A DNA stretch of 64,000 nucleotides from Fibrobacterota bacterium (GTDB lineage Bacteria; Fibrobacterota; Fibrobacteria; UBA11236). Within the stretch, counting starts at the first letter, position 1. Every line of letters starts with the position of its first letter. Positions 1 to 64,000 of the stretch are shown here, piece after piece. The stretch spans positions 186,001 to 250,000 of the forward strand of contig CANKII010000001.1 of assembly GCA_947482115.1 (NCBI GenBank). The letters are read 5' to 3'. A program made the position numbers and the translations under genes. The notes under the pieces are model-generated. The model saw only the letters and a program-made list of their open reading frames with translations, was not told the DNA's origin and searched no databases.

Positions 1-1270
1 ATTCTCCAATGCGAAGGGAAAGCAAATAGGCCACGGGGAAGGTAATCACCAGCAAACGCAGGGTTGTCAGAAATAAAAACGGCAATCCGCGTCCCAAACC
101 TTGAAAGGCACCGCTGCTGGCGATATTGATGCCGACAAGCCCATAGCCCAGACACTGGAAGCTGACATAGTGCAGCGCGGATGCGTTGACTATGTCGTTT
201 TGGTGGAAAACATGAATGATGGAATGGCGTGCCGCGAACACGATGAGGGAAATGAAAGTCAGGGTGGCGAACGAGGTCAGCAGGCCGATGCGCACCGTTG
301 CGCGTACCCGGTCATAATGCCTGGCTCCGTAATTCTGACCCACCAAAGTCAGCACCGAAGTCATGATGGCCAGCGCAGGAAACACCGAAAGCAAATCCAG
401 TCGTCCTCCAATGCCAATGGCAGCCACAGCGGTGTCTCCAAAGTTTGCAGCGAGGCGGGTCATCAAAATCCAATTGATGCCGATCAGGATTTGGGAAATG
501 CTGGAGGGAACGCCGACTTTGAAAATTCCCTTGACGCCTTCAAAGTCATCCCACTTGGGAAACTTCACCCAGCTCAATTGGGTTTTGCCGGCCATATACA
601 AACGAACGATATAAAGGGTGGCCAATACATTGGCGGTAGTGGATGCGAGTCCCGCGCCTTTGACACCCCAACCCAATCCATGCCATTGCATTCCAAAGGC
701 GTGAAAGTCCGTGAAGATGAAGAACGGCGCAACCAAGATGTTGATCAGCACGGCCGACATTTGTGCCGTAGCCAGGGCGCGCATGTTTCCTTCGGCACGC
801 AGCGCGCCACCCAAAGACAGGGAAACAATGGTGAACGGCATGCCGATAAAAAGGAAGGTCAGAAACTGGTGGGTGAGCTGCGCAGTATTTTCACTGGCTT
901 TGAGAAAGGCCAGATAGCGCGGCATGCCGAGTGGATAGAGGAGCACGGCGACGGCGAAGATGGCGAGGCAAATCCAGACGATTTGGCCCAGCGCCTTTTC
1001 AGCCTTGTCTTCCTGTTTCGCTCCGATATAGCGCGCGAGCATCGAATTGGTGCCGATGCTGATGCCGTTGAAGAAGGCAAAAAGCAAATAGAAGACGGGG
1101 AAGCCGTAATTCAGCACTGCCATGCTCGATTCCATGCCGAGCCGGCCGACATAAATGCCGTCCACAATGTTGAGCATCATTTGCGCCATCATGCCAAGCA
1201 TGATCGGCAACGACATGCGAGCAATGTGCGGGAAAATGGCTCCCTGTGTGAGATCTTTTCGCGGTTTCAA
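1..1270 (-). CDS. MATE-family multidrug/sodium antiporter, 3' end beyond window
   Basis: The minus strand reads as a continuous, strongly hydrophobic protein of at least 400 residues that runs off the window start. Near the N-terminus it reads GAIFPHIARMSLPIMLGM, followed by NIVDGIYVGRLG, the usual opening of MATE exporters, which expel drugs or metabolites across the inner membrane in exchange for Na+ or H+. Further on come GGALRAEGNMRALA and GAGLAST, also typical of this family. I placed the start at a TTG (1268-1270) so that the conserved N-terminal KDLTQG stretch is kept. The first ATG is at 1216 and would cut off part of helix 1. The gene is divergent from lptC, and its start overlaps the lptC ribosome-binding site. 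Substrate cannot be told from sequence. Confidence 0.85.
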   Translation of the reverse strand, partial: MKPRKDLTQGAIFPHIARMSLPIMLGMMAQMMLNIVDGIYVGRLGMESSMAVLNYGFPVFYLLFAFFNGISIGTNSMLARYIGAKQEDKAEKALGQIVWICLAIFAVAVLLYPLGMPRYLAFLKASENTAQLTHQFLTFLFIGMPFTIVSLSLGGALRAEGNMRALATAQMSAVLINILVAPFFIFTDFHAFGMQWHGLGWGVKGAGLASTTANVLATLYIVRLYMAGKTQLSWVKFPKWDDFEGVKGIFKVGVPSSISQILIGINWILMTRLAANFGDTAVAAIGIGGRLDLLSVFPALAIMTSVLTLVGQNYGARHYDRVRATVRIGLLTSFATLTFISLIVFAARHSIIHVFHQNDIVNASALHYVSFQCLGYGLVGINIASSGAFQGLGRGLPFLFLTTLRLLVITFPVAYLLSLRIGE

Positions 1271-1288
1271 GGAGGGTTGAATATAACA

Positions 1289-1891
1289 ATGGTATTTTTG
1301 CCTTCGATGTTTCGAATCGCCTTATTGATCGCTTTCGCGCTTGCATGGATGGGTTGTTCCAAGGGCGATTCCAAAACGGAAGGCAACGGCACGGCCAAAG
1401 ATCGCCCGCTTGCCGAATATCACGACACCACCGTGCTGGACATGCATGACGGCTCGCATTTAAGCTGGACATTGAAGACGCTGCATCTCGTGAAGTGGCC
1501 GAAAAGTGATCTCATTCGCGCCGAACCCGTCGATCTCGCGGTCTTCGACAGTCTGGGCGTTTCACAAATCTGGGTGACGGCGGATTCGGGTTCGGTGGAC
1601 GAACCGATGAACTTCCTGATCGCCAAAGGGCATGTGCACGGAAAATCGCGCAAGGGAATGGACTTGCAAACGGATTCCCTGCGCTGGAATCGAACCGGAA
1701 ATAATGTCAGCACCGAAGCCCGAGTGCGTGTGGTGTCTGAAGACGGGGATATTCTCACAGGCAAAGGTTTTGTCTCCGACGCCAATCTGAACAACTGGCA
1801 AATCCTTTCGGACGTGCACGGAGTTTTTCAAAAAGTGGATGAGCGTGCGGAGAAAATCGATTCCACACCGGCTACAGGTGGAAAACCTTGA
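1289..1891 (+). CDS. lptC: LptC-like LPS export protein (lipoprotein-like)
   Basis: 200 residues. The N-terminus has a hydrophobic segment ending in WMGC, which resembles a lipobox although the -3 position is not the usual Leu. The rest is a beta-rich OstA/LptC-type domain with short strands (LSWTLKTLHLV, LIAKGHVHG, LRWNRTGNNVSTEARVRV). In LPS export, LptC sits in the inner membrane and passes LPS from LptBFG to periplasmic LptA. A ribosome-binding site AGGAGGG at 1270-1276 precedes the chosen ATG. The open frame extends upstream to 101, but that part is the reverse of the MATE gene. The stop overlaps the TTG start of lptA, so the two are translationally coupled. Assignment rests mainly on position before lptA-lptB, since LptC sequences diverge strongly. 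Confidence 0.72.
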   Translation: MVFLPSMFRIALLIAFALAWMGCSKGDSKTEGNGTAKDRPLAEYHDTTVLDMHDGSHLSWTLKTLHLVKWPKSDLIRAEPVDLAVFDSLGVSQIWVTADSGSVDEPMNFLIAKGHVHGKSRKGMDLQTDSLRWNRTGNNVSTEARVRVVSEDGDILTGKGFVSDANLNNWQILSDVHGVFQKVDERAEKIDSTPATGGKP

Positions 1892-3099
1892 AGGTGTACG
1901 TGACTCTTGGGTTGTTCGCATGTGGTGTTGCCGTGGGCGTTTCCTCATCGAAATCGAATCCCGATTTGGATCGGGAACCGCTGGTGATGGAAAACGCGGA
2001 TCACATGGAAGGATTTCGGATGCGTGGCGAATACGTACTCACCGGACATGTGCGCTTTCATCACGGCCTATTGCATTTTGAAACCGAGAAGGCCGTCTGG
2101 CAGCGGGATCAGAACCGTGTCTTCTGTGAAACCGGCATGCGCATTACCCATCGCGGTTCCCGGCTCACTGCGGATCGTGGATCGTATGACAAGCGTGGGA
2201 ATCAGGCTTTGGCGGAAGGTCATGTGTTCATGCGGGATTCCAGCGGCGAGGTGGAAGCACAAGGGGAGCGGTTGACCTATGACCGGGTGGGACGCGAGGC
2301 GATCTTGACCGGAAATCCCGTGGCACGAAGGATTTATCCGGAAAAACAAAAGGATTCGAGTGACATGGTGAAAACCACGGAGAAAAAAAAAGGTCCGGAC
2401 ACCTTGACCATTCGGGGAAAAACATTGCGCTATTTCGATTCCGCATCCGTGGCGGATGCCGAGGAGAATGTCATCATTACCAAGCGCGACTTGCGCATTA
2501 CCTGCGGTCACGCCGAATACCGGAAGCAGGCGGATTCGCTTTTTCTGTCGCAGGATCCCGTGGTGAAGGTGGAGGACAGCGAAGTCAAAGGTTTGTTGAT
2601 GCGGTTGGGATTGCATGGGGAAGAGTTGAAGGGGATGTGGGTTAACGGTAATGCCGATGCCTTGTCCCTGGAAAAGGCCACGGATTCCACCCGTGCCCAC
2701 AAATCCCAGGTCGTGGGGGATTCCCTGTTTCTGGCCTTTAAAAAAAGCGCCGTGGATTGCGTTCAGGTTTTTCGGAACGCGACCGGGACGTATTTTGACG
2801 TCGATCGCCCCCAATATGTCAACCGTATGAGCGGGGACTATATGGTGATGAGATTTCAGGAACGCCGTGTCCACGATGCGGAAGTATTGGGAATGGCCAA
2901 GAGCACCTATTATCATTTCGAGAAGGACGCCTTGAAAGGCAAAAACCGGGCTGAAGGAGATACCATCGCCCTGTCGTTCAAGGGCGGGAAAATTGACGAG
3001 GTACTGGTGAAGGGAAAATCCAAAGGCGTTTATGAAGGTCGGGGATTGGGGAAGTCTCCCAAATCTGGCGCAAAAAATACGGGGAAGGCGAAGCCGTGA
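1888..3099 (+). CDS. lptA: LptA/OstA-like periplasmic LPS transport protein, enlarged
   Basis: 403 residues, about twice the length of Escherichia coli LptA (185). An N-terminal hydrophobic stretch ([16 protein letters not shown]) fits a signal peptide. The body consists of repeated OstA-type units, for example [64 protein letters not shown] and [16 protein letters not shown], as expected for a beta-jellyroll bridge that carries LPS across the periplasm. The extra length suggests two or more jellyroll modules. The start is TTG at 1888, inside the lptC stop (TTGA overlap), with AGGTGG seven bases upstream. A GTG at 1894 is the alternative. The stop overlaps the GTG of lptB. A fusion with an extra OstA-like domain is possible. 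Confidence 0.75.
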
Positions 3100-3821
3100 A
3101 ACAAATTCGGACGGAATCGCTGGTCAAAGTATACGGAGGCCGACGTGTGGTGGACGGTGTTTCCATCAACGTGGGGCAGGGGGAAGTCGTGGGTCTGCTT
3201 GGACCCAATGGCGCAGGGAAAACCACTTCTTTTTACATGATTGTGGGAATGATTCGCGCGGACTCCGGAAAAATTTTCATTGGCGATCGCGATGTATCCC
3301 GCCAGCCCATGTATCGCCGCGCGCGATTGGGTCTCGGTTATTTGCCGCAGGAAACTTCCGTGTTTCGCAAACTCACCGTGGAAGAAAATCTTCTCGCCAT
3401 TCTCGAAACCCGTCCCATGAAACGCAAGGAACGGCTGGAGGAAACGGATCGGCTTCTGGAAGAATTCAAGATCGCCCATTTGCGGAAGAACAAGGCCTAT
3501 ACATTGAGCGGCGGCGAAAGGCGGCGTTTGGAAATTGCCAGGGCGTTGACCACCCGCCCTGATTTTTTGCTGTTGGATGAGCCATTTGCGGGAATCGACC
3601 CGATTGCGGTCGAGGATATCCAATCGGTTATCTTTGCTTTAAGAGACCGGGGAATGGGAATTCTCATTACCGACCACAGTGTCCGGGAAACTTTGGCTAC
3701 CACGAATCGCGCTTACATCATGTTTGAAGGAAAAGTGTTGATTGAGGGCACGGCCGAACATCTGGCCCAGGACGAGGAAGCTCGGCGGATCTATCTCGGC
3801 AAATCCTTTTCACTGGCCTAA
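3096..3821 (+). CDS. lptB: LPS export ABC transporter ATPase LptB
   Basis: 241 residues, normal LptB length. It powers LPS extraction from the inner membrane with LptF/LptG, which are not in this window. Walker A is GPNGAGKT at about residues 36-43, the ABC signature is [15 protein letters not shown] from about 137, and Walker B is [12 protein letters not shown] with the catalytic Glu near 162. The H-loop His is in LITDHSV, and the switch context [13 protein letters not shown] is typical of LptB. The start is GTG in the lptA stop (GTGA overlap). It is followed after 26 bases by rpoN, the same order as in enterobacteria, which strengthens the call over a branched-chain amino acid transporter ATPase. 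Confidence 0.95.
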
Positions 3822-3847
3822 TTAACGCCTATTCCATAAAGACTTCC

Positions 3848-5416
3848 ATGAATCTCGGACTCAACTTCGGCCTGAACATCGGAATGGATCAGCGGCTTTC
3901 TCCGCAAATGATTCAATCCTTGAAGTTGTTGCAAATGACCTCGCTGGAACTGGAAACGGTGATCAAACAGGAGTTGGAAACCAACCCCATGCTGGAGACG
4001 ACCGAAGATGAGGAAATGATTCGCGAGGAGGAAGAGAAAAAGAACGATGGGGACGCGCCCGAATCCGAAGAGATGCCACTCTCTGACTCTCAGCGTGAAG
4101 ATGTCATCGCTCCGGAAGAAGCGCCTCTCGATAAAATGATGGGGGAAGGTGCCGAGGCGAACAAGGAAATCGACTGGGACTCCTATCTTGAAGAGGGTTT
4201 CGATGCCGGCGGCAAACACAATGAAGAAACCGACCGTCCCGACGAATACTTCGAGCGAACCCCAGTGTATGCCAAATCCCTGCAGGATCATCTCTTCGAC
4301 CAGCTGCAGGATCGCGATATTCCACCCAATGTCGTGGAGTTGGTGGAATACCTGATCTATAGTCTTGATGACCGTGGTTATCTGGTGGCAGATACAGACG
4401 GCGAACTCGCCATTGGTGAAAAGGCTCCCTCGCAGGACTTGGAACCGCTGCATGTCCAAATTCAGGAAATGCTGGATGGCCGGCGTTCATTGGAAGAGAC
4501 CGACACCCGCATCCGGGAAGCGGTGCATATTCTTCAATCCCTCGAACCCCCCGGAATTGGCGCCCGTAATTTGCGGGAGTGCCTGCAACTTCAAATCCGT
4601 CGTACGAGTCGTGTCAGTCCATTGGCCACTCGCATGGTCGAAGAGGATTTTGATCTGCTGGAGCGTTTGAAGATCGCCGCGCTCGCCAAGAAATATGAAG
4701 TCACGCCTGAGCAAATTCAGACTGCCGTAAAGGAAATTGGATCGTTGGAACCCCATCCGGGAAGGCTTCTCGGTGCCACCAATTCCGTAACGGTCATCCC
4801 GGATCTCATCGTGGAAGAAATCGACGATGAACTGGTGTTGATGTTGAACGATCGGACCATTCCCTCCCTGCGCATCTCGCGGGCTTACTCGGAACTTCTC
4901 CGTAAAGGCAGTCGCGCCACGGCGGATGAAAAACAATTCGTGCGGGCCAAGCTGAACTCCGCCACCTGGCTGATTCGCGCCATCGAACAGCGCAAGTCCA
5001 CCATGCTCAAGGTCATGCATGCCATCATGGAAGCCCAGCCGGACTTTTTCAAAAAAGGCCCGACTCATCTTAGACCGCTTATCCTGCAGGATGTGGCGGA
5101 CAAGATCGGCATGCACATTTCCACCGTGAGTAGGGTGACCAACGGCAAGTATGTGCAAACGTTGCACGGCATTTTTGAGCTCAAGTATTTCTTCACGGCC
5201 AGCGTTACGCAAAGCGACGGCAGTGAGGTTTCCTCGGTGGCCACCAAGGATGAGATCAAAAAGCTCATTGAAGGGGAGGATGCCCAGCACCCCCTGAGCG
5301 ACCAGAAGATTGTCGAGATCCTGAAGTCCCAGGGACTGGACGTGGCCCGGCGTACCGTGGCCAAGTACCGGGATCAACTGGAGATTCTCCCGGCCCGGCT
5401 GCGCAAACAATACTAG
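3848..5416 (+). CDS. rpoN: RNA polymerase sigma-54 factor
   Basis: 522 residues with the full RpoN layout. Region I (about 1-50) is Gln/Leu-rich and includes LSPQMIQSLKLLQM, which contacts the activator ATPase. An acidic linker follows (about 55-100, rich in Glu and Asp). The core-binding region comes next and includes LEPPGIGARNLRECLQLQ. The C-terminal DNA-binding part has the HTH (DVADKIGMHISTVSRVTNGKY) and the RpoN box ARRTVAKYR near residue 498. It directs polymerase to -24/-12 promoters and needs an AAA+ activator; one such activator is encoded at 47345-48958. No clear Shine-Dalgarno precedes the ATG. hpf follows. Confidence 0.97.
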   Translation: MNLGLNFGLNIGMDQRLSPQMIQSLKLLQMTSLELETVIKQELETNPMLETTEDEEMIREEEEKKNDGDAPESEEMPLSDSQREDVIAPEEAPLDKMMGEGAEANKEIDWDSYLEEGFDAGGKHNEETDRPDEYFERTPVYAKSLQDHLFDQLQDRDIPPNVVELVEYLIYSLDDRGYLVADTDGELAIGEKAPSQDLEPLHVQIQEMLDGRRSLEETDTRIREAVHILQSLEPPGIGARNLRECLQLQIRRTSRVSPLATRMVEEDFDLLERLKIAALAKKYEVTPEQIQTAVKEIGSLEPHPGRLLGATNSVTVIPDLIVEEIDDELVLMLNDRTIPSLRISRAYSELLRKGSRATADEKQFVRAKLNSATWLIRAIEQRKSTMLKVMHAIMEAQPDFFKKGPTHLRPLILQDVADKIGMHISTVSRVTNGKYVQTLHGIFELKYFFTASVTQSDGSEVSSVATKDEIKKLIEGEDAQHPLSDQKIVEILKSQGLDVARRTVAKYRDQLEILPARLRKQY

Positions 5417-5520
5417 GGGAATACGCGGAAATCAGTGTTCCGAAAACAGGGGTTTGTAGTAGATTATCCTATGGAGGCCCCCGTGTGCAGGCCTTCTCAA
5501 TCGGAAAAAGGAGATCGTTC

Positions 5521-5844
5521 ATGAAAATCCAGGTCACCGCCCGCCATTTCCACGCTTCGCAGCATCTACACCAAAACCTCCAGGAAAGTCTCGAAAAACT
5601 GGCGAAATTCAACGATTCCATGATTGGAGCGCATATAATTCTGGATGCCGGGAAGAGCGGAGTTCACCGGGCAGAGGGTATTATCAAGATTCTGGATAAA
5701 TCCATTTGCGCCGAGGCTGAAGATGGCGTGATGGGCAAGGCGATTGATTCCATGCTGGAAAAGATCGAACGCCAGCTCAAAAAGGAAAATGAGAAATTGA
5801 AAGGTCACAAATCCATCCCCGTCTCCGCTGCCATGGCCGGCTGA
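5521..5844 (+). CDS. hpf: Ribosome hibernation-promoting factor (short HPF/YfiA type)
   Basis: 107 residues. It starts with MKIQVTARHFHAS and contains EDGVMGKAIDSMLEKIERQLKK, matching the beta-alpha-beta-beta-beta-alpha fold of HPF/YfiA proteins. These bind the 30S decoding region in stationary phase and stop translation. The length is that of the short form, without the C-terminal dimerisation domain of long HPF. The start at 5521 is chosen because AAGGAG lies at 5508-5513. An upstream in-frame start at 5485 would add twelve residues with no family support. The gene follows rpoN, as in many proteobacteria, and precedes hprK by 21 bases. Confidence 0.9.
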   Translation: MKIQVTARHFHASQHLHQNLQESLEKLAKFNDSMIGAHIILDAGKSGVHRAEGIIKILDKSICAEAEDGVMGKAIDSMLEKIERQLKKENEKLKGHKSIPVSAAMAG

Positions 5845-5865
5845 GGAAAAGAAAGGCGCAGCCGC

Positions 5866-6882
5866 ATGGCCGAAACCATCGACTTCAGCCGTTTGGAAAT
5901 TCACCGTAAAAGGTCCCTCCCCATGAGGGACTTTTTCTTTCGTTTCAAGGAAGAGCTCTCGCTGACCTTGAAGACGCCGGAATCCTCTCTCTCCACGGAA
6001 ATTCTGGAACCCAACCTGCATCGTCCGGGACTGGCGCTGGCCGGTTTCACCGAAGTGTTCAGCAATCAACGCATTCAAATCATGGGAACCACGGAATGGT
6101 TTTACCTCGAATCCGTGGGCCCGGAAAAACGCCGGGAAATTTTTGATCGGTTAAAGGCCTTTCCCTCTCCGTTGTGGGTGATGACGCATAACGCCGGGCC
6201 CCATGATGAATTGTTGAAGATGTGCAAGGAACAGAACATTCCCGTCTGTTCCACGGCGCGTGAGACCATGGACTTTTGCACCGAGTTGCAGGATTTGCTG
6301 GAGGACTGGTTCGCCCCCTATTGCTCCGTTCACGCCTCGCTGGTGGATGTTTATGGCGTGGGAATGCTGTATGTGGGTGAAAGCGGTGTGGGAAAGAGTG
6401 AATGTGTATTGGATTTGGTGGAGAGGGGTCATCGCCTCGTGGCCGATGACATTGTCAATATGACCCGCAAGGGACGCTCCATCATCGGCAAGGGAAATAA
6501 AATTCTCGGCCATCACATGGAAATTCGCGGAGTCGGCATCGTGGATGTGGAGCGGTTGTTTGGGATTCGTGCGATCCGCAATGCGAAAAAGATTGAAGTG
6601 ATTGTGGAATTGCAGCACTGGCGTGAGGGCGAGAATTATGACCGCACGGGACTGGATGCGATTAATACGGAAGCCATCGGTATTTCCATTCCCAAGGTGG
6701 TGATCCCGATTTCCCCGGGGAAGAATATCACGGTGATTTCAGAGGTGATCGCCATGAACATGGCTTTGAAGATGAAAGGCGTGGATGCCGCCAAGTTGTT
6801 CAATGAAAAGTTGATTGAAACCATGAAGGGTAAAACTCCCTCGAAGGATGCCACCCGTCTTTCCACGGAAGTACACGAGTAG
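5866..6882 (+). CDS. hprK: HPr kinase/phosphorylase
   Basis: 338 residues, slightly longer than the usual 310-320. HprK phosphorylates HPr on Ser46 when energy is plentiful and removes that phosphate when it is not. The P-loop GESGVGKS is at residues 171-178 and the family signature MEIRGVGIVDV is at about 218-228. An N-terminal HprK_N domain occupies about 20-150. The matching substrate, an HPr with Ser46, is encoded at 9896. The position between hpf and mlaD corresponds to where ptsN sits in enterobacteria. In Gram-negatives that lack sugar permeases, such kinases usually serve regulation rather than sugar uptake; that role here is inference. Confidence 0.96.
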   Translation: MAETIDFSRLEIHRKRSLPMRDFFFRFKEELSLTLKTPESSLSTEILEPNLHRPGLALAGFTEVFSNQRIQIMGTTEWFYLESVGPEKRREIFDRLKAFPSPLWVMTHNAGPHDELLKMCKEQNIPVCSTARETMDFCTELQDLLEDWFAPYCSVHASLVDVYGVGMLYVGESGVGKSECVLDLVERGHRLVADDIVNMTRKGRSIIGKGNKILGHHMEIRGVGIVDVERLFGIRAIRNAKKIEVIVELQHWREGENYDRTGLDAINTEAIGISIPKVVIPISPGKNITVISEVIAMNMALKMKGVDAAKLFNEKLIETMKGKTPSKDATRLSTEVHE

Positions 6883-6884
6883 TC

Positions 6885-7790
6885 ATGAATTCCCGCAGTC
6901 GCAATCTGGTCGTCGGTATTTTTGTCCTATTTTCGATTTGTGTTTTGCTCTTCGGTGTTTATTTCCTGAAGAATACTGTTCCCGGTCGCCAGACCGATGT
7001 GTATTACGCGGTCTTTGATCAGGTTTCCACTTTACAAGAAGGCGATCCGGTCAAGGTGAATGGTGTTTCCCTGGGCAAGGTGACCTCGGTGGAACTGGAA
7101 GGCAATACGGTCAAAGTCGCTTTTCAAATCCGGCGCGGGCTGAAGCTTTCAAAGGATTCCGAAGTGCGCATTCAGAACATCGGTTTGATGGGCGAACGCC
7201 AATTGGGGATACATCTCGGGACCTCTTCCGATATTCTGGAATCCGGCGGTACTTTGTCTGGCGCCCTTGATGCAGGCATTGCCGAAGCCATGGGCGTTGC
7301 CGGTCAGGTATTTGTCGAGGCGGATTCCCTCGTGAAGATTTTGCGCGGAGTAGTGGACAGTACAGTGGGTCGACCCGAGTTTGCGGGACGCGTCAATAAT
7401 TTGCTGGCTTCCACGGAGGATTTGACCCGCCGCATTTCCAGTTTGGAAACGGATGTCGATCCGCAAATTCGCGACGGAGTCAAAACGTTGCACGGTTTGA
7501 GCCGTGAAATCGATGGTTTTGTCCGTTCCCAGGAACCCAAAGTGGATGAAATGACCAACAATGGGGTTGAGGCTTCCCGGCATGTGAAGGAACTGGCCGC
7601 GCGCGGAGAAAAGGTGGCGCAGGGGTTGGAGGAAGTTCTGGGAAAAATGAATTCCAAAAACGGAACCTTGGGCTCCCTGTTAACCGATACGACCTTGCAC
7701 CGCGATTTACGTTCTACTTTGAAAAATGCCGACTCCTTGTTCCGTTCCATCCATGACAGGGGACTCAACGTCAATCTTGATCTTTTTTGA
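6885..7790 (+). CDS. mlaD: MCE-domain (MlaD-type) lipid transport protein
   Basis: 301 residues. An N-terminal membrane anchor (about 8-28, VGIFVLFSICVLLFGVYFL) is followed by an MCE domain (about 38-115) with YAVFDQVSTLQEGDPVKVNG and VRIQNIGLMGERQLGIHLG. A long helical C-terminal part follows (about 130-290), with an SLETDVDPQIRDGVKTL type pattern that probably forms the helical tunnel seen in MCE proteins. In Mla systems this protein shuttles phospholipids between the membranes with MlaE and MlaF, but neither is in the window, so the ATPase and permease must be elsewhere. It starts two bases after the hprK stop and lies in the same transcription unit. Confidence 0.87.
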   Translation: MNSRSRNLVVGIFVLFSICVLLFGVYFLKNTVPGRQTDVYYAVFDQVSTLQEGDPVKVNGVSLGKVTSVELEGNTVKVAFQIRRGLKLSKDSEVRIQNIGLMGERQLGIHLGTSSDILESGGTLSGALDAGIAEAMGVAGQVFVEADSLVKILRGVVDSTVGRPEFAGRVNNLLASTEDLTRRISSLETDVDPQIRDGVKTLHGLSREIDGFVRSQEPKVDEMTNNGVEASRHVKELAARGEKVAQGLEEVLGKMNSKNGTLGSLLTDTTLHRDLRSTLKNADSLFRSIHDRGLNVNLDLF

Positions 7791-7799
7791 AAGCGTTCC

Positions 7800-9902
7800 A
7801 TGATCCGTCTTTTGTGGGCCATCCACAACCACCAGCCCGTAGGCAATTTCGATTTCATTTTTGAGCGGGCGCATGATCGCGCATACCGGCCTTTTCTGGA
7901 TGTTCTGAAAGCGCACCCCAAAGTTTCGATTAGCCTCCATTTTTCCGGCATTCTGATCGACTGGCTGGAGAAACACCGCCCGGATTATATTCGCGATGTG
8001 CGCTCCTTGTGTGAATCGGGTCAGTTGGAAATTCTCGGAGGCGCGTATTACGAGCCCATTCTTCCCATGCTTTCCGACCGGGACAAGGAAGGACAGATTT
8101 CCAAACTGAGCCGGAAGATCGAAAAACTTTTCGGAAACGCTCCGCGCGGCATGTGGCTGGCGGAACGCGTATGGGAACCCTCGTTGGTGGCTCCGATTGC
8201 CCGCTGCGGAATCGAATACGTGGTTCTGGACGGCAGTCATTTCAAGATGGTGGGGAAGACGGACGCGGATTTGAACGGGTATTTCGACACCGAAGATCAG
8301 GGTTATTCCCTGAAGTTGTTTCCCATTCACGATGCCGTGCGCGACACCATTCCCTTTCGTGGTGTGGAAGAGGTGATTTCCAGTCTTCACCAGTTAAACA
8401 CTCAAGATGAAGTTCAGGTTGTTTTCGGGGATGATGGCGAAAAATTCGGAGACTGGCCGCAAACCTTCGATACGGTTTACACCCATGGCTGGCTGGATCG
8501 ATTCTTTTCCGCCATCGAGGCCGCACCGGAGTCCTTTTCCATGCAACCGTTAAGCAGCGGGTTAACGAACGCAAAAAATCTGGGTCTCGTGTATTTGCCG
8601 CCGGCATCCTATCAGGAAATGATGGTTTGGGCCCAGAATGCGGCGGATGTTCCGCGCTTTCGCGGCCTGCAAAACTGGCTGCAGGAATCCGGCCGGGGTG
8701 AGGATGCCGATCGGTTTTTACGCGGAACCTTCTGGCGGAACTTCCTCACCAAATATCCCGAAAGCAATCGCATTCACAAGCAGGGTTTGAGATTGTCGAA
8801 AGTGCTGGACAAGCATCGATCTCATCTGGATTCCAGTTTGCTGAAAACCGCGCAGGATCATCTCTGGCAGTCGCAATGCAATTGCGCCTATTGGCATGGA
8901 GTTTTCGGTGGACTGTATCTGCCCCATTTGCGTTTCGCGCTTTACCGGGAATTGATCGCGGCGCAAAAGCAACTGGATGCGCTTTGTCTAAACGGTGAAT
9001 CCCACAGTTGGGAATCCTCGGATTGGAACTTCGACGGACGGGCGGAACATCTTCTCAACACGGAAAAATTCTTTTTTGCGTTTACGGCCGACGGGGCGGT
9101 GGATCAATTCTGGCTGAAAAAAACCGGAATCAATTTGTGCGACACGCTTACGCGCCGTTCCGAGGCTTATCATGCTTTCATCATTTCGGGACCGCAGGGC
9201 GGGACCAAGCTTGAAAATCAGATCGTCGCAAAAGAAGAAGGTTTGCAAAACTTCCTGATTTATGATCGGCGAATCCGGGAAACCTTTTCAGAATGGCTGC
9301 TGCCCGCCGAAACCCCTTTCGATGTCTATCAGCGGCAGGATTTTTCACCTGCATTGCAAGTGCATTTTGGATCGCCGAAGTTACAGGCTTCAGCCACCGG
9401 CGTCAGAATTCTTTTTAAAGGAGAAGCATCACTAAACGGCGGCGGCAAACTTCGCGCTGAAAAAGCATTCTCGCTTCCCAACAAGGGAGATGCGGTCGAT
9501 GTTCAATGGCGTTTCAGTTGTCATGGCGGTGCCGTCAGTTTTCGTTTTGTGGCCGAAGCATTGTTCTGCCTGCTCGCAGGCAACGCTCCGGATCGTTATG
9601 TTTCGTGGAAGGACGGCGCAGGCAAGCACCGGGATATTCTGGCTTCCAATGCGGAAATGCCTGCGGTTCATCAAATCGGAATTACGGATGAATGGCTTGG
9701 GTTGAGTTGCGCTGTGGAAGCAAAGGAAAGCCTCATGCTGTGGCGTACGGCCATTGAAACGGTGAGTCAAAGTGAAGGCGGATACGAACGGGTGTATCAG
9801 GGAACGGTGATTGCTCCCGTTTGGGATTTCAATCTCTCCGACGGGGACAAGGTTCAGGTGCATTTGAAATGCAAATTGAAAGAGAGGAATACGGGATGGT
9901 AA
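7800..9902 (+). CDS. GH57 4-alpha-glucanotransferase / alpha-amylase
   Basis: 700 residues. The GH57 conserved regions are all visible: HNHQP (residues 9-13), GGAYYEP, WLAERVWEP with the likely nucleophile Glu122, and FGDDGEKFG with the likely acid/base Asp211. Positions and spacing are close to those of the Thermococcus litoralis glucanotransferase (Glu123, Asp214). The C-terminal half (about 400-700) matches the beta-sandwich appended to that subgroup. The enzyme should cut and transfer alpha-1,4-glucan chains in glycogen or maltodextrin metabolism. It has no signal peptide, so it is cytoplasmic. It overlaps ptsH by seven bases, which ties it to the HprK/HPr/EI genes. Transferase against hydrolase activity cannot be settled from sequence. 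Confidence 0.92.
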   Translation: MIRLLWAIHNHQPVGNFDFIFERAHDRAYRPFLDVLKAHPKVSISLHFSGILIDWLEKHRPDYIRDVRSLCESGQLEILGGAYYEPILPMLSDRDKEGQISKLSRKIEKLFGNAPRGMWLAERVWEPSLVAPIARCGIEYVVLDGSHFKMVGKTDADLNGYFDTEDQGYSLKLFPIHDAVRDTIPFRGVEEVISSLHQLNTQDEVQVVFGDDGEKFGDWPQTFDTVYTHGWLDRFFSAIEAAPESFSMQPLSSGLTNAKNLGLVYLPPASYQEMMVWAQNAADVPRFRGLQNWLQESGRGEDADRFLRGTFWRNFLTKYPESNRIHKQGLRLSKVLDKHRSHLDSSLLKTAQDHLWQSQCNCAYWHGVFGGLYLPHLRFALYRELIAAQKQLDALCLNGESHSWESSDWNFDGRAEHLLNTEKFFFAFTADGAVDQFWLKKTGINLCDTLTRRSEAYHAFIISGPQGGTKLENQIVAKEEGLQNFLIYDRRIRETFSEWLLPAETPFDVYQRQDFSPALQVHFGSPKLQASATGVRILFKGEASLNGGGKLRAEKAFSLPNKGDAVDVQWRFSCHGGAVSFRFVAEALFCLLAGNAPDRYVSWKDGAGKHRDILASNAEMPAVHQIGITDEWLGLSCAVEAKESLMLWRTAIETVSQSEGGYERVYQGTVIAPVWDFNLSDGDKVQVHLKCKLKERNTGW

Positions 9903-10162
9903 GCAAGGAACTCAAGGTGACGAACGAGGCGGGCATTCACGCCCGACCTGCGGCAGCCGTCGTGGAAACCTGCGGACAATTTCAAAGTCATATCACTTTC
10001 ACCAAGGACGACGTCCAGGCCAACGCCAAGAGCATCATGAACATCATGTTGCTTGCCGCAGAATTTGGGGCCATGATTCTGGTTGAAGCCGAGGGACCCG
10101 ACGAAGTGGCGGCGCTCGAGGCCGTTGAGCAATTGTTTGAGGATCGATTCCGCCAGGAATAA
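9896..10162 (+). CDS. ptsH: Phosphocarrier protein HPr
   Basis: 88 residues with the start at ATG 9896, preceded by AGAGAGGA. The phosphorylated histidine is His15 in GIHARPAA. Ser46, in NAKSIMNIM, is the HprK site, and both numbers match the classical HPr exactly. The protein accepts phosphate from enzyme I (next gene) at His15 and is modified on Ser46 by HprK (5866-6882). The first seven bases overlap the end of the GH57 gene. No EIIA, EIIB or EIIC domain is encoded in this window, so its partners are unknown. Confidence 0.96.
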   Translation: MVSKELKVTNEAGIHARPAAAVVETCGQFQSHITFTKDDVQANAKSIMNIMLLAAEFGAMILVEAEGPDEVAALEAVEQLFEDRFRQE

Positions 10163-10168
10163 ATCCGG

Positions 10169-11947
10169 ATGCCCCTGACTTCCCCTTCGCGCATGGTGCT
10201 GCGCGGAATTCCCGTCTCGCCGGGAATCGCCATTGGACCCGCGTACATTGTGCATCCCGAACATCGGGAAGTTTTGAAACAGTTGATCGCGCCCGAAAAG
10301 GTGGAGTCCGAATCGATTCGCCTTCGCCGTGCCCTCGACAGGGCACAGAAGGAAATCGAGGGGATCAAGAATCGTGTCAGCAGTGATATCGGCGAGCATG
10401 AGTCCCGGATTTTCGACAGCCACATTCTCATTCTCCGCGACCGGGAAATTCTGGACACGGTGTTCCGGGATGTGCGGGAAAATCTCTACAGCGCTGAATA
10501 CGCCTTTTATCGGCAGATAAATCTGCTGGCGGAACGTTTTGACGCCGCAGCAGGCGGATTTCTCAAGGATCACATGATCGATTTGCGCGACGTAGGCACA
10601 CGCGTCATCGATATTCTCACCTTGTCTGAAAGCACACAAATCGCGGTGGAATTGGAAGAGCCGAGAGTGATATTGGCGCGCTCCCTCACGCCTTCAGAGT
10701 TGTCGCAATTCAACCGTCGCAACACTCTCGGTCTTTGCATGGAGACGGGCAGTAAAACTTCGCACATGGCCATTCTGGCGCGTTCACTCGAAATCCCCGC
10801 CGTGTCGGGCTTGTCGTGGCGCGAGATTCAAATCGATCCGGGTCAAACCTTGATTGTGGATGGAAACGACGGCGTTGTCGTTTTGAATCCCACTTTGCGC
10901 GACATCAAGGAATACGGGATGAAGCGCGCGGCGCATTTCGCCGAGGAGGATTCGCTCGCGAACCTGCGTGATCTGGATGCGGTGACACGCGACGGAAAAT
11001 ATGTGGCGTTGGAAGCCAACATCGAATTGCCGGTGGAAGTGGAAAGTGTGTCGCGGTATGGCGCCGCCGGTGTAGGCCTTTACCGTTCGGAGTTTTTGTT
11101 CTTCACACGCGACGACATGCCGACGGAAGAGGAACAATACGAGGCGTATCATTATCTGGCATCCAGTCTGAATCCCCATCCCGTGACCATCCGAACCTTG
11201 GATGCAGGCGGGGACAAGCTGGTTTCCTCCTTTAAAATTGCCGGGGATGACAATTCCTATATGGGCTGGCGTTCCATTCGTGTTTGCCTCAGCAATCCGG
11301 ATATTTTCAAAATCCAGTTGCGGGCCATTTTGCGGGCCAGCGCGGCGGGAAATGTGCGTTTGATGTTTCCCATGATCAGCAATCTGCAGGAGTTGCGCGA
11401 GGCCAAAAAAATCACGGAGGAGGCGCGGGAAGAATTGCGCGAAAGAGGGGAATCCTTTGATCCCAATCTTCAAATCGGCTGCATGATCGAAGTCCCCTCG
11501 GCTGTTTTATTGGCGGACGAACTGGCCCGTGAAGTCGATTTCTTCAGCCTCGGCACCAATGATTTGACCCAGTTCACTTTGGCGGTGGATCGGGCGAATG
11601 AACGCATCGCCGATCTTTATCAACCGCACAGCCCCGCTGTGTTGCGCCAGATCCAGACCGTGATGAATGTGGCCCGTAATCATGGTATTCCGGTTTGTGT
11701 CTGTGGTGAAATGGCGTCGGATCCTTACATGGCCATCGTGTTCATCGGCATGGGCATGGATGAGCTTTCCATGAGTCCCTCGAAACTGCCGGAGATGAAA
11801 CAACTGACGCGGTTTATTTCCTATGAGGATGCGCGTGAATGCGCCCGCGAAGTGTTGAAGTTGACTTCGGCGGGAGAGATTGATCGATGGTTGAAGAACC
11901 GGTTTCAGGAACAGTTGGTTAAAGCGGGGATTTTGAAGAAAGGTTAA
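10169..11947 (+). CDS. ptsI: Phosphoenolpyruvate-protein phosphotransferase (PTS enzyme I)
   Basis: 592 residues, slightly longer than the usual 570-580. The N-terminal HPr-binding and phosphohistidine domain contains GSKTSHMAILARS with the active His at residue 199. The C-terminal PEP-binding barrel has GVGLYRSEFLF, RTLDAGGDKL and FFSLGTNDLTQF, and the catalytic Cys lies in GIPVCVCGEMA. It transfers phosphate from PEP to HPr His15. It starts six bases after ptsH. No GAF domain is present, so it is ordinary EI rather than PtsP. The stop overlaps by four bases with the convergent epmB stop. Confidence 0.97.
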   Translation: MPLTSPSRMVLRGIPVSPGIAIGPAYIVHPEHREVLKQLIAPEKVESESIRLRRALDRAQKEIEGIKNRVSSDIGEHESRIFDSHILILRDREILDTVFRDVRENLYSAEYAFYRQINLLAERFDAAAGGFLKDHMIDLRDVGTRVIDILTLSESTQIAVELEEPRVILARSLTPSELSQFNRRNTLGLCMETGSKTSHMAILARSLEIPAVSGLSWREIQIDPGQTLIVDGNDGVVVLNPTLRDIKEYGMKRAAHFAEEDSLANLRDLDAVTRDGKYVALEANIELPVEVESVSRYGAAGVGLYRSEFLFFTRDDMPTEEEQYEAYHYLASSLNPHPVTIRTLDAGGDKLVSSFKIAGDDNSYMGWRSIRVCLSNPDIFKIQLRAILRASAAGNVRLMFPMISNLQELREAKKITEEAREELRERGESFDPNLQIGCMIEVPSAVLLADELAREVDFFSLGTNDLTQFTLAVDRANERIADLYQPHSPAVLRQIQTVMNVARNHGIPVCVCGEMASDPYMAIVFIGMGMDELSMSPSKLPEMKQLTRFISYEDARECAREVLKLTSAGEIDRWLKNRFQEQLVKAGILKKG

Positions 11948-12993
11948 ATCTTCAACCTCGTTAAGGCAGATACATCCAGCTTCGACGCTTCTCCAGCAGC
12001 TTCTCTCACATATTTCGGAACGCCATATCCCGGTAATCGTTGCCGAAGTTCTTCCATCAACGCCAAACCTTCTTCTTCCGGCACTTCAAAATGCCAGGCT
12101 CCGCGCACCCGATCAAGTTGATGCAAATAATAGGGGAGAGAGCCGGTATCGAGAAGTCGTTGGGATAATTCAACCAGTGCATCAACATTGTCGTTCACAC
12201 CGCGCAGTAGTACGGCTTGATTGAGCAATACGGCTCCCGCGGCTCTCAAGGCTTTTATCCGTTCCTCAAGTTCCGGGCCGATTTCGTTTGCATGATTGAT
12301 ATGCAGCACCATGAACAAAGGTTTGCGCGAACTCATCTCCCGAACCAAATCCAGAAACTTGGAGTCGATGCGACTGGGAAGAACGACGGGGACTCTTGTA
12401 TGAATGCGAATGCGCTTGACTTGAGGAATGGTAAATGTTTTTTCCCAGTGCCAACGAAGATTGGAGTCGGATAGCGACAGTGGATCGCCGCCGGAGAAAA
12501 GAATCTCTTCCAAATCGGAATCTTCTGCGAGACGAGAATAGACTTGATCCCAATCCATTTTGGCTGCAGGGATTTCTTCATACGGAAATTCACGTCGGAA
12601 ACAATAGCGGCAATGGACCGCGCACACTCCACTTAAAAGCAGCAAGGCACGGCCATGATATTTTCGCAGAACGCCATTTCCATCCTGCGCATCTGAATCT
12701 CCCACGGCATCCTGAACAAATCCTGGCCGTTCTTCCTCTTCATGATGAAATGGCAGCACCTGTCGCAAAAGAGGATCATTCCAGTCGCTTTTGCGCATGC
12801 GTTCCGCATAATTGCGTGGAACACGAAAAGGGAATCCCGGATTCAGCATCAAAGGTCCGGGAGTTTGCAGCGGATCCAAATGGAGGAATTCCAGCAGTTC
12901 GACAGGATTTCGGAAGGAGGCTTGCCATTCCCGCTGCCACAACGGTGTGGATGCAGGTGAATGGGAAGGAATGGGCGTTTGATCGGCAGCCAT
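11944..12993 (-). CDS. epmB: EF-P (R)-beta-lysine aminomutase EpmB (radical SAM)
   Basis: 349 residues. The radical-SAM motif CxxxCxxC is at Cys124, Cys128 and Cys131 (GVCAVHCRYCFRR). The lysine that binds PLP is expected near residue 338 in GEASK. The length and the lack of the extra C-terminal part of clostridial lysine 2,3-aminomutase fit EpmB (YjeK), which turns L-alpha-lysine into (R)-beta-lysine for attachment to elongation factor P. The gene is divergent from efp and epmA with about 100 bases between the starts, which makes the pathway assignment strong. Confidence 0.94.
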   Translation of the reverse strand: MAADQTPIPSHSPASTPLWQREWQASFRNPVELLEFLHLDPLQTPGPLMLNPGFPFRVPRNYAERMRKSDWNDPLLRQVLPFHHEEEERPGFVQDAVGDSDAQDGNGVLRKYHGRALLLLSGVCAVHCRYCFRREFPYEEIPAAKMDWDQVYSRLAEDSDLEEILFSGGDPLSLSDSNLRWHWEKTFTIPQVKRIRIHTRVPVVLPSRIDSKFLDLVREMSSRKPLFMVLHINHANEIGPELEERIKALRAAGAVLLNQAVLLRGVNDNVDALVELSQRLLDTGSLPYYLHQLDRVRGAWHFEVPEEEGLALMEELRQRLPGYGVPKYVREAAGEASKLDVSALTRLKI

Positions 12994-13093
12994 GTTTTTC
13001 TATATCTCAGTCCCGTTTTTACAGGAAATATCCAATATTCCGTCTCTTTTCGGGCGTTGGAAAACTTAATAATGCCGCAAGGTGAGGTTTCTC

Positions 13094-13660
13094 ATGGGAA
13101 TGATTAGCACCAACGAATTTCGCAAACGCGCCCGCATTTTACTCGACGGTCAACCGTGCATGATCGTGGAAAATGAATTCGTCAAACCGGGCAAAGGCCA
13201 GGCCTTCAATCGCGTGAAGTTGCAGAATCTTCTCACCGGCCGTCAGTTGGAGCGCACGTTCAAGTCGGGTGAAAGCTTCGAGGAAGCCGACATCAGCTAC
13301 ACCACCATGCAGTTTCTTTTTACCGACGGCAAGATTTACACCTTCATGGACACCAAGAGCTATGAACAGGTTGAGATTCCCAAGGAATCCATGGACGGCG
13401 CCGAGAGATGGTTGCTGGAGAATACGGAATGTGAAGTGGCTTTCTGGGGCGAGAAACCCATTTCAGTGACGCCTCCCATTTTCATGGATCTGATAATCAC
13501 CTATACCGAGCCTGCCGTGAAGGGCGATACCTCGAACAATGTGACCAAGAAAGCCACCATTGAAACCGGTGGTGAAATCGACATCCCGTTGTTTATCGGC
13601 GAAGGCATGAAGGTTCGCGTGGATACCCGCACTGGCGAATACGTAGAGCGTGCAAAATAA
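13094..13660 (+). CDS. efp: Translation elongation factor P
   Basis: 188 residues in the three-domain EF-P form. The modified lysine in PGKGQAFNRVKL is Lys34 with the start at ATG 13094, the same number as in Escherichia coli. That start also has AGGTGAGG at 13080-13087. An in-frame GTG at 13082 and a second ATG at 13100 are less likely. EF-P rescues ribosomes stalled at polyproline stretches, and the lysine needs beta-lysylation by EpmA and EpmB, both encoded next to it. The 3' end overlaps epmA by 11 bases. Confidence 0.96.
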   Translation: MGMISTNEFRKRARILLDGQPCMIVENEFVKPGKGQAFNRVKLQNLLTGRQLERTFKSGESFEEADISYTTMQFLFTDGKIYTFMDTKSYEQVEIPKESMDGAERWLLENTECEVAFWGEKPISVTPPIFMDLIITYTEPAVKGDTSNNVTKKATIETGGEIDIPLFIGEGMKVRVDTRTGEYVERAK

Positions 13661-14594
13661 AATCGCCGCAGCCCGTTTTCGGGCCAAAGCATTATCCGAC
13701 ATAAGGGCGTTCTTTTCAGCCCGCAATGTTCTTGAAGTGGAGACTCCGCTGCTTTCGCAGGGAGCCTCCCATGATTTCCACATCGATTTGTTTTCCGTGC
13801 CCTCCGAACCTGTAACAGGTGACATGCGGTTTTTGCAAACTTCGCCCGAGCCGCATATGAAAAGGCTGCTGGCTCGCGGTTATCCGGATATCTTCCAAAT
13901 CAGCAAGGCGTTTCGGATGGGGGAGAGTGGAAAAAAGCACAATCCCGAGTTTTCCATGATTGAGTGGTATCGACTCGACTTTTCTCTGTTGCAGATGATG
14001 GCAGAAACCGTTGAATTGTGCCAAACTGTGGTCGGCCCCTTGCCCGCCACCTACGTTTCCTATGGAGAGGCGTTTTTGAAGGCCACAGGTCTGGATCCCT
14101 TTTCTGCTGGCTACGAGCTCTTGGTTTCCCATCCAACTATTGCGGCTCACGGTTTGAAGGTCAAAGACTTTGCGGAAGCACCTGATGTCCTTAACTTTCT
14201 CATGTCCGAGGTGGTTGAACCTAGCCTAAATCCTTCAATTTTGACCATAATCCACAGCTTCCCTCTAATCCTGTCTTCGCAGGCCCAACCGGATCCTCAA
14301 AATCCACAGGCCAGTTTGCGCTTTGAAGTGTTTGCTGGAGGCATGGAATTGGGAAATGGTTATCAGGAATTACGGGATATCGGGGAATATCGTCTCCGTT
14401 TTGAGCGGGAGAACGCGAAGCGGAAGGCAGCAGGGAAGCCAGTTCCACCCCTAGACGAGCGGCTATTTGGTGATATGCAGGAGGGATTCCCCGCCTGTTC
14501 CGGAGTGGCAGTCGGGTTGGATCGTCTGATCCAACTGGGCATGGGGTTATCCAGGTTGAATGAGGTGTTAGAGTTTCCTTGGGAAAAAAGCTGA
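13650..14594 (+). CDS. epmA: EF-P--(R)-beta-lysine ligase EpmA (GenX/PoxA)
   Basis: 314 residues of a lysyl-tRNA synthetase-like class II catalytic core without the anticodon-binding domain, which separates EpmA from LysS. Motif 2 reads FRMGESGKKHNPEFSMIEWYR and motif 3 GVAVGLDRLIQLG. It activates (R)-beta-lysine and joins it to Lys34 of EF-P. The start is a GTG at 13650 inside the last codons of efp, so translation is coupled. No EpmC hydroxylase is nearby. The 174 bases between this gene and the next show no feature I can name beyond AT-rich, pyrimidine-rich sequence. Confidence 0.94.
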   Translation: MQNKIAAARFRAKALSDIRAFFSARNVLEVETPLLSQGASHDFHIDLFSVPSEPVTGDMRFLQTSPEPHMKRLLARGYPDIFQISKAFRMGESGKKHNPEFSMIEWYRLDFSLLQMMAETVELCQTVVGPLPATYVSYGEAFLKATGLDPFSAGYELLVSHPTIAAHGLKVKDFAEAPDVLNFLMSEVVEPSLNPSILTIIHSFPLILSSQAQPDPQNPQASLRFEVFAGGMELGNGYQELRDIGEYRLRFERENAKRKAAGKPVPPLDERLFGDMQEGFPACSGVAVGLDRLIQLGMGLSRLNEVLEFPWEKS

Positions 14595-14768
14595 TTTCCC
14601 GGCCAAAATCGCAGCTAAGCAGGCTCCAGTTTATATATTTCGCGCCCTAGGGGATGGGATGATTTTGGACGAAATTCCAAGAATCACTCTTCCTTTAATT
14701 TTTCCTTTTGAATTTTTCCTTCCGGGAAATTTGTTCGGTTTCCCACAGAATAACGAAACGGAGTGACT

Positions 14769-17700
14769 ATGCAGTCCATTGTCTCCACTTCCCTGCGTTC
14801 CAACCGGCTTCATTCCTTCGGGGTTGCATGTCTCGTGGTTCTCGGATCCCTTTGTACTCCCATTGCGGCGGCATCTGCGGATCAGCTGTTTCAAACGGCG
14901 CAGAAACAGTATCAGGGCGGAGATATCAACAAGGCCATCAGCTCCTTGCAGCAAGTGCTCGCTTCCAACAAGGATTACGTCGATGCGCTGGCATTGTTAG
15001 GTTCCTGTTACGTTGAAATGGGACAGTTTGATAAAGCCATTGAGCCTTATCATCATGCGTTTCAAATCAAGCCCGGCGATCGCGCTATTCTCAAAGGGTA
15101 CCAGACGGCCTTGGATGGCGCAGGAATTCTGGACGCGCAGGTTCCCGTGTTGCACACGCTTTTCCTTCAAAATCCGACGGATGATGCGACAAGCGGAAAA
15201 TATTTGTCTGTTCTTGAATCCCTCGGACCGACGAGATTTCCCAGGGAGTATTCCGAATTGCTGGATCGGTTGCGCCAGACGCCGAACGCCGATCCCACTT
15301 ACGCTTCAAAGCTGACGAAGTTTTATTTCTCGATTGGCAAATTCGTACAGGCCGTTCCGGTGCTGAAGGACATGCTTCAGGAAGATCCGGAATCGGTGGA
15401 AAACTGGAAGCAACTTGCCCAGGCCCTCGATGCGGCCAAGAATCCCGGTGGCGCCAAGGAAGCCTATCAAAAGGCCATTCTTTACTCCAGCAACGCGGAT
15501 GAACGCGCGGGTTTTGAACAGGCCATCAAGGATATTGGAACCGGAAGAAACGTTCCCGCCCCCGTGGCAATAGTGGAAGAAAAACCGGCTGAAGTTGCAC
15601 CGGCTCCGGTCGTTCAACAGGCGGCTCCCGTTGTCGATCATACTGCTGAATTGAAGGCCGCGCAGGAAGCGGATCGTCAGGCAAAGCTGGATGCAGATCG
15701 TCAAGCGAAAGATGAAGCTGCACGAGTTGCCGCAGAAGCTGCACAGCGTAAAGCCGATCAGCAAGCAGCGTTGAATGCGGATCGTCAGGCAAAGTTGGAT
15801 GCCGATCGTCAAGCGAAAGATGAAGCTGCCCGAGTTGCTGCTGAAGCTGCGCAACGCAAAGCCGATCAGCAAGCCGCCTTGAACGCAGATCGTCAAGCGA
15901 AACTGGATGCGGATCGTCAGGCCAAGGAAGATGCCGCACGAGTTGCTGCTGAAATAGCCCAGCAAAAGACCGAACAACAGGCTGCTTTGGACGCGGACCG
16001 CAAGGCCAGATTGGAATCGGAGCGTCAAGCCAAGGCGGATCAACTAGCGGCTCTTGAAGCCGATCGCAAAGCCAAGTTGGAAGCGGATCAGCAGGCGAAA
16101 GAAGAAGCTGCCCGTGTGGCTCGTGAAATCGCCCAACAGAAGGCGGAACAACAAGCCGCCCTGGATGCGGATCGCAAAGCTCAGTTGGAAGCCGAGCGTC
16201 AGGCCAAGGAAGAAGCTGCCAAATATGCCCGCGAAGAAGCGGAACGCGTTGCCAAGGAACGCGCGGACAATCTTGCCCAGGCCGAAGCCATGCGCAAAGC
16301 CAAAGATGAGGAAGAACGTCAGTTCCTGACTCAAGTGGATGCTGTGTTGACCCAGAAGCCCGGCCAATTCGACACGCTGGCGTTACTCACCAAGATTCAG
16401 GATCGTCGTGCTTCGAGCAAGATTCAGGATCCCCGTTTGGTGGAAGCTGAGGGCATCCTTGATTATTACCAGATGAGCTACTCGATGGCCACGGAACAGT
16501 TCCGCAAACTCAAGGTGATGTCTCCGCTGGATACTCGCCTGATGGCCCTCTCTTATTATGAGCAGCAGGATTTCCCGAACGCCATCAAACTTTTCACAAA
16601 GATTGTGGGCATTCGTGAAAGCAAGGCGGATTGGGAAAAATATTTGAATGCACTCGTGCAATCCGGTCAGCGCGCACCTGCCGCATTGGAGTATGAGTCC
16701 TATCTCCTGAAGTATCCGACTTCCGAGGATGCGCTGAATTTCCTCGTGGACTTTTATCGCGCTCCCCTGCAAAAGGAAAAGTTGATTCCGAAACTGGAAT
16801 TGAAACTCGCCAAGGAACCGAAGGATGCTGGATTGCTTTCCGAGCTGATTGGGCTGGTGGACAAATCCTCGCCGAAGGCAATTGAATACCGTCAGCGTTT
16901 GCTGGAAGTCAATCCGGATGACAACAACACCAAGCTTGAGCTGGCGAAAATGCAGGATGCGCGCGGGAACCGTCCCGAAGCCATCAAGTATTATGTGGCC
17001 GTCGCATCGGATTACTCCAGTGACAAGGCCTACAATCTCAAGTTGGCGGACCTGTTGTTGCAGGAGCACAAAACTTCTGACGCCGTGAAATATCTGGAGT
17101 TGGCACAAAATGCCGATCCCATGGACAAGGCCCTGATCCTGCGTCTGGCGGGGATGTACGAAGAAGCCAAACAGGCGGACAAGACGCGTGAAGCCTACCT
17201 CAAGGCTTTCGATGTGGATACCAAGGACAAGCTGGTCCAGGCCAAAATTCTGGAAGCTTACAAGAGCCAGGGCAAAGAGGAACGCCGGGATGTGTTGATG
17301 CGCATCGATGCTTCGGATCCCACCGCTCACGTGGTTCAATTCCAACTGGCCAAACTGTCTTTGGAGGATGGCGACAAGGATCGCGCCTTCGAATATTTGT
17401 CCAAAGCTCTCAAGTTGCAGCCGCAAAACACCGAATATCAATCGCTGCTTCCTTCCGTCGTCAGCAACGATTATCAGGTTGCAGAATATCTGCCCCTGTT
17501 GGAAACGATGGCTCAACAGCCGACGGCCAAACCGGAATTGCAAATGATGGTGGCCAAGGGACTTTTGGCCAAGCAAAACAGTCTCGGCGCTGCGAAATAT
17601 TTTGCGCTGGTCTATGCCAAGGAACCCAAGTTGCTCGAAGGCAACCGGGACGCCATCATGTCGTTGTACGGCACCAAGCAGTATCCGGCGCTGGCGGTTT

Positions 17701-20700
17701 TAACAACCCAATACTCGGTCTCCAATCCGGATGATCGTGAAATCCGCATGATCCAGGTCGAGGCTTTGACCGCGACAGGGAAGGGCGGCGAGGAGATGCG
17801 CCGCGCTCTTGCGGGATTGATTCAGGCGGATCCTTCCGGCGGTTCCAAACAACTGTTGAAATTGGCGGCTTTGGATTTGCAGGCGAAGGATACAGCAGCA
17901 GCCGTTCAACACACCGAGACCTATCTCGAAAGTAATCCGAAGTCGGCGGAAGGCTGGCATTTCCTTTATCCTTTGATCACCGGCAAGGCGGGTCAGGAGG
18001 ATTTGCGCATCAAGACATTGGAGCAGTTGCTCGCGCTGGATCCCACTTCCGAACTCCGCTATGATCGTGAATTGTCAGAGCTTTACATCCAACGTGAGAA
18101 CTACGATGCAGCCCAGAAGAGCCTCTCCCGCGCAGTGGTGAGTGCTCCCGCCGACGCAGCGCTGTCGTATCGCCTCGGTGAAGTGGAAGTGAAACAAAGC
18201 AAAGAAGCCTCGGCTGCACAACGCTTCGCCAAGGCCTATCAGCTCCAAACCGAGAACGCAGTTTATGCCCGCACTTACGGACAAACGCTGACTTCACAGG
18301 AGCAGTTGAAAGCCACGCTTCCGCTGTGGCGTTTCCTGTCCCAAAAGAAGCCGGTGGCTGAGGAAACCCGCAAGTATGCACAGTCTCTCTTCCTGAACGG
18401 CGAGTTTGCCGCTTCCGCGAAGGAATGGGATGGGCTGGTGAAGGATGATGAGAATCTTGCCAAGACCGAGCCCATGGTGGCCGAGTCCTATACGAAATCC
18501 GGACAGCTCGCAAAAGCACGCAAAATTCTTGAAGCCCGCGCTGAAACCGAATCCGGCAACCCGCAACTGCTGGAATCCATTGCGATGTTGTACAAGCAGG
18601 AGAACAATAACGACGGGTACATGAAAGCACTCGGAAACCTCGTGCAACTCAATCCCAAATACAAGAGTTATCTCCTCGTTCTGGCGCAGGAAAAGGAAAA
18701 GGCCAAGGACTTCAAAGGCTCGCTCGATCTGTATGAACAATGGGTGAATCAAAATCCGGGTGATGTTCCCGCGATCAAGTCCATGCACCATCTGGCCGGA
18801 CAGTTGAACGACACGACCCGTCTCACGGACGCCTTGGTGCGATTGACCAAGGTGAAAGGTGAGGATATCGCCTATCGCTATCAATTGCTGGAGATCGATT
18901 ATCTCCGCGGAGGCAGTCTGCTGCCCATCGAACAATTGTCCAAGCTTCATCCGGAATGGAAGCACGGCAAGGAAATCATCGTGCGCCACTATTTAAAGCA
19001 GGGACAAAAAGCCAAGCTCATCGGATATATTCCCTTCCTCGAAGCCGAATCGCAGACCGACAAAAACCTGCTGGAACCGCTGGGTGACATTTACGCCTTT
19101 ACGAAAAACAACCTAAAGGCCAATGCCTCTTATTGGGGCTGGTTACAGGCCAATCCGAAGAAGCGTGAAGCCTTTGACAAGGTGTATGCCTTCGGCAAAT
19201 CCACATCTTCTTCTTACATGGGCGAAATTCTGAAACTCGGTGCGATGAGCTTTCCGGAAGATGGAAACTTGCAGCGCCAGTATGCCCTGAGTCTCGGAAA
19301 CAGCGAACAGGCATTGACGGTGTATCAGGCCATTCTTTCCAAGGAACAGGATACTTCCACTTTGGAAAAGGCCATCAATGTGGCCATGACCCTCAAACAA
19401 TTTGCGCTGGCTTCGAAGTGGATTGCAAAGTGGGGCGAATTGGCGCCGAACAACAACAGAGTTTGGGAAACCATGCTCTCGGTCGCCGAGCAAACCGCGA
19501 ACAAAAATCAAGAAATAGAGGCCTTGAACAAGCTCACCGCACTCAATCCGGGCCGCAAGGATGTACTGCAACATTTGGGTCAGGCTTACGAGACGCAAGC
19601 CAAAGCAGACAAGGCGGCGGATGCCTATACCCGTTTGCTGGCGCTTGATCCCAAAAACCGCGATGTCTTCCACAAGTTGAAGACTCTGCTCGTCAAAAAT
19701 CCGGATCAATACAAGGCTGTGTTGCTGACTGTAGACAGCGCAGATGCCACGGCGCATGAAGCCCAGTTCGATTTGGCCAAGATTTATCTGGCGGCGGGCG
19801 ACAAGGAAAAAGCCTATGCCTATGACACCAAGGCTTTGAAACTCCAACCCCAAAATGCCGACTATCAGGCCCTGCTGCCGTTGACGATCACCAAGGATGA
19901 TCAGGTGCAGCAGTATCTCCCCGTCCTCAACGGTCTGGCGCAATTGCCGGGTGCCAAATCTGAGCTGGAATACATGGTGGCGCGCGGATATCTCGCCAAA
20001 AAGGACAATGTTCAGGCCGTTAAGTTCCTGATGTCCGTGAATTCCAAATCTCCCAAAACACTGGAGACCGACAAAGACGCGATTCTCGCCTTGAACGGTG
20101 CGAAGCAATATCCTGCAGTGGCCGCATTGTCGGCGAAATTCCTGGCCGCCAATCCTGCGGACAAGGAAGTTCGTGCCGCGCAGGTGGAAGCTTATATGGC
20201 GGTGGGTAAGACCGGTTCGGAACTTCGCGAAGCGTTGAAAGCCCTTTCCGAAAACTTCCCTGAAGCCGCAGCGAAGCATTTGTTGAAACTGGCGGAATTG
20301 GATTTGCAGGCAAAGGATACGACTGCGGCATTGACACATTCCAAGGCTTATGCCGGAAACAATGCCAAGTCTCTCGAAGCCTGGAAGTTTGTCTATCCGC
20401 TCGTCAAAGGCAAAAAGGCTGAACAGGAATCTTATCGCAAGTCTCTCGAAGCTCTGGCAGTGCTCGACACCGCCCAGCATACCCGTTACGACCGCGAACT
20501 GGTCGAAGTGTATGTTCAGGAGGAGAAATACGACGACGCCCAGAAGGTTCTCCAAAAGGAACTCAAGAGCAACCCGCGTGACGCAGCTTTCTGGTTCCGC
20601 ATGGGTGAAGTGGATGGCAAGCAACATCGCGACTCCTCCGCTGCGTTGCGCTATGGCAAGGCCTATGAAATTGAACCCGCAAATCTGGTTTATGCGCGCT

Positions 20701-23700
20701 CCTTCGGAAAAACCGTTTCTTCCGAATCGGGCATCAAGTCCAATCTGACATTGTGGAAATTCCTGTCACAGCGCCAGTCCACGGACGATGAAAAACACAA
20801 GCTGGCACAGTCGCTGTTCATGAACGGCGATTATCTCGGTGCTTCCCACGAATGGGACGGCCTTTTGCAAACCGACAGTAGCCTGAAATCAAGCCCGATG
20901 GTTTCGCAGTCCTATCTGCGCGCCAGTCTGTATCCCAAGGCCCGCGCCCACATGGAAGCTCGTCTCAAGAACGAGCCGACCAACATGGATCTGCTGGAAG
21001 ATTTGCTGACTTTGAATAAACTGCAGACCAATCCTGCGGGATATCTGGACGCGCTCGAACGCATCGTCCAAATCGAACCCAAGCGCAAGAATTACCAGCT
21101 GTTGCTGGCGCAAGAGCGTGAAAAGGCCAAGGACAAGAAGGGCGCTTTGGATGCTTATGACCAGTACATCGCGCGCACAGGGGGAGACTTGCAATCCCTG
21201 CAGGCCATGCAAAAACTTGCGGATGACGCGAAGGACACCGTGCGTCTGGTGGAGGCTCTTGTCCGCCTGAATCGTGACAAGAATGCGGATCTTCATTACA
21301 AGTTCCAGATGGCGGCCGTGGACTATGCCCGTGGCGGTAGCATTGTGCCTATTGAGAAACTGACCAAGTTGTATCCGACTTTCGCCGAAGGCAAAGTTGT
21401 TCTGGTCAAGGAGTATTTGAAGAAACGTGAAGCCGCAAAGCTTGCCCCGTATCTGCCAATCATGGATCAGCTAGTGAGTCAGGATCGCACCCTGTCCGAG
21501 GCAGCGGGCGATGTGTACGCCCAATTGAAGCAGGTGGACAAGGCCAACGAGGCCTATTATACGGCTTACTCTGCGAACAAGAAGGACAAGGCGCTTTTCG
21601 ACAAGGTGTATGATTACGCGAAGAAGACGAACTCAACCTATCGTCCGAGTCTGTTGCGTCAGGGGTATGACACCTTCACGGACGATGTCGCGCTCAAGTT
21701 TGATTTCGCGGAATCCCTCGGCAAGACGCCGCGCGCCCTAGAGGTGTACAACAAGATTCTCGCCAACGATCCGAATCAACTGGTTGCGATCCGCAATGCG
21801 TCGGAAGTGTCGCTTGCATTGGGTAAGACAGACTCGACTGTTGTCCTGCTCCGCCGCTGGACCCAGTTGGAGACTCAAAACATCCGTCCGTGGACTTTGC
21901 TGGCCGACCTGTATCAGCGTGGCCGTAAAGACACAGCCCTTGCCGCCGAAGCGTTGGGCAAGGTTTCGGAACTCTCACCCAAGGACGGCAAGGCGGCTTA
22001 TGCAGCCTCGCAGGCTTATCGCAAAATCGGTGACAAGAACCGCGCGCTGGAATATTTGAATCAGGCTGTCACCTTGCAGCCGCAAGAGGCGAACTATCAA
22101 AAGGAACAGGCGCTTTTGATGGTGGAGCTGGGCCAGGCGGACAAGGCCAAGGCTTCGCTGCTTTTGGTGGACAAGAAGTTCCCGCGCGATGAAGCCGTTA
22201 ACAAGGCGCTTTATGACGTATATGTGGCCGCAGGGGACAAGAACGCGGCCCGTGAAAGAATGCGCATTCTTTACTCCATCAAGCAGTACTCCAAGTTTTA
22301 TGCGATTTCGCTGGCGAAGCTGGAGAATGAGTTGAACAACCCGGTGGAAGTGGCCAACATCCTTTCCCGGCCGGAATTGCGCGACACCATGGATGCCAAG
22401 CTTTCGCTTGCATTGCTCGATGCGTATTTCAAAACCAACCAGAAGGATCGCGCTGCAGTTCTCGGTCCGCAGTTATTGCAGAAATACCCGGATGAAGCGA
22501 AAAAATCCCTGCCCCTCGGCGTTCTCTTCTACAACCTGAAGAACCGTCCCAAGGCCAAGGAAATCCTCGAAGCCTATACCAAGGACAACGACACTTCGAC
22601 CGAAGCTTTCTATTACCTCGGCAAAATTCGTTACGAAGAAAAGAATTGGGCCGATGCGGCGGATGCCTTGGAAAAATCCAAAAACTTCCAGCCAGATGTT
22701 CCTGCGTTGTTGGGCGAATCCTATGCCCAGTCCGGTGGCGGTGCCAAAGCGGCCCAGGCCTATGAGGATTACTACGCCAAGTCGAAGGATCCCAAGACTC
22801 TGGATCAACTCTACAAGCTGTACAAGCAGCTTCACGACACCTCTGGTAATATGCAAAGGACGCTGGAGCGTTTGCTGGTCATTAACCCGAACAACATGGA
22901 CTATCGCGCGGAACTGGCGTCGATTTATCTGTCTCACGGCGATTCCAAGCAGGCCGAGGAACAGTTCCAGCAAATCCTGAAAGTCAATCCTGCCCATCCG
23001 TTGGCGAACTACAAGCTCGGTGTGATGCTGGCCCAGCGTCAGGATTGGGTGCATGCAGAACCGATGTTGCAAGCGGGAAGCATGCGCTATCCCGACAGCC
23101 TCAACGGCTGGCTGCTTTTGGGAGATGCCAATCTTGCCCTCAAACGTCCGCAGCCGGCTTTGATGGCTTTCAAGCGCGCTGCGAAACTGGCTCCTCAGAA
23201 TGTTCACGCAGCTGTGGGACGTCTTCAGGTCGATCGTGAATTGAACATGACCGCGGACATGTCTTCGGCAGCAGCGGCGGTGTTGCAACTGGATTCCGAC
23301 AATGTTGAAGCGGGTAGCACGCTCGCCGGTATTCGCTTTCAGGAGCACAAATATGCAGAGGCCGCGCCCTTGTACGCCCGTGTGGTAAGCAAGGTGACAG
23401 ACGACAAGCAAATCTGGATCAACTACGGCCAATCGTTACTCGAGCTGAAGCGGACCACCGATGCGAAGAACGCTTTGCAAAGCGCCATTAATCTTGGCGC
23501 TTCCGATCCTCGTGTGATGACGAGCCTCGCGCGTCTTTATCAGCAGGAGGGGAACACCGAACAGGCGGAAGCCCTGTTGAAGGACATGCTCAAGAAAGAC
23601 CCGAACAATCCCTGGGCCTATTTCGGTCTCGGCCAAATTGCGGCGGACCGCAAGCAGGACGGCGTGGCGGAGCAGAATTTCCGCAAGGCCTGTCAGTTGG

Positions 23701-24848
23701 CTCCGACCAATGGTGAATATGCCGAAGCGTTGGCCCGTCTGCTGTATTCGAAAGACGAATACGCCAAGGCGATCGCCGTTCTTGAGGCGGCTCGTGCCGG
23801 CTTGAACACCCGTGGCCGTTTACTCTATGGCCAGTCCCTGGCGAAGGAAGGCAAATCCGAACTGGCGTTGAGCCAGATCAAGGCTGTCTATGAAAAGGAA
23901 CCCACACCTGAAGTGATGGCTTCACTGGCCGATCTTTATGTGGCTCGTGGCCGAGTCAAGGATGCCATTGCTTTGCTGGATACATCTTCCGCCAAGTCGG
24001 ATGCGAATGTCCAGTTCAGTCTCGCGAAGGCACGCATCGTCAACGGTGAACCCAATCTGGCGAGCCCGTTCCTCGAGCAGTTGATTTCAAAGGACGCACA
24101 GAATCCGGATTATTACTACCAGCGCGGCCTCGTGAATTACATGGAACGCATTTGGTCTGATGCGCAAAGCGATTTCGCCAGCGCGCTGAAATACGATGCG
24201 GGTTATACGGACGCTTCCTATTACCTCGGCATGAGCCTGTTGAAGCTGGGCAAGTTGGAAGAAGCGCAGAATTCCTTCAAGGAACTGGCGCAGAACAAGA
24301 CCCCGTCCATCCAGTCCAAGGGTTTCTACGGCATGGCGATGGCCTTTGATGCGGATCGCAAGCTGGAAGCGGTTGAGAACTACCTGAACAAGTCGATTGC
24401 GGCCAAGGAAAGCCCGGACGCCCTTTCTTCTCTGGGAAGGCTCTATCTGCGCCAGCGCAAGCCCCAGCAGGCTGAAAAGCCCGCACGTCGCGCCCTTGAA
24501 CTCAGCCCCGGCGATCCGTCCGCCACGGGCGTCCTGAGCGAAACGGAAATGGCGTTGGGCCGCAAGGATGCGGCTATTGACCGCATCACCAAGGCATTGG
24601 TGGATCATCCAAACTCCTGTGAGTTGCAATTGGGCGCCGCCAAGATTCAGTTCTTGGCCGGGAATTACGACAAGTCCAGCGAGAGCGGTTTGACGGCGGT
24701 GAGCAACTGCCCCGATGATCCGGGAGGTTATTTCTTCCTCGCGATGGCTTCGGATCGCAAGTCCAACAAGAAGGAGGCGAAACGCTTCTTTGGGGAATTT
24801 GTGAAGCATGGCGGTGACGCCAGCAACGTTCCGGCGGACTATCGCTAG
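14769..24848 (+). CDS. Giant TPR-repeat protein, exported, with coiled-coil insert
   Basis: 3,359 residues. A signal peptide (about 1-37, ending SLCTPIAAASA) is followed by TPR units (about 38-270), an Ala/Lys/Asp/Arg-rich coiled coil (about 295-520) and then TPR-like helix pairs to the end. Many units show the TPR pattern, for example AIEPYHHAFQIKPGD and ALEYLNQAVTLQPQ. No catalytic domain or transmembrane segment is visible after the signal, so it is probably a periplasmic scaffold or an outer-membrane-associated protein; the exact role is unknown. The coiled coil resembles the helical middle of TolA. Residues about 840-1650 are duplicated at about 1650-2450. The ATG at 14769 has GGAG five bases upstream. 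The gene stands alone, with a terminator after it. Confidence 0.9.
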   Translation: MQSIVSTSLRSNRLHSFGVACLVVLGSLCTPIAAASADQLFQTAQKQYQGGDINKAISSLQQVLASNKDYVDALALLGSCYVEMGQFDKAIEPYHHAFQIKPGDRAILKGYQTALDGAGILDAQVPVLHTLFLQNPTDDATSGKYLSVLESLGPTRFPREYSELLDRLRQTPNADPTYASKLTKFYFSIGKFVQAVPVLKDMLQEDPESVENWKQLAQALDAAKNPGGAKEAYQKAILYSSNADERAGFEQAIKDIGTGRNVPAPVAIVEEKPAEVAPAPVVQQAAPVVDHTAELKAAQEADRQAKLDADRQAKDEAARVAAEAAQRKADQQAALNADRQAKLDADRQAKDEAARVAAEAAQRKADQQAALNADRQAKLDADRQAKEDAARVAAEIAQQKTEQQAALDADRKARLESERQAKADQLAALEADRKAKLEADQQAKEEAARVAREIAQQKAEQQAALDADRKAQLEAERQAKEEAAKYAREEAERVAKERADNLAQAEAMRKAKDEEERQFLTQVDAVLTQKPGQFDTLALLTKIQDRRASSKIQDPRLVEAEGILDYYQMSYSMATEQFRKLKVMSPLDTRLMALSYYEQQDFPNAIKLFTKIVGIRESKADWEKYLNALVQSGQRAPAALEYESYLLKYPTSEDALNFLVDFYRAPLQKEKLIPKLELKLAKEPKDAGLLSELIGLVDKSSPKAIEYRQRLLEVNPDDNNTKLELAKMQDARGNRPEAIKYYVAVASDYSSDKAYNLKLADLLLQEHKTSDAVKYLELAQNADPMDKALILRLAGMYEEAKQADKTREAYLKAFDVDTKDKLVQAKILEAYKSQGKEERRDVLMRIDASDPTAHVVQFQLAKLSLEDGDKDRAFEYLSKALKLQPQNTEYQSLLPSVVSNDYQVAEYLPLLETMAQQPTAKPELQMMVAKGLLAKQNSLGAAKYFALVYAKEPKLLEGNRDAIMSLYGTKQYPALAVLTTQYSVSNPDDREIRMIQVEALTATGKGGEEMRRALAGLIQADPSGGSKQLLKLAALDLQAKDTAAAVQHTETYLESNPKSAEGWHFLYPLITGKAGQEDLRIKTLEQLLALDPTSELRYDRELSELYIQRENYDAAQKSLSRAVVSAPADAALSYRLGEVEVKQSKEASAAQRFAKAYQLQTENAVYARTYGQTLTSQEQLKATLPLWRFLSQKKPVAEETRKYAQSLFLNGEFAASAKEWDGLVKDDENLAKTEPMVAESYTKSGQLAKARKILEARAETESGNPQLLESIAMLYKQENNNDGYMKALGNLVQLNPKYKSYLLVLAQEKEKAKDFKGSLDLYEQWVNQNPGDVPAIKSMHHLAGQLNDTTRLTDALVRLTKVKGEDIAYRYQLLEIDYLRGGSLLPIEQLSKLHPEWKHGKEIIVRHYLKQGQKAKLIGYIPFLEAESQTDKNLLEPLGDIYAFTKNNLKANASYWGWLQANPKKREAFDKVYAFGKSTSSSYMGEILKLGAMSFPEDGNLQRQYALSLGNSEQALTVYQAILSKEQDTSTLEKAINVAMTLKQFALASKWIAKWGELAPNNNRVWETMLSVAEQTANKNQEIEALNKLTALNPGRKDVLQHLGQAYETQAKADKAADAYTRLLALDPKNRDVFHKLKTLLVKNPDQYKAVLLTVDSADATAHEAQFDLAKIYLAAGDKEKAYAYDTKALKLQPQNADYQALLPLTITKDDQVQQYLPVLNGLAQLPGAKSELEYMVARGYLAKKDNVQAVKFLMSVNSKSPKTLETDKDAILALNGAKQYPAVAALSAKFLAANPADKEVRAAQVEAYMAVGKTGSELREALKALSENFPEAAAKHLLKLAELDLQAKDTTAALTHSKAYAGNNAKSLEAWKFVYPLVKGKKAEQESYRKSLEALAVLDTAQHTRYDRELVEVYVQEEKYDDAQKVLQKELKSNPRDAAFWFRMGEVDGKQHRDSSAALRYGKAYEIEPANLVYARSFGKTVSSESGIKSNLTLWKFLSQRQSTDDEKHKLAQSLFMNGDYLGASHEWDGLLQTDSSLKSSPMVSQSYLRASLYPKARAHMEARLKNEPTNMDLLEDLLTLNKLQTNPAGYLDALERIVQIEPKRKNYQLLLAQEREKAKDKKGALDAYDQYIARTGGDLQSLQAMQKLADDAKDTVRLVEALVRLNRDKNADLHYKFQMAAVDYARGGSIVPIEKLTKLYPTFAEGKVVLVKEYLKKREAAKLAPYLPIMDQLVSQDRTLSEAAGDVYAQLKQVDKANEAYYTAYSANKKDKALFDKVYDYAKKTNSTYRPSLLRQGYDTFTDDVALKFDFAESLGKTPRALEVYNKILANDPNQLVAIRNASEVSLALGKTDSTVVLLRRWTQLETQNIRPWTLLADLYQRGRKDTALAAEALGKVSELSPKDGKAAYAASQAYRKIGDKNRALEYLNQAVTLQPQEANYQKEQALLMVELGQADKAKASLLLVDKKFPRDEAVNKALYDVYVAAGDKNAARERMRILYSIKQYSKFYAISLAKLENELNNPVEVANILSRPELRDTMDAKLSLALLDAYFKTNQKDRAAVLGPQLLQKYPDEAKKSLPLGVLFYNLKNRPKAKEILEAYTKDNDTSTEAFYYLGKIRYEEKNWADAADALEKSKNFQPDVPALLGESYAQSGGGAKAAQAYEDYYAKSKDPKTLDQLYKLYKQLHDTSGNMQRTLERLLVINPNNMDYRAELASIYLSHGDSKQAEEQFQQILKVNPAHPLANYKLGVMLAQRQDWVHAEPMLQAGSMRYPDSLNGWLLLGDANLALKRPQPALMAFKRAAKLAPQNVHAAVGRLQVDRELNMTADMSSAAAAVLQLDSDNVEAGSTLAGIRFQEHKYAEAAPLYARVVSKVTDDKQIWINYGQSLLELKRTTDAKNALQSAINLGASDPRVMTSLARLYQQEGNTEQAEALLKDMLKKDPNNPWAYFGLGQIAADRKQDGVAEQNFRKACQLAPTNGEYAEALARLLYSKDEYAKAIAVLEAARAGLNTRGRLLYGQSLAKEGKSELALSQIKAVYEKEPTPEVMASLADLYVARGRVKDAIALLDTSSAKSDANVQFSLAKARIVNGEPNLASPFLEQLISKDAQNPDYYYQRGLVNYMERIWSDAQSDFASALKYDAGYTDASYYLGMSLLKLGKLEEAQNSFKELAQNKTPSIQSKGFYGMAMAFDADRKLEAVENYLNKSIAAKESPDALSSLGRLYLRQRKPQQAEKPARRALELSPGDPSATGVLSETEMALGRKDAAIDRITKALVDHPNSCELQLGAAKIQFLAGNYDKSSESGLTAVSNCPDDPGGYFFLAMASDRKSNKKEAKRFFGEFVKHGGDASNVPADYR
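15670..16250 (+). repeat. 108-bp tandem repeat encoding coiled coil
   Basis: The units begin at 15670, 15778, 15886 and 15994, exactly 108 bases (36 codons) apart, and continue less regularly to about 16250. Each encodes ADRQAKLDADRQAK followed by an EAARVAAE-type helix. The first two copies are very similar at DNA level and later copies have drifted. The reading frame is kept throughout, so unit gain or loss changes only the helix length. Confidence 0.85.
17290..22100 (+). repeat. Large internal duplication within the giant TPR gene (two units of about 2.43 kb)
   Basis: Matching landmarks lie 2,427 bases apart: KALKLQPQN codons at 17403 and 19830, YDREL at 18060 and 20487, and SLF(L/M)NG at 18387 and 20814. 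A later pair, DKVY at 19176 and 21600, is 2,424 apart. The first unit runs from about 17.3 to 19.72 kb and the second from about 19.72 to 22.1 kb. The proteins are clearly similar but the DNA is well diverged, so the event is old. Confidence 0.8.
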
Positions 24849-24867
24849 GGCTTTTACTAAGCAAGAG

Positions 24868-24904
24868 AAAAAGCCAGTAGGAGCGACCTGCTGGCTTTTT
24901 TATT
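24868..24904 (+). terminator. Rho-independent terminator after the TPR gene
   Basis: AAAAAGCCAGTAGG (24868-24881) pairs with CCTGCTGGCTTTTT (24887-24900) around a five-base loop, with a single G-T wobble. The T-run continues to 24901. It lies 20 bases after the TPR stop and is the clearest intrinsic terminator in the window. With its matching A-run it could also work on the opposite strand. Confidence 0.9.
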
Positions 24905-24925
24905 TCCACTATATCTGAGGCAAAA

Positions 24926-25078
24926 ATGACCGAATCTAAATCAAAAGAAAAACCGAACAAGGACGAATGGAAAGTCTGTAGTCGCGGGCATTCCTATAAA
25001 GGCTCCAGCGGATGCCCCATGTGCTGGAAGCTCAACCGTCCCAAACCGCTTGGTACCAGTACCAAGGATGGGCGTTAA
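24926..25078 (+). CDS. 50-residue putative zinc-ribbon protein
   Basis: A short frame with TGAGG five bases before its ATG. The protein has a charged N-terminus (MTESKSKEKPNKDEW) and a compact Cys/His cluster: Cys18, His22, then CPMC further on (CSRGHSYKGSSGCPMCWK). Similar CxxGH...CPxC knuckles open some small proteins that carry a C-terminal domain of RNA polymerase alpha, but nothing follows here. It lies just after a terminator and five bases before a palindrome. Function unknown; a small nucleic-acid-binding protein is one possibility. Confidence 0.6.
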   Translation: MTESKSKEKPNKDEWKVCSRGHSYKGSSGCPMCWKLNRPKPLGTSTKDGR

Positions 25079-25082
25079 TTGA

Positions 25083-25120
25083 CCCCGGTAGGGGCGACTC
25101 GCGAGTCGCCCCTACCGGGG
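25083..25120. repeat. 38-bp perfect REP-like palindrome
   Basis: The left 19 bases (arm CCCCGGTAGGGGCGACTCG) are the exact reverse complement of the right 19. It sits between the zinc-ribbon gene and the end of the acyltransferase gene. On the minus strand the TAG stop of the acyltransferase lies within the palindrome. The outer GGTAGGGGC / GCCCCTACC arms are shared with the palindrome inside the RAYT gene at 32482-32509, so both probably belong to one REP-like family. Confidence 0.85.
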
Positions 25121-25933
25121 GAATCGAATCTTCGGATAAGACCAGTTGTATTGATCAGGTACTTCTGAGATGGCCTTTTCCATCACTCGGCCCAAACTTT
25201 TTTCATTAGCTTGCACCGGTTGATACCGGAATAAAACAGACCTGTCCTTTTCCAACCCTACGGAAACGGCCAGACACACTGCATTTCGTTCACCCAACCA
25301 GTCCATTAAATTACGGGGATGGGGAATCTCGACTTTCCCATTCCAAAGAGAAATCCAATCCTTGGGACGTCCGGGGACTTGATCGACCATCACCGCTAAA
25401 ACACCATGCTGGCGGGCCCACGAACGCAGAGCACTGTGTTGAACATCCATAGGCACGGTTTGTTTTCCAGATTGCTCCCTGCCGTTTCGCATAAGTTGGG
25501 TTAGCATTGGTGCGAAACCACCTGCGGTAAAGATGAAGAAGGGTCGGCCATCTTGTGGCACAGCAGGAATGCGATGGAGCAGTTCCACCGGGCCTTGATG
25601 CCAGCCTAAAAGAGCCACCGGTTTCCCGCTTGTCAGCGCGGACAGATAATGTTCTTCGCCTTCCACTCGAATGGAAACATCATCAATATGGCCGGTGAGA
25701 TGTCGCAGGGACAATGCCGCAATTCGCAGTCGCATTCGGTAATAGGCGAGAGGTGTTGGGACAGAAAACGAAACAAGATTCTGCAGGCTTCGTAGGCGTT
25801 CACGAAGTGAATGGCGGCAAAAGACGTAGATGGGAAGGAATGGCGATCCTATGGTGATGATCAAGCCAGGCGGTAAACGGCTGAGAAGTTTTAATACGAA
25901 AACAGCGAGGAATCCGGCCCATACGCGCGGCAT
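25112..25933 (-). CDS. LpxL/HtrB-type lipid A or lysophospholipid acyltransferase
   Basis: 273 residues, a little shorter than LpxL (about 306). The N-terminal membrane anchor is about 5-35. The acyltransferase His-x4-Glu motif is in GWHQGPVELLH, and later VDQVPGRPKDW and DQYNWSYPKIR match the LpxL/LpxM family. It should add a secondary acyl chain to lipid A or a related lipid at the inner membrane. It starts one base after the upstream pyrophosphorylase stop, so the two are co-transcribed. The last two residues and the stop come from the REP-like palindrome at 25083-25120, so the original C-terminus may have been changed. Confidence 0.8.
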   Translation of the reverse strand: MPRVWAGFLAVFVLKLLSRLPPGLIITIGSPFLPIYVFCRHSLRERLRSLQNLVSFSVPTPLAYYRMRLRIAALSLRHLTGHIDDVSIRVEGEEHYLSALTSGKPVALLGWHQGPVELLHRIPAVPQDGRPFFIFTAGGFAPMLTQLMRNGREQSGKQTVPMDVQHSALRSWARQHGVLAVMVDQVPGRPKDWISLWNGKVEIPHPRNLMDWLGERNAVCLAVSVGLEKDRSVLFRYQPVQANEKSLGRVMEKAISEVPDQYNWSYPKIRFPR

Positions 25934-25934
25934 G

Positions 25935-27374
25935 TCAGGCCCAAAGAACAGGTCGGGACGGATCGCGATGGAATGAGGATTTGGTTAAACCTTCACCGGC
26001 ATAGGATGTCAGCGGACTGACTTCCACATCAAGTCCATTTAGTTCAGCAGTGGAAAGTCCGGTGGATTCGGCCCAGTGGCGATGCAGATCGAGGATGAAG
26101 CGTCGCGCAGTTTTGGGGCTGTCTGTGCTGTCCGTGTGCGGGTTTTTCACGGGGGCAAATTCCTCTTCTCGCAAAACTTCGAGAACGGCCATGTCTGGAG
26201 CTTTGGGAAACAAATCGAACATGAATAGTTCAAACTTGTAGGCGTTGGGTGTCGCAGGAGAAATGGTTTCACCCTTGTCATTGACATGCGGGATTTTTTT
26301 GTGCGCGACATGATAGGGCAGGGAAGAGTCCGAGTTGGCTTCGAGAAAATCCCTGCGGAAAAGATGGATGGCGATATTGGCGGAACCGTAAAGCAGGTTT
26401 CCGCTAGCATTGCGCTGTTCGCACATCTCAGGCGTCATCTCACTGTATTCCAACACCGAAGGTCGCTCATCGCGAAGGCAGAATACACCGACCCGTTCGG
26501 CAGGATTGGTTTTGGCCACTGCTTTGCTGGCGGCGGGAAGATTGGATGCGATCGCGAAACCGAGAAAGTTCGGATCGCAAACACGAACCAAAGCGTTATC
26601 CACGCTGTAGGTGAAAATCCATTCCACTCCACGACGTTTCATATCCTCCAAAGCGCCGCTGGAATGTAAGGCGAGGAAGCAGCCTCCATTGCCATTCGGA
26701 CCGAGGGAAATATTTCCTTTTTCCGCCAGCAGAATTTTTCCGTTGGCATCCACCACCGGAAGTTCGCCTTGTTGGAAGAAGCAAACTTGTTTTGGATCCA
26801 GTCCGAAGAAATGATGGGACTCAAAAAAGGCTGTGGTTTCGGAATGGTTTTCCCGGCTGGTCATGATATACCAGGGAATATGGCTACTCTGGCGCGGTCC
26901 CTGAGCGGAGTCGAAGGGGCCGCAATCTCTTGAGAGTTTGAGCAATCGTTCGGCCTGCAATTGAAACAGGGACTTTCCAGACGGAAGGCCGATATCGAAA
27001 GTACCCTTGGGACCGTTGTGGCCGAGTCGCGTGCCCTGACCACCTGCCACCAAAAAGGTCGCCGCCTTGCCTTCTCGCAAAGCCTGCATTCCGCTCTCGG
27101 TCATGCGGGTTTGGTCGGCAAGGTTGAACGTATTCCACGCTTTGGCACCCAAAGGTTTTACAAGGCCTGTAGAGACGGCCAGTTCTGTTTTCCCCACAAC
27201 CAAATCACGGTAAAGACCGGCCACATTTTCGAAATCGATAGAGAGAATTTGGTCCAAAAGGATGTTCAGATTAGATGGAGAAAGCTCGTTTTGGAAGCGC
27301 AGCAAATGCTCCTGCCCATAACGGGAAACCCGTTCCATAGCCGGCTTCAATTTACTGTCGATTGTGTTCTGCAT
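25935..27374 (-). CDS. UDP-N-acetylglucosamine/UDP-sugar pyrophosphorylase, UAP1 family
   Basis: 479 residues from the chosen ATG. The nucleotide-binding motif is LVAGGQGTRLGHNGPKG, with later SVDNALVRVCDP and NAYKFELFMFDLFP, as in eukaryote-type UAP1 enzymes that make UDP-GlcNAc from UTP and GlcNAc-1-phosphate. Bacterial GlmU is unrelated in layout. The frame opens further upstream at 27440, but family similarity begins near RVSRYGQEHLLRF, so I prefer 27374; neither start has a good ribosome-binding site. A 20-bp repeat at 26899-26918 is translated in frame as FDSAQGP in a loop region. The gene is divergent from the 2-hydroxyacid dehydrogenase gene and upstream of the acyltransferase gene. 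UDP-glucose or another sugar could be the real substrate. Confidence 0.82.
   Translation of the reverse strand: MQNTIDSKLKPAMERVSRYGQEHLLRFQNELSPSNLNILLDQILSIDFENVAGLYRDLVVGKTELAVSTGLVKPLGAKAWNTFNLADQTRMTESGMQALREGKAATFLVAGGQGTRLGHNGPKGTFDIGLPSGKSLFQLQAERLLKLSRDCGPFDSAQGPRQSSHIPWYIMTSRENHSETTAFFESHHFFGLDPKQVCFFQQGELPVVDANGKILLAEKGNISLGPNGNGGCFLALHSSGALEDMKRRGVEWIFTYSVDNALVRVCDPNFLGFAIASNLPAASKAVAKTNPAERVGVFCLRDERPSVLEYSEMTPEMCEQRNASGNLLYGSANIAIHLFRRDFLEANSDSSLPYHVAHKKIPHVNDKGETISPATPNAYKFELFMFDLFPKAPDMAVLEVLREEEFAPVKNPHTDSTDSPKTARRFILDLHRHWAESTGLSTAELNGLDVEVSPLTSYAGEGLTKSSFHRDPSRPVLWA
26899..26918. repeat. CCCTGAGC...GTCGAAGGG short repeat, copy 1
   Basis: CCCTGAGCGGAGTCGAAGGG, an imperfect inverted repeat, lies within the UDP-sugar pyrophosphorylase gene. 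It is read on the minus strand as FDSAQG without breaking the frame. Two relatives lie at 33930-33948 and 54478-54496. Confidence 0.75.
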
Positions 27375-27457
27375 CCTGATGCAAAATAGGCAAAAATTCG
27401 CTAGATCCTGACTACCTTCAGCATGGTTCTTTATCCCCATAACCCAAAGAAAATCGC

Positions 27458-28420
27458 ATGACTCGAATCCTTTTGACCACGACCTCCTTTCAGGATATTC
27501 CCGGCCCTCATCACCAGCAGTTGAAAGACGCGCGCTATGAGTTGGTCATTGCCCGCGGTCCTTTACCCGAGGCGGAAATGTTGAAGTTGGTGGGCGACGT
27601 CGATGCCTTTTTGTGCGGTGACGATGAAATCACCCGTGCCGTGATTGAGAAAGCCTTGCCGCGTCTCAAAGTCATCAGCAAATATGGAATCGGGTTGGAC
27701 AAGGTGGATGTCAAGGCCGCCACGGAATTGAAAATTCCCGTGACCTTTTGTCCCGGCGTGAATCACACCACGGTGTCGGAACATTGTTTCATGCTCATGC
27801 TGGCCTTGTTGAAGAATCTGATGGAGCAGGCCAACGCCGCGCGTGCCGGAGAATGGAAGCGGATGACGGGTCATGAAATTCTGGGCAAGTCCATTGGCAT
27901 TATCGGCCTTGGGCGCATCGGCAAGGAAGTGGCGATTCGTGCGCGCGCTTTCGGCATGGAAATCTCCGCTTTCGACGTGTATTGGGATCAGGGTTTTGCC
28001 CACGCCTGCGAGGTGAAACGGGCCAAGTCCATCGAGGAGATTCTGGAAAACTGCGACATCATTTCGCTGCACACCAATCTCACCGATTCAACGCGGAACA
28101 TGATCAACAAGGATTCGCTTTCGAGAATGAAAAGCAACGCCATTATTCTCAACTGCGCCCGCGGGGAGTTGGTGAACAGTGTGGACATGGCTGAAGCTTT
28201 AAACGCCGGCCGCATTGCCGGATACGGGACGGATGTTTTGGATCACGAACCTCCAGCCAAGGATCATCCGCTGCTAACCGCGAAGAATTGCATCGTCACG
28301 CCGCATGTGGGTTCGCGCACTTTCGAGAGCGTGCAGCGTCAGGCGGGCATGGCGGCCACCAATCTCATCAATGTTCTGCAGGGCAAACCAGCTCTTGCAC
28401 AGGCAAACGAGGTCAGATAA
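27458..28420 (+). CDS. D-isomer-specific 2-hydroxyacid dehydrogenase
   Basis: 320 residues in the SerA/2-hydroxyacid dehydrogenase fold. The NAD-binding motif is IGLGRIGKEVAIRARAFGM. The catalytic Arg is in NCARGELV, Glu in DVLDHEPP and His in VTPHVGS. It should oxidise or reduce a 2-hydroxy/2-keto acid. It has no C-terminal ACT domain, so it is not a typical regulated SerA. It is the first gene of an operon with an Ldh2-type dehydrogenase, an SDR and uronate isomerase, so a sugar-acid substrate is likely (inference). The stop overlaps the next start (TAATG). Confidence 0.88.
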   Translation: MTRILLTTTSFQDIPGPHHQQLKDARYELVIARGPLPEAEMLKLVGDVDAFLCGDDEITRAVIEKALPRLKVISKYGIGLDKVDVKAATELKIPVTFCPGVNHTTVSEHCFMLMLALLKNLMEQANAARAGEWKRMTGHEILGKSIGIIGLGRIGKEVAIRARAFGMEISAFDVYWDQGFAHACEVKRAKSIEEILENCDIISLHTNLTDSTRNMINKDSLSRMKSNAIILNCARGELVNSVDMAEALNAGRIAGYGTDVLDHEPPAKDHPLLTAKNCIVTPHVGSRTFESVQRQAGMAATNLINVLQGKPALAQANEVR

Positions 28421-29511
28421 TGGGCGAGACTTTTTTTGTCGTTCCACAGGAAAAACACGACAAGTTGATTGAGAAGGCCTACCACCGTCGTGGGTATTCA
28501 GCGGACGAGGCGGCCATGGCCGCGCGGTTCTCCGGCTACGCATCCTGGCATGGAATCCGCACGCATAATGCCATCAAGGCGCTGCATCTGGATCATTTAT
28601 TCGGTAGTGGAGCCAGCGGCTGTAAACCCAATGTCGCCATTGAGAAAATCCCCGGACGTTTTGCAGCGGCTGAAGTCTGGAATGCCAATCGTAAATTGGG
28701 ACAGGCGGTGGCGTATGAAGCCATGGATCGTTGCATGGAATTGGCGGACAAGTATGGTGTCGGAGTGGTTTCCGTGGACAATGCTTTTCATTATTTGTGG
28801 GGCGGGGGATATGTGATGTATGCCGCGAAGAAGGGTTACATCGCCTACACCAATTGCACGGCTGCATTGGCAGAGGTGGTTCCTTTTCAAGGCACGACGC
28901 CGACTCTAGGCACGAATCCGCATAGCTGGGGATTTCCCACCACCGAATCCATTGGGTTTCCTATCGTGGTCGATTGGGCCACATCGGTAATGGCCATGGG
29001 TCGTGTGCAACAATTGGCCCGCGAAGGCAAGCCGCTTCCTCCAGATGCGGCGGTGGATAAGAATGGCAAACCCACTACAGTGGCTTCCGAAGCTGCAGCA
29101 TTGATTCCATTCGGTGCTCACAAGGGTTACAGCTTGTCTTTGATCGATGAAATCGTGGGGGCCTTTATCGGAGGTTCGTTGCCGACTTTGCGAAGCCGCT
29201 GGCAGGAAGACAATGAAAAGCATACGCCCTGCTTTTTCTTTCAGGCCATTCATCCCGATGCCATGTCCTCGGGTCAATTCGCCCTGGGCCGAAACCGGAA
29301 TGAGAACATCAAGGCTGTCATGGACAATATCCTGAGTGGTGGCAATGCGAAATGTCTGTTGCCGGGACAACTCGAAGCCGAGGCGGCGAAGCGTTGTGAA
29401 CGTAATAGTGGCTTACTTTTTTCTGCAGCTGAGATCGAAGCCTTGAACCAAATCGCACAGGAATGCGGCGACCCGGCTTGGGACGTTTCAACCTTCAAAG
29501 AAGCGGTATAA
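28420..29511 (+). CDS. Malate/L-lactate dehydrogenase family (Ldh2) oxidoreductase
   Basis: 363 residues. The open frame extends upstream to 28288, but the real start is the ATG at 28420, which overlaps the preceding stop and has GAGG at 28409. The Ldh2 family is shown by [13 protein letters not shown] near the N-terminus, [18 protein letters not shown], and [17 protein letters not shown]. Members oxidise L-malate, L-lactate, ureidoglycolate or sugar-derived hydroxy acids with NAD(P). In Bacillus subtilis a family member (YjmC) lies in the hexuronate operon beside uronate isomerase and an SDR, the same grouping as here. Confidence 0.87.
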
Positions 29512-29515
29512 ATTC

Positions 29516-30301
29516 ATGTCGAATCCTTTTATTGAATCCCTGTTTTCCCTTTCCGGAAAAGTCGCCGTGGTCATTGGTGGTACCGGCGAACTGTGTGGTG
29601 CGATGGCTGAAGGTTTGGCACTAGCCGGAGCCGAAGTAGTATTGGTCGGCAGAAGCAAGGAAAAGGCGCAAGCCCGACTGGATCGAATCACATCTGCGGA
29701 TGGAAAAGGCTGGTTTCTCGAAGCGGATGTGGGCGAAAAATCCTCCTTTGAAGAAATCCTTCGCAAGACATTGGAGAAATCCGGCAAGATTGACGTTGTG
29801 GTCAACGGAGCGGGAGTCAATTCCGCTACACCTTTTCTGGAAATCAGCGAGGACGAATACCGCCGCATTTTCGACATCAATTACAAGTCTGTGTTTCAAG
29901 GCTGTCAGGTGTTTGGCGATTATTTGGTGAAGCGGGGCGAGGGTGGTTCCATCATCAATCTCGGTTCCATGAGCGGCGTGGTGCCGCTGTCTCGTGTTTT
30001 CACTTACTCTGCCTCCAAGGCTGCAGTACACAACCTTTCCAAGAATCTGGCGCGTGAATGGGCTCCGCATCGCGTTCGAGTCAATACGCTGGTCCCGGGA
30101 TTTTTTCCGGCGGAACAGAATCGCAAAGTGCTGACTCCGGATCGGGTCGAGAAAATCATGGGTCATACTCCGATGGCGCGATTTGGAGAAGCGGGTGAAT
30201 TGGTCGGTGCGACCTTGCTGTTGGCCAGCGACAAGGCTGGTGGCTTTATCACCGGGTTGGAATTGATTGTGGACGGAGGCTATTCCTCCATGACTATCTG
30301 A
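29516..30301 (+). CDS. SDR-family oxidoreductase, probable hexuronate (mannonate-type) dehydrogenase
   Basis: 261 residues. It has a classical SDR glycine motif ([13 protein letters not shown], about residues 21-33), NGAGVNS, a catalytic Ser in LGSMSGV and YSASK (Tyr-x3-Lys). The C-terminus reads [14 protein letters not shown]. The gene lies four bases after the Ldh2-type gene and 15 before uronate isomerase. SDR-type D-mannonate oxidoreductases replace UxuB in some hexuronate operons, so reduction of fructuronate or tagaturonate is the likely step. A gluconate 5-dehydrogenase or KduD-like role is also possible. Confidence 0.8.
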
Positions 30302-30316
30302 GAATCGGGCGGGTCC

Positions 30317-31729
30317 ATGAAATTCATCAGTGATAATTTTCTGTTGCATAGTGATGCCGCCGTCCGACTGTATCACGATCATGCCGCGAATCAACCTATT
30401 CTGGATTACCACTGCCATCTCTCCCCGCAGGATGTGGCGGAGAATCGCAGGTTTGCGAACCTGCAGGAAATCTGGCTGGAAGGCGATCATTACAAATGGC
30501 GCGCCATGCGCTCCAATGGTGTATCCGAGGACAAGGTCACCGGCAATGCCGATCCCTATGAAAAATATCTGGCTTTCGTTAAAACGGTAACCGCAGCGCT
30601 TCGGAATCCCCTGTATCATTGGGGTCATCTGGAATTGCAGCGGTATTTTGACATCGATTTATTGATCAATGAGAAGAATGCCAAAGAGATTTGGGATCGC
30701 GCCAATGAGAAATTGAAATCCGACGAGCTTTCCGCCCATGGCATTCTGAAAAAGTTCCGTGTCCATGCAGTATGCACTACGGATGATCCCATTGATGACT
30801 TGGCACATCATCAGGCCATAGCAAAATCGGGGATTCAAACGCGAGTCTATCCAACCTTTCGACCCGACAAGGCTTTGGGTATTGATATCGCTGCGGATTT
30901 CAATGCTTGGACGGATCAATTGGCGCAGGTTTGTGGAATGGATATTTCCAATTTGGAAACCTTCATGGACGCATTACGCAAGCGCCATGATTATTTCCAT
31001 TCTCTGGGTGGACGCTTATCCGACCATGGCTTGCCGCATTGTTATGGAGAGGATTGCACGGAGCAGGAAGCCTCCGCATTTTTCAACAAAGCTCGATCTG
31101 GGAAGGATGCCACGCTTGCGGAGAAGGAAAAGTTTGCCTCATATTTGATGCATTTCTTCGGGGTGTTGGATGCGGAGAAAGGCTGGACCAAGCAACTGCA
31201 CTTGGGACCATTGCGGAATAACAATACCCGTCTGTTCAATAAACTTGGTCGCGACATCGGCTGCGACTCCATCGGCGACGATCTTCAAGGGCCGGGTCTT
31301 TCTCGCTATCTCGACAAGCTGGATTCCATCGGCAAACTTCCGAAAACCATTCTTTACAACATCAACCCCCGCGACAATTATCTGTTCGCCACCATGGTCG
31401 GGAATTTTCAGGACGGCTCGATTCCCGGCAAGATTCAATTCGGGTCGGGCTGGTGGTTTCTGGATCAGAAAGAGGGGATGGAGATGCAGATCAACGCCCT
31501 GTCCAATCTCGGCCTGCTTAGCCGCTTTGTGGGAATGTTGACCGATTCCCGAAGCTTCCTTTCATATACACGACATGAATACTTTCGCAGGATTTTGTGC
31601 AATCTGCTGGGTGAGGATGTGAAGCACGGACTTATCCCGGATGATATGGAATTGCTGGGGAATATGGTTGAGGATATCTGCTATCGGAATGCGAAGAACT
31701 ACTTCGGGCTTGAAGTGGGGGAGTGGTAG
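30317..31729 (+). CDS. uxaC: Uronate isomerase (glucuronate/galacturonate isomerase)
   Basis: 470 residues, the normal UxaC length. The opening FISDNFLLHSDAAVRLYHDHA and YHCHLSPQDVAENR carries the metal-binding His-x-His. Later CTTDDPIDDL, HLGPLRNNNTR and GSGWWFLDQKEGMEMQ are typical of the family. It converts D-glucuronate to D-fructuronate and D-galacturonate to D-tagaturonate, the first step in breakdown of pectin and glucuronoxylan sugars. It is the last gene of the operon. Mannonate dehydratase, KdgK and KdgA are not in the window. Confidence 0.96.
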   Translation: MKFISDNFLLHSDAAVRLYHDHAANQPILDYHCHLSPQDVAENRRFANLQEIWLEGDHYKWRAMRSNGVSEDKVTGNADPYEKYLAFVKTVTAALRNPLYHWGHLELQRYFDIDLLINEKNAKEIWDRANEKLKSDELSAHGILKKFRVHAVCTTDDPIDDLAHHQAIAKSGIQTRVYPTFRPDKALGIDIAADFNAWTDQLAQVCGMDISNLETFMDALRKRHDYFHSLGGRLSDHGLPHCYGEDCTEQEASAFFNKARSGKDATLAEKEKFASYLMHFFGVLDAEKGWTKQLHLGPLRNNNTRLFNKLGRDIGCDSIGDDLQGPGLSRYLDKLDSIGKLPKTILYNINPRDNYLFATMVGNFQDGSIPGKIQFGSGWWFLDQKEGMEMQINALSNLGLLSRFVGMLTDSRSFLSYTRHEYFRRILCNLLGEDVKHGLIPDDMELLGNMVEDICYRNAKNYFGLEVGEW

Positions 31730-31741
31730 CCGCTGACCTTT

Positions 31742-32086
31742 TTATTCAATCCAATAAGTTGAATAGACAATTACCCACTTTCCATCTATTCGGGCAATAT
31801 TTAACTCACGCCCAGTACCATCATCTGATAGGGTGCTGATGAATCGTGTATGCAGTTTGAATTTTCCTGGAAAATTATGATTGTATATCTCTGAAACAGA
31901 CGTAATTATTTGATCGGGATTAATTTTAACAGATTGGATTAGGTTTCGTATTTCGCTGGTATCAACATCGCATGGAATCGAAATAGAATCCAACAAACAA
32001 GGTTTTTTAATGATCGAGACGTTTGGCTTCTGTGTGCAGCAAATTATGAGAATAACCACTAATAAAAGGATCAGTTTAATTTTCAT
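31742..32086 (-). CDS. Small lipoprotein, AT-rich, function unknown
   Basis: 114 residues. The N-terminal hydrophobic run (KLILLLVVILIICC) ends in adjacent cysteines that can serve as the lipidation site. The mature part has no motif I recognise, apart from a C-terminal region that looks like a small beta sheet (LNIARIDGKWVIVYS). Base composition is much more AT-rich than its neighbours, which fits a recently acquired gene. The start is ATG at 32086; a TTG directly before it is less likely. It is convergent with uxaC and next to a RAYT gene. Confidence 0.65.
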   Translation of the reverse strand: MKIKLILLLVVILIICCTQKPNVSIIKKPCLLDSISIPCDVDTSEIRNLIQSVKINPDQIITSVSEIYNHNFPGKFKLHTRFISTLSDDGTGRELNIARIDGKWVIVYSTYWIE

Positions 32087-32158
32087 CAATCAAACCTTTT
32101 AGCACTGTGTTTTAGTAAACGCACCGATTTGCCGTCCGTAAATTTAAATCTAGTCTAG

Positions 32159-32172
32159 GTGACCTAGGTCAC
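32159..32172. repeat. 14-bp perfect palindrome upstream of RAYT
   Basis: GTGACCTAGGTCAC is a perfect palindrome 36 bases before the RAYT start, within an AT-rich stretch. It could be an operator or a boundary of the element. Nothing in the sequence decides between these. Confidence 0.5.
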
Positions 32173-32207
32173 GCCATAAGTTTCGCAACCATTCCATATT
32201 ATGGGTC

Positions 32208-32786
32208 ATGCAATATGACCACAACAAATACCATCGTCGATCCGTCCGTCTCAGGGGATACGATTACAGCCGCCCCGGTGCGTATTTCTTCACCCTGTGT
32301 CTGGAAAATAAGGATGAATGGCTGTTCGGCAATGTCAAACACGGGGAAATGCAATCAACGGAATTTGGGAATATCGTATGGGACGAATGGCGGCGAACGC
32401 CGGATATGCGTTGTGAAATGGTGTTGGATTCGTTTGTGGTGATGCCGAATCACATTCACGGCATCATTTGGATTGTTTCCGGTAGGGGCATCCGGCCGGA
32501 TGCCCCTACGATGCACGCCCCTATTCATAAAATTCCCACATTGACCGTTGCCGAAAAACATGGTCCGTCGAAACGTTCGTTGGGTGCATTTGCTGCGGGA
32601 TTCAAATCCATTACCACGCGACGTATCAATGAAATACGGCAAACACCACGTGTTCCGGTGTGGCAACGCAATTACAATGAACACATTATTCATAATGAAG
32701 GGGAATTGAACCGTATCCGCCAATATATTGCGGAAAACCCGGCGAAATGGGAACGGGATAAAGAAAATCCAAATCGGTTGTTATGA
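32208..32786 (+). CDS. REP-associated tyrosine transposase (RAYT, IS200/Y1-like)
   Basis: 192 residues. The histidine pair of the HUH nuclease is in MPNHIHGI, and the catalytic Tyr is expected in QRNYNEHIIHNEGELNRIR, followed by IAENPAKWERD. The N-terminal YHRRSVRLRGYDYS and GAYFFTLC are typical of the family. These single-strand nucleases cut and join at REP-type hairpins and are usually single-copy genes. Both motifs look intact, so it is probably active. A 28-bp palindrome (32482-32509) is translated in frame as GRGIRPDAPT just after the HUH motif. Its arms match the palindrome at 25083, which suggests that this family is its substrate. The stop is one base from the convergent oxidoreductase. 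Confidence 0.92.
   Translation: MQYDHNKYHRRSVRLRGYDYSRPGAYFFTLCLENKDEWLFGNVKHGEMQSTEFGNIVWDEWRRTPDMRCEMVLDSFVVMPNHIHGIIWIVSGRGIRPDAPTMHAPIHKIPTLTVAEKHGPSKRSLGAFAAGFKSITTRRINEIRQTPRVPVWQRNYNEHIIHNEGELNRIRQYIAENPAKWERDKENPNRLL
32482..32509. repeat. 28-bp perfect REP-like palindrome inside the RAYT gene
   Basis: The left arm GTAGGGGCATCCGG is the exact reverse complement of the right arm. The outer GTAGGGGC/GCCCCTAC are identical to those of the palindrome at 25083-25120, while the centre differs (ATCCGGCCGGAT against GACTCGCGAGTC). Its length is not a multiple of three, but the flanks keep the frame open. Confidence 0.85.
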
Positions 32787-32787
32787 C

Positions 32788-33885
32788 CTAATTAAACGCC
32801 CTTAACTCCGGCGTTTTCTTCAACGGTAAACTCACCGATTTCCCACCCGCCAACGCAGACTCGTAGATCGCCAGAATAATCTCTACGGACTTGCGACTTT
32901 GTTCACCATTGATGGCCGGTTCGCGGCCATCGCGAATCGCCTTCACAGCATCCTCAAACACATTCTTGTGATCTTCGAAATTGATGGCCTTGGGATCCGC
33001 CGCACCCACGCCCGCCGCGCCCTTGTCACCATACTTTTCCAGCACAGCCACGTCTCCCGGCAGCGGATTCTTGAAATCCCAAACCGTGATGCTCTTGTCC
33101 TTCATAAAGATGGAGCCTTCTGAACCGCATACATGGACTTCCGCGCCATGTCCCTTGTTTGAGAAGGCGGCTGTGGAACCTTCAATGACGCCCAAGGCGC
33201 CGTTCTTGAAGCGCAGAACGGCCACGGCCGTGTCTTCCACCTCGATGCGCTCATGAGCCGCAAGGCGGGCAAAGGCGCACACGGATTCCACTTCGCCGAT
33301 GAGGTAATACAACTGATCGATGGTGTGAATGGCCTGATTCATCAACGCACCGCCGCCGTCCAATTTCCATGTGCCGCGCCAGCCGCCCTGATCGTAATAC
33401 TCCTGGGTGCGATACCATTTCACATAGGCATCTGCCATCGTGATGGTGCCAAGCCTTCCAGTGTCCACCGCTTGTTTGAATTCCTTGACCGAGTCGAAGA
33501 ACCGCCGTTGATGCACTCCTGCAAGGATCACACCGTTCTTTTTGCAGGCTGCGATCATGGCGTCGATCTTTTCCAGCGTAATCTCAACCGGCTTTTCGCA
33601 GATGACATGTTTTTTGGCTTCCGCTGCTTTCACAGCCGATTCCATGTGGCTGCCGCTGGGCGTACCGATGGTGACGATGTCCAGTCCGGGATGTGCCAGA
33701 AATTCCTCATATTTGGAATAGGCTTTCACGCCATATTCATTGGCCAGTTTTTCCGCAGCTTCCATGCGAAGATCGAAGACGCATTCCAGATGTCCATCCT
33801 GCATGGCTTGAATGGCCTTGGCATGAAAATGCCCAATCATTCCGCAACCCACGATTCCGAATCCCAGTCCTGACTTGTCTTTCAT
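32788..33885 (-). CDS. Gfo/Idh/MocA-family oxidoreductase
   Basis: 365 residues. The N-terminal Rossmann motif is GIVGCGMIGHFHAKA, the conserved EKP is in VICEKPVEITLEKID, and a substrate-domain stretch reads WKLDGGGALMNQAIHTIDQL. These NAD(P) enzymes act on sugars, inositols or nucleotide sugars. An AAAGGATT ribosome-binding site precedes the ATG. It follows another Gfo/Idh-like gene by 23 bases and is the last gene of a long minus-strand block. Substrate unknown. Confidence 0.88.
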   Translation of the reverse strand: MKDKSGLGFGIVGCGMIGHFHAKAIQAMQDGHLECVFDLRMEAAEKLANEYGVKAYSKYEEFLAHPGLDIVTIGTPSGSHMESAVKAAEAKKHVICEKPVEITLEKIDAMIAACKKNGVILAGVHQRRFFDSVKEFKQAVDTGRLGTITMADAYVKWYRTQEYYDQGGWRGTWKLDGGGALMNQAIHTIDQLYYLIGEVESVCAFARLAAHERIEVEDTAVAVLRFKNGALGVIEGSTAAFSNKGHGAEVHVCGSEGSIFMKDKSITVWDFKNPLPGDVAVLEKYGDKGAAGVGAADPKAINFEDHKNVFEDAVKAIRDGREPAINGEQSRKSVEIILAIYESALAGGKSVSLPLKKTPELRAFN

Positions 33886-33908
33886 CTGTAATCCTTTCGG
33901 CCTAATTT

Positions 33909-35222
33909 TCAGCTTTTAAATTCCGCTTGCCCTGAGCTTGTCGAAGGGTCCAATGCTTTTTTCTTCGCTTCCACCAGCAAAGTGTATTTGCTCACGATGT
34001 TTGTTCTTAATTCCGCAGGCTCATTTCCTGTTTCCAACATCTCCAGAAAGACATTCCGGGCTTCCCCGAAATGTTGTTCATGCGTGGTGCGGAGGGGTTG
34101 GGGGATATCAATGATGAAATCGTTTTCTTCCCGTCGTAGGGATAGCCCGGGATAATCTTTCTGATGCTTGTCTAAAACCGCTTGAACGGGTCTGACAAAA
34201 GAATCCGGATTGGAATGTGGGGTAATCAGGAACTCCGACTGATAATTTTTTTCCGATAATTGCCTCACCGACAAGTTTGCTTTTGTACCCCGGATAAGGG
34301 AATAGTGTGTGTCTCCGCTTCCGGCAGGAGGTTCGACATTCCAGAGAACACGGATATGAACGGGAATGCCTTTGACGCGATATTCGATTTCACCATTGCA
34401 ATAACATTGCAGAACTGAATTCTTCACGTTTTCCAAAACCGAAGCAGGGAATTCGGAATGCTGGGTGATGGCGGAGAACTTTTCGAGTGAAACGGTCGTA
34501 GCCCAGCGTGCGGCCTTTTGGATTTGAATATCCTTTGCGAACTCGATCTTTTCACCGGGGAACAGCATCCACTGTGTCATATCCACAAGATGTGTGGTGA
34601 CATCCACGATGCCTTCGCCTTGAATGTTCACATCGAAATACCATGGCGGTCGTTTCAAGGGTTTGCCGTTCACAATCTTCAACAGATGATGTACGGATTC
34701 CTTGAAAATGGTGGGTTTGCCATGCGGGTCGACAAACGGTCTACCAAATACGTCGGGTTCAGCCAGAAACATTTTCTGAAGAACCGTGGTGATTTCAAAC
34801 CGTTCCGTCATGATATCGGTGGTCAACGGGCGTTGGGAGTCCAATGCAGCACGCAGGAATTCGAGATTCTTTTCTTCAGTCACCCATGGCTTGTCTGCGA
34901 AGATGGAAAATCCGGCGCGATTCAATTGCTCGATACTCGCGATCTTGCTGTTGTTCTTTCCCGCCAAAATCACAATGTCGGCTTTATGTTCGCGAATCAA
35001 AACTTCGAGCGAATCTTCGCCTTTATACACATACAAATTCCAATGTGTGGGGGATTGTTCCCGCGCATTGAAATCCCGGATATAATTGCAGAAGGTTTGC
35101 AGCTCTTCGCCATCGGGAGCATAGACGTACACGTCATCGGCGAGAGCGGGGTGGGAATCGCGCAGGCTTAAAGCCGCATGGAAATGACCGGGATTCAACA
35201 CCGCGATGGTGTGTTGTTTCAT
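33909..35222 (-). CDS. Putative oxidoreductase with Gfo/Idh-like N-terminus and special C-terminal domain
   Basis: 437 residues. The N-terminus (IAVLNPGHFHAALSL) is a Rossmann start in which the glycine pattern is altered. ADIVILAGKNNSKI and ADKPWVTEEKN correspond to the NAD-binding and EKP regions of Gfo/Idh proteins. The C-terminal half looks like the domain annotated as putative oxidoreductase C-terminal. The natural end was probably KKKALD: the last residues, PSTSSGQAEFKS, come from a 19-bp repeat at 33930-33948. It lies three bases after the mraY-like gene. Substrate unknown. Confidence 0.75.
   Translation of the reverse strand: MKQHTIAVLNPGHFHAALSLRDSHPALADDVYVYAPDGEELQTFCNYIRDFNAREQSPTHWNLYVYKGEDSLEVLIREHKADIVILAGKNNSKIASIEQLNRAGFSIFADKPWVTEEKNLEFLRAALDSQRPLTTDIMTERFEITTVLQKMFLAEPDVFGRPFVDPHGKPTIFKESVHHLLKIVNGKPLKRPPWYFDVNIQGEGIVDVTTHLVDMTQWMLFPGEKIEFAKDIQIQKAARWATTVSLEKFSAITQHSEFPASVLENVKNSVLQCYCNGEIEYRVKGIPVHIRVLWNVEPPAGSGDTHYSLIRGTKANLSVRQLSEKNYQSEFLITPHSNPDSFVRPVQAVLDKHQKDYPGLSLRREENDFIIDIPQPLRTTHEQHFGEARNVFLEMLETGNEPAELRTNIVSKYTLLVEAKKKALDPSTSSGQAEFKS
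33930..33948. repeat. CCCTGAGC...GTCGAAGGG short repeat, copy 2
   Basis: CCCTGAGCTTGTCGAAGGG overlaps the last codons of the oxidoreductase gene (33909-35222) and adds STSSGQA to its end. It differs from the copy at 54478 by one base. Confidence 0.75.
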
Positions 35223-35225
35223 GGA

Positions 35226-36377
35226 CTAGCGCACCTTGAAGAAGATGAGGCTTCCCAGAATCAGGGCCAGAATGGAAACCATATGAAAGCGCCAAATGAT
35301 TTTGGAATTCGTCGCCTGACTGGAGTCGAATTTTCCCTTCCACTTCATTTGGTAATGATGATGCAGGGGCGCTCTCAGAAAGATTCGTTTGCCCTGGTGA
35401 TCCGCTGAAAAGCGCCGTGTGAATTTAAAGCCGGTGACTTGAAGCAGAACGGACAATGCTTCGGCGACAAATACCGCGCCGACAATGGGAAGGAATAATT
35501 CGATTTTCAAAAGCACGAACATCATGCCAATGGCTCCGCCCAGTCCAATGGAACCTGCGTCTCCCATGTAAATCTCGGCCGGCGGACTGTTGTACCAGAG
35601 ATAAGCCAGCATGGACCCGATGATGGCCATACAGATGGGGAAGAGTTCATCGCCACCGGGAATGTAGGGAATAAGGAAGTACTTCGAAAAAATCACATTG
35701 CCGGAGATGTAAGCCACGACTCCAGCGAACAAGGCCGTGGTGATAATGGGCATGCTTACCAGAGAGTCCAATCCATCCGTGAAATTGGCACCATTAGCGC
35801 TGGCCGTGGTGACCAGACAAATGAGTGCGATGAACCCCCATTTGGGAAGATAGGGAAACCATACTTCCGGTTTGACGAAGGGCAATGTGACGTGACCTGA
35901 GAGGCCGGGAATGAACTTGTAAGCAAATGCTGCTACAGCCACCGAAAACAGGATGTACAGGGACATACGCAGGCTGGCGGAAATTCCGTCCGCTTTTTCC
36001 TGATAATGCGTCTTGGAGATTTTCCCCTGTGCCACAAGGCGTTTGGTGCGGACTTTCATCAGGTCATCCACGGCGCCAATGATGGCATAGGCCCCGAGAA
36101 TGATCAAGGTCGAAATGGAATAGGCATTCAGGCGTGCGAAAGTCAGTGAGGCGATAATCACAGTAACGACCAGCAGAATACCGCCAAGAATGGGGGGCGA
36201 TTTTTTGCCGTGGGCATCAAAGTCTGAAGTAGCATCCAAGCGGTTTAACAAGGCGATATAAGCCGGCATTGCGAGGAACACCAGCAAGGCTGAAAGCAAA
36301 GATGCCGCTCCTGCACGAAACAATCGATCTTCGAAAAGGTGAATATGCGTGAGGTGAAAAAGAAAAAGGGAGAGCAT
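35226..36377 (-). CDS. mraY: Phospho-N-acetylmuramoyl-pentapeptide transferase (MraY-like)
   Basis: 383 residues with about ten transmembrane helices. The catalytic landmarks of MraY are visible: the Asp pair in IIGAVDDLMKV, NGANFTDGLDSL, the Asp in YMGDAGSIGLGG and the histidine cluster in RAPLHHHYQMKW. It transfers phospho-MurNAc-pentapeptide to undecaprenyl phosphate, making lipid I. The start at 36377 lies one base after the upstream stop; an in-frame start at 36398 would overlap that gene. Unusually, no mur or fts genes are beside it. The alternative is a WecA-like enzyme, but the HHH motif favours MraY. Confidence 0.88.
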   Translation of the reverse strand: MLSLFLFHLTHIHLFEDRLFRAGAASLLSALLVFLAMPAYIALLNRLDATSDFDAHGKKSPPILGGILLVVTVIIASLTFARLNAYSISTLIILGAYAIIGAVDDLMKVRTKRLVAQGKISKTHYQEKADGISASLRMSLYILFSVAVAAFAYKFIPGLSGHVTLPFVKPEVWFPYLPKWGFIALICLVTTASANGANFTDGLDSLVSMPIITTALFAGVVAYISGNVIFSKYFLIPYIPGGDELFPICMAIIGSMLAYLWYNSPPAEIYMGDAGSIGLGGAIGMMFVLLKIELFLPIVGAVFVAEALSVLLQVTGFKFTRRFSADHQGKRIFLRAPLHHHYQMKWKGKFDSSQATNSKIIWRFHMVSILALILGSLIFFKVR

Positions 36378-36378
36378 G

Positions 36379-37356
36379 TCAGACGGCTTTCTGGGCAACG
36401 TGTTCGGAGGACAGGCGTGTTTTTATTTCTCCGTAGAGATCGCGAAGGCTGTCCTCCAGTGAAATCATGGGTTTCCAACCGGTCAGGGCCATGAGTTTTT
36501 CCGGGGAGCCGACGAGCAGGGGGATGTCGATGATGCGTTCCAATGCAGGATTGATGCGGGTTTCAATGGGACAGCGGGAAAGGCTGATGAGGAATTGCAC
36601 CAAATCCCGGATGGTGCGGACCTTGCCGGAACAAACATTATAGATGTCTCCGGTTTTTCCGCGCTTGACAAGCAGAGCCATGGCTCGGGCTTGATCCCGA
36701 ACATCGAGATAATCGCGCGATACATCCAGATTACCGGTGTAAATCACGGTTTCACCGTCGTTCAATTCGATGGAGGCGATTTGGGAGGCTGCGGAGGAGA
36801 GAACAAACTTGCGATCCTGAAAGGGACCGGTGACGCCAAAGGGGCGTGCGATGACTATGTCGAGATTGTAGGCGGCGATGAATTGCCTGGCCACCAGTTC
36901 ACAGGAGCCCATGGCCGTGGCATAGGGTGTAAAGGGAAGGGGAACATCGGTTTCACGATGGATGACATCCATCACGCCTTTGCCTCCGCCATAAATTTCG
37001 GCTGAGGAAACAAAAAGCACGCGGGACTTGGGCACGGCCTGCCGCGTAGCTTCCAGCAGGTTGTAAACCCCGATGATGAAAAAATGCAGCAGGGATGCGG
37101 GTTTTAGCCCCGTTGTACCCAAGGAAAACTCCTGGGATACCAGGTGATAAATCTCCGTTGGCTTCCATTCGGAAAACAGGGAATGGACTTGTTTGTAATC
37201 GGAGAGGTCGGTAGCCACATAACGAACATGGGGGAGGCGCAGGGGTTCCGGAGGCAATTCCGAGGAAAGGGCGATGACGTCTTCTTCAGTATGGGGCAGC
37301 AAATTCAAAAGGTGATAGCCGAGACAACTGTTGCACCCGGTGATGAGAATACTCAT
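36379..37356 (-). CDS. Extended-SDR NAD-dependent epimerase/dehydratase-like protein with altered active site
   Basis: 325 residues. The fold is that of GDP-mannose dehydratase/epimerase proteins: ILITGCNSCLGYHLL at the N-terminus, VRYVATDLSDY, IYHLVSQEFS, FVSSAEIYGG, and a C-terminal region with DVSRDYLDVRDQARAM and YNVCSGKVRTIRDL. Two canonical features are changed: the middle glycine of TGxxGxxG is Ser, and the catalytic Tyr-x3-Lys reads YATAM, with Met in place of Lys. It may therefore be catalytically impaired or use another mechanism. It overlaps the aroKB gene (ATGA) and precedes mraY. Confidence 0.8.
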   Translation of the reverse strand: MSILITGCNSCLGYHLLNLLPHTEEDVIALSSELPPEPLRLPHVRYVATDLSDYKQVHSLFSEWKPTEIYHLVSQEFSLGTTGLKPASLLHFFIIGVYNLLEATRQAVPKSRVLFVSSAEIYGGGKGVMDVIHRETDVPLPFTPYATAMGSCELVARQFIAAYNLDIVIARPFGVTGPFQDRKFVLSSAASQIASIELNDGETVIYTGNLDVSRDYLDVRDQARAMALLVKRGKTGDIYNVCSGKVRTIRDLVQFLISLSRCPIETRINPALERIIDIPLLVGSPEKLMALTGWKPMISLEDSLRDLYGEIKTRLSSEHVAQKAV

Positions 37357-38993
37357 GCACCTTCCCCGGTCACCGCTTTGAATGCATTGCGCACGGCTTC
37401 TTCAGGGGGATTGGTCACGGGAATTACTTCGCCAATGCGTGTCGGCAGAATGAACACCCTGCGGCCCGCAGAGGCTTTCTTGTCACGGCTCATCGCATCC
37501 CATGCTTTGTCAGCGTTAAACACACCGGGAAATTTTCTGGGCATTTCCAAACGATCGAGCAGGGCATCATGACGCGCGGCATCCTGCGCGGATATCATGT
37601 TTAATTTGGCAGCCAATCGAGCGGCACAGCGCATTCCCAGTGCCACGGCCAATCCATGGGAAAGCCCCTCATAGCCCATGAGAAATTCAAAGGCATGACC
37701 GAAGGTATGGCCGTAATTTAGAGTGGCGCGGCCGCCGTTTTCGTTGAGTTCCCGTTCATCATTCCCGACTACTTCGGATTTGATGGCACAAGAGCGGCGG
37801 ATGAGATGCTTCAAAACGGCGGGTTCCTTGCGCAACACCGCTCCGGCGTTCTGCTCGAGATAATCGAAGAACTCGGCATCGTGAATCACGGCATACTTGG
37901 CCACCTCGGCCAAACCGGCGAGGAATTCGTTATGAGGCAAAGTGGAAAGAGTGTTCAAACTGATGGCCACGGCCCGGGGTTGATGAAAGGCGCCGATCAG
38001 GTTTTTCCCGAGCGGATGGTTCACTCCGGTTTTGCCGCCTACGCTGGAATCAACCATGGAGAGCAAGGTGGTGGGAACTTGAATGAAGTTAATCCCGCGC
38101 AGGAAGACGGAAGCGGCAAATCCAGCCATGTCTCCCACAACTCCACCGCCACAGGCAACGAGAGTTGTCTTGCGTGAAAATCCCTGTCGCAACATCCAGG
38201 TCAACAGCTTTTGAATGGAACCGATGTTCTTTTCAGTCTCGCCGCCCTTCCAATAGAAAGATTGGCAGTTTCCCAATGAAAGCCGCAGGTTCTGCAACAG
38301 GGATCCCTGCGCAGCCTTTACGGGTTGTTCAGACACCAATGCGAATACCGGCGAACATCCCATTTTCTCCGCAATGGAGTCCAAATGCTCGGAGAGATCT
38401 TCCTCGATGTAAATCGGATAACGTCGATCGCCGAGTTCCACCCAAAGGGGTTTGAGTTCCTCGACTTGCAAGCGGTGAATGATGCGTCGTGTGAAAATGT
38501 GATAGGGCGTGGATTCTTCGGACTCGAAACGAAGGTCGGCCAGATTGTAGAGATGCTGGCGTTCGGCGAGCATGGTCCGGATTTTTTCCAGTTTGGCGTG
38601 ATCATCCAAATCCGCCAGCAGGGGACGTGAATCCTTTTTACGGTTGACCCGCTCCAAAATCACTTCCGGAGTCGCTTCCAGACAAACCAACACTCCATTT
38701 TGCCGGATCAATTCAATGGCTTTGGGATTCAGGAGGGTCCCACCACCCAAGGAGGCGACCATGGGACCTTGTCCGCAGATTTCGCGCAGCACTTCCAGTT
38801 CCAATTGACGGAAGGCTTCCTCGCCCTGTTCGGCAAAGAGTTGCGGAATGGTCTTTCCGGTTTTCTCTTCCACCAATTTGTCGGTGTCAAAAAACTTCCA
38901 GCCCAACGATGCAGCGATCAATGCACCGATCCGGCTTTTGCCGGAGGCCATGAAGCCGGTAAAGAAAATGCTGCGGGTTAAAGGCAGTTTCAT
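37353..38993 (-). CDS. aroKB: Bifunctional shikimate kinase / 3-dehydroquinate synthase
   Basis: 546 residues and two complete enzymes in one chain. Residues about 1-175 are shikimate kinase, with P-loop GFMASGKS, FDTDKLVEEKTGKTI, FRQLE and LGGGTLL. Residues about 180-546 are 3-dehydroquinate synthase, with ACGGGVVGDMAGFAAS, PTTLLSMVDSSVGGKTG, GLAEVAKYAVI and the zinc ligands in LNYGHTFGHAFE. They catalyse steps 5 and 2 of the shikimate pathway. Gene fusions of this kind are known in other bacteria. It overlaps aroE by four bases (ATGA). Confidence 0.96.
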   Translation of the reverse strand: MKLPLTRSIFFTGFMASGKSRIGALIAASLGWKFFDTDKLVEEKTGKTIPQLFAEQGEEAFRQLELEVLREICGQGPMVASLGGGTLLNPKAIELIRQNGVLVCLEATPEVILERVNRKKDSRPLLADLDDHAKLEKIRTMLAERQHLYNLADLRFESEESTPYHIFTRRIIHRLQVEELKPLWVELGDRRYPIYIEEDLSEHLDSIAEKMGCSPVFALVSEQPVKAAQGSLLQNLRLSLGNCQSFYWKGGETEKNIGSIQKLLTWMLRQGFSRKTTLVACGGGVVGDMAGFAASVFLRGINFIQVPTTLLSMVDSSVGGKTGVNHPLGKNLIGAFHQPRAVAISLNTLSTLPHNEFLAGLAEVAKYAVIHDAEFFDYLEQNAGAVLRKEPAVLKHLIRRSCAIKSEVVGNDERELNENGGRATLNYGHTFGHAFEFLMGYEGLSHGLAVALGMRCAARLAAKLNMISAQDAARHDALLDRLEMPRKFPGVFNADKAWDAMSRDKKASAGRRVFILPTRIGEVIPVTNPPEEAVRNAFKAVTGEGA

Positions 38994-39859
38994 ACGAGTG
39001 CCTTTTGAAGTTTCTGCTGATTGCGAATGCCCTCATAAAAGAAAGCCGGATCCGGATCGACTCCCGTCCACAGTTTGAAAGAGGCGATACCCTGATGCAC
39101 CAGCATGGCCAAACCTCCAACGGTTTGACAACCTTGCTTTCGGGCATCCTGCAACAAACGGGTTTCTTCAGGATTATAAATCAGGTCGTAAATAATCTGG
39201 TCTTTGCGCAGCCAGTCCGATTGCAACGGGCTTTGCCCTGCATTGGGAAACATGCCCACAGGCGTAGCGTTCACGATGACTTCGAATTCACCCGCGTGTT
39301 TGGAATATTCCGCCAAATCCAAAACTTCCAAAGTCTGATGGATCTTCTCATGGACTTCATGAGCCAATGCTTTGGACTTGGAAACATCCCGTGCTGCCAC
39401 AATGACGCGGCTGGGTTTAGCCATGAGAAGCAAAGTGAAAGCCAAGGTACGGGCCGTTCCTCCGTTACCAAGGATGACGACGGTTTTTCCATCGAAGCTG
39501 TGTCCGGCCTCCCGGAATCCGGCCAGAAATCCTTCCAGGTCGGTCGTGGTGCCGGACAATTTTCCGTTCTTGCAAACGATGGTGTTCACTCCACCGATGA
39601 TTCGTGAAAGTTCGGAAACTTCATCGAGAAAGGGAATCACTGCCAACTTATGCGGAATAGTGACGTTGACTCCCAGAAATTCCAGCTCGCGAATGGCCTT
39701 GAGGCAAGCTTCCACTCCGCGAGTTTCAACCTTCAAGGGAAGATAGACGAGATCCAATCCCAATTTTTCAATTGCCGAATTGTGCATGGCAGGGGAATAC
39801 GAATGCGACAGGGGGTTTCCCAGAAGACCGAGCAGGCGTGTGGTGCCACGAATCAGCAT
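38990..39859 (-). CDS. aroE: Shikimate dehydrogenase
   Basis: 289 residues from the ATG at 39859. The open frame extends to 40000, but those 47 residues overlap the upstream BatA-like gene and lack family similarity. Substrate binding is in NPLSHSYSPAMHN, the catalytic Lys in NVTIPHK and Asp in TTTDLEGF. The NADP motif is GNGGTARTLAF, a variant of the usual GAGGAAR, followed by VNATPVGMFP. It reduces 3-dehydroshikimate to shikimate. It is directly followed by aroKB, so three pathway steps are co-expressed. Confidence 0.93.
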   Translation of the reverse strand: MLIRGTTRLLGLLGNPLSHSYSPAMHNSAIEKLGLDLVYLPLKVETRGVEACLKAIRELEFLGVNVTIPHKLAVIPFLDEVSELSRIIGGVNTIVCKNGKLSGTTTDLEGFLAGFREAGHSFDGKTVVILGNGGTARTLAFTLLLMAKPSRVIVAARDVSKSKALAHEVHEKIHQTLEVLDLAEYSKHAGEFEVIVNATPVGMFPNAGQSPLQSDWLRKDQIIYDLIYNPEETRLLQDARKQGCQTVGGLAMLVHQGIASFKLWTGVDPDPAFFYEGIRNQQKLQKALV

Positions 39860-39870
39860 AGTGGAAGGGC

Positions 39871-41823
39871 TCAATCCCGCGCAGCCGAAATTGGGGCGGG
39901 TCTCAGGCGAAGGGATACAACGCCTTCGAGGAAAAGTAGTAACGCGGCCAGTATCAACAGCGGTAATCGAAGCCTGAAACCGCCGTAGAGGGTTCGCCAA
40001 TCCGCATCGGCTTCGCGTACGAGAACCTGACTGCGGGATTCACCCAATCCCTCCATGAACCGGCCTTTGGATCCTTCCTCCGTTTGAAGTCTGTTTTCGG
40101 CGAGTCCCACCGCCAGCCATGATGTATCCGCACCCTTGTCACGATGCAATTCCAGTCGATAGATTCCCAAATGATCGAAGGGGCCTATGCGCCATCCATC
40201 CGGATCGCGTTGCGTTCGTGAAAATGTCGTTCCCGTTTCATCCGTGACCCGGAGTTCGTCGGATTCTCCCGAGGCCAGAAGAAAGGTGGAGTCGGAGGCT
40301 ACCCATTGAAGTCCGGAATGGACCATTGAAGAACCCGAGACAAAAGCTGGATGAATAAGTGCGGGCCATGGTCCGAGTCCCAGATCCGTCCATTCCCGAT
40401 CGTTGATGTCGGTGGTCCACAACAGCAACGAGCCCCTTCCGGTTTTGCAATAAATAAGAATGGGATCAGTTCCGGAGGAAAGTAAAACTGTGGCCTTCGC
40501 GCCTGGCGACAGTGCGAGATGGGTTGTCACTTTTCCCGGGTCCCCCCAAGTCCCCACATGCATTCCCAGAGAGGCGAACGCGGCTGCATGGACTTGAACG
40601 GCAGCGGCATCCTGCCTTTTCAACTGCGTGAGCCGTCCGATGTCGAGAGGTTCCAGCAAACTTCGATTGAGCAAAGCCATGTCCGTGTTGGAACCCAGTC
40701 CCAGAATGACTTTGCCTCCGCCCCGCGCAATTTCAGCGGCCCGTCCCACAAGTCCCGCATCCATTTCCTTCGGATCGGCGAGGTAAAGAAAATCACAGGG
40801 TTCGGAACCCGGACCATGTGAGTCCGCAAAAGATTTTATTTGCAGGCGCAGTCCTCCGCGTCCCAAACTGGCAAGCGAGGCAAAGGCGTTTCCCACGTGA
40901 CACAGAGTCAACGGCGGCGGAATGCGCGCGATGATGGCGGCGGCAGGGTAGGCAAAGCCATCGCCTTGGGGCGGGGGAAGCGAAAGCTCCCCGCGAATCC
41001 AGCCCGGCTGTGAAAAGGGAACCTGCAATTCAATGCTGTCTTTGGCCGTGGAGATTGCACGTGGCGAGCCTCCTGATGGAGTCCAAAAAACCTCACCGGA
41101 AGCGGGATTTGAAGAGGAGAACCGGGTTTTCAACGAGGCGATGTTTTCCTTGGGAAAATTCAAACTCCAATGCGTGAATGGTGCGAGATGCCCGCTTGCT
41201 TCAGGATATTCGGTCAATACCACGCGAAGGCCGGGATTTTCCGTCAAGGCTTTGATGAGCAGTGGGCGGGATTCTTCCATATCCGACCAGTCGAATACGG
41301 GTAAATGAATATGGACCGGGGATTGCCCATGAGCTTCCTTCAACAATTTTGAAAGTGCATCGGAATACCGGCCGAAACGTGCCGATGAAATGCGATTGGA
41401 AGCATCGGGAAGAACAAATTCCACATGACCGTGTCCGAGGGTCAAGGAATCCAGCCCGCGTTGCATTCCTTCCAAATCCTGCAGCACGGTTTTGTCTTTT
41501 GTTTTGGCAAGCGGAATGGCTCCATAGGCTCCGTTGTGAATCAACAAGCCTGTGGCAACAGGCGGAGCGAAACCATGACGCGGTCGCCATAACAGATTGG
41601 CCGCAGCTAACAGCAGGAAAAGAATGGCGAGGGTACGGAGCAGAAGTTGCAGCCAGTTTTTCAGCTTATGGCGGCGCATGGCCTGCGTCAACTGGCCGCG
41701 CACTGGCAGGAGGCTGGGAAAATCTTTCAGCGTGGGTTGTGAACGCCCGAGGAAATGAATGACCAGCGGCGCTGCGAGCAGTGGAATGAACCACAAGGCA
41801 AAGGGATTTAAGAGACCGAACAT
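39871..41823 (-). CDS. BatA-like double-transmembrane protein with large extracytoplasmic region
   Basis: 650 residues. The N-terminus LNPFALWFIPLLAAPLVIHFLGR and a second helix (about 60-80, LLLRTLAILFLLLAAANLLW) form the N-terminal double-transmembrane domain of the aerotolerance (Bat) family. A C-terminal helix (LRLPLLILAALLLFLEGVV) comes before a short tail. The long middle part has no VWA metal site that I can see; it resembles the gatekeeper-like regions of related planctomycete and Bacteroidetes proteins. It lies three bases after a DUF58 gene, the usual partner. Function unknown, probably envelope-related. Confidence 0.82.
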   Translation of the reverse strand: MFGLLNPFALWFIPLLAAPLVIHFLGRSQPTLKDFPSLLPVRGQLTQAMRRHKLKNWLQLLLRTLAILFLLLAAANLLWRPRHGFAPPVATGLLIHNGAYGAIPLAKTKDKTVLQDLEGMQRGLDSLTLGHGHVEFVLPDASNRISSARFGRYSDALSKLLKEAHGQSPVHIHLPVFDWSDMEESRPLLIKALTENPGLRVVLTEYPEASGHLAPFTHWSLNFPKENIASLKTRFSSSNPASGEVFWTPSGGSPRAISTAKDSIELQVPFSQPGWIRGELSLPPPQGDGFAYPAAAIIARIPPPLTLCHVGNAFASLASLGRGGLRLQIKSFADSHGPGSEPCDFLYLADPKEMDAGLVGRAAEIARGGGKVILGLGSNTDMALLNRSLLEPLDIGRLTQLKRQDAAAVQVHAAAFASLGMHVGTWGDPGKVTTHLALSPGAKATVLLSSGTDPILIYCKTGRGSLLLWTTDINDREWTDLGLGPWPALIHPAFVSGSSMVHSGLQWVASDSTFLLASGESDELRVTDETGTTFSRTQRDPDGWRIGPFDHLGIYRLELHRDKGADTSWLAVGLAENRLQTEEGSKGRFMEGLGESRSQVLVREADADWRTLYGGFRLRLPLLILAALLLFLEGVVSLRLRPAPISAARD

Positions 41824-41826
41824 CTT

Positions 41827-42714
41827 TTAATTCCGGGGCAGGATGGCACGCAGGGAAAGATCACAAGGCCAGTCCACTTGAATGGGAACAAGGCGAACAC
41901 CGAGTTTGGAACACTCCTTCAGCATGCGTGCCGCGTGATCTTTAACCGCCTGCAAATAGGCTGAACGCGCCTGTGCCGAGGAGACTTCCAGTTCCTCCCC
42001 GGTTTCCAAATCCTTCAAACGAAAGGAGCCTTCGCTGAAAAATTCCGCTTCGTCACGTGTGCGCAACTGAACCAAAGTGGTGGTTTTGCTTTTGCGGCGT
42101 ATGCGCTGCAATCCTGCGGCAATCGCTTCCGGGTCCTGCCAGAGATCAGTGAACAGGAACACGAAGCTTTGACCGGTGATTCGCGGGGCAACTTCTGCGA
42201 ACAGGGTTTCGAGATCCGTTTTTCCTTCTGCCGTCAGCGATTCCAACCGGCGCAACAATTCGCGGGTGCGCAAAGGACCGCTTTCCGGCGGCAAGTATTC
42301 CTTCACATTCTTTCCGCCATAACCCAATGCCACGGCATCGCGCTGACGTTCAGCAAGCAAAGCCACGGAAGCAGCGAGAATGTTGGCGTATTCGAGTTTG
42401 CTGAATCCTACGCTTTGGGTGCTTTTGTACCCCATGGATGCGGAGGTATCGACAACCAGATGGACGGAAGCATTGGTTTCGTCGCGGTATTGGCGGATCA
42501 CCAGATGATCCCTGCGGCCAAATACTTTCCAGTCGAGATGCCGGATATCGTCACCCGGCGCATAGCCCTTGTATTGAGAAAATTCGGAGGAGTAACCGTG
42601 AAAAGGGGACGGATGCCAACCGGCCAAAGCACCTTCCAGCACGGCCTGTGCGCGAAGTTTGAGGCCGAGAATATGAGCCAGATACTCGGGAGTAAGGACG
42701 GTTTTCAGTTGCAC
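41827..42714 (-). CDS. DUF58-family protein (VWA-like)
   Basis: 295 residues. The DUF58 core SEFSQYKGYAPGDDIRHLDWKVFGRRDHLVIRQY spans about residues 43-80 and is followed by LVVDTSASMGYKS, a VWA metal-site-like DxSxS. Proteins of this family work with MoxR AAA+ ATPases and Bat proteins, perhaps in complex assembly. No moxR gene lies next to it, which is unusual. It starts 18 bases after hflX and is translated just before the BatA-like gene. Confidence 0.9.
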   Translation of the reverse strand: MQLKTVLTPEYLAHILGLKLRAQAVLEGALAGWHPSPFHGYSSEFSQYKGYAPGDDIRHLDWKVFGRRDHLVIRQYRDETNASVHLVVDTSASMGYKSTQSVGFSKLEYANILAASVALLAERQRDAVALGYGGKNVKEYLPPESGPLRTRELLRRLESLTAEGKTDLETLFAEVAPRITGQSFVFLFTDLWQDPEAIAAGLQRIRRKSKTTTLVQLRTRDEAEFFSEGSFRLKDLETGEELEVSSAQARSAYLQAVKDHAARMLKECSKLGVRLVPIQVDWPCDLSLRAILPRN

Positions 42715-42732
42715 GAAAACAATTCTTCCCGT

Positions 42733-43884
42733 TTATCCTGCAAAAACATCGGAGGTGGCGCGGGAATGCATTTCAGCCTGTATGGCATCAAATCGCGACT
42801 GATCACATGCGATTCCCAACCGGTCTCGTAATTCTTCAAGTCCGATTTTGTTTTCCGCAGAAACAAAAGAGGCGTCGGGATATTGCTCACGCAGAAATCC
42901 GAGCCTTTCAGGTTCGATCAAATCAATTTTGTTGAACACCAGCAAACGCGGGGCTTCCGTCACTCCCAGTTCGTTCAAAATGCGCGCGGTGATTTCCATT
43001 TGCTCCTCGAAATCCTCGGAGGAAATATCCACCACGTTAAGAATGAAGGAAGCCTGAGCCACGACGCTCAAAGTGCTTTTGAAGGACGAGATTAAACCGG
43101 TCGGCAATTTGCGAATGAATCCCACGGTATCGGACAGAACGGATTCCCGGTGCGACCCCAGCCACAGTTTACGCGTCGTTGGATCCAAAGTGGCGAACAA
43201 TCGATCCGCAGCCTCGACCCCGGCCTGCGTCAGGGAATTCATCAAGGTGGATTTTCCCGCATTGGTGTAACCTACGAGGGCGACGTGAAAAGTGCCACCG
43301 CGCTGTTCGCGCTGCGATGCCCGGATGCTTTCCACTTTTCTCAGTTTCTTTTTCAGATCGGAAATGCGTTTGCGAATGCTGCGGCGATCCACTTCCAACT
43401 GTGTTTCACCGGGGCCGCGTGTGCCGATGCCGCCCACTTGACGGGACAAATGGGTCCAGGCACCAGTCAACCGGGGTAGTGAGTATTCCAACTGCGCCAC
43501 TTCCACCTGAATCTTTGCCTCGGCGGTGCGGGCATGCCGCGCAAAGATGTCGAGTATCAGCGCACTTCGATCCAGTATCTTGGCGTGAATAATCTCTTCA
43601 AGATTCTTGGCCTGCGAACCGGAAAGGTCTTCGTCAAAGATAACGAGATCGGCTTTGTGTTCCTTGACGAGCGCTTCGATTTCATGGGCCTTACCGGTTC
43701 CCACCAAGGTCGAAGGATCGAAAGTAGGCCGGCGTTGCAATACCTGATCGACGATATTGGCTCCCGCCGTGTCCGCCAATCTTCCAAGTTCCGCCAGATG
43801 TTCCTTTGCCTGCTTGGGAGTGACATCACGTGTCGCGACACCCACCAGTATGGCCTTCTCGCGCTCCTTGCGCACAGGGATCAT
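42733..43884 (-). CDS. hflX: GTPase HflX
   Basis: 383 residues from an ATG that overlaps the guaA stop (ATGA). The glycine-rich segment GGIGTRGPGETQLEVDRR is diagnostic of HflX. The G1 motif is VGYTNAGKST, G3 is DTVGFI and G4 is NKID. It binds the 50S subunit and can split stalled ribosomes under stress. An in-frame ATG six bases earlier (43890) is an alternative; the longer frame to 43965 lies within guaA. It follows guaA in the minus-strand block. Confidence 0.94.
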   Translation of the reverse strand: MIPVRKEREKAILVGVATRDVTPKQAKEHLAELGRLADTAGANIVDQVLQRRPTFDPSTLVGTGKAHEIEALVKEHKADLVIFDEDLSGSQAKNLEEIIHAKILDRSALILDIFARHARTAEAKIQVEVAQLEYSLPRLTGAWTHLSRQVGGIGTRGPGETQLEVDRRSIRKRISDLKKKLRKVESIRASQREQRGGTFHVALVGYTNAGKSTLMNSLTQAGVEAADRLFATLDPTTRKLWLGSHRESVLSDTVGFIRKLPTGLISSFKSTLSVVAQASFILNVVDISSEDFEEQMEITARILNELGVTEAPRLLVFNKIDLIEPERLGFLREQYPDASFVSAENKIGLEELRDRLGIACDQSRFDAIQAEMHSRATSDVFAG

Positions 43885-45665
43885 TCCCATTCGATGGTGC
43901 CCGGGGGTTTGTGGGTGATGTCGTACAGCAATGCGCCTGCGCCCAAGGTTCGCAGTTCTTTCCATAAAGCATCGAGTACTGCAAAGGGCAGTTCCGCGAA
44001 TCGCGCAGTCATGGCTTCGCTGGAAAGCACAGGACGCAACACAAAGACGGGTTTACCACCCTTGAGAAGAGGAAGCAATACCACGGGCATTTGCCATACC
44101 GACTCATAGAGCTTTTCGCGATAAAGCGTTTGGGTGCAAATGGCATCCGTTTCGCGCAGGAAATCCAAATGTGTGCGATTACATTCCATTGCCGTGGCGG
44201 TGTACGCTCCATCCAATGCCTGAATTTCAAGCACGACGCGATTGACGGAACGCACACGGTTTAAAAGTTCCGTGGTGGCGACATCGGCGATCTGGTAATC
44301 CCGTGTTCCGCGAATCAAACAGGGATGGGCATAAGTTCTAGCGTCGCCCTGCACGCCCACGCTTTTCACCGGAAGAACTTCACCGGTGAGTCCTTTCGCC
44401 TGCAACACTTCGTTCACTTTGTTCGTCACATCTGCGGGAATGCTTTCCTCTTTGCCGTCAGAGCAAAGCAGGCGCACACCCAATCCCGGTCCCGGAAATG
44501 GGTGGCGATCAATTAAGGTGTTGGGAATGTCCAGCATGCGTCCGAGTTCGCGAACTTCATCCTTGTACAACTCCGCCAGCGGTTCCACGACGTTGCCCTG
44601 TGCCATCAAATCGAGAATACCCTGCACACGATTGTGATGCGTTTTGATTACGGCTGCGTGACTGGTGCCGCCACTTTCAATGGTGTCGGGATAAATCGTA
44701 CCCTGCGCCAGCATCCATTCGGAAGGATCGAGTTGAAGTTCCGCAGCCGCAGCATCTTTCACCGTCAAAAAAGTTTCCCCGATAATTTTGCGTTTGGTTT
44801 CCGGCGCATGAACACCGCGCAATGCCGTGAGAAATTGTTCCGATGCATCTTTGACGTGGAGGTTGTGAAATCCTTCGCGGTTCATGAATTCCAAAACTTC
44901 GGCGCTTTCGCCCTTGCGCATCAGGCCGTTGTCGATGTGCAGGCCCAAAACACGATCGGGTCCCAAGGCCCGGTTCAATAATTCAAAGGCCACGGTGGAA
45001 TCGACTCCGCCGCTCACCAGCAGAAACACTTTTTTGCCTTCGCATTGTTTGCGGACTTGATCCTCAAGGGACGCGAGATAATGCTTCATATCCCATTCAA
45101 ACTTGCAGCCGCAGATTGAAAGGAAGTTGCGCAACATGGTGTTGCCTTCCACCGAATGTGTGACTTCGGGATGGAATTGCAGTCCGTAGAATTTACGCTC
45201 GTCATTCGCCACGGCGGCGTTGGCGCAATCCGATGTGGAACCAATGGCGCGAAAACCCATGGGGAGTTTGGCGACTTCATCGCCGTGACTCATCCATACT
45301 TCGGTATGGGATTTCACCCCCTGAAACAGCGGGTGCCCCATGTCCGGACTCAGTGAAGCCGGTCCAAATTCCTGAACTTTTCCGGGCTTGACTTCGCCGC
45401 CTAAAGTACGGGAAAGAAGTTGGTGACCGTAACAAAGACCCAAAACCGGGATTCCGATTTCCAGAATGGCCGGATCACAAACCGGTGCGCCTTTGTCATA
45501 AACGGAGGATGGGCCACCTGAAAGGATAATGCCATTGTAGCCTTTTAATTCTTCCGGTTTAACCTGCGGGGAGACGATTTCGGAGTACACGCCCAATTGC
45601 CGGATGCGACGGGCCTCAAGGTGCGTATATTGCCCGCCGAAATCCACAACTGCGATTTTTTCCAT
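43881..45665 (-). CDS. guaA: GMP synthase (glutamine-hydrolysing)
   Basis: 594 residues, longer than the usual 510-525. The glutaminase domain has the nucleophile in GLCYGHQ and the His-x-Glu in FHPEV. The ATP-pyrophosphatase P-loop is SGGVDST. The dimerisation part has DRHPFPGPGLGVR and ends in GTIEWE, the usual C-terminus. It converts XMP to GMP. I chose the ATG at 45665; a TTG at 45674 is possible. The extra length lies between the ATPase and C-terminal domains (about 480-560). pepA is upstream with 38 bases between. Confidence 0.96.
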   Translation of the reverse strand: MEKIAVVDFGGQYTHLEARRIRQLGVYSEIVSPQVKPEELKGYNGIILSGGPSSVYDKGAPVCDPAILEIGIPVLGLCYGHQLLSRTLGGEVKPGKVQEFGPASLSPDMGHPLFQGVKSHTEVWMSHGDEVAKLPMGFRAIGSTSDCANAAVANDERKFYGLQFHPEVTHSVEGNTMLRNFLSICGCKFEWDMKHYLASLEDQVRKQCEGKKVFLLVSGGVDSTVAFELLNRALGPDRVLGLHIDNGLMRKGESAEVLEFMNREGFHNLHVKDASEQFLTALRGVHAPETKRKIIGETFLTVKDAAAAELQLDPSEWMLAQGTIYPDTIESGGTSHAAVIKTHHNRVQGILDLMAQGNVVEPLAELYKDEVRELGRMLDIPNTLIDRHPFPGPGLGVRLLCSDGKEESIPADVTNKVNEVLQAKGLTGEVLPVKSVGVQGDARTYAHPCLIRGTRDYQIADVATTELLNRVRSVNRVVLEIQALDGAYTATAMECNRTHLDFLRETDAICTQTLYREKLYESVWQMPVVLLPLLKGGKPVFVLRPVLSSEAMTARFAELPFAVLDALWKELRTLGAGALLYDITHKPPGTIEWE

Positions 45666-45685
45666 GCGGATCAAAGTAGCAACCG

Positions 45686-45699
45686 GCCCCTGTCGGGGC
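45686..45699. other. Small hairpin between pepA and guaA
   Basis: GCCCC-TGTC-GGGGC can fold in RNA from either strand. On the minus strand it lies between the pepA stop and the guaA start with no T-run after it, so it is not a standard terminator for that operon. A role in transcript processing is possible but unsupported. Confidence 0.35.
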
Positions 45700-45703
45700 G
45701 ATT

Positions 45704-47182
45704 TTATTCCGCCAAATGCCGTGCGATTTCAACCAATGTTTTCAATCCGAATCCGGTGGCTCCGGGCTTGAAATATTTCCATGGACTGGTGGTGAAAGCG
45801 GTTCCAGCCACATCCCAATGCGACCACTTTGCGCCCTCGGGAACAAACTCGGACAGGAACAAGGCGGCGGTAATGGCTCCGGCTTCCGGCTTGCTGGTCA
45901 CATTGCGAATATCCGCCGTTGGATCGTCGAGCCACGGGCGATATTCCTCTTCCACGGGAAGCTCCCAGAACTTTTCATCAGCCTGACGGCCAAGCTTTTT
46001 GATGGATGCGCCAAAGCTTTCGTCGTTAGAGAATAATCCGGCGATGGATGGTCCGAGTGCGCGAACTACGGCACCAGTAAGTGTGGCGATATCAATGATA
46101 TGACTGGCTTTAAGGGTTCCTGCTTCAAATAATCCATCGGACAAAACGAGGCGCCCTTCCGCATCGGTATTGTCCACCATAACCGTTTTTCCATTCTTCG
46201 CCTTGAAGATGTCGCCGGGTAGTACGGCGGCGTTTCCGGGACGGTTTTCCGCCAAACACAGTACCGCACTGACGTTAATTGGGAGCTTCAAAGCTGCGGC
46301 CGCACAAATCCCGGCTAAAGCCGTGGCGGCTCCGGCCATGTCGCATTTCATCTCCCACATTCCGGCGCTGGGCTTTAGGCTGATGCCGCCGGTGTCGAAA
46401 GTGACGCCTTTGCCCACGATGCACAGGTGGTTTTTAGAGCCGTTTTTCTTTGCGCCTTTATATTCCAAAGTGACCATGCGCGGCGGATGATCCGAACCCT
46501 TGCCGACCGTCCACAATCCCGTGAACCCTTCTTTTTGCAATTGCTTTTCGTCGCGGACCTTGACCTTGAGTCCAAGCTTGCGTCCCAAAGTCGAAGCGTA
46601 TTGGGCAAATACGGAAGGAGTCAATGCGGAACCCGGTTCATTGACGAGATTCCGCAGGTTTTTCATTTGACCGAACACGGCGGACGTTTCAGCCAGAAGG
46701 GATTCGGCCTGCTTTTGGTCGGAGGCTTTTACCATCAGGAAAATTTCGGTGTCGATTTTGTTTTTGGACTGCTCGCTCTTGTACCGGGTGAAATCATAAT
46801 CCGCATAGAGCAGACCTTCGATGACTGCGCGGATTTCATCGGAGCCGGAAAGATTTAATGCGATGGAGAAGCGGGGCAGAGAACGCGAAGTGGCGGCATC
46901 AAGTGCTGTACCAGCTGCAAGGCGCAGGGATTCCAAACGGTTCAGGCCTTTCTTTGCGGGCAATTGGGACAAGAAGAGTCCACGATCCTTCTCCCAAAAG
47001 ATTTCCGAGTCACGATTTAATGTTTTTTGAGTCTGGCTTTTCAGGACCTTTTTGACCAGAGGGCTCCAAATCGCTTGATCCTGTGATAAGGGGGAACCTA
47101 ATGGTTTTTCTTTTTCAGTCAGTATCACGTAAAGAGGGGTGGACTTGGCGTCCTTTTCAAAAGTCTGAATTTTGATTTTCAT
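45704..47182 (-). CDS. pepA: Leucyl aminopeptidase (M17 family)
   Basis: 492 residues. The C-terminal catalytic domain shows VTFDTGGISLKPSAGMWEMKCDMAGAA and NTDAEGRLVL, which hold the two-metal-binding residues and the catalytic Lys/Arg. The N-terminal regulatory-type domain is less conserved. It removes N-terminal residues from peptides in the cytoplasm. AGGAG is well placed seven bases before the ATG, and a GGGTATACCC palindrome (47195-47204) lies just upstream. It is the first gene of the minus-strand block and divergent from the sigma-54 activator. Confidence 0.95.
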   Translation of the reverse strand: MKIKIQTFEKDAKSTPLYVILTEKEKPLGSPLSQDQAIWSPLVKKVLKSQTQKTLNRDSEIFWEKDRGLFLSQLPAKKGLNRLESLRLAAGTALDAATSRSLPRFSIALNLSGSDEIRAVIEGLLYADYDFTRYKSEQSKNKIDTEIFLMVKASDQKQAESLLAETSAVFGQMKNLRNLVNEPGSALTPSVFAQYASTLGRKLGLKVKVRDEKQLQKEGFTGLWTVGKGSDHPPRMVTLEYKGAKKNGSKNHLCIVGKGVTFDTGGISLKPSAGMWEMKCDMAGAATALAGICAAAALKLPINVSAVLCLAENRPGNAAVLPGDIFKAKNGKTVMVDNTDAEGRLVLSDGLFEAGTLKASHIIDIATLTGAVVRALGPSIAGLFSNDESFGASIKKLGRQADEKFWELPVEEEYRPWLDDPTADIRNVTSKPEAGAITAALFLSEFVPEGAKWSHWDVAGTAFTTSPWKYFKPGATGFGLKTLVEIARHLAE

Positions 47183-47194
47183 TGAAAGCTCCTG

Positions 47195-47204
47195 GGTATA
47201 CCCT
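47195..47204. promoter_or_regulatory. 10-bp palindrome upstream of pepA
   Basis: GGGTATACCC lies 13-22 bases before the pepA ATG, directly beside its ribosome-binding site. It could be an operator or a -10-like element for the minus strand. Position is the only support. Confidence 0.3.
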
Positions 47205-47307
47205 TAATTTTTCTTAAAAATGCGATGTCTTTAAAGGGTGGTTCAGATTTTGCTCTACATAAATACGAAAATGCAGCAAAACCTCTCAATTTGGGTGACA
47301 AAAATGG

Positions 47308-47336
47308 TTGACAATCCAAAAATGTTAACATTAATT
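47308..47336 (+). promoter_or_regulatory. Possible sigma-70-type promoter for the sigma-54 activator
   Basis: TTGACA at 47308-47313 is a perfect -35 box. Seventeen bases later TTAATT (47331-47336) is a weak -10. The area is very AT-rich and includes GTTAACATTAATTAAC, an inverted repeat that could bind a regulator. The gene starts at 47345, so the leader would be very short. Confidence 0.35.
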
Positions 47337-47344
47337 AACAAAAT

Positions 47345-48958
47345 ATGGAAATTGTCATGAAGGACTTTATGGTGCATCAGGTCAGGACTCTGGCAGCCCT
47401 GACCGAAATAAGCAAGCTGTTCAGCTCCTCACTGGATTACACTGAGGTGGCAAAGCAAAGTCTTCACCTCCTTGCGGATATTCTCGACTTGGAACGGGGA
47501 ACCTTGTTGACCCCGTCTACCGACAGAAAATATCTGACGATCAAGGCGAGTGTGGGCTTTACTCCCGAAGAAATCCGCTCCGGAGTTTATCCCATCAATA
47601 CCGGTTTTGTGGGCAAGGTTTACAGCAATGGCATGCCCATGGCTATTCCCGACAACGAAGATGTGGAGGGAATCCCCACTCCGCGCGATAATGCGGATGA
47701 TTTTGATCTTTATCGCATCGGGTTCATCGCCGTTCCTGTCATGCTCGACGGTCGTCCTGTGGGTGTGCTCACCGCGCATCGCACCACGCATTCGACCACC
47801 ATGGTGGATGAAGATATTCGTGTGATGAAAATTGTCGCCTCCCTGTTGTCCCAGACGCTGCGCATTGCGGAGATGATTCGCGAAGAGAACAGCAAGCTGG
47901 TGCAGGAGAACAAGGAATTGCATCTCGAGTTGCAGGAACGCTACAACCCCGAGAATATGATCGCCAATTCCTCCGCCATGGCCAAAACACTGGACATGGT
48001 CGGGCGTGTTGCCGGAACGGATGCCATTGTCCTTTTGCGCGGTGAAAGCGGCACCGGAAAATCCCTGATGGCCCGCAGCATTCATTATTCCAGTAATCGC
48101 AAACGCGGCCCCTTTGTGATCGTGAACTGTGCCTCACTTCCTGCGAACCTGATCGAGAGTGAATTGTTCGGCCATGAAAAGGGTGCCTTTACGGGAGCCT
48201 TTAACCAGCGCATCGGACGCTTTGAAACCGCCGATGGCGGAACGTTATTCCTCGACGAAGTGGGCGAGTTGCCCATGGAAACACAGGCCAAATTACTGCG
48301 CGTGATTCAGGACGGAACCTTTGAACGAGTAGGTTCTTCCAAAACACTGACGGTGGATGTGCGTTTGATCTGCGCGACCAACGCCGATATGGAAGTTCTG
48401 GTGCGCGACAAGCAATTCCGCGAGGATCTCTATTACCGCCTGATGGTGGTTCCAGTCCAGATTCCGCCCTTGCGCAACCGCAAGGAGGACATTCTGCCGC
48501 TGTGCAGTTTCTTCCTGAAGAAGTTCACCAGCAAGCATGGCAAGCGCATTTCGATTACGCGCGAAGTGATGGAGTTTTTAGAAGCCTATCACTGGCCTGG
48601 AAACGTGCGCGAATTGGAAAACACCATCGAACGTACCGTGGTGCTGGCCGGCGGGGGAACTCTGACTCCTAAGGATATTCCGTTGTTGGAAACCTTGGTC
48701 GCGCCTCTTATGGAGCCTGTGCAACAACTTGCCCCGGCGGCTCCGGCGGGAGTGGTATCCTTCGGCCCGCTTTCAGGCCGTGGTCGCGAGCGTCAGCCCT
48801 ATGAACGGGTGCCGTTGCGCGAGAAGGATATTCGCGAGGCGATGCACAATGCTGGGGGGATTCAAACTCACGCAGCGCGCATGCTCGGCGTTTCCCTTCG
48901 TCAGTTGCGCTATGCCTGCAACCGCTTTAGTATTCAGGCCACTGAGTTCAAGTACTAG
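47345..48958 (+). CDS. Sigma-54-dependent transcriptional activator (GAF-AAA+-Fis)
   Basis: 537 residues. A GAF sensor domain (about 15-175) is followed by a short coiled linker ([20 protein letters not shown]). The AAA+ domain (about 200-440) has Walker A GESGTGKS, the sigma-54-contact loop GAFTGAFNQ, Walker [13 protein letters not shown] and [14 protein letters not shown]. The Fis-type helix-turn-helix at the end reads [23 protein letters not shown], close to NifA/NorR-like proteins. It lacks a receiver domain, so it probably senses a small ligand through the GAF domain. The ATG at 47345 or the one at 47357 could be used. rpoN is in the same window. Target genes are unknown. Confidence 0.93.
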
Positions 48959-49023
48959 GGAATCGCGTATTTCTTTGTTGGGTTAAAGTCGTCATCAACA
49001 CGATTTAGTGTTAAAATATTGCC

Positions 49024-49677
49024 ATGTGCTTTTCGGCATCGGCCAGTTTTATTGCCAGCGGAGCACTCACGTTGCTCGGCATTGCTTCCTTCACCGCAGC
49101 CAGAAAAAAGGATAAAATCCTCACCGCAATTCCTATCCTCTTTGGCATTCAACAGGCATTTGAAGGGGTTCAATGGCTTTATTTGAACAGGGGCACCTCA
49201 TCCCTTTTTGCAGGGTATGGCTTTTTGTTTTTTGCGCTTTTGGTATGGCCCATTTATGTGCCTGTCTTTGTTTTTTGGCTGGACAGAAAAAGAAGGACGG
49301 TGTTACTGGGGTTCATAGCCGTGGGAGCCGTGGTCGCACTTTATTTTGCCAGACTCCTGGCGACACAAAGCCTGCATGTGCGTGAACATTCATCGTGCGT
49401 CAGCTATGCATTCCATTTTAATTCCGAAAGGATCGTCGTGCCGATGTATCTCTTCGCAACATTCGGATCCTTGTTCGCTTCCAGCCGTCCCATTTTCAGA
49501 TGGTTTGGCCTTGCCATATCCGTATTAGCTTTCATTTCTTGGATGTTGTACGCCCGAAATTTCATCTCGGCATGGTGTTTTTTCGCCGCTGCTGTGAGTT
49601 CGATGTTTTTCATATACGTGCAATACAAGAGACGGTTGCGAAACGTGGACGGATTCCTGAACGAGCCCGGTTTGTAA
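49024..49677 (+). CDS. DUF6629-like multi-spanning membrane protein
   Basis: 217 residues. The opening MCFSASASFIASG is the signature start of a little-studied membrane protein family. I see about six hydrophobic helices, such as GYGFLFFALLVWPIYVPVFVFW and WFGLAISVLAFISWMLYA, with the conserved QQAFEGVQWLYL and the tail segment SAWCFFAAAVSSMFFIY. Function unknown. It lies 65 bases after the activator gene; a short AACAC/GTGTT hairpin just before the start may matter. Confidence 0.75.
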   Translation: MCFSASASFIASGALTLLGIASFTAARKKDKILTAIPILFGIQQAFEGVQWLYLNRGTSSLFAGYGFLFFALLVWPIYVPVFVFWLDRKRRTVLLGFIAVGAVVALYFARLLATQSLHVREHSSCVSYAFHFNSERIVVPMYLFATFGSLFASSRPIFRWFGLAISVLAFISWMLYARNFISAWCFFAAAVSSMFFIYVQYKRRLRNVDGFLNEPGL

Positions 49678-49685
49678 ATTTTTCC

Positions 49686-50054
49686 ATGCTTTTAAAAAAT
49701 CCCGCCACCATCCTCTCGGTCAGTGTTCTTGTGTTGCTTTCCGCTTGTGCGAGCCATAAAAATGGTCATTCCAACTTTGATCCCTGCAAGGAAATGGTGA
49801 CGGAAGCGGATGGAATTCGCGACATTGAAAAACAATTGTGGAAGAATGAGGGCCGGATCAAAAAAGCCAAAGCTGCGAATGACACGTCTGCGTTGAATTC
49901 AGGATTGAGAATGCGGGATGCTTTGCGGGAAAAGAAAAAGTACGCCCAGTTTGCCGCCGATAAAATGCGTGCAGACTGCACGCCAGGCTTGTTTCAAGAG
50001 CCCCCTCCCGTGGATCACACGCAATACTACGAAGAGCGGCAGCGCGGCAAATAG
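49686..50054 (+). CDS. Small lipoprotein, coiled-coil-rich
   Basis: 122 residues. The signal ends in LLSACAS, a clear lipobox. The mature part is highly charged and helical (RDIEKQLWKNEGRIKKAKAAN, RMRDALREKKKYAQFAADKM) and ends in a Pro/Tyr-rich tail. The open frame reaches back to 49500 but that part lies inside the DUF6629-like gene; the lipobox fixes the start at 49686. It is convergent with the esterase gene by five bases. Function unknown. Confidence 0.75.
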   Translation: MLLKNPATILSVSVLVLLSACASHKNGHSNFDPCKEMVTEADGIRDIEKQLWKNEGRIKKAKAANDTSALNSGLRMRDALREKKKYAQFAADKMRADCTPGLFQEPPPVDHTQYYEERQRGK

Positions 50055-50058
50055 GATA

Positions 50059-51189
50059 CTAGTGCTGCTTCGGATTCGTTTCTACGGGCAGAACTTTTAA
50101 AGCCCGTCCATGCGGCAATTCGGATTCGCGTCCGAGCAAATCCAACGCATCCTGATTTTTGAGTGATGCATTCATGGGTGTCAGGAAGTTGCTGTGGCTT
50201 TGCGGCAGGATGGTCGTTGTAGCGGTCAACATCCCCAAACCTTGCAACCATGCCTTGGCACTGTCCGGCCAGTGAATGATATCATTCGGGGGTGTGGTGT
50301 AATTAGGTGCGCCATCCTTGCCGTCGGCGAGGCCAAAGCCGTGATTTCCTGCTGGATAAATTAAAAGCTTGTGAGGAACACCTTTCTTCTGACACGAATC
50401 GGAGAATACCTGGCTGTTTTTCACAGGAACCGTGCCGTCATTCGTGGTATGAACCAAAAAGGCGGGAGGTGTATTCGCTGTTACCTGTTTCTCATTGGAC
50501 ATCAAAGTCACCAGCGCTGCCGAAGGATTCGTTCCCAGTAATGCGGTTCTCGAGCCGGCATGGGTGAATGTGGCGTCCATGGTAATAACGGGATATGCGA
50601 GGATTTGAAAATCCGGACGGCAGGGAAAACGATCGACAGAATCCTGTGCGCCGGAATTGCGATCGATGGAACTGGAGTCGGGGCTGCCGACATCGTAATG
50701 TGTTCCCACCGTTGAGGCCATGTGTCCGCCGGCTGAAAAACCCACCACGCCCACGCGATGAACGTCTATTCCGAACCGTGCGGCATTGGCCCGCACCCAG
50801 CGCACCGCCCTTTGACCGTCCCACATTTCAATCGGATGCTGGTACCCGCTCGTGGTGGAGCCTGTGGAGTTTCCCAAGCGATAGCGCAACACGAAAGCAG
50901 ACACTCCAAAAGTGTTCAGCCATTTGGCGATATCAATGCCTTCCTTCAGCATGGAAAGGGACACATAACCCCCGCCGGGATACACCACCGCCGCAGCACC
51001 ATTGGGATTTGTCGTGGCAGGGTAGAGGAGCAGATAGGGATTGTTCACGGTGTCCGCGGCATTGGTGCTGCGGCTTCCTGGTGCGCCGAGCGGCCACAAC
51101 CGTTCCACACTTTGGCCCCAAGCCGATTGCAGCAGGCCCAAGGTGAGTACAAAGAGAAAACCTGTGGATTGAAAACGTATGTGTTTCAT
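50059..51189 (-). CDS. Secreted alpha/beta-hydrolase, acetylesterase-like (copy 1)
   Basis: 376 residues. A signal peptide (FLFVLTLGLLQSAWG) is followed by VVYPGGGYVSLS, an oxyanion-hole loop with the nucleophile Ser in GFSAGGHMAST, Asp in NDGTVPV and His in GNHGFGLADG. This resembles BD-FAE/Axe-type enzymes that remove acetyl groups from xylan or pectin sugars. The ATG at 51189 has GAGG eight bases upstream. A near-identical arrangement lies just upstream at 51225, so they are tandem duplicates. The uronate isomerase operon in the same window fits a role in plant cell-wall use (inference). Confidence 0.85.
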   Translation of the reverse strand: MKHIRFQSTGFLFVLTLGLLQSAWGQSVERLWPLGAPGSRSTNAADTVNNPYLLLYPATTNPNGAAAVVYPGGGYVSLSMLKEGIDIAKWLNTFGVSAFVLRYRLGNSTGSTTSGYQHPIEMWDGQRAVRWVRANAARFGIDVHRVGVVGFSAGGHMASTVGTHYDVGSPDSSSIDRNSGAQDSVDRFPCRPDFQILAYPVITMDATFTHAGSRTALLGTNPSAALVTLMSNEKQVTANTPPAFLVHTTNDGTVPVKNSQVFSDSCQKKGVPHKLLIYPAGNHGFGLADGKDGAPNYTTPPNDIIHWPDSAKAWLQGLGMLTATTTILPQSHSNFLTPMNASLKNQDALDLLGRESELPHGRALKVLPVETNPKQH

Positions 51190-51224
51190 GAATGGCCTCT
51201 TCACTTTAATTTCTCACTTTAATT

Positions 51225-52343
51225 TCATTTGGCAGGCGGCAGATCCAAAGCTTTTAAAACCGGTCCATGAGGTTGTTTGGAAGAGCGCCCGAGCATGTCC
51301 AGATTGTCCGCATCTTTGGATGTTGGATTGGAAAATGGAACGGTGGCGTTGTGGCCATGTGGCAGGAGAGCCGTGGTTGCCGTCATGTATCCCATTCTTT
51401 GCATCCACGCGCGCGCGCTGTCCGGCCACACTTTTGCGCTGGCATCATTCACCGCTCCATCTGCGCCGTCGGCGAGGCCGAATCCATGGCCACCGGTGGC
51501 TACAAAGAGCGTGTCGCCATGAAGCCCTCTTTTCTTCAACGAGTCCGCATAAGCGCGGCTATTTTGTGGCGGAACCGTGGCATCGTTTCGTGCGGCGAAG
51601 ATGAACCCGTTTGGAGTGCTTGCCGTCACCTGTCGCTCGTTCGAAAGCAGTCGAAGAAGGGTTTGAGAGGGACTGGTACCGAGAAGGGCGGTGCGAGAAC
51701 CGGCATGCACGATGGAAGAATCCATGTTGATCACCGGGTATCCCAGAATTTGGAAATCGGGACGGCAGGAAACAGCATCAACCGAATCCTTTGTTCCCGG
51801 ATAATAGTTGATGGAAGTGTTGTCGGGATTTCCTGCGTCAAAATGCGTGGCCACGGTGGATGCGAGATGTCCTCCCGCAGAAAAGCCGATGATTCCCACG
51901 CGATTCGGATCGAGTCCGTATCGTGCGGCGTTGGCACGCACCCAACGCACCGCGCGTTGTACATCCCACATTTCGATCGGATGCTGGAAAGGGGCGTTGC
52001 CCGCAACCACGCCATAGCGATAACGCAGCACAAATCCCGCGACACCATAGCCGTTAAATTTTATGGCCACGTTCCGGCCTTCGCGAATGGGGGAGAGATG
52101 TTCGTATCCTCCGCCCGGGCAAATCACCACGGCAGCACCGTTGGGATTTGTGGTGGACAAGTACATGGTGAGATAGGGATTTTTGGAAGTGTCGGTCAAT
52201 GCCTTGGTCGTGTCCAAACCGGCGGGAACGGGAATGGGCCACGGGGCTTTTCGCTGCGGCCACAAAAGTTGAACCGTCTGGCTTGAAGCCGTTCCGGCCA
52301 TGAACAAAATCATGGCGAAGGCATACAGGCGATTGGATTTCAT
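51225..52343 (-). CDS. Secreted alpha/beta-hydrolase, acetylesterase-like (copy 2)
   Basis: 372 residues, the paralogue of the gene at 50059-51189. The signal peptide is LYAFAMILFMAGTASS. Then come VVICPGGGYEHLSPIREG, HPIEMWDVQRAVRWVRANAARYGL, nucleophile GFSAGGHLAST, Asp in RNDATVPP and His in GGHGFGLADG. It keeps the full catalytic triad. The two genes are 35 bases apart and read in the same direction, so they are probably one transcription unit; this one is first. Substrate specificity may differ between the copies. Confidence 0.85.
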   Translation of the reverse strand: MKSNRLYAFAMILFMAGTASSQTVQLLWPQRKAPWPIPVPAGLDTTKALTDTSKNPYLTMYLSTTNPNGAAVVICPGGGYEHLSPIREGRNVAIKFNGYGVAGFVLRYRYGVVAGNAPFQHPIEMWDVQRAVRWVRANAARYGLDPNRVGIIGFSAGGHLASTVATHFDAGNPDNTSINYYPGTKDSVDAVSCRPDFQILGYPVINMDSSIVHAGSRTALLGTSPSQTLLRLLSNERQVTASTPNGFIFAARNDATVPPQNSRAYADSLKKRGLHGDTLFVATGGHGFGLADGADGAVNDASAKVWPDSARAWMQRMGYMTATTALLPHGHNATVPFSNPTSKDADNLDMLGRSSKQPHGPVLKALDLPPAK

Positions 52344-52451
52344 GAAAGATCCTTGTTTCAGGCGGAAACCCCGTTTATTCAGATGACTAAACTTACCGCA
52401 TTAGCTCAATTTGCGCATAATATCCACGCCCATTTTCCGGAAAGTTTTGCC

Positions 52452-53345
52452 ATGGAAATCCAAAAAACCACGTTTGACACGTTCGATGCCGTTGAAATTA
52501 AAACCGCCAAAGCTCGGTTGATTGTGACTGTCGGAACCGGGCCGCGCGTGGCCCATCTTTCTGCCATCAAGGGGAAATTCGAAACGCGGAATTTGCTGTT
52601 CTGGGATTATGCCCGGAAATACCATCGCAAGGATTGGTTTCTGCTTGGTGGACATCGCATCTGGGGAACGCGGCCTTTGGGAGATGAAAGCGAAGAGGCT
52701 TATACAGCGGATAACGCGCCCTGTAAAGTGAAAATCAGCAAACGTGGCATCACGGTGATTGGATCGGAAATGGAAGCCTTCGGTGTCCATAAAACTTTGT
52801 CGATCAAAGTTCTGGATGATGCGACGTTCGAGGTTGAGAGTTCCCTAACCAATGTGGGAAGCTTGCTCTGGTCCGGTGGCGCATGGGCATTGACTGCAAC
52901 CTTGCCAACCAAAGCTTGCACTTATGGTATTCCACTGGGAGATGGCAGCAATTGGGATATGATTCCGATTGTAATTCCCAAAACCTGGGGAGGTCATACG
53001 ACTCTGGTGAATGATCCGCAGGTTTCTCTCACGGAGCATTGTCTGGTCTTTGAACCGAAAGGCCGCGAGGCCAAGCGCATGGTTCAGGCTCCGCAGGGTT
53101 TGATCGGCATGACGGATGCGTCAGAGAAGATCTCCTTCCTGAAACATTCTCCGTTTGATGTGGATGGGAAATATCCGTTGGGTTGCAATCTGGCGTTCTA
53201 CAACGGGCCGAAAAACTTCATGACGGAAATGGAAAGCATGGGGGCGGAGAAAACACTGAAGCCCGGCGAAACGGTGAGGAATACGGAGACTTGGGCCTTG
53301 AGGGATCCGATTGATTGGAAGAAAGTGAAACAGGTCAAGCTTTAA
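52452..53345 (+). CDS. Aldose-epimerase-like (DUF4380-type) protein
   Basis: 297 residues from the chosen ATG, which has GGAAAG seven bases upstream. The longer frame (from 52353) adds residues without obvious support. The predicted all-beta structure includes VTVGTGPRVAHLSAIKG, LLGGHRIWGTRPLG and VESSLTNVGS. These resemble the mutarotase-like fold in which a sugar sits in a beta sandwich, but I see no clear catalytic His/Glu set. There is no signal peptide. It is divergent from the esterase pair. A sugar-binding or epimerase role is tentative. Confidence 0.55.
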   Translation: MEIQKTTFDTFDAVEIKTAKARLIVTVGTGPRVAHLSAIKGKFETRNLLFWDYARKYHRKDWFLLGGHRIWGTRPLGDESEEAYTADNAPCKVKISKRGITVIGSEMEAFGVHKTLSIKVLDDATFEVESSLTNVGSLLWSGGAWALTATLPTKACTYGIPLGDGSNWDMIPIVIPKTWGGHTTLVNDPQVSLTEHCLVFEPKGREAKRMVQAPQGLIGMTDASEKISFLKHSPFDVDGKYPLGCNLAFYNGPKNFMTEMESMGAEKTLKPGETVRNTETWALRDPIDWKKVKQVKL

Positions 53346-53370
53346 AACCTGTGACTATCGCAAGCCAGCC

Positions 53371-53787
53371 TCAAGGAATGATGTTGAATGTTCCCATAGC
53401 ATGGAAGGAAAATGTAGAGGACACGTGACGGGTGTATGCCCAAGTTCCGGTGGTGCTACTTGTCCACGTGAGCGTGTCGACAGTCTGAACCCCAGCAGTG
53501 GGTGTTACTTGATTCAAGGTAAGCATTGAGGTGCTGCCGGAGGCCGAATAGGTATAAGTTCCTGTGGCACCAATGTTACTCGTATAAGCAGTAGCTGTGG
53601 TATAAGTAATTGTGTCGATTTCGCTCGTCGAATAGAGCTCTTGCATTTTTTTACCGGTGAGACTGGCGAGTGCGGAACCGCTGCCACCGCCTCCACCGCC
53701 CGGTGTTCCGCTTGGCGAAGTGGAAGTGTTGCAAGCAGCGATGATGAAAATCGAGAACAGGATTAAAGCCGAACAAAGTTTGCGCAT
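53371..53787 (-). CDS. Small lipoprotein with glycine-rich linker
   Basis: 138 residues. A signal ends in FIIAACNTS (lipobox), followed by a Ser/Gly/Pro-rich linker with six glycines in a row. The small mature domain is rich in Thr and Ser and consists of beta strands (TITYTTATAYTSNIGATGTY, LTLNQVTPTAGVQT), perhaps an eight-stranded lipocalin-like sheet. AGGAGG sits seven bases before the ATG, a strong site. It lies downstream of the sigma factor gene on the same strand. Function unknown. Confidence 0.75.
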   Translation of the reverse strand: MRKLCSALILFSIFIIAACNTSTSPSGTPGGGGGGSGSALASLTGKKMQELYSTSEIDTITYTTATAYTSNIGATGTYTYSASGSTSMLTLNQVTPTAGVQTVDTLTWTSSTTGTWAYTRHVSSTFSFHAMGTFNIIP

Positions 53788-53870
53788 GGGAAATCCTCCT
53801 GAGTATCGCAACAACCTGCCAAAACAGGCTGGCTTCGTCAAATCATGGGAGGGTTTCAGGGTGTGTTAAA

Positions 53871-53945
53871 GCGGGAACCGGACCATGGCACGCGGTTGGG
53901 ACATATCTGCGGCATTGCAGTGTTCCGGGCATGACCGGTTCCCGC
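53871..53945. repeat. Long inverted repeat between lipoprotein and sigma factor genes
   Basis: GCGGGAACCGG (53871-53881) and CCGGTTCCCGC (53935-53945) are perfect reverse complements enclosing 53 bases that pair only partly. No T-run follows, so it is not a classical terminator for the sigma gene. It may be another small hairpin element. Confidence 0.6.
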
Positions 53946-53960
53946 CGAATCCTTGGACGA

Positions 53961-54542
53961 TTAAGCGGCGGCGCGTGTAACCGGCGAGTTTTCGATTTCA
54001 GCGTAAAGATCCCGGGCGTGGGATTCAATTTTTGTCAGACGCTTGGTAATCGCCACCCGTGATATTCCACAAACCTCCGCAATAGCCTGATGGGTGAAAC
54101 CCAGCTCAAAGCGGAGATAAACGATTTGGCGATCCACGCTGTCCATTCCCTCACCGAGCCGATCCAGAATTTGACGCATGGTGGACGGAGCTTTTTCCTC
54201 ATCCATACAGGGTTCTTCGTCATCCTCCAGACAAATGGCATAGGAGGCCATGACGTCCTTCTGATGCTTTTTCCGGCGCAGGGCATCCAGACAATGGTTG
54301 GTCGCGATGCGGTACAACCACGTGCTGGGCTGGCTCTGGCCCGCGAAGCTCTCCAGCGCGTTTCCGGCCTTCAAGAAAACCTCCTGAACGAGATCTTCCG
54401 CCTCATCGTGGTTTTGTACATATCGAATGCACACCCGCAGCACGAAATCGCGATAGCGCGTGTACAACTGGGTGATGCCCTGAGCGTGTCGAAGGGCGGT
54501 GTCTTGAGTGAGGATTTCGGTGGTGTGGTTTGATGTTTTCAT
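53961..54542 (-). CDS. ECF-type RNA polymerase sigma factor
   Basis: 193 residues from the ATG at 54542. Region 2 is FVLRVCIRYVQNHDEAEDLVQEVFLK with STWLYRIATNHCLDALRRKK; region 4 is LRFELGFTHQAIAEVCGISRVAITKRL. It directs polymerase to a special promoter set. There is no obvious anti-sigma gene beside it. Two features concern its start: a sigma-54 consensus site lies directly upstream (54556-54572), and codons for LRHAQG near the N-terminus come from a 19-bp repeat (54478-54496). The site puts the transcript start almost at the ATG, so a later start such as TTG at about 54467 is possible. Confidence 0.88.
   Translation of the reverse strand: MKTSNHTTEILTQDTALRHAQGITQLYTRYRDFVLRVCIRYVQNHDEAEDLVQEVFLKAGNALESFAGQSQPSTWLYRIATNHCLDALRRKKHQKDVMASYAICLEDDEEPCMDEEKAPSTMRQILDRLGEGMDSVDRQIVYLRFELGFTHQAIAEVCGISRVAITKRLTKIESHARDLYAEIENSPVTRAAA
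54478..54496. repeat. CCCTGAGC...GTCGAAGGG short repeat, copy 3
   Basis: CCCTGAGCGTGTCGAAGGG lies in the N-terminal coding part of the sigma factor gene and is read as ALRHAQG. It differs by one base from the copy at 33930-33948. Confidence 0.75.
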
Positions 54543-54555
54543 GAATAGAGGGTTA

Positions 54556-54572
54556 CGCAACGGCTGTGCCAA
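54556..54572 (-). promoter_or_regulatory. Sigma-54 (-24/-12) promoter upstream of the ECF sigma gene
   Basis: Read on the minus strand the site is TTGGCACAGCCGTTGCG. It matches TGGCAC-N5-TTGC exactly, with GG and GC ten bases apart. Initiation would be near 54545, three bases before the ATG at 54542. The position suggests that sigma-54 controls this sigma factor. The match is by eye, and function is inferred. Confidence 0.55.
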
Positions 54573-54616
54573 GCTTCGAATTGCCTTTTTTGGCGCGTTC
54601 AGGCAGGTTTTTCAAT

Positions 54617-54650
54617 CTTGCGCACAGGCCGCTGCGCAAGGCTTTGCGCA
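54617..54650. promoter_or_regulatory. TTGCGCA inverted/direct repeats between divergent genes
   Basis: CTTGCGCA (54617-54624) and TGCGCAAG (54633-54640) form a perfect inverted repeat, followed by a further TTTGCGCA (54643-54650). They lie between the sigma factor and the divergent lipoprotein genes, a plausible place for an operator or activator sites. There is no direct proof. Confidence 0.4.
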
Positions 54651-54678
54651 CCGCGCGCAACTGAGGAAATTGATTTGC

Positions 54679-55458
54679 ATGCTTTGCGCGCTTTGGGCAT
54701 TCCTGATTTCTGTTGCGATTACAGGTTGTTCACCAAGACCTGTTTCCCACGAAGCATCCAAGGAGATTTCCGTCGATGCGATGATTCGTTCGGGGGATTC
54801 CTGGTTCCTGTTCCGTTTCAATGGATTGCGTTACCTGCCGATGTCTTCGAGATTGGATGCATGGAATAAAACAGTTTTTGCAACGCCGGAGCGGTGGTTG
54901 AATATCACATCTCCCGGTGGAGCTTTCAGGCCTGTTCAAGCCATCGCCGGAACGCAAGGACATTTTTTTCTGCTGGATGCGGCGCAAGGCCGTTTGTGTC
55001 TTTACGATACTGCGGCCCAATTGCTGTCCACTTTTCCTTTGCCACAATCCCTGCTTCCGTGGAATCCCGGTCGCATGGGGGCCTTTGCCGGATCGGATGG
55101 ATCGTTCACTTTTCTCGATTACTTCGTAGGAGAAGCCTTGCAATTCGCGGACCGGGGAGGGCGTGAAGGCGGCACGGATTGGGTGGTGCGCAACCGCTTC
55201 AAGCTACCGATGGGGATGAAGGATTGCATTCAGGAACCGGGACAATCCGGGCTAGCCTGTGTGCTTCCCGAAGGTCCGGCGCACTTTGATGCTTCTTTAA
55301 ACCGGGTTGGAGTGCATGCCTTGCCGCTTCTGGCTTCGAGCATGTTCTGGGACAAGGACGCGGCATCGTGGGGAATCTCGGGTTTTGATTTGAAATCCGG
55401 AGGCAAACGTTTGTTCCGGTTCTGGCCCATGCAAAGACGATTAGAGACCGCCGATTAG
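54679..55458 (+). CDS. Lipoprotein of unknown function, possible beta-propeller
   Basis: 259 residues from the ATG at 54679, which has GAGGAA ten bases upstream. The signal ends in VAITGCS (lipobox). The open frame reaches back to 54508 but crosses the promoter region of the sigma gene. The mature part has repeated short segments such as FLLDAAQGRLCLYD, FTFLDYFVGEALQF and SWGISGFDLKSGGKRLFRF, which look like propeller blades. It lies eight bases before the barrel gene, so it may be its lipoprotein partner. Function unknown. Confidence 0.7.
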   Translation: MLCALWAFLISVAITGCSPRPVSHEASKEISVDAMIRSGDSWFLFRFNGLRYLPMSSRLDAWNKTVFATPERWLNITSPGGAFRPVQAIAGTQGHFFLLDAAQGRLCLYDTAAQLLSTFPLPQSLLPWNPGRMGAFAGSDGSFTFLDYFVGEALQFADRGGREGGTDWVVRNRFKLPMGMKDCIQEPGQSGLACVLPEGPAHFDASLNRVGVHALPLLASSMFWDKDAASWGISGFDLKSGGKRLFRFWPMQRRLETAD

Positions 55459-55465
55459 TTTTTCC

Positions 55466-58444
55466 GTGATTCCATTTGTCTTTTTGCTTTCGAGTGTGTT
55501 CGCGGTAACCCCTGTCGTTATTCCTCCGTGGGCCAATAGTGAAACCCGTTTGTATGACACGGCACAAGTTCCGTTGATCGGAACATTCCGACAGGATTCT
55601 TCGACTGCTCTTGCACCGGCCGGTTTGCCATCATCATCTTCCGCTGAAGCGGATACCGGAGCATATCATCTCGATCTTTCAGGAAGCAAGTCACTTTCGA
55701 TTTCCACGGGACAGGGAGGGGGAGTCGGAGTGGATGCCGCATTGTTGGTGAACATCAAAGGACAAGTTGCGGACAACGTGTATCTGGAAGGAAGCCTTTC
55801 CGATCAAAATGTTCCCGTTCAGCCGGAAGGAAACACCGCCAACCTTCGCGAAGTGGACAACAAGTATTTGCGGGTTTATGGCAGGGAATACGAATACCTC
55901 CTTGGTGATTACATGCTGGGTTATGGCCGTGAAGGCGAGGATCGCTTTTCCATCAAGGCCGATGGCGCGAGATTGAGTTATTCCTTTCCCCGTCTCGGTC
56001 TTTCGGCGCAATACGCCGTGAGCAAGGGATTGTTCCGCACGGATACGCTGCGCGGCGTGGACGGCAAGCAAAGCGGATATTATCTGCGCGGCCGCGACGG
56101 ACGGACTTTCATTACCGTGCTGGCGGGGACGGAAAAGATCTGGCGCAACGGCATTTTGCTGCAGCGCGGTTCGGATTACACGATCGACTATTCACAGGGG
56201 CGGATCGATTTCCAAAAGGAAATCTGGGTCACCAGTGAAAATTTTTTCGCGGCGGAGTTTCAATACACGGAGGAGAATTTTCCGCGCAGCATCGTGGGAT
56301 TTGAACTGACGGACACGGCGGGCCCATTCCGTTTCAGCGCCCGGGCGATTCAGGAATGGGATGACAAGAATAATCCCGCGGCCGGACCGCCGGATCTTGC
56401 GAGCTTGAACCGGTTTCAGCAACTCGGGGATTCTGTTTTGTTGGACTCGGCAAAAAATCCCGTGCAGCTTCCCCAGCGGCTGGCCAGCGGAGCTTTCGCG
56501 GCGGATTGGGATGGCGGGGAACACGGAAATGCCCGGTTCGTTTTGCTGGGAAGTTTACTGGACAAGAATCTGTATTCCAGCCGGGACGATGGAGACAATA
56601 CAGGATTTTCCACGCGGTATCACGGGGTTCACCATTTCGGAAAACCGCTGGATCAGGATGGCTTTTCACGGCTTGAAATCGAACCGATCCATGAACACCG
56701 CTCCGCTCACTTCGCTTCCTTTCATCAATTGGTCGAGCCGCGCATCTTTCGCGATCGATGGAATCTCGATGCCAGCGTGGGTGAGAAAGATTTCGATGCC
56801 AACAGTTTGCGGCTTTCACTGGAACCTCACACCGGTTTGATGTTTGGAGCCGAAGGAGGATTTGCAGAAGGAAAAATTCTGGATTCGCTGCACGCAGTGT
56901 CCCGAAGGGGTGAAGTTTTCGCAGGTGTTCATACGTCAGCTTTTAATGTGGGTTTGTCTTCCGAAGCCAAACTCGCCAAAGATCCCAATCGTCGGGATAA
57001 TTATCGCCAGAAGACGAATGCAGATGCCTTGCTGGCCGGATGGATGCCTAAGGCACAATTGCTTCATGATACCTGGTTGCTGGCTTTACCGATGGGATCG
57101 GGTCAAACCCAACTGTGGCAGCCGGAGGTTTCCCTCGAAAGCCCGTCGCTTTGGAACCGCTGGATATGGAACACGGATGTCAATGCTTTGTATGGCCAAT
57201 CGAATTATTCCGGCAAACTTTCTTCTCCGCTGGATTCGGTTTTGGACATCGGTCTTTCCCAGCGTTTGCGGCTTCTGGCTTGGGGACCGTTCAGCGGTGA
57301 AGCTTTTGCCGCGCGTCGTTTTCACCGGGAATGGATCACGCAATCCAACGGTTTGCGTTCGGTGGATCCGCAGGATGGAGTCTATGATCAGGCGCAACTC
57401 TATTTGGCGGCATCGGGTTACCCACAAGGTTATGGCGCTCAGACGCATTATCAGGTTTCACGAACCGCTGAAATTCCCTTGATCAACGCTTATAAAAAGG
57501 TGGATGCGGGAAAGGGCGACTACCTGTTCGATTCCCTGCTAAACGCCTACGAGCGGGTTGAAACAGGCGGGGATTACATCTTCACGGGATTGCAGCGCGA
57601 TACCACCTTGGGATCGCGTCCCTATCAGGATTTGCAATGGACTTTGCATATCGATTTGTCTCCCGGGAAATGGCCCATGAAGATCGGTGGCGTGCTGGCG
57701 GATATTGATTTTGGACTGGATGTGGCCACGGATCATCAGGACAGCGCTTCGGATCCCATTCCATTGCCGCGGTTGACGGACGGCCAAATCGAATCCGTGC
57801 GTTCCGGTCATGCACACTATGAACCTTCTCTGCGATGGCACAGCCGAGAAGGCCAGCGATCCGCAACGGCGCGATATCAACGGGATTATTCCAAAGGCGC
57901 GGGGCTTTACGCCTTTCGCGAACTGGACTGGCGGACGGATGAAGAATACCGTTGGGCTTGGAATGAGGATTGGGAAACGTTGCTGGGCGGCACGGTGCAA
58001 TCCAAGAGACGGGAAGGGCTCACAGCCTCATCGCCTTCTGAAAGTCATGTGGATATGCAACAAGGGCGGGTGGAATTGTATCGGCATTTGCCGCATGCGC
58101 TGACCTTGATTCCTTCAGTGGAATATGAACGGGCAAAAGGCGAGGATGTGGGATTTCCGGTGGACTTGCAGGGAGTGACTCCGAAGGCCCGTTTGGAAAA
58201 AGGTTCGTTCTATGGAGGCCGTGCTTCCGTGGAGTACGCCTTGCATTCCCTTTTCGGAACGGGCGAAGGCAGCTATTTCGCGACAGATGGATATCGCAAG
58301 GGTTTGACGCATCGCGTTGAAGTGCTGGCGCAGTCGGAAATTCAGACGCATTTGCATTTGAATCTCAGTTATCTGGCGCGCCTCGAACCCCATGCCTCAT
58401 CGTGGGATCAGAAGATGACTGCGGAAATGCGGGCGGTGTTCTGA
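55466..58444 (+). CDS. Large outer-membrane beta-barrel protein, SprA-like features
   Basis: 992 residues from a GTG. The signal (PFVFLLSSVFAVTPVVIPP) is followed by a region with SGSKSLSISTGQGGGVGVD, EGSLSDQNVPVQPEGNT and EYLLGDYM, and by GTEKIWRNGILLQRGSDYTI, a type of motif I associate with the SprA gliding/type IX secretion protein. The rest is alternating polar/aromatic beta strands, and the chain ends in Phe (EMRAVF), as barrel proteins often do. The stop overlaps the next start (TGATG). It is probably an outer-membrane channel or secretion component. The SprA link is a weak similarity only. Confidence 0.75.
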   Translation: MIPFVFLLSSVFAVTPVVIPPWANSETRLYDTAQVPLIGTFRQDSSTALAPAGLPSSSSAEADTGAYHLDLSGSKSLSISTGQGGGVGVDAALLVNIKGQVADNVYLEGSLSDQNVPVQPEGNTANLREVDNKYLRVYGREYEYLLGDYMLGYGREGEDRFSIKADGARLSYSFPRLGLSAQYAVSKGLFRTDTLRGVDGKQSGYYLRGRDGRTFITVLAGTEKIWRNGILLQRGSDYTIDYSQGRIDFQKEIWVTSENFFAAEFQYTEENFPRSIVGFELTDTAGPFRFSARAIQEWDDKNNPAAGPPDLASLNRFQQLGDSVLLDSAKNPVQLPQRLASGAFAADWDGGEHGNARFVLLGSLLDKNLYSSRDDGDNTGFSTRYHGVHHFGKPLDQDGFSRLEIEPIHEHRSAHFASFHQLVEPRIFRDRWNLDASVGEKDFDANSLRLSLEPHTGLMFGAEGGFAEGKILDSLHAVSRRGEVFAGVHTSAFNVGLSSEAKLAKDPNRRDNYRQKTNADALLAGWMPKAQLLHDTWLLALPMGSGQTQLWQPEVSLESPSLWNRWIWNTDVNALYGQSNYSGKLSSPLDSVLDIGLSQRLRLLAWGPFSGEAFAARRFHREWITQSNGLRSVDPQDGVYDQAQLYLAASGYPQGYGAQTHYQVSRTAEIPLINAYKKVDAGKGDYLFDSLLNAYERVETGGDYIFTGLQRDTTLGSRPYQDLQWTLHIDLSPGKWPMKIGGVLADIDFGLDVATDHQDSASDPIPLPRLTDGQIESVRSGHAHYEPSLRWHSREGQRSATARYQRDYSKGAGLYAFRELDWRTDEEYRWAWNEDWETLLGGTVQSKRREGLTASSPSESHVDMQQGRVELYRHLPHALTLIPSVEYERAKGEDVGFPVDLQGVTPKARLEKGSFYGGRASVEYALHSLFGTGEGSYFATDGYRKGLTHRVEVLAQSEIQTHLHLNLSYLARLEPHASSWDQKMTAEMRAVF

Positions 58445-59916
58445 TGCGTCGCGCACGCTGGATATTCCTGATGATGCTGGCCTTTGTTGCCGTGGCGCGG
58501 GCTATTTCCGTGGATGAAGGATATTGGGACGGAAGCACACTGTTCAAAATACGTCACATTGAAATTCTGGATGATCGCGGCCGTGCTTTGGACGGGCTTG
58601 TGATTCGGGGTTATGCCGGTGCGGCGGCGAGTCGCAAGAATATGGACGCCTTGCATGCCGAAGTTAAAGAGTATTTGTTGAGTCGGGGCTTTCCGTTTGC
58701 AACCATTCTAAGTGAAGCCACGTTGGATTCTTCGAGCCCCAAGACGGTGGACTTGAATATTCGTGTTCACTTGGGGGACGCCTTCAAGCTGGGCGAAGTT
58801 CGACCTCTGGAAACTCGGACTCAATCCGAAGTGGTGTCGCGTCTGGCCTTGTGGAAAACGGGGGAGTCTTTCAGTCCGGAGAGGTTGGAACAGGGATTGA
58901 AGCGGTTGGGTCGCACGGGTTATTATGAATCCGCCGCATTGACGGGTTTGTTCCGGGACTCCCTTCGCAATCTCATTTATCCCGTTCTGAGAATTCCGGA
59001 TTTGCCCGGTAATCGTTTGAGCGGATTGCTGGGATACGACTCCAAGGCTTTGACAGGTTCGCAGTTGACGGGATTCGCGGATCTTCATCTCATCAACATG
59101 TTTGGTACTGCGCGGGATTTGGATTTCACCTTTGACAGCCGCGCAGGAAATGAACGCGAAGTCCATCTGGCTTATGTGGAACCGTGGATTTTGCAATTAC
59201 CCGTGGGAGCCCGGGTCGAGGTCAATTTCCTGCAGCAGGATACCTTGTTCTGGGAATGGAACCGTGACCTCACCTTTTTTCAGGATTTGAATTTCAACAG
59301 CCGTCTGGAAGTTCGTTTTGGAGATCAACAGAATCGCGATTTGATTCTGGCAACGCAAACACACGCATTGCGTTCGGGCTTGCGTTGGATATACGATGGT
59401 CGCGACCGGGTTCCTTTGACTTCATCCGGTTATCGAATGGAAGTCGGAGCGACGGGGTTGAGACGGCAGACGGGGGATAGTCTCTATTATCTGGTTCAAG
59501 GCAGTGGTATAGTCGATTCGTGGATTCCGCTTACATCCCGGATCGGCCTTAAACTGGGTTTGCACGCAGCCAGCAATTTCCCGTTAAGTAGGATGAATCA
59601 AGGCGAACTGTATTTTGTGGGTGGAGCCAATTCCCTGCGCGGATATCGCGAACGGGAATTTCCGACCAATGCCTATGTGTTGGGACAGGCCGAACTTCAA
59701 CTGTGGTTAAACCGCCGGGGGAGATTATTTGCTTTCACGGATCCAGGATTGGTGAATCGTTTGGTCAGCGAATACTCGTGGCGTCGGGTGATCGGGTATG
59801 GCGCGGGTATTGAGATTTCCAAGGGAAATTGGGGACTTGCGTTGACTTACGCCCTGAGCCCTGAACGCGCGCCGGGGGATGGTTTATTGCATGTCGGCGT
59901 GGACAATCGATTTTAA
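58444..59916 (+). CDS. Omp85-superfamily outer-membrane protein (TamA/BamA-like)
   Basis: 490 residues from the ATG at 58444, inside the preceding stop codon. A signal peptide (about 1-21) is followed by POTRA-like domains (about 30-190, with LDSSSPKTVDLNIRVHLGDAFKLGEV and FSPERLEQGLKRLGRTGYYE). A 16-strand-type barrel follows, with the signature ANSLRGYREREFPTN, the conserved RGY/F of loop 6. The chain ends in Phe (VDNRF). Such proteins insert or export outer-membrane proteins. The translational coupling to the barrel gene suggests that it helps that protein into the membrane (inference). It is shorter than BamA. Confidence 0.87.
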   Translation: MRRARWIFLMMLAFVAVARAISVDEGYWDGSTLFKIRHIEILDDRGRALDGLVIRGYAGAAASRKNMDALHAEVKEYLLSRGFPFATILSEATLDSSSPKTVDLNIRVHLGDAFKLGEVRPLETRTQSEVVSRLALWKTGESFSPERLEQGLKRLGRTGYYESAALTGLFRDSLRNLIYPVLRIPDLPGNRLSGLLGYDSKALTGSQLTGFADLHLINMFGTARDLDFTFDSRAGNEREVHLAYVEPWILQLPVGARVEVNFLQQDTLFWEWNRDLTFFQDLNFNSRLEVRFGDQQNRDLILATQTHALRSGLRWIYDGRDRVPLTSSGYRMEVGATGLRRQTGDSLYYLVQGSGIVDSWIPLTSRIGLKLGLHAASNFPLSRMNQGELYFVGGANSLRGYREREFPTNAYVLGQAELQLWLNRRGRLFAFTDPGLVNRLVSEYSWRRVIGYGAGIEISKGNWGLALTYALSPERAPGDGLLHVGVDNRF

Positions 59917-59938
59917 AGGGATTTCACAATTTCAACGC

Positions 59939-59967
59939 TTTTCATGTACCTGACCTTTTAATAATAT
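59939..59967 (+). promoter_or_regulatory. Possible promoter for the cysteine-rich lipoprotein
   Basis: TTTTCA (59939-59944) and TAATAT (59962-59967) are separated by 17 bases, a weak sigma-70-type match (4/6 and about 5/6). The following gene begins at 59997. Confidence 0.3.
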
Positions 59968-59996
59968 CGTCTTACGAAAATACCTTGGAGGAAAAC

Positions 59997-60311
59997 ATGA
60001 AAATGTTCAACTGCCTCTTGTTAATTGCCGCTATCCTGGCCGGATGCATGGCCAAGTCTCCAAAGTCCGAAACACCCGCACCTGGATTTCCTGCAGGTTC
60101 CGTAACGGAGATGAAACTCCAGATTTCAAGAGCCTGTTGGTATTGCGGGGATTACACGGGTCCGGTAACAGGAAATTCCACATTACCCAGCCCATCCCGC
60201 ATATGCGGTGAACACAACAATCCCAGATGGTCCGGTTCATGTCCTACAATAACCACCTTGGGTGATGGTTCGACGTGGCAATTCCAGGGTGGATGCCGAT
60301 GTGATGGCTAG
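59997..60311 (+). CDS. Small cysteine-rich lipoprotein
   Basis: 104 residues. The GGAGG site lies seven bases before the ATG. The signal ends in ILAGCMAKS (lipobox). Besides the lipidated Cys, the mature part carries seven others: ACWYCGDY, RICGEH, SCPT and GCRCDG. They are likely to form disulfides or bind a metal in the periplasm. I recognise no family. It is convergent with an ArsC/Spx-like gene. Confidence 0.75.
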   Translation: MKMFNCLLLIAAILAGCMAKSPKSETPAPGFPAGSVTEMKLQISRACWYCGDYTGPVTGNSTLPSPSRICGEHNNPRWSGSCPTITTLGDGSTWQFQGGCRCDG

Positions 60312-60339
60312 AGTCTCTTTTTCCTGCAAAGGGTGAGAA

Positions 60340-60675
60340 CTATTTCCAGCCCAACCAGATCCCCGGTTGCATTCCCGATGTCGCCTCCCGGCCATTGCGG
60401 ACGATGGGTGTTTTAATCAGCAGGGGATCGTCCAATAAAACTTGCGGGATGCGGGCGGGCGTCATAAACGCGAGACCTTTTTCAAGAAATCGTTTCGATT
60501 CCCGATCCAGAAGCTTTTCCCAACCCACGGCATGGGCCACCGTTTCGAGCTCTCTTGGTGCGAGTCCCTTGATTTTGAGGTCGATGAATTGAAAAGGGAT
60601 GCGGCGTTCCTTAAACCAACGCTCCGATTTGCGGGTATCGGAACAATCCCTGCGGCCAAAGATTTGAATGTTCAT
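60340..60675 (-). CDS. ArsC/Spx-family glutaredoxin-like protein
   Basis: 111 residues. It begins IQIFGRRDCSDTRKSERWFKER, with the Cys in the CxxT position used by the family. The C-terminal part has LIKTPIVRNGREATSG. Family members are arsenate reductases, the regulator Spx and YffB-like proteins of unknown role. The Arg triad for arsenate is not fully visible, so YffB/Spx-like is safer than a true arsenate reductase. A small membrane protein gene lies upstream with nine bases between. Confidence 0.8.
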   Translation of the reverse strand: MNIQIFGRRDCSDTRKSERWFKERRIPFQFIDLKIKGLAPRELETVAHAVGWEKLLDRESKRFLEKGLAFMTPARIPQVLLDDPLLIKTPIVRNGREATSGMQPGIWLGWK

Positions 60676-60684
60676 GTTCCGTTC

Positions 60685-61017
60685 TTAGTGAAAAATTTTC
60701 TCCAGATGGCCGGCGACGGACGGATAATGTCCTCCCATGAAACCGAGCAGGCACAATATGGAAATCAGCATCGAAGCAGACGTCAGCAAAAGGCCCACCA
60801 ACAATTCACTGATGCAAGCTGAGGCGATGGTGATGAAAAAGGCTCCCACTAAAATCGTCGCCGCTGTGATGGGATTGGCAAACAGTCCAAACCACGCATT
60901 CAACCATCCCGCGGCTCCGTGCGGAAAATGTTCCGGCAACGTATGCGATTGCCACAGCAACAACCCCGTGGCCAGCAGGCAGAGAAAGGAAATGGCACAG
61001 AGGATGATGCGGAACAT
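60685..61017 (-). CDS. Small membrane protein with about three transmembrane helices
   Basis: 110 residues. Helices are about 3-20 (IILCAISFLCLLATGLLLW), 45-65 (ITAATILVGAFFITIASACI) and 70-90 (LLVGLLLTSASMLISILCLLG). An LPEHFPHGAAGWLNAWFG stretch lies between the first two. Function unknown. GGAGGG is only one base before the ATG, so the start is uncertain; TTG at 61026 is the alternative. It is divergent from the 6-phosphogluconolactonase gene. Confidence 0.6.
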   Translation of the reverse strand: MFRIILCAISFLCLLATGLLLWQSHTLPEHFPHGAAGWLNAWFGLFANPITAATILVGAFFITIASACISELLVGLLLTSASMLISILCLLGFMGGHYPSVAGHLEKIFH

Positions 61018-61120
61018 GCCCTCCAAATTGCAAATAAAAGTTGCAGGATTGCAATGGCAGGGCGGGGCTCGGAGCAGTTAACTTTATAGATCGTTTTCCA
61101 GTTGGTTTCAGGAGGCTGTT

Positions 61121-61780
61121 TTGAAGGTGGTTGTGGTGGATTCTTTGGCGGATGTGGCGAAGAAATCCCTGGAATATGTAAAAGGGCCCAACATTGCTGT
61201 TTCGGGCGGCACAACCTTCGCGGCCCTTTTTCGTTATTGGCTTTCGGATGTAAAACAAAGGGTCGAGTCAGGTGAGCCCTTGAACTTTTTTGTCGTGGAT
61301 GAGCGCAAGGTTCCCTTTGACGATCCCCAATGCAACTGGAAGGTCTGTTACGAAGAACTGTTGCTGCCTGCGGGATTGGAAACGCAAAAGAACCACTATG
61401 TAACCACGGCCCAAGAGTATGCGAATCTGCTGGCGAATGAGTTTCACGGCCCGGTTTTATTCGACTCGATCTTTTTGGGGATGGGCGAGGATGGTCATAC
61501 CGCCTCCTTGTTCCCGGGTGGCGATTATCTTGCCGATCGGGAATCGCTCGTTCTGGATGTGGTGGGGCCCAAGACTCCACCGCAGCGGGTTACTTTGGGT
61601 TTTAAACCTTTACGGGAGTCCAAAACATTGATTGCCATTGCATTGGGCGCTTCGAAAACTCCCGTCATCAAAAGGATTTTGGAAGGGGATCGCACACTTC
61701 CCATTTCGATGGCTTTGGCGGATCATCCGAATGCCGTGTTGCTTTTGGATCGTGCCGCCGCAGGGGAACTTGAACAATAA
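61121..61780 (+). CDS. pgl: 6-phosphogluconolactonase
   Basis: 219 residues. It starts with TTG at 61121, preceded by AGGAGG at 61110. Signature parts are NIAVSGGTTFAALF, FFVVDERKVPFDDPQCN and FLGMGEDGHTASLFPG, which bind the phosphosugar. It hydrolyses 6-phosphogluconolactone in the oxidative pentose phosphate pathway. No zwf or gnd gene is nearby. The stop overlaps a possible upstream start of the DsbA-like gene. Confidence 0.93.
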   Translation: MKVVVVDSLADVAKKSLEYVKGPNIAVSGGTTFAALFRYWLSDVKQRVESGEPLNFFVVDERKVPFDDPQCNWKVCYEELLLPAGLETQKNHYVTTAQEYANLLANEFHGPVLFDSIFLGMGEDGHTASLFPGGDYLADRESLVLDVVGPKTPPQRVTLGFKPLRESKTLIAIALGASKTPVIKRILEGDRTLPISMALADHPNAVLLLDRAAAGELEQ

Positions 61781-61797
61781 TGAAGAAGGGAATGATC

Positions 61798-62517
61798 ATG
61801 TTTTTCGAGAAAAAAAATGTATTGCCAATTATTGCATGCTGTGCCTTGATTTCTGGTTGCGTATCGCCAGGATTGGAAAGCCGTCTGCACGCCATTGAAA
61901 CCCGTCAGGATAGCATCCTCACTCTTTTGCGTTCCATGCAGGAAAAAAATGATTTCGTTGCCACGCGCGTAGGTTGGCGTCCTCCCGTCGATACCGCTGC
62001 GAAGGTGATTCCGGTGGGCACAAGCTTTACCCGTGGACCTGAAAACGCTGCGCTCACTCTGGTGGAATTTTCGGACATTCAATGTCCCTATTGTGCACAG
62101 TTGGCTCCGATTCTTGATTCGGTTTCCAAAGCCTTTCCAAACGACGTAAGGCTGGTCTTCAAGCATTTTCCGCTTTCCTTCCATCCCCAGGCTCGTGCTG
62201 CAGCAGCTGCTGCCATTGCAGCAGGGAAACAGGGAAAGTTTTTTGAGTTCCGGTTTCAGGCCGCGCCGCATTACCACAATCTGGGCGACAGTCTTTACCT
62301 CGCATTGGCCAGGAATCTGGGATTGGATATGGAGCGGTTTAAAAAGGATATGGCTCTCACTCCCGAAGTCAATAGCCTGCTTCAGGAAGATATGGATCTG
62401 GGACGCAAGGTGGGTGTTGAGGGAACGCCCACCGTTTTTGTTAATGGACATCTGGCAACAGATCGGTCGTTCGAATATTATGCCGCGCTTGTGATTGAGG
62501 CGAAAGGGAAGCGGTAG
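61798..62517 (+). CDS. DsbA-family thioredoxin-fold lipoprotein
   Basis: 239 residues from the ATG at 61798, which has AAGAAGGG seven bases upstream. In-frame ATGs at 61780 and 61792 are alternatives. The signal ends in CALISGCVS (lipobox). A short coiled coil (LESRLHAIETRQDSILTLLR) leads to the thioredoxin domain, with CPYC in FSDIQCPYCAQL and the cis-Pro region VEGTPTVFVNGH. Proteins like this (DsbA/BdbD/DUF-type) carry out disulfide exchange in the periplasm. The membrane anchor at the N-terminus is notable. Confidence 0.85.
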   Translation: MFFEKKNVLPIIACCALISGCVSPGLESRLHAIETRQDSILTLLRSMQEKNDFVATRVGWRPPVDTAAKVIPVGTSFTRGPENAALTLVEFSDIQCPYCAQLAPILDSVSKAFPNDVRLVFKHFPLSFHPQARAAAAAAIAAGKQGKFFEFRFQAAPHYHNLGDSLYLALARNLGLDMERFKKDMALTPEVNSLLQEDMDLGRKVGVEGTPTVFVNGHLATDRSFEYYAALVIEAKGKR

Positions 62518-62528
62518 TTGAAACGGGG

Positions 62529-62553
62529 ACGGCGGCCCCAAGGGAGCCGCCGT
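62529..62553 (+). other. Hairpin after the DsbA-like gene
   Basis: ACGGCGGC (62529-62536) and GCCGCCGT (62546-62553) pair perfectly around nine bases. It lies 12 bases after the stop but is followed by ATAAGGG rather than a T-run, so it is at best a weak or Rho-assisted terminator. Confidence 0.45.
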
Positions 62554-62681
62554 ATAAGGGATTAGGCCGTTATATACCCGCGCAACGGACACTAATCGAG
62601 GGGAAGGCGATTGAATTTAAGGTAAGGGATGTTCAAACCTTCCGCTTAGCATTTTTTTTGTTGTTGCCACGGGGATTTTCG

Positions 62682-62699
62682 TTGCGGCGGAAGCCGCAA
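62682..62699. other. Hairpin with GGAA loop, between convergent genes
   Basis: TTGCGGC and GCCGCAA pair around a GGAA tetraloop on the plus strand. It lies in the 239-base gap between the DsbA-like and helicase genes. A run of eight T at 62652-62659 lies nearby but is not adjacent. The rest of the gap shows nothing I can name. Confidence 0.45.
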
Positions 62700-62756
62700 T
62701 TCAGTGTTCGGTAATCTTTTTAATCGCTGGTAAAATCAGGAGTTATAAAAATAGGA

Positions 62757-63959
62757 TTAGGTTTCCAGTCCCTGTTCCTTGCGAATGAACTGGGCGCGTT
62801 CCAGATTCTTGACTTTCAAATCATGCAGCCTTTTGGCCTGAACCATCCAGGCATCCCGCTGCGCATAAGCCGGGTGACAGGGCAACGGGGATTCAAAACC
62901 CTTTTCCAGATTGCGCAATGGCAGATACTCGTCAGGTCCCGCATAACTCAAACAATTTCCCGGCCGTGAGCGACGCGCTGTTCGACCTGAGCGGTGGATG
63001 TAATCCCGGAAGGTGCGGGGAAGATCGTAATTCACCACATAATCCACTTCGGGAATGTCGAGTCCGCGTGCGGCCAAATCCGTGGCCACGAGCACGCGGA
63101 AGCGGCCTTCCTTGAAGCCTTGATAGGCTTGGGCACGTTCTTTCTGCAACCGATCTCCGTGCAAAGCTTCCGAGGAAAAGCCGCGCAGGCGCAGAAGTCC
63201 GTTGAGGTGATTGGCTTTTTCGCGGTTGGCGACAAAAACAATGGCCTGCCCCTTGGTGGCATTCAGCGTTTCCACCAGCAGATCATTTTTGCGGCGGTTG
63301 GATTTGAGGAAGTAAAACGTTTCGGCAAGCGGAGCATTTTTCCCCAGATGTGTTTGCAAGCGTTTCAAATCACCAAGTGGCAACCGGCTCAACGCATCTT
63401 CCGCACCAGTGGCGGAAAACAAAAGTGTTTGCCGTTGTTTGGGAACATGGGAAAGTACGGCGGCGAGCTGTTCCTCAAAACCCAAATCGATGAGGCGGTC
63501 AAATTCATCCAACACTAGAAAGCGGATGTGTTTTAGAAGATCCGGATCCTTGTCCAATACATCGAGAAGGCGACCGGGAGTGGCAATGATAGTGTGCCAT
63601 TCACGGCGCAACTCCTGCCGTTGTGCGGCGGGATCATGCCCACCCATGCACATGGCAATACCTTCGCGGGCTGTCGGATGAAAAGCCTGCAGCATTTGTG
63701 AAACCTGATAACCGAGTTCCCGCGTGGGAATCAGCACCAGATTTTTTTTACGGGAGGGAAGATTGTTCCAGATGGGAAGCAGATAAACCAGTGTTTTACC
63801 GGTGCCCGTAGGAGCCACGGCGGCAAAGGACTCCCCAGCCAAAGCAGGAGGAAGGCATTCTTCCTGCACGGGCGTGGGTTTGACGAAGTTGAGCCGGAGC
63901 ACGGCATCCTTCGCCTTGGGCGGAAGGAAATTCCAGGCCGGGGAGAGGTTTGGCTTCAT
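62757..63959 (-). CDS. DEAD-box ATP-dependent RNA helicase
   Basis: 400 residues. Motifs in order are the Q-motif (KPTPVQEE), I APTGTGKT, Ia PTRELG, Ib TPGRLLD, II DEFD, III SATG, V ATDLAARGLDIP and VI YIHRSGRTARR. Motif II reads DEFD instead of DEAD. The two RecA domains make up almost the whole chain, with only a short C-terminal tail (RLHDLKVKNLERAQFIRK). It should unwind RNA duplexes in ribosome assembly or RNA turnover. It overlaps the upstream gene by its ATG (ATGA). Confidence 0.93.
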   Translation of the reverse strand: MKPNLSPAWNFLPPKAKDAVLRLNFVKPTPVQEECLPPALAGESFAAVAPTGTGKTLVYLLPIWNNLPSRKKNLVLIPTRELGYQVSQMLQAFHPTAREGIAMCMGGHDPAAQRQELRREWHTIIATPGRLLDVLDKDPDLLKHIRFLVLDEFDRLIDLGFEEQLAAVLSHVPKQRQTLLFSATGAEDALSRLPLGDLKRLQTHLGKNAPLAETFYFLKSNRRKNDLLVETLNATKGQAIVFVANREKANHLNGLLRLRGFSSEALHGDRLQKERAQAYQGFKEGRFRVLVATDLAARGLDIPEVDYVVNYDLPRTFRDYIHRSGRTARRSRPGNCLSYAGPDEYLPLRNLEKGFESPLPCHPAYAQRDAWMVQAKRLHDLKVKNLERAQFIRKEQGLET

Positions 63960-64000
63960 GCCCCTTGGGCGACTTTGGAAATCTTTTGCACCCGTGAGTG
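63956..64000 (-). CDS. C-terminal end of an unidentified protein (partial)
   Basis: The minus strand is open from the window end to a TGA overlapping the helicase ATG. It gives 14 residues ending KISKVAQGA. Stop-start overlap is typical of an operon, which is the only reason for calling it. The identity cannot be determined. Confidence 0.4.
   Translation of the reverse strand, partial: HSRVQKISKVAQGA

Follow-up and report, generated by a model that had tools for sequence, protein, structure and literature searches.

The RAYT gene and its in-frame palindrome

The window analyzed here, a stretch of 64,000 nucleotides from a Fibrobacterota bacterium (assembly GCA_947482115.1, contig CANKII010000001.1), harbors on its plus strand, at positions 32208-32786, an open reading frame of 192 aa whose predicted product is a RAYT (TnpA-REP), a HUH-Y1 transposase. 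The HUH metal-binding motif MPNHIH (residues 79-84, 32442-32459, plus strand) and the catalytic tyrosine motif YIAENP (Y173, 32724-32741, plus strand) were found to be invariant among 25 relatives, in the columns M79, P80, N81, H82 and H84 of the former and Y173, N177 and P178 of the latter. The reading frame matches NCBIfam NF047646 (E 4.5e-14) and Pfam Y1_Tnp (E 4e-4), in both cases below the curated cut-off, and the one solved structure found with a profile of the 25 relatives was that of the E. coli TnpA-REP (4ER8). The same entry, in which the enzyme is bound to a REP hairpin, was the top PDB fold match (E 1.1e-6) of the AlphaFold model (mean pLDDT 82.7). These motifs and the match to 4ER8 uphold the RAYT identity that had been proposed from the sequence; the TnpA-REP core fold with its HUH and single Tyr is accompanied in this genome by a population of GTAG-footed REPs.

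Between the two motifs lies a variable linker (residues 90-124, 32475-32579, plus strand), whose length differs among relatives and which appears in the AlphaFold model as a low-confidence stretch without predicted secondary structure, separating strand 82-89 from helix 125-144. A perfect palindrome of 28 bp, GTAGGGGCATCCGGCCGGATGCCCCTAC, with the double-foot layout GTAG-GGGCATCCGG/CCGGATGCCC-CTAC, is located in it at 32482-32509 and is read in frame as GRGIRPDAPT (residues 92-101, part of the low-confidence stretch), eight residues past the HUH motif NHIH (residues 81-84). The palindrome and its peptide had been described in this form by a sequence-only reading of the window, and both are present. 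As single-stranded DNA, the palindrome is predicted to form a stem of 12 bp and a 4-nt loop, with -15 kcal/mol (z -3.3) for the region. It is the sole inverted repeat of at least 10 bp within 31700-33000; no REPs flanking the gene were found there, which weighs against the term REPtron and not against membership of the RAYT family, several subclasses of which lack flanking REPs (Quentin et al. 2018, PMC6006769; PMC3733652).

The upstream dyad

A dyad, GTGACCTAGGTCAC (GTGA-N6-TCAC, 32159-32172), is followed after 22 nt by CATATT, a putative -10 hexamer (32195-32200, plus strand), just ahead of the gene. The arrangement GTGA-N6-TCAC-N22-CATATT recurs with unchanged spacing upstream of all seven intact RAYTs of the genus (four in the window genome G000, two in G002 and one in G003; besides the window, L017, L018, L019, L020, L021 and L030) and nowhere else in those genomes. 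If CATATT is taken as the -10, the center of the dyad lies at -41.5, as in class II CRP/FNR promoters, and the ATG at 32208 would fall at +1/+2, giving a leaderless transcript, a reading drawn from the spacing as compared with such promoters. The element is thus possibly a RAYT-only promoter/operator of the class II CRP/FNR type with a leaderless mRNA. That the dyad might be a feature of all group 4 RAYTs was ruled out, none of the 78 RAYTs outside these seven having it.

Dispersed REPs of the genome

Palindromes of the form GTAGGGGC-N4-30-GCCCCTAC occur twice in the window and in none of 100 shuffles. The second, at 25088-25115, is a dispersed REP with the arms of the RAYT-internal palindrome; the earlier reading had noted the common arms and had placed this palindrome at 25083, which is where the complementary flanks of this REP (25083-25087 and 25116-25120) begin. 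A search of the whole genome (2.72 Mb) for further copies revealed 62 palindromes, most of them outside RAYTs, versus 0 for a control pattern. Four of the 62 fall within the four RAYT ORFs of the genome, where 0.05 would be expected by chance placement (P about 3e-7). A chance palindrome was ruled out by the genome copies, by their absence from the shuffles and by the recurrence of linker palindromes in relatives, and the claim of a REP residing within its own nuclease gene with the frame kept is borne out by arms that are those of the genome's REP population.

The flanks were read for 55 of the 62 palindromes. All 48 sampled non-RAYT REPs of 27-29 bp in G000 have mutually complementary flanks adjoining both feet, over 2-12 bp with a mean of 6.3 (shuffled-flank control 0.67), while the complementarity at the four RAYT-internal copies is 0, 0, 0 and 2. 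The sibling genome G002 displays the same pattern, with complementary flanks at 16/16 dispersed REPs (mean 8.0) and a value of 1 for the RAYT copy. Thus, each of the 64 sampled non-RAYT REPs of the two genomes forms the exact center of a longer palindrome, with flanks that differ from one copy to the next (e.g., window 25083-25120; L015, L056 and L068; L216-L240). Complementary flanks were not found in G003 (26 REPs, mean 0.7), in G001 (three REPs, mean 1.7) or at REPs of other phyla, and a general REP feature was thereby ruled out, the phenomenon being confined to G000 and G002. The REPs may have been inserted into palindromes, or the flanks may have been copied at or after insertion. Among RAYT-internal REPs, the one in the linker of a Calditrichaeota RAYT (L094) is the sole copy with long complementary flanks (9 bp, GGTTCGGGT/ACCCGAACC), resembling the dispersed REPs of G000.

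In addition, about 12 other conserved-looking genes of the genome bear an in-frame REP in variable segments. The genes concerned, which we take from their sequences to be SMC-, HrpB-, UvrD-, KdsB-, DprA-, RecD-, GlyS-, QueG- and GlgE-like, include those at L015, L056, L057, L050, L071, L042, L008 and L065. In their sibling orthologs the site is often filled as well, by a REP or a remnant whose core is another one, which suggests that these are old sites with recurrent turnover. As a test of how the flanks come about, the combined length of palindrome and both flanks was examined for divisibility by three; this holds in 6 of 13 interior genes, a share that does not differ from one third.

The same site in other RAYTs

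Four RAYT homologs are encoded in the genome, and the RAYT at 32208-32786 shares 45-55% identity with each of the others. All four contain a GTAGGGGC...GCCCCTAC palindrome past MPNHxH, between the HUH and Tyr motifs, with the cores ATCCGGCCGGAT, GACCCGGCGGGTC, GCGTTGCAACGC and GGGACAATCCC, lengths of 28, 29, 28 and 27 bp and two reading phases; core, length, offset and phase differ even in the sister paralogs L016 and L017.

The comparison was extended to near relatives and, across many phyla, to 80 loci of named genomes, which yielded 85 intact RAYTs. With a stem score of 10 or more as the threshold, the HUH-Tyr linker contains a palindrome in 49/85, compared with 0.6% of codon-shuffled linkers, and most of these palindromes are perfect. 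The remaining 36/85 have no clear linker REP, so a linker REP is not required. Weak, decayed-looking palindromes (scores 8-9) occur in about 14 more relatives than expected. Among the 74 RAYTs of named genomes, the palindrome lies in the linker in 37, near the N-terminus in 1 and near the C-terminus in 2. The GTAG foot, determined in 43 RAYTs, is in phase 0 in 31 and in phase 1 in 12, and the phase that reads TAG (phase 2) is not used in any of them.

In a tree from which most of the linker had been excluded, palindrome presence needs at least 19 changes, 5 of them forced by well-supported branches, versus 27.5 for shuffled labels; support for this tree is weak (49 of 82 inner branches open) and the exact number of changes is soft. 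The varying core, length, offset and phase, together with these changes, point to recurrent gain, loss or replacement. The linker palindrome is therefore regarded, from sequence comparison, as partly inherited and as repeatedly gained, lost or replaced at one permissive site, and not as an ancestral part of all related RAYTs. The sequence-only reading had seen in it an insertion of the element into the gene: the turnover among relatives supports insertion in part, as a recurrent process and not as a single event in the RAYT at 32208-32786. Paired RAYT alleles, one with an empty and one with a filled site, were not found. In three Microcystis RAYT orthologs from three species-level genomes (L168, L169 and L170, 92% protein identity), the internal REP GTAGAGATAATTCATGAATTATCTCTAC is identical and the surrounding gene varies, with too few substitutions for constraint to be recognized. 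Two in-frame internal REPs with related cores were observed in each of the RAYT genes L080, L111 and L118.

The arms of the internal copies correspond to those of the dispersed REPs in the same genome. Genomes with GTAGGGGC in the RAYT have dispersed REPs with GTAGGGGC as well, and four genomes with GTAGAGAC in the RAYT contain 1, 9, 1 and 13 GTAGAGAC palindromes (RAYT copy included) versus 0, 0, 0 and 1 with GTAGGGGC. Within the genus of the window, five of the six RAYT REPs have dispersed copies with an identical core (1, 2, 0, 1, 3 and 4 copies). About half of the REPs drawn at random from the window genome have an identical partner, and the core sharing of its RAYT REPs is not above that of a random REP (3/4 vs 2.1/4), by which a more frequent sharing of RAYT cores with dispersed copies than expected was ruled out. 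Since identical partners are common for any REP, core identity indicates membership of the population and is not evidence of the RAYT copy as its source.

Relation to known systems

In 2018, Quentin et al. (PMC6006769) described double-foot REPs for TnpA-REP subclass 2.4, which corresponds to RAYT group 4, and reported REPs within the tnpA-REP genes themselves, between HuH and Y with the frame intact, in a predicted peripheral extension, an arrangement unique to this subclass. The REP-in-RAYT arrangement has thus already been described, and the Fibrobacterota RAYT is a new example of it. Its assignment to subclass 2.4 (group 4) is based on motifs and on the insertion, not on the published tree: the subclass motifs NH[IFV]H, WQ and YIxNNP (YIxxNP-type) appear as NHIH, WQ (residues 152-153) and YIAENP (Y173; E in place of N, where L018 has YIANNP), the variable insertion past the HUH strand lies between strand 3 and helix C, and a GTAG...CTAC double-foot REP stands in frame between HuH and Y. 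Unlike the published cases, this RAYT has no flanking REP within 31700-33000, the dispersed REPs are centered in longer palindromes, and a genus-specific dyad lies upstream. No description of palindrome-centered dispersed REPs (G000, G002) or of a dedicated RAYT upstream dyad/-10 was found in the cited literature.

GTAG-tagged REPs have also been reported in frame in other genes, many of which serve DNA synthesis and repair, and in three species REPs were described within palindromic tracts (PMC3733652). Both features have counterparts here, although the tracts described there share a consensus, whereas the flanks in G000 and G002 all differ and have only their complementarity in common. The Rickettsia palindromic elements, as far as that paper treats them, likewise lie in frame in genes that still code; RPE-4/6 are, however, CGTC-tagged, and for CGTC REPs it finds no dedicated transposase (PMC3733652). 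In groups 2 and 3, recognition is governed by GTAG and by stem or loop features (PMC8266576), and these REPtrons, with the E. coli TnpA-REP (4ER8), resemble the present case in the top fold match and in GTAG-footed hairpins as substrates, which here are putative; in contrast, group 2 REPs are bulged hairpins (PMC8266576), and in-gene REPs are restricted to subclass 2.4 according to Quentin et al.

Interpretation

The observations are probably best accounted for by a group 4 RAYT whose linker repeatedly receives or replaces cognate REPs, which are tolerated there and carried along on transfer. The enzyme would be a HUH-Tyr nuclease of the type acting on single-stranded hairpins with GTAG feet, and a member of the genome's REP population lies within its ORF, in the disordered linker that separates the HUH strand from the helix after it. 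REPs would reach the site, or be replaced at it, through exchange with dispersed copies, either recombinational or mediated by the RAYT; their toleration would follow from a linker that can take up additional residues and from GTAG reading as a stop in just one phase of the three, the encoded peptide presumably not being needed by the enzyme; and the gene would take its cognate REP with it on transfer. This explanation is favored by a site filled in 4/4 RAYTs of the genome and in about half of the relatives, and by arms that match the dispersed REPs. It is opposed by the 36/85 relatives without a clear REP, by the lack of an empty/filled allele pair among the RAYTs found, by Pfam and NCBIfam scores under the curated cut-offs and by RAYT copies without the complementary flanks of dispersed copies, a difference which suggests that the internal copy did not arise in the same way as the other REPs of this genome. 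That the internal REP seeds the dispersed population is the least certain step, and it is put forward tentatively.

Tolerance alone is nearly as likely as exchange with carrying along: the linker would be one of many permissive coding sites and the internal copy would be without a role, its over-representation in RAYTs arising from a very permissive site or from closeness to the place where the nuclease is synthesized. Toleration itself, which the sequence-only reading had suggested, is well supported by the disordered linker and the exclusive use of stop-free phases, and the in-frame REPs of about a dozen other genes, the excess of decayed-looking palindromes and the view of Quentin et al. 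(PMC6006769) all agree with a copy that does nothing more. What tolerance alone leaves aside is the occupation of one site in four of four RAYTs against an expectation of 0.05, the recurrence of mostly perfect palindromes in half of the relatives across phyla, and the lack at RAYT copies of the flank complementarity seen at the genome's other intragenic copies. Autoregulation, the other role once suggested, would mean that the RAYT limits its expression by binding the internal REP, as part of the gene or of the mRNA, or that expression is limited by a hairpin which stalls transcription or translation. The hairpin is strong as DNA and lies within a transcribed gene, and the operator-like, genus-specific dyad would provide a dedicated control region; yet the dyad, the sole regulatory-looking element found, is no REP and lies in the putative promoter region, and 36/85 relatives have no clear linker REP. 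This role is very unlikely. It is scarcely conceivable that the encoded residues belong to the conserved parts of the protein and that codon usage produced the palindrome as a by-product: the position is unchanged in many relatives, but the peptides are wholly different (GRGIRPDAPT, VGATRRVAPT, VGAGQSRPYV and VGANNYLPLR), as are the phases, by which a conserved peptide was ruled out, and the arms, as DNA, are found 62 times across the genome, for the most part away from RAYTs.

A RAYT with a cognate REP in its own ORF would constitute a compact natural enzyme-substrate pair, and the matched arms across phyla offer ready sets for specificity tests of group 4, for which no enzyme assay is reported in the cited literature. 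These pairs bear on the question of how REPs spread. A further and rather unlikely proposal is that the internal REP is a maintained master copy of its own family, with dispersed copies placed by a different reaction, here into palindrome centers, so that two classes would be distinguished by their flanks. That RAYT-internal and dispersed REPs differ cleanly in their flanks in two sibling species, and not in a third, renders the placement step testable.
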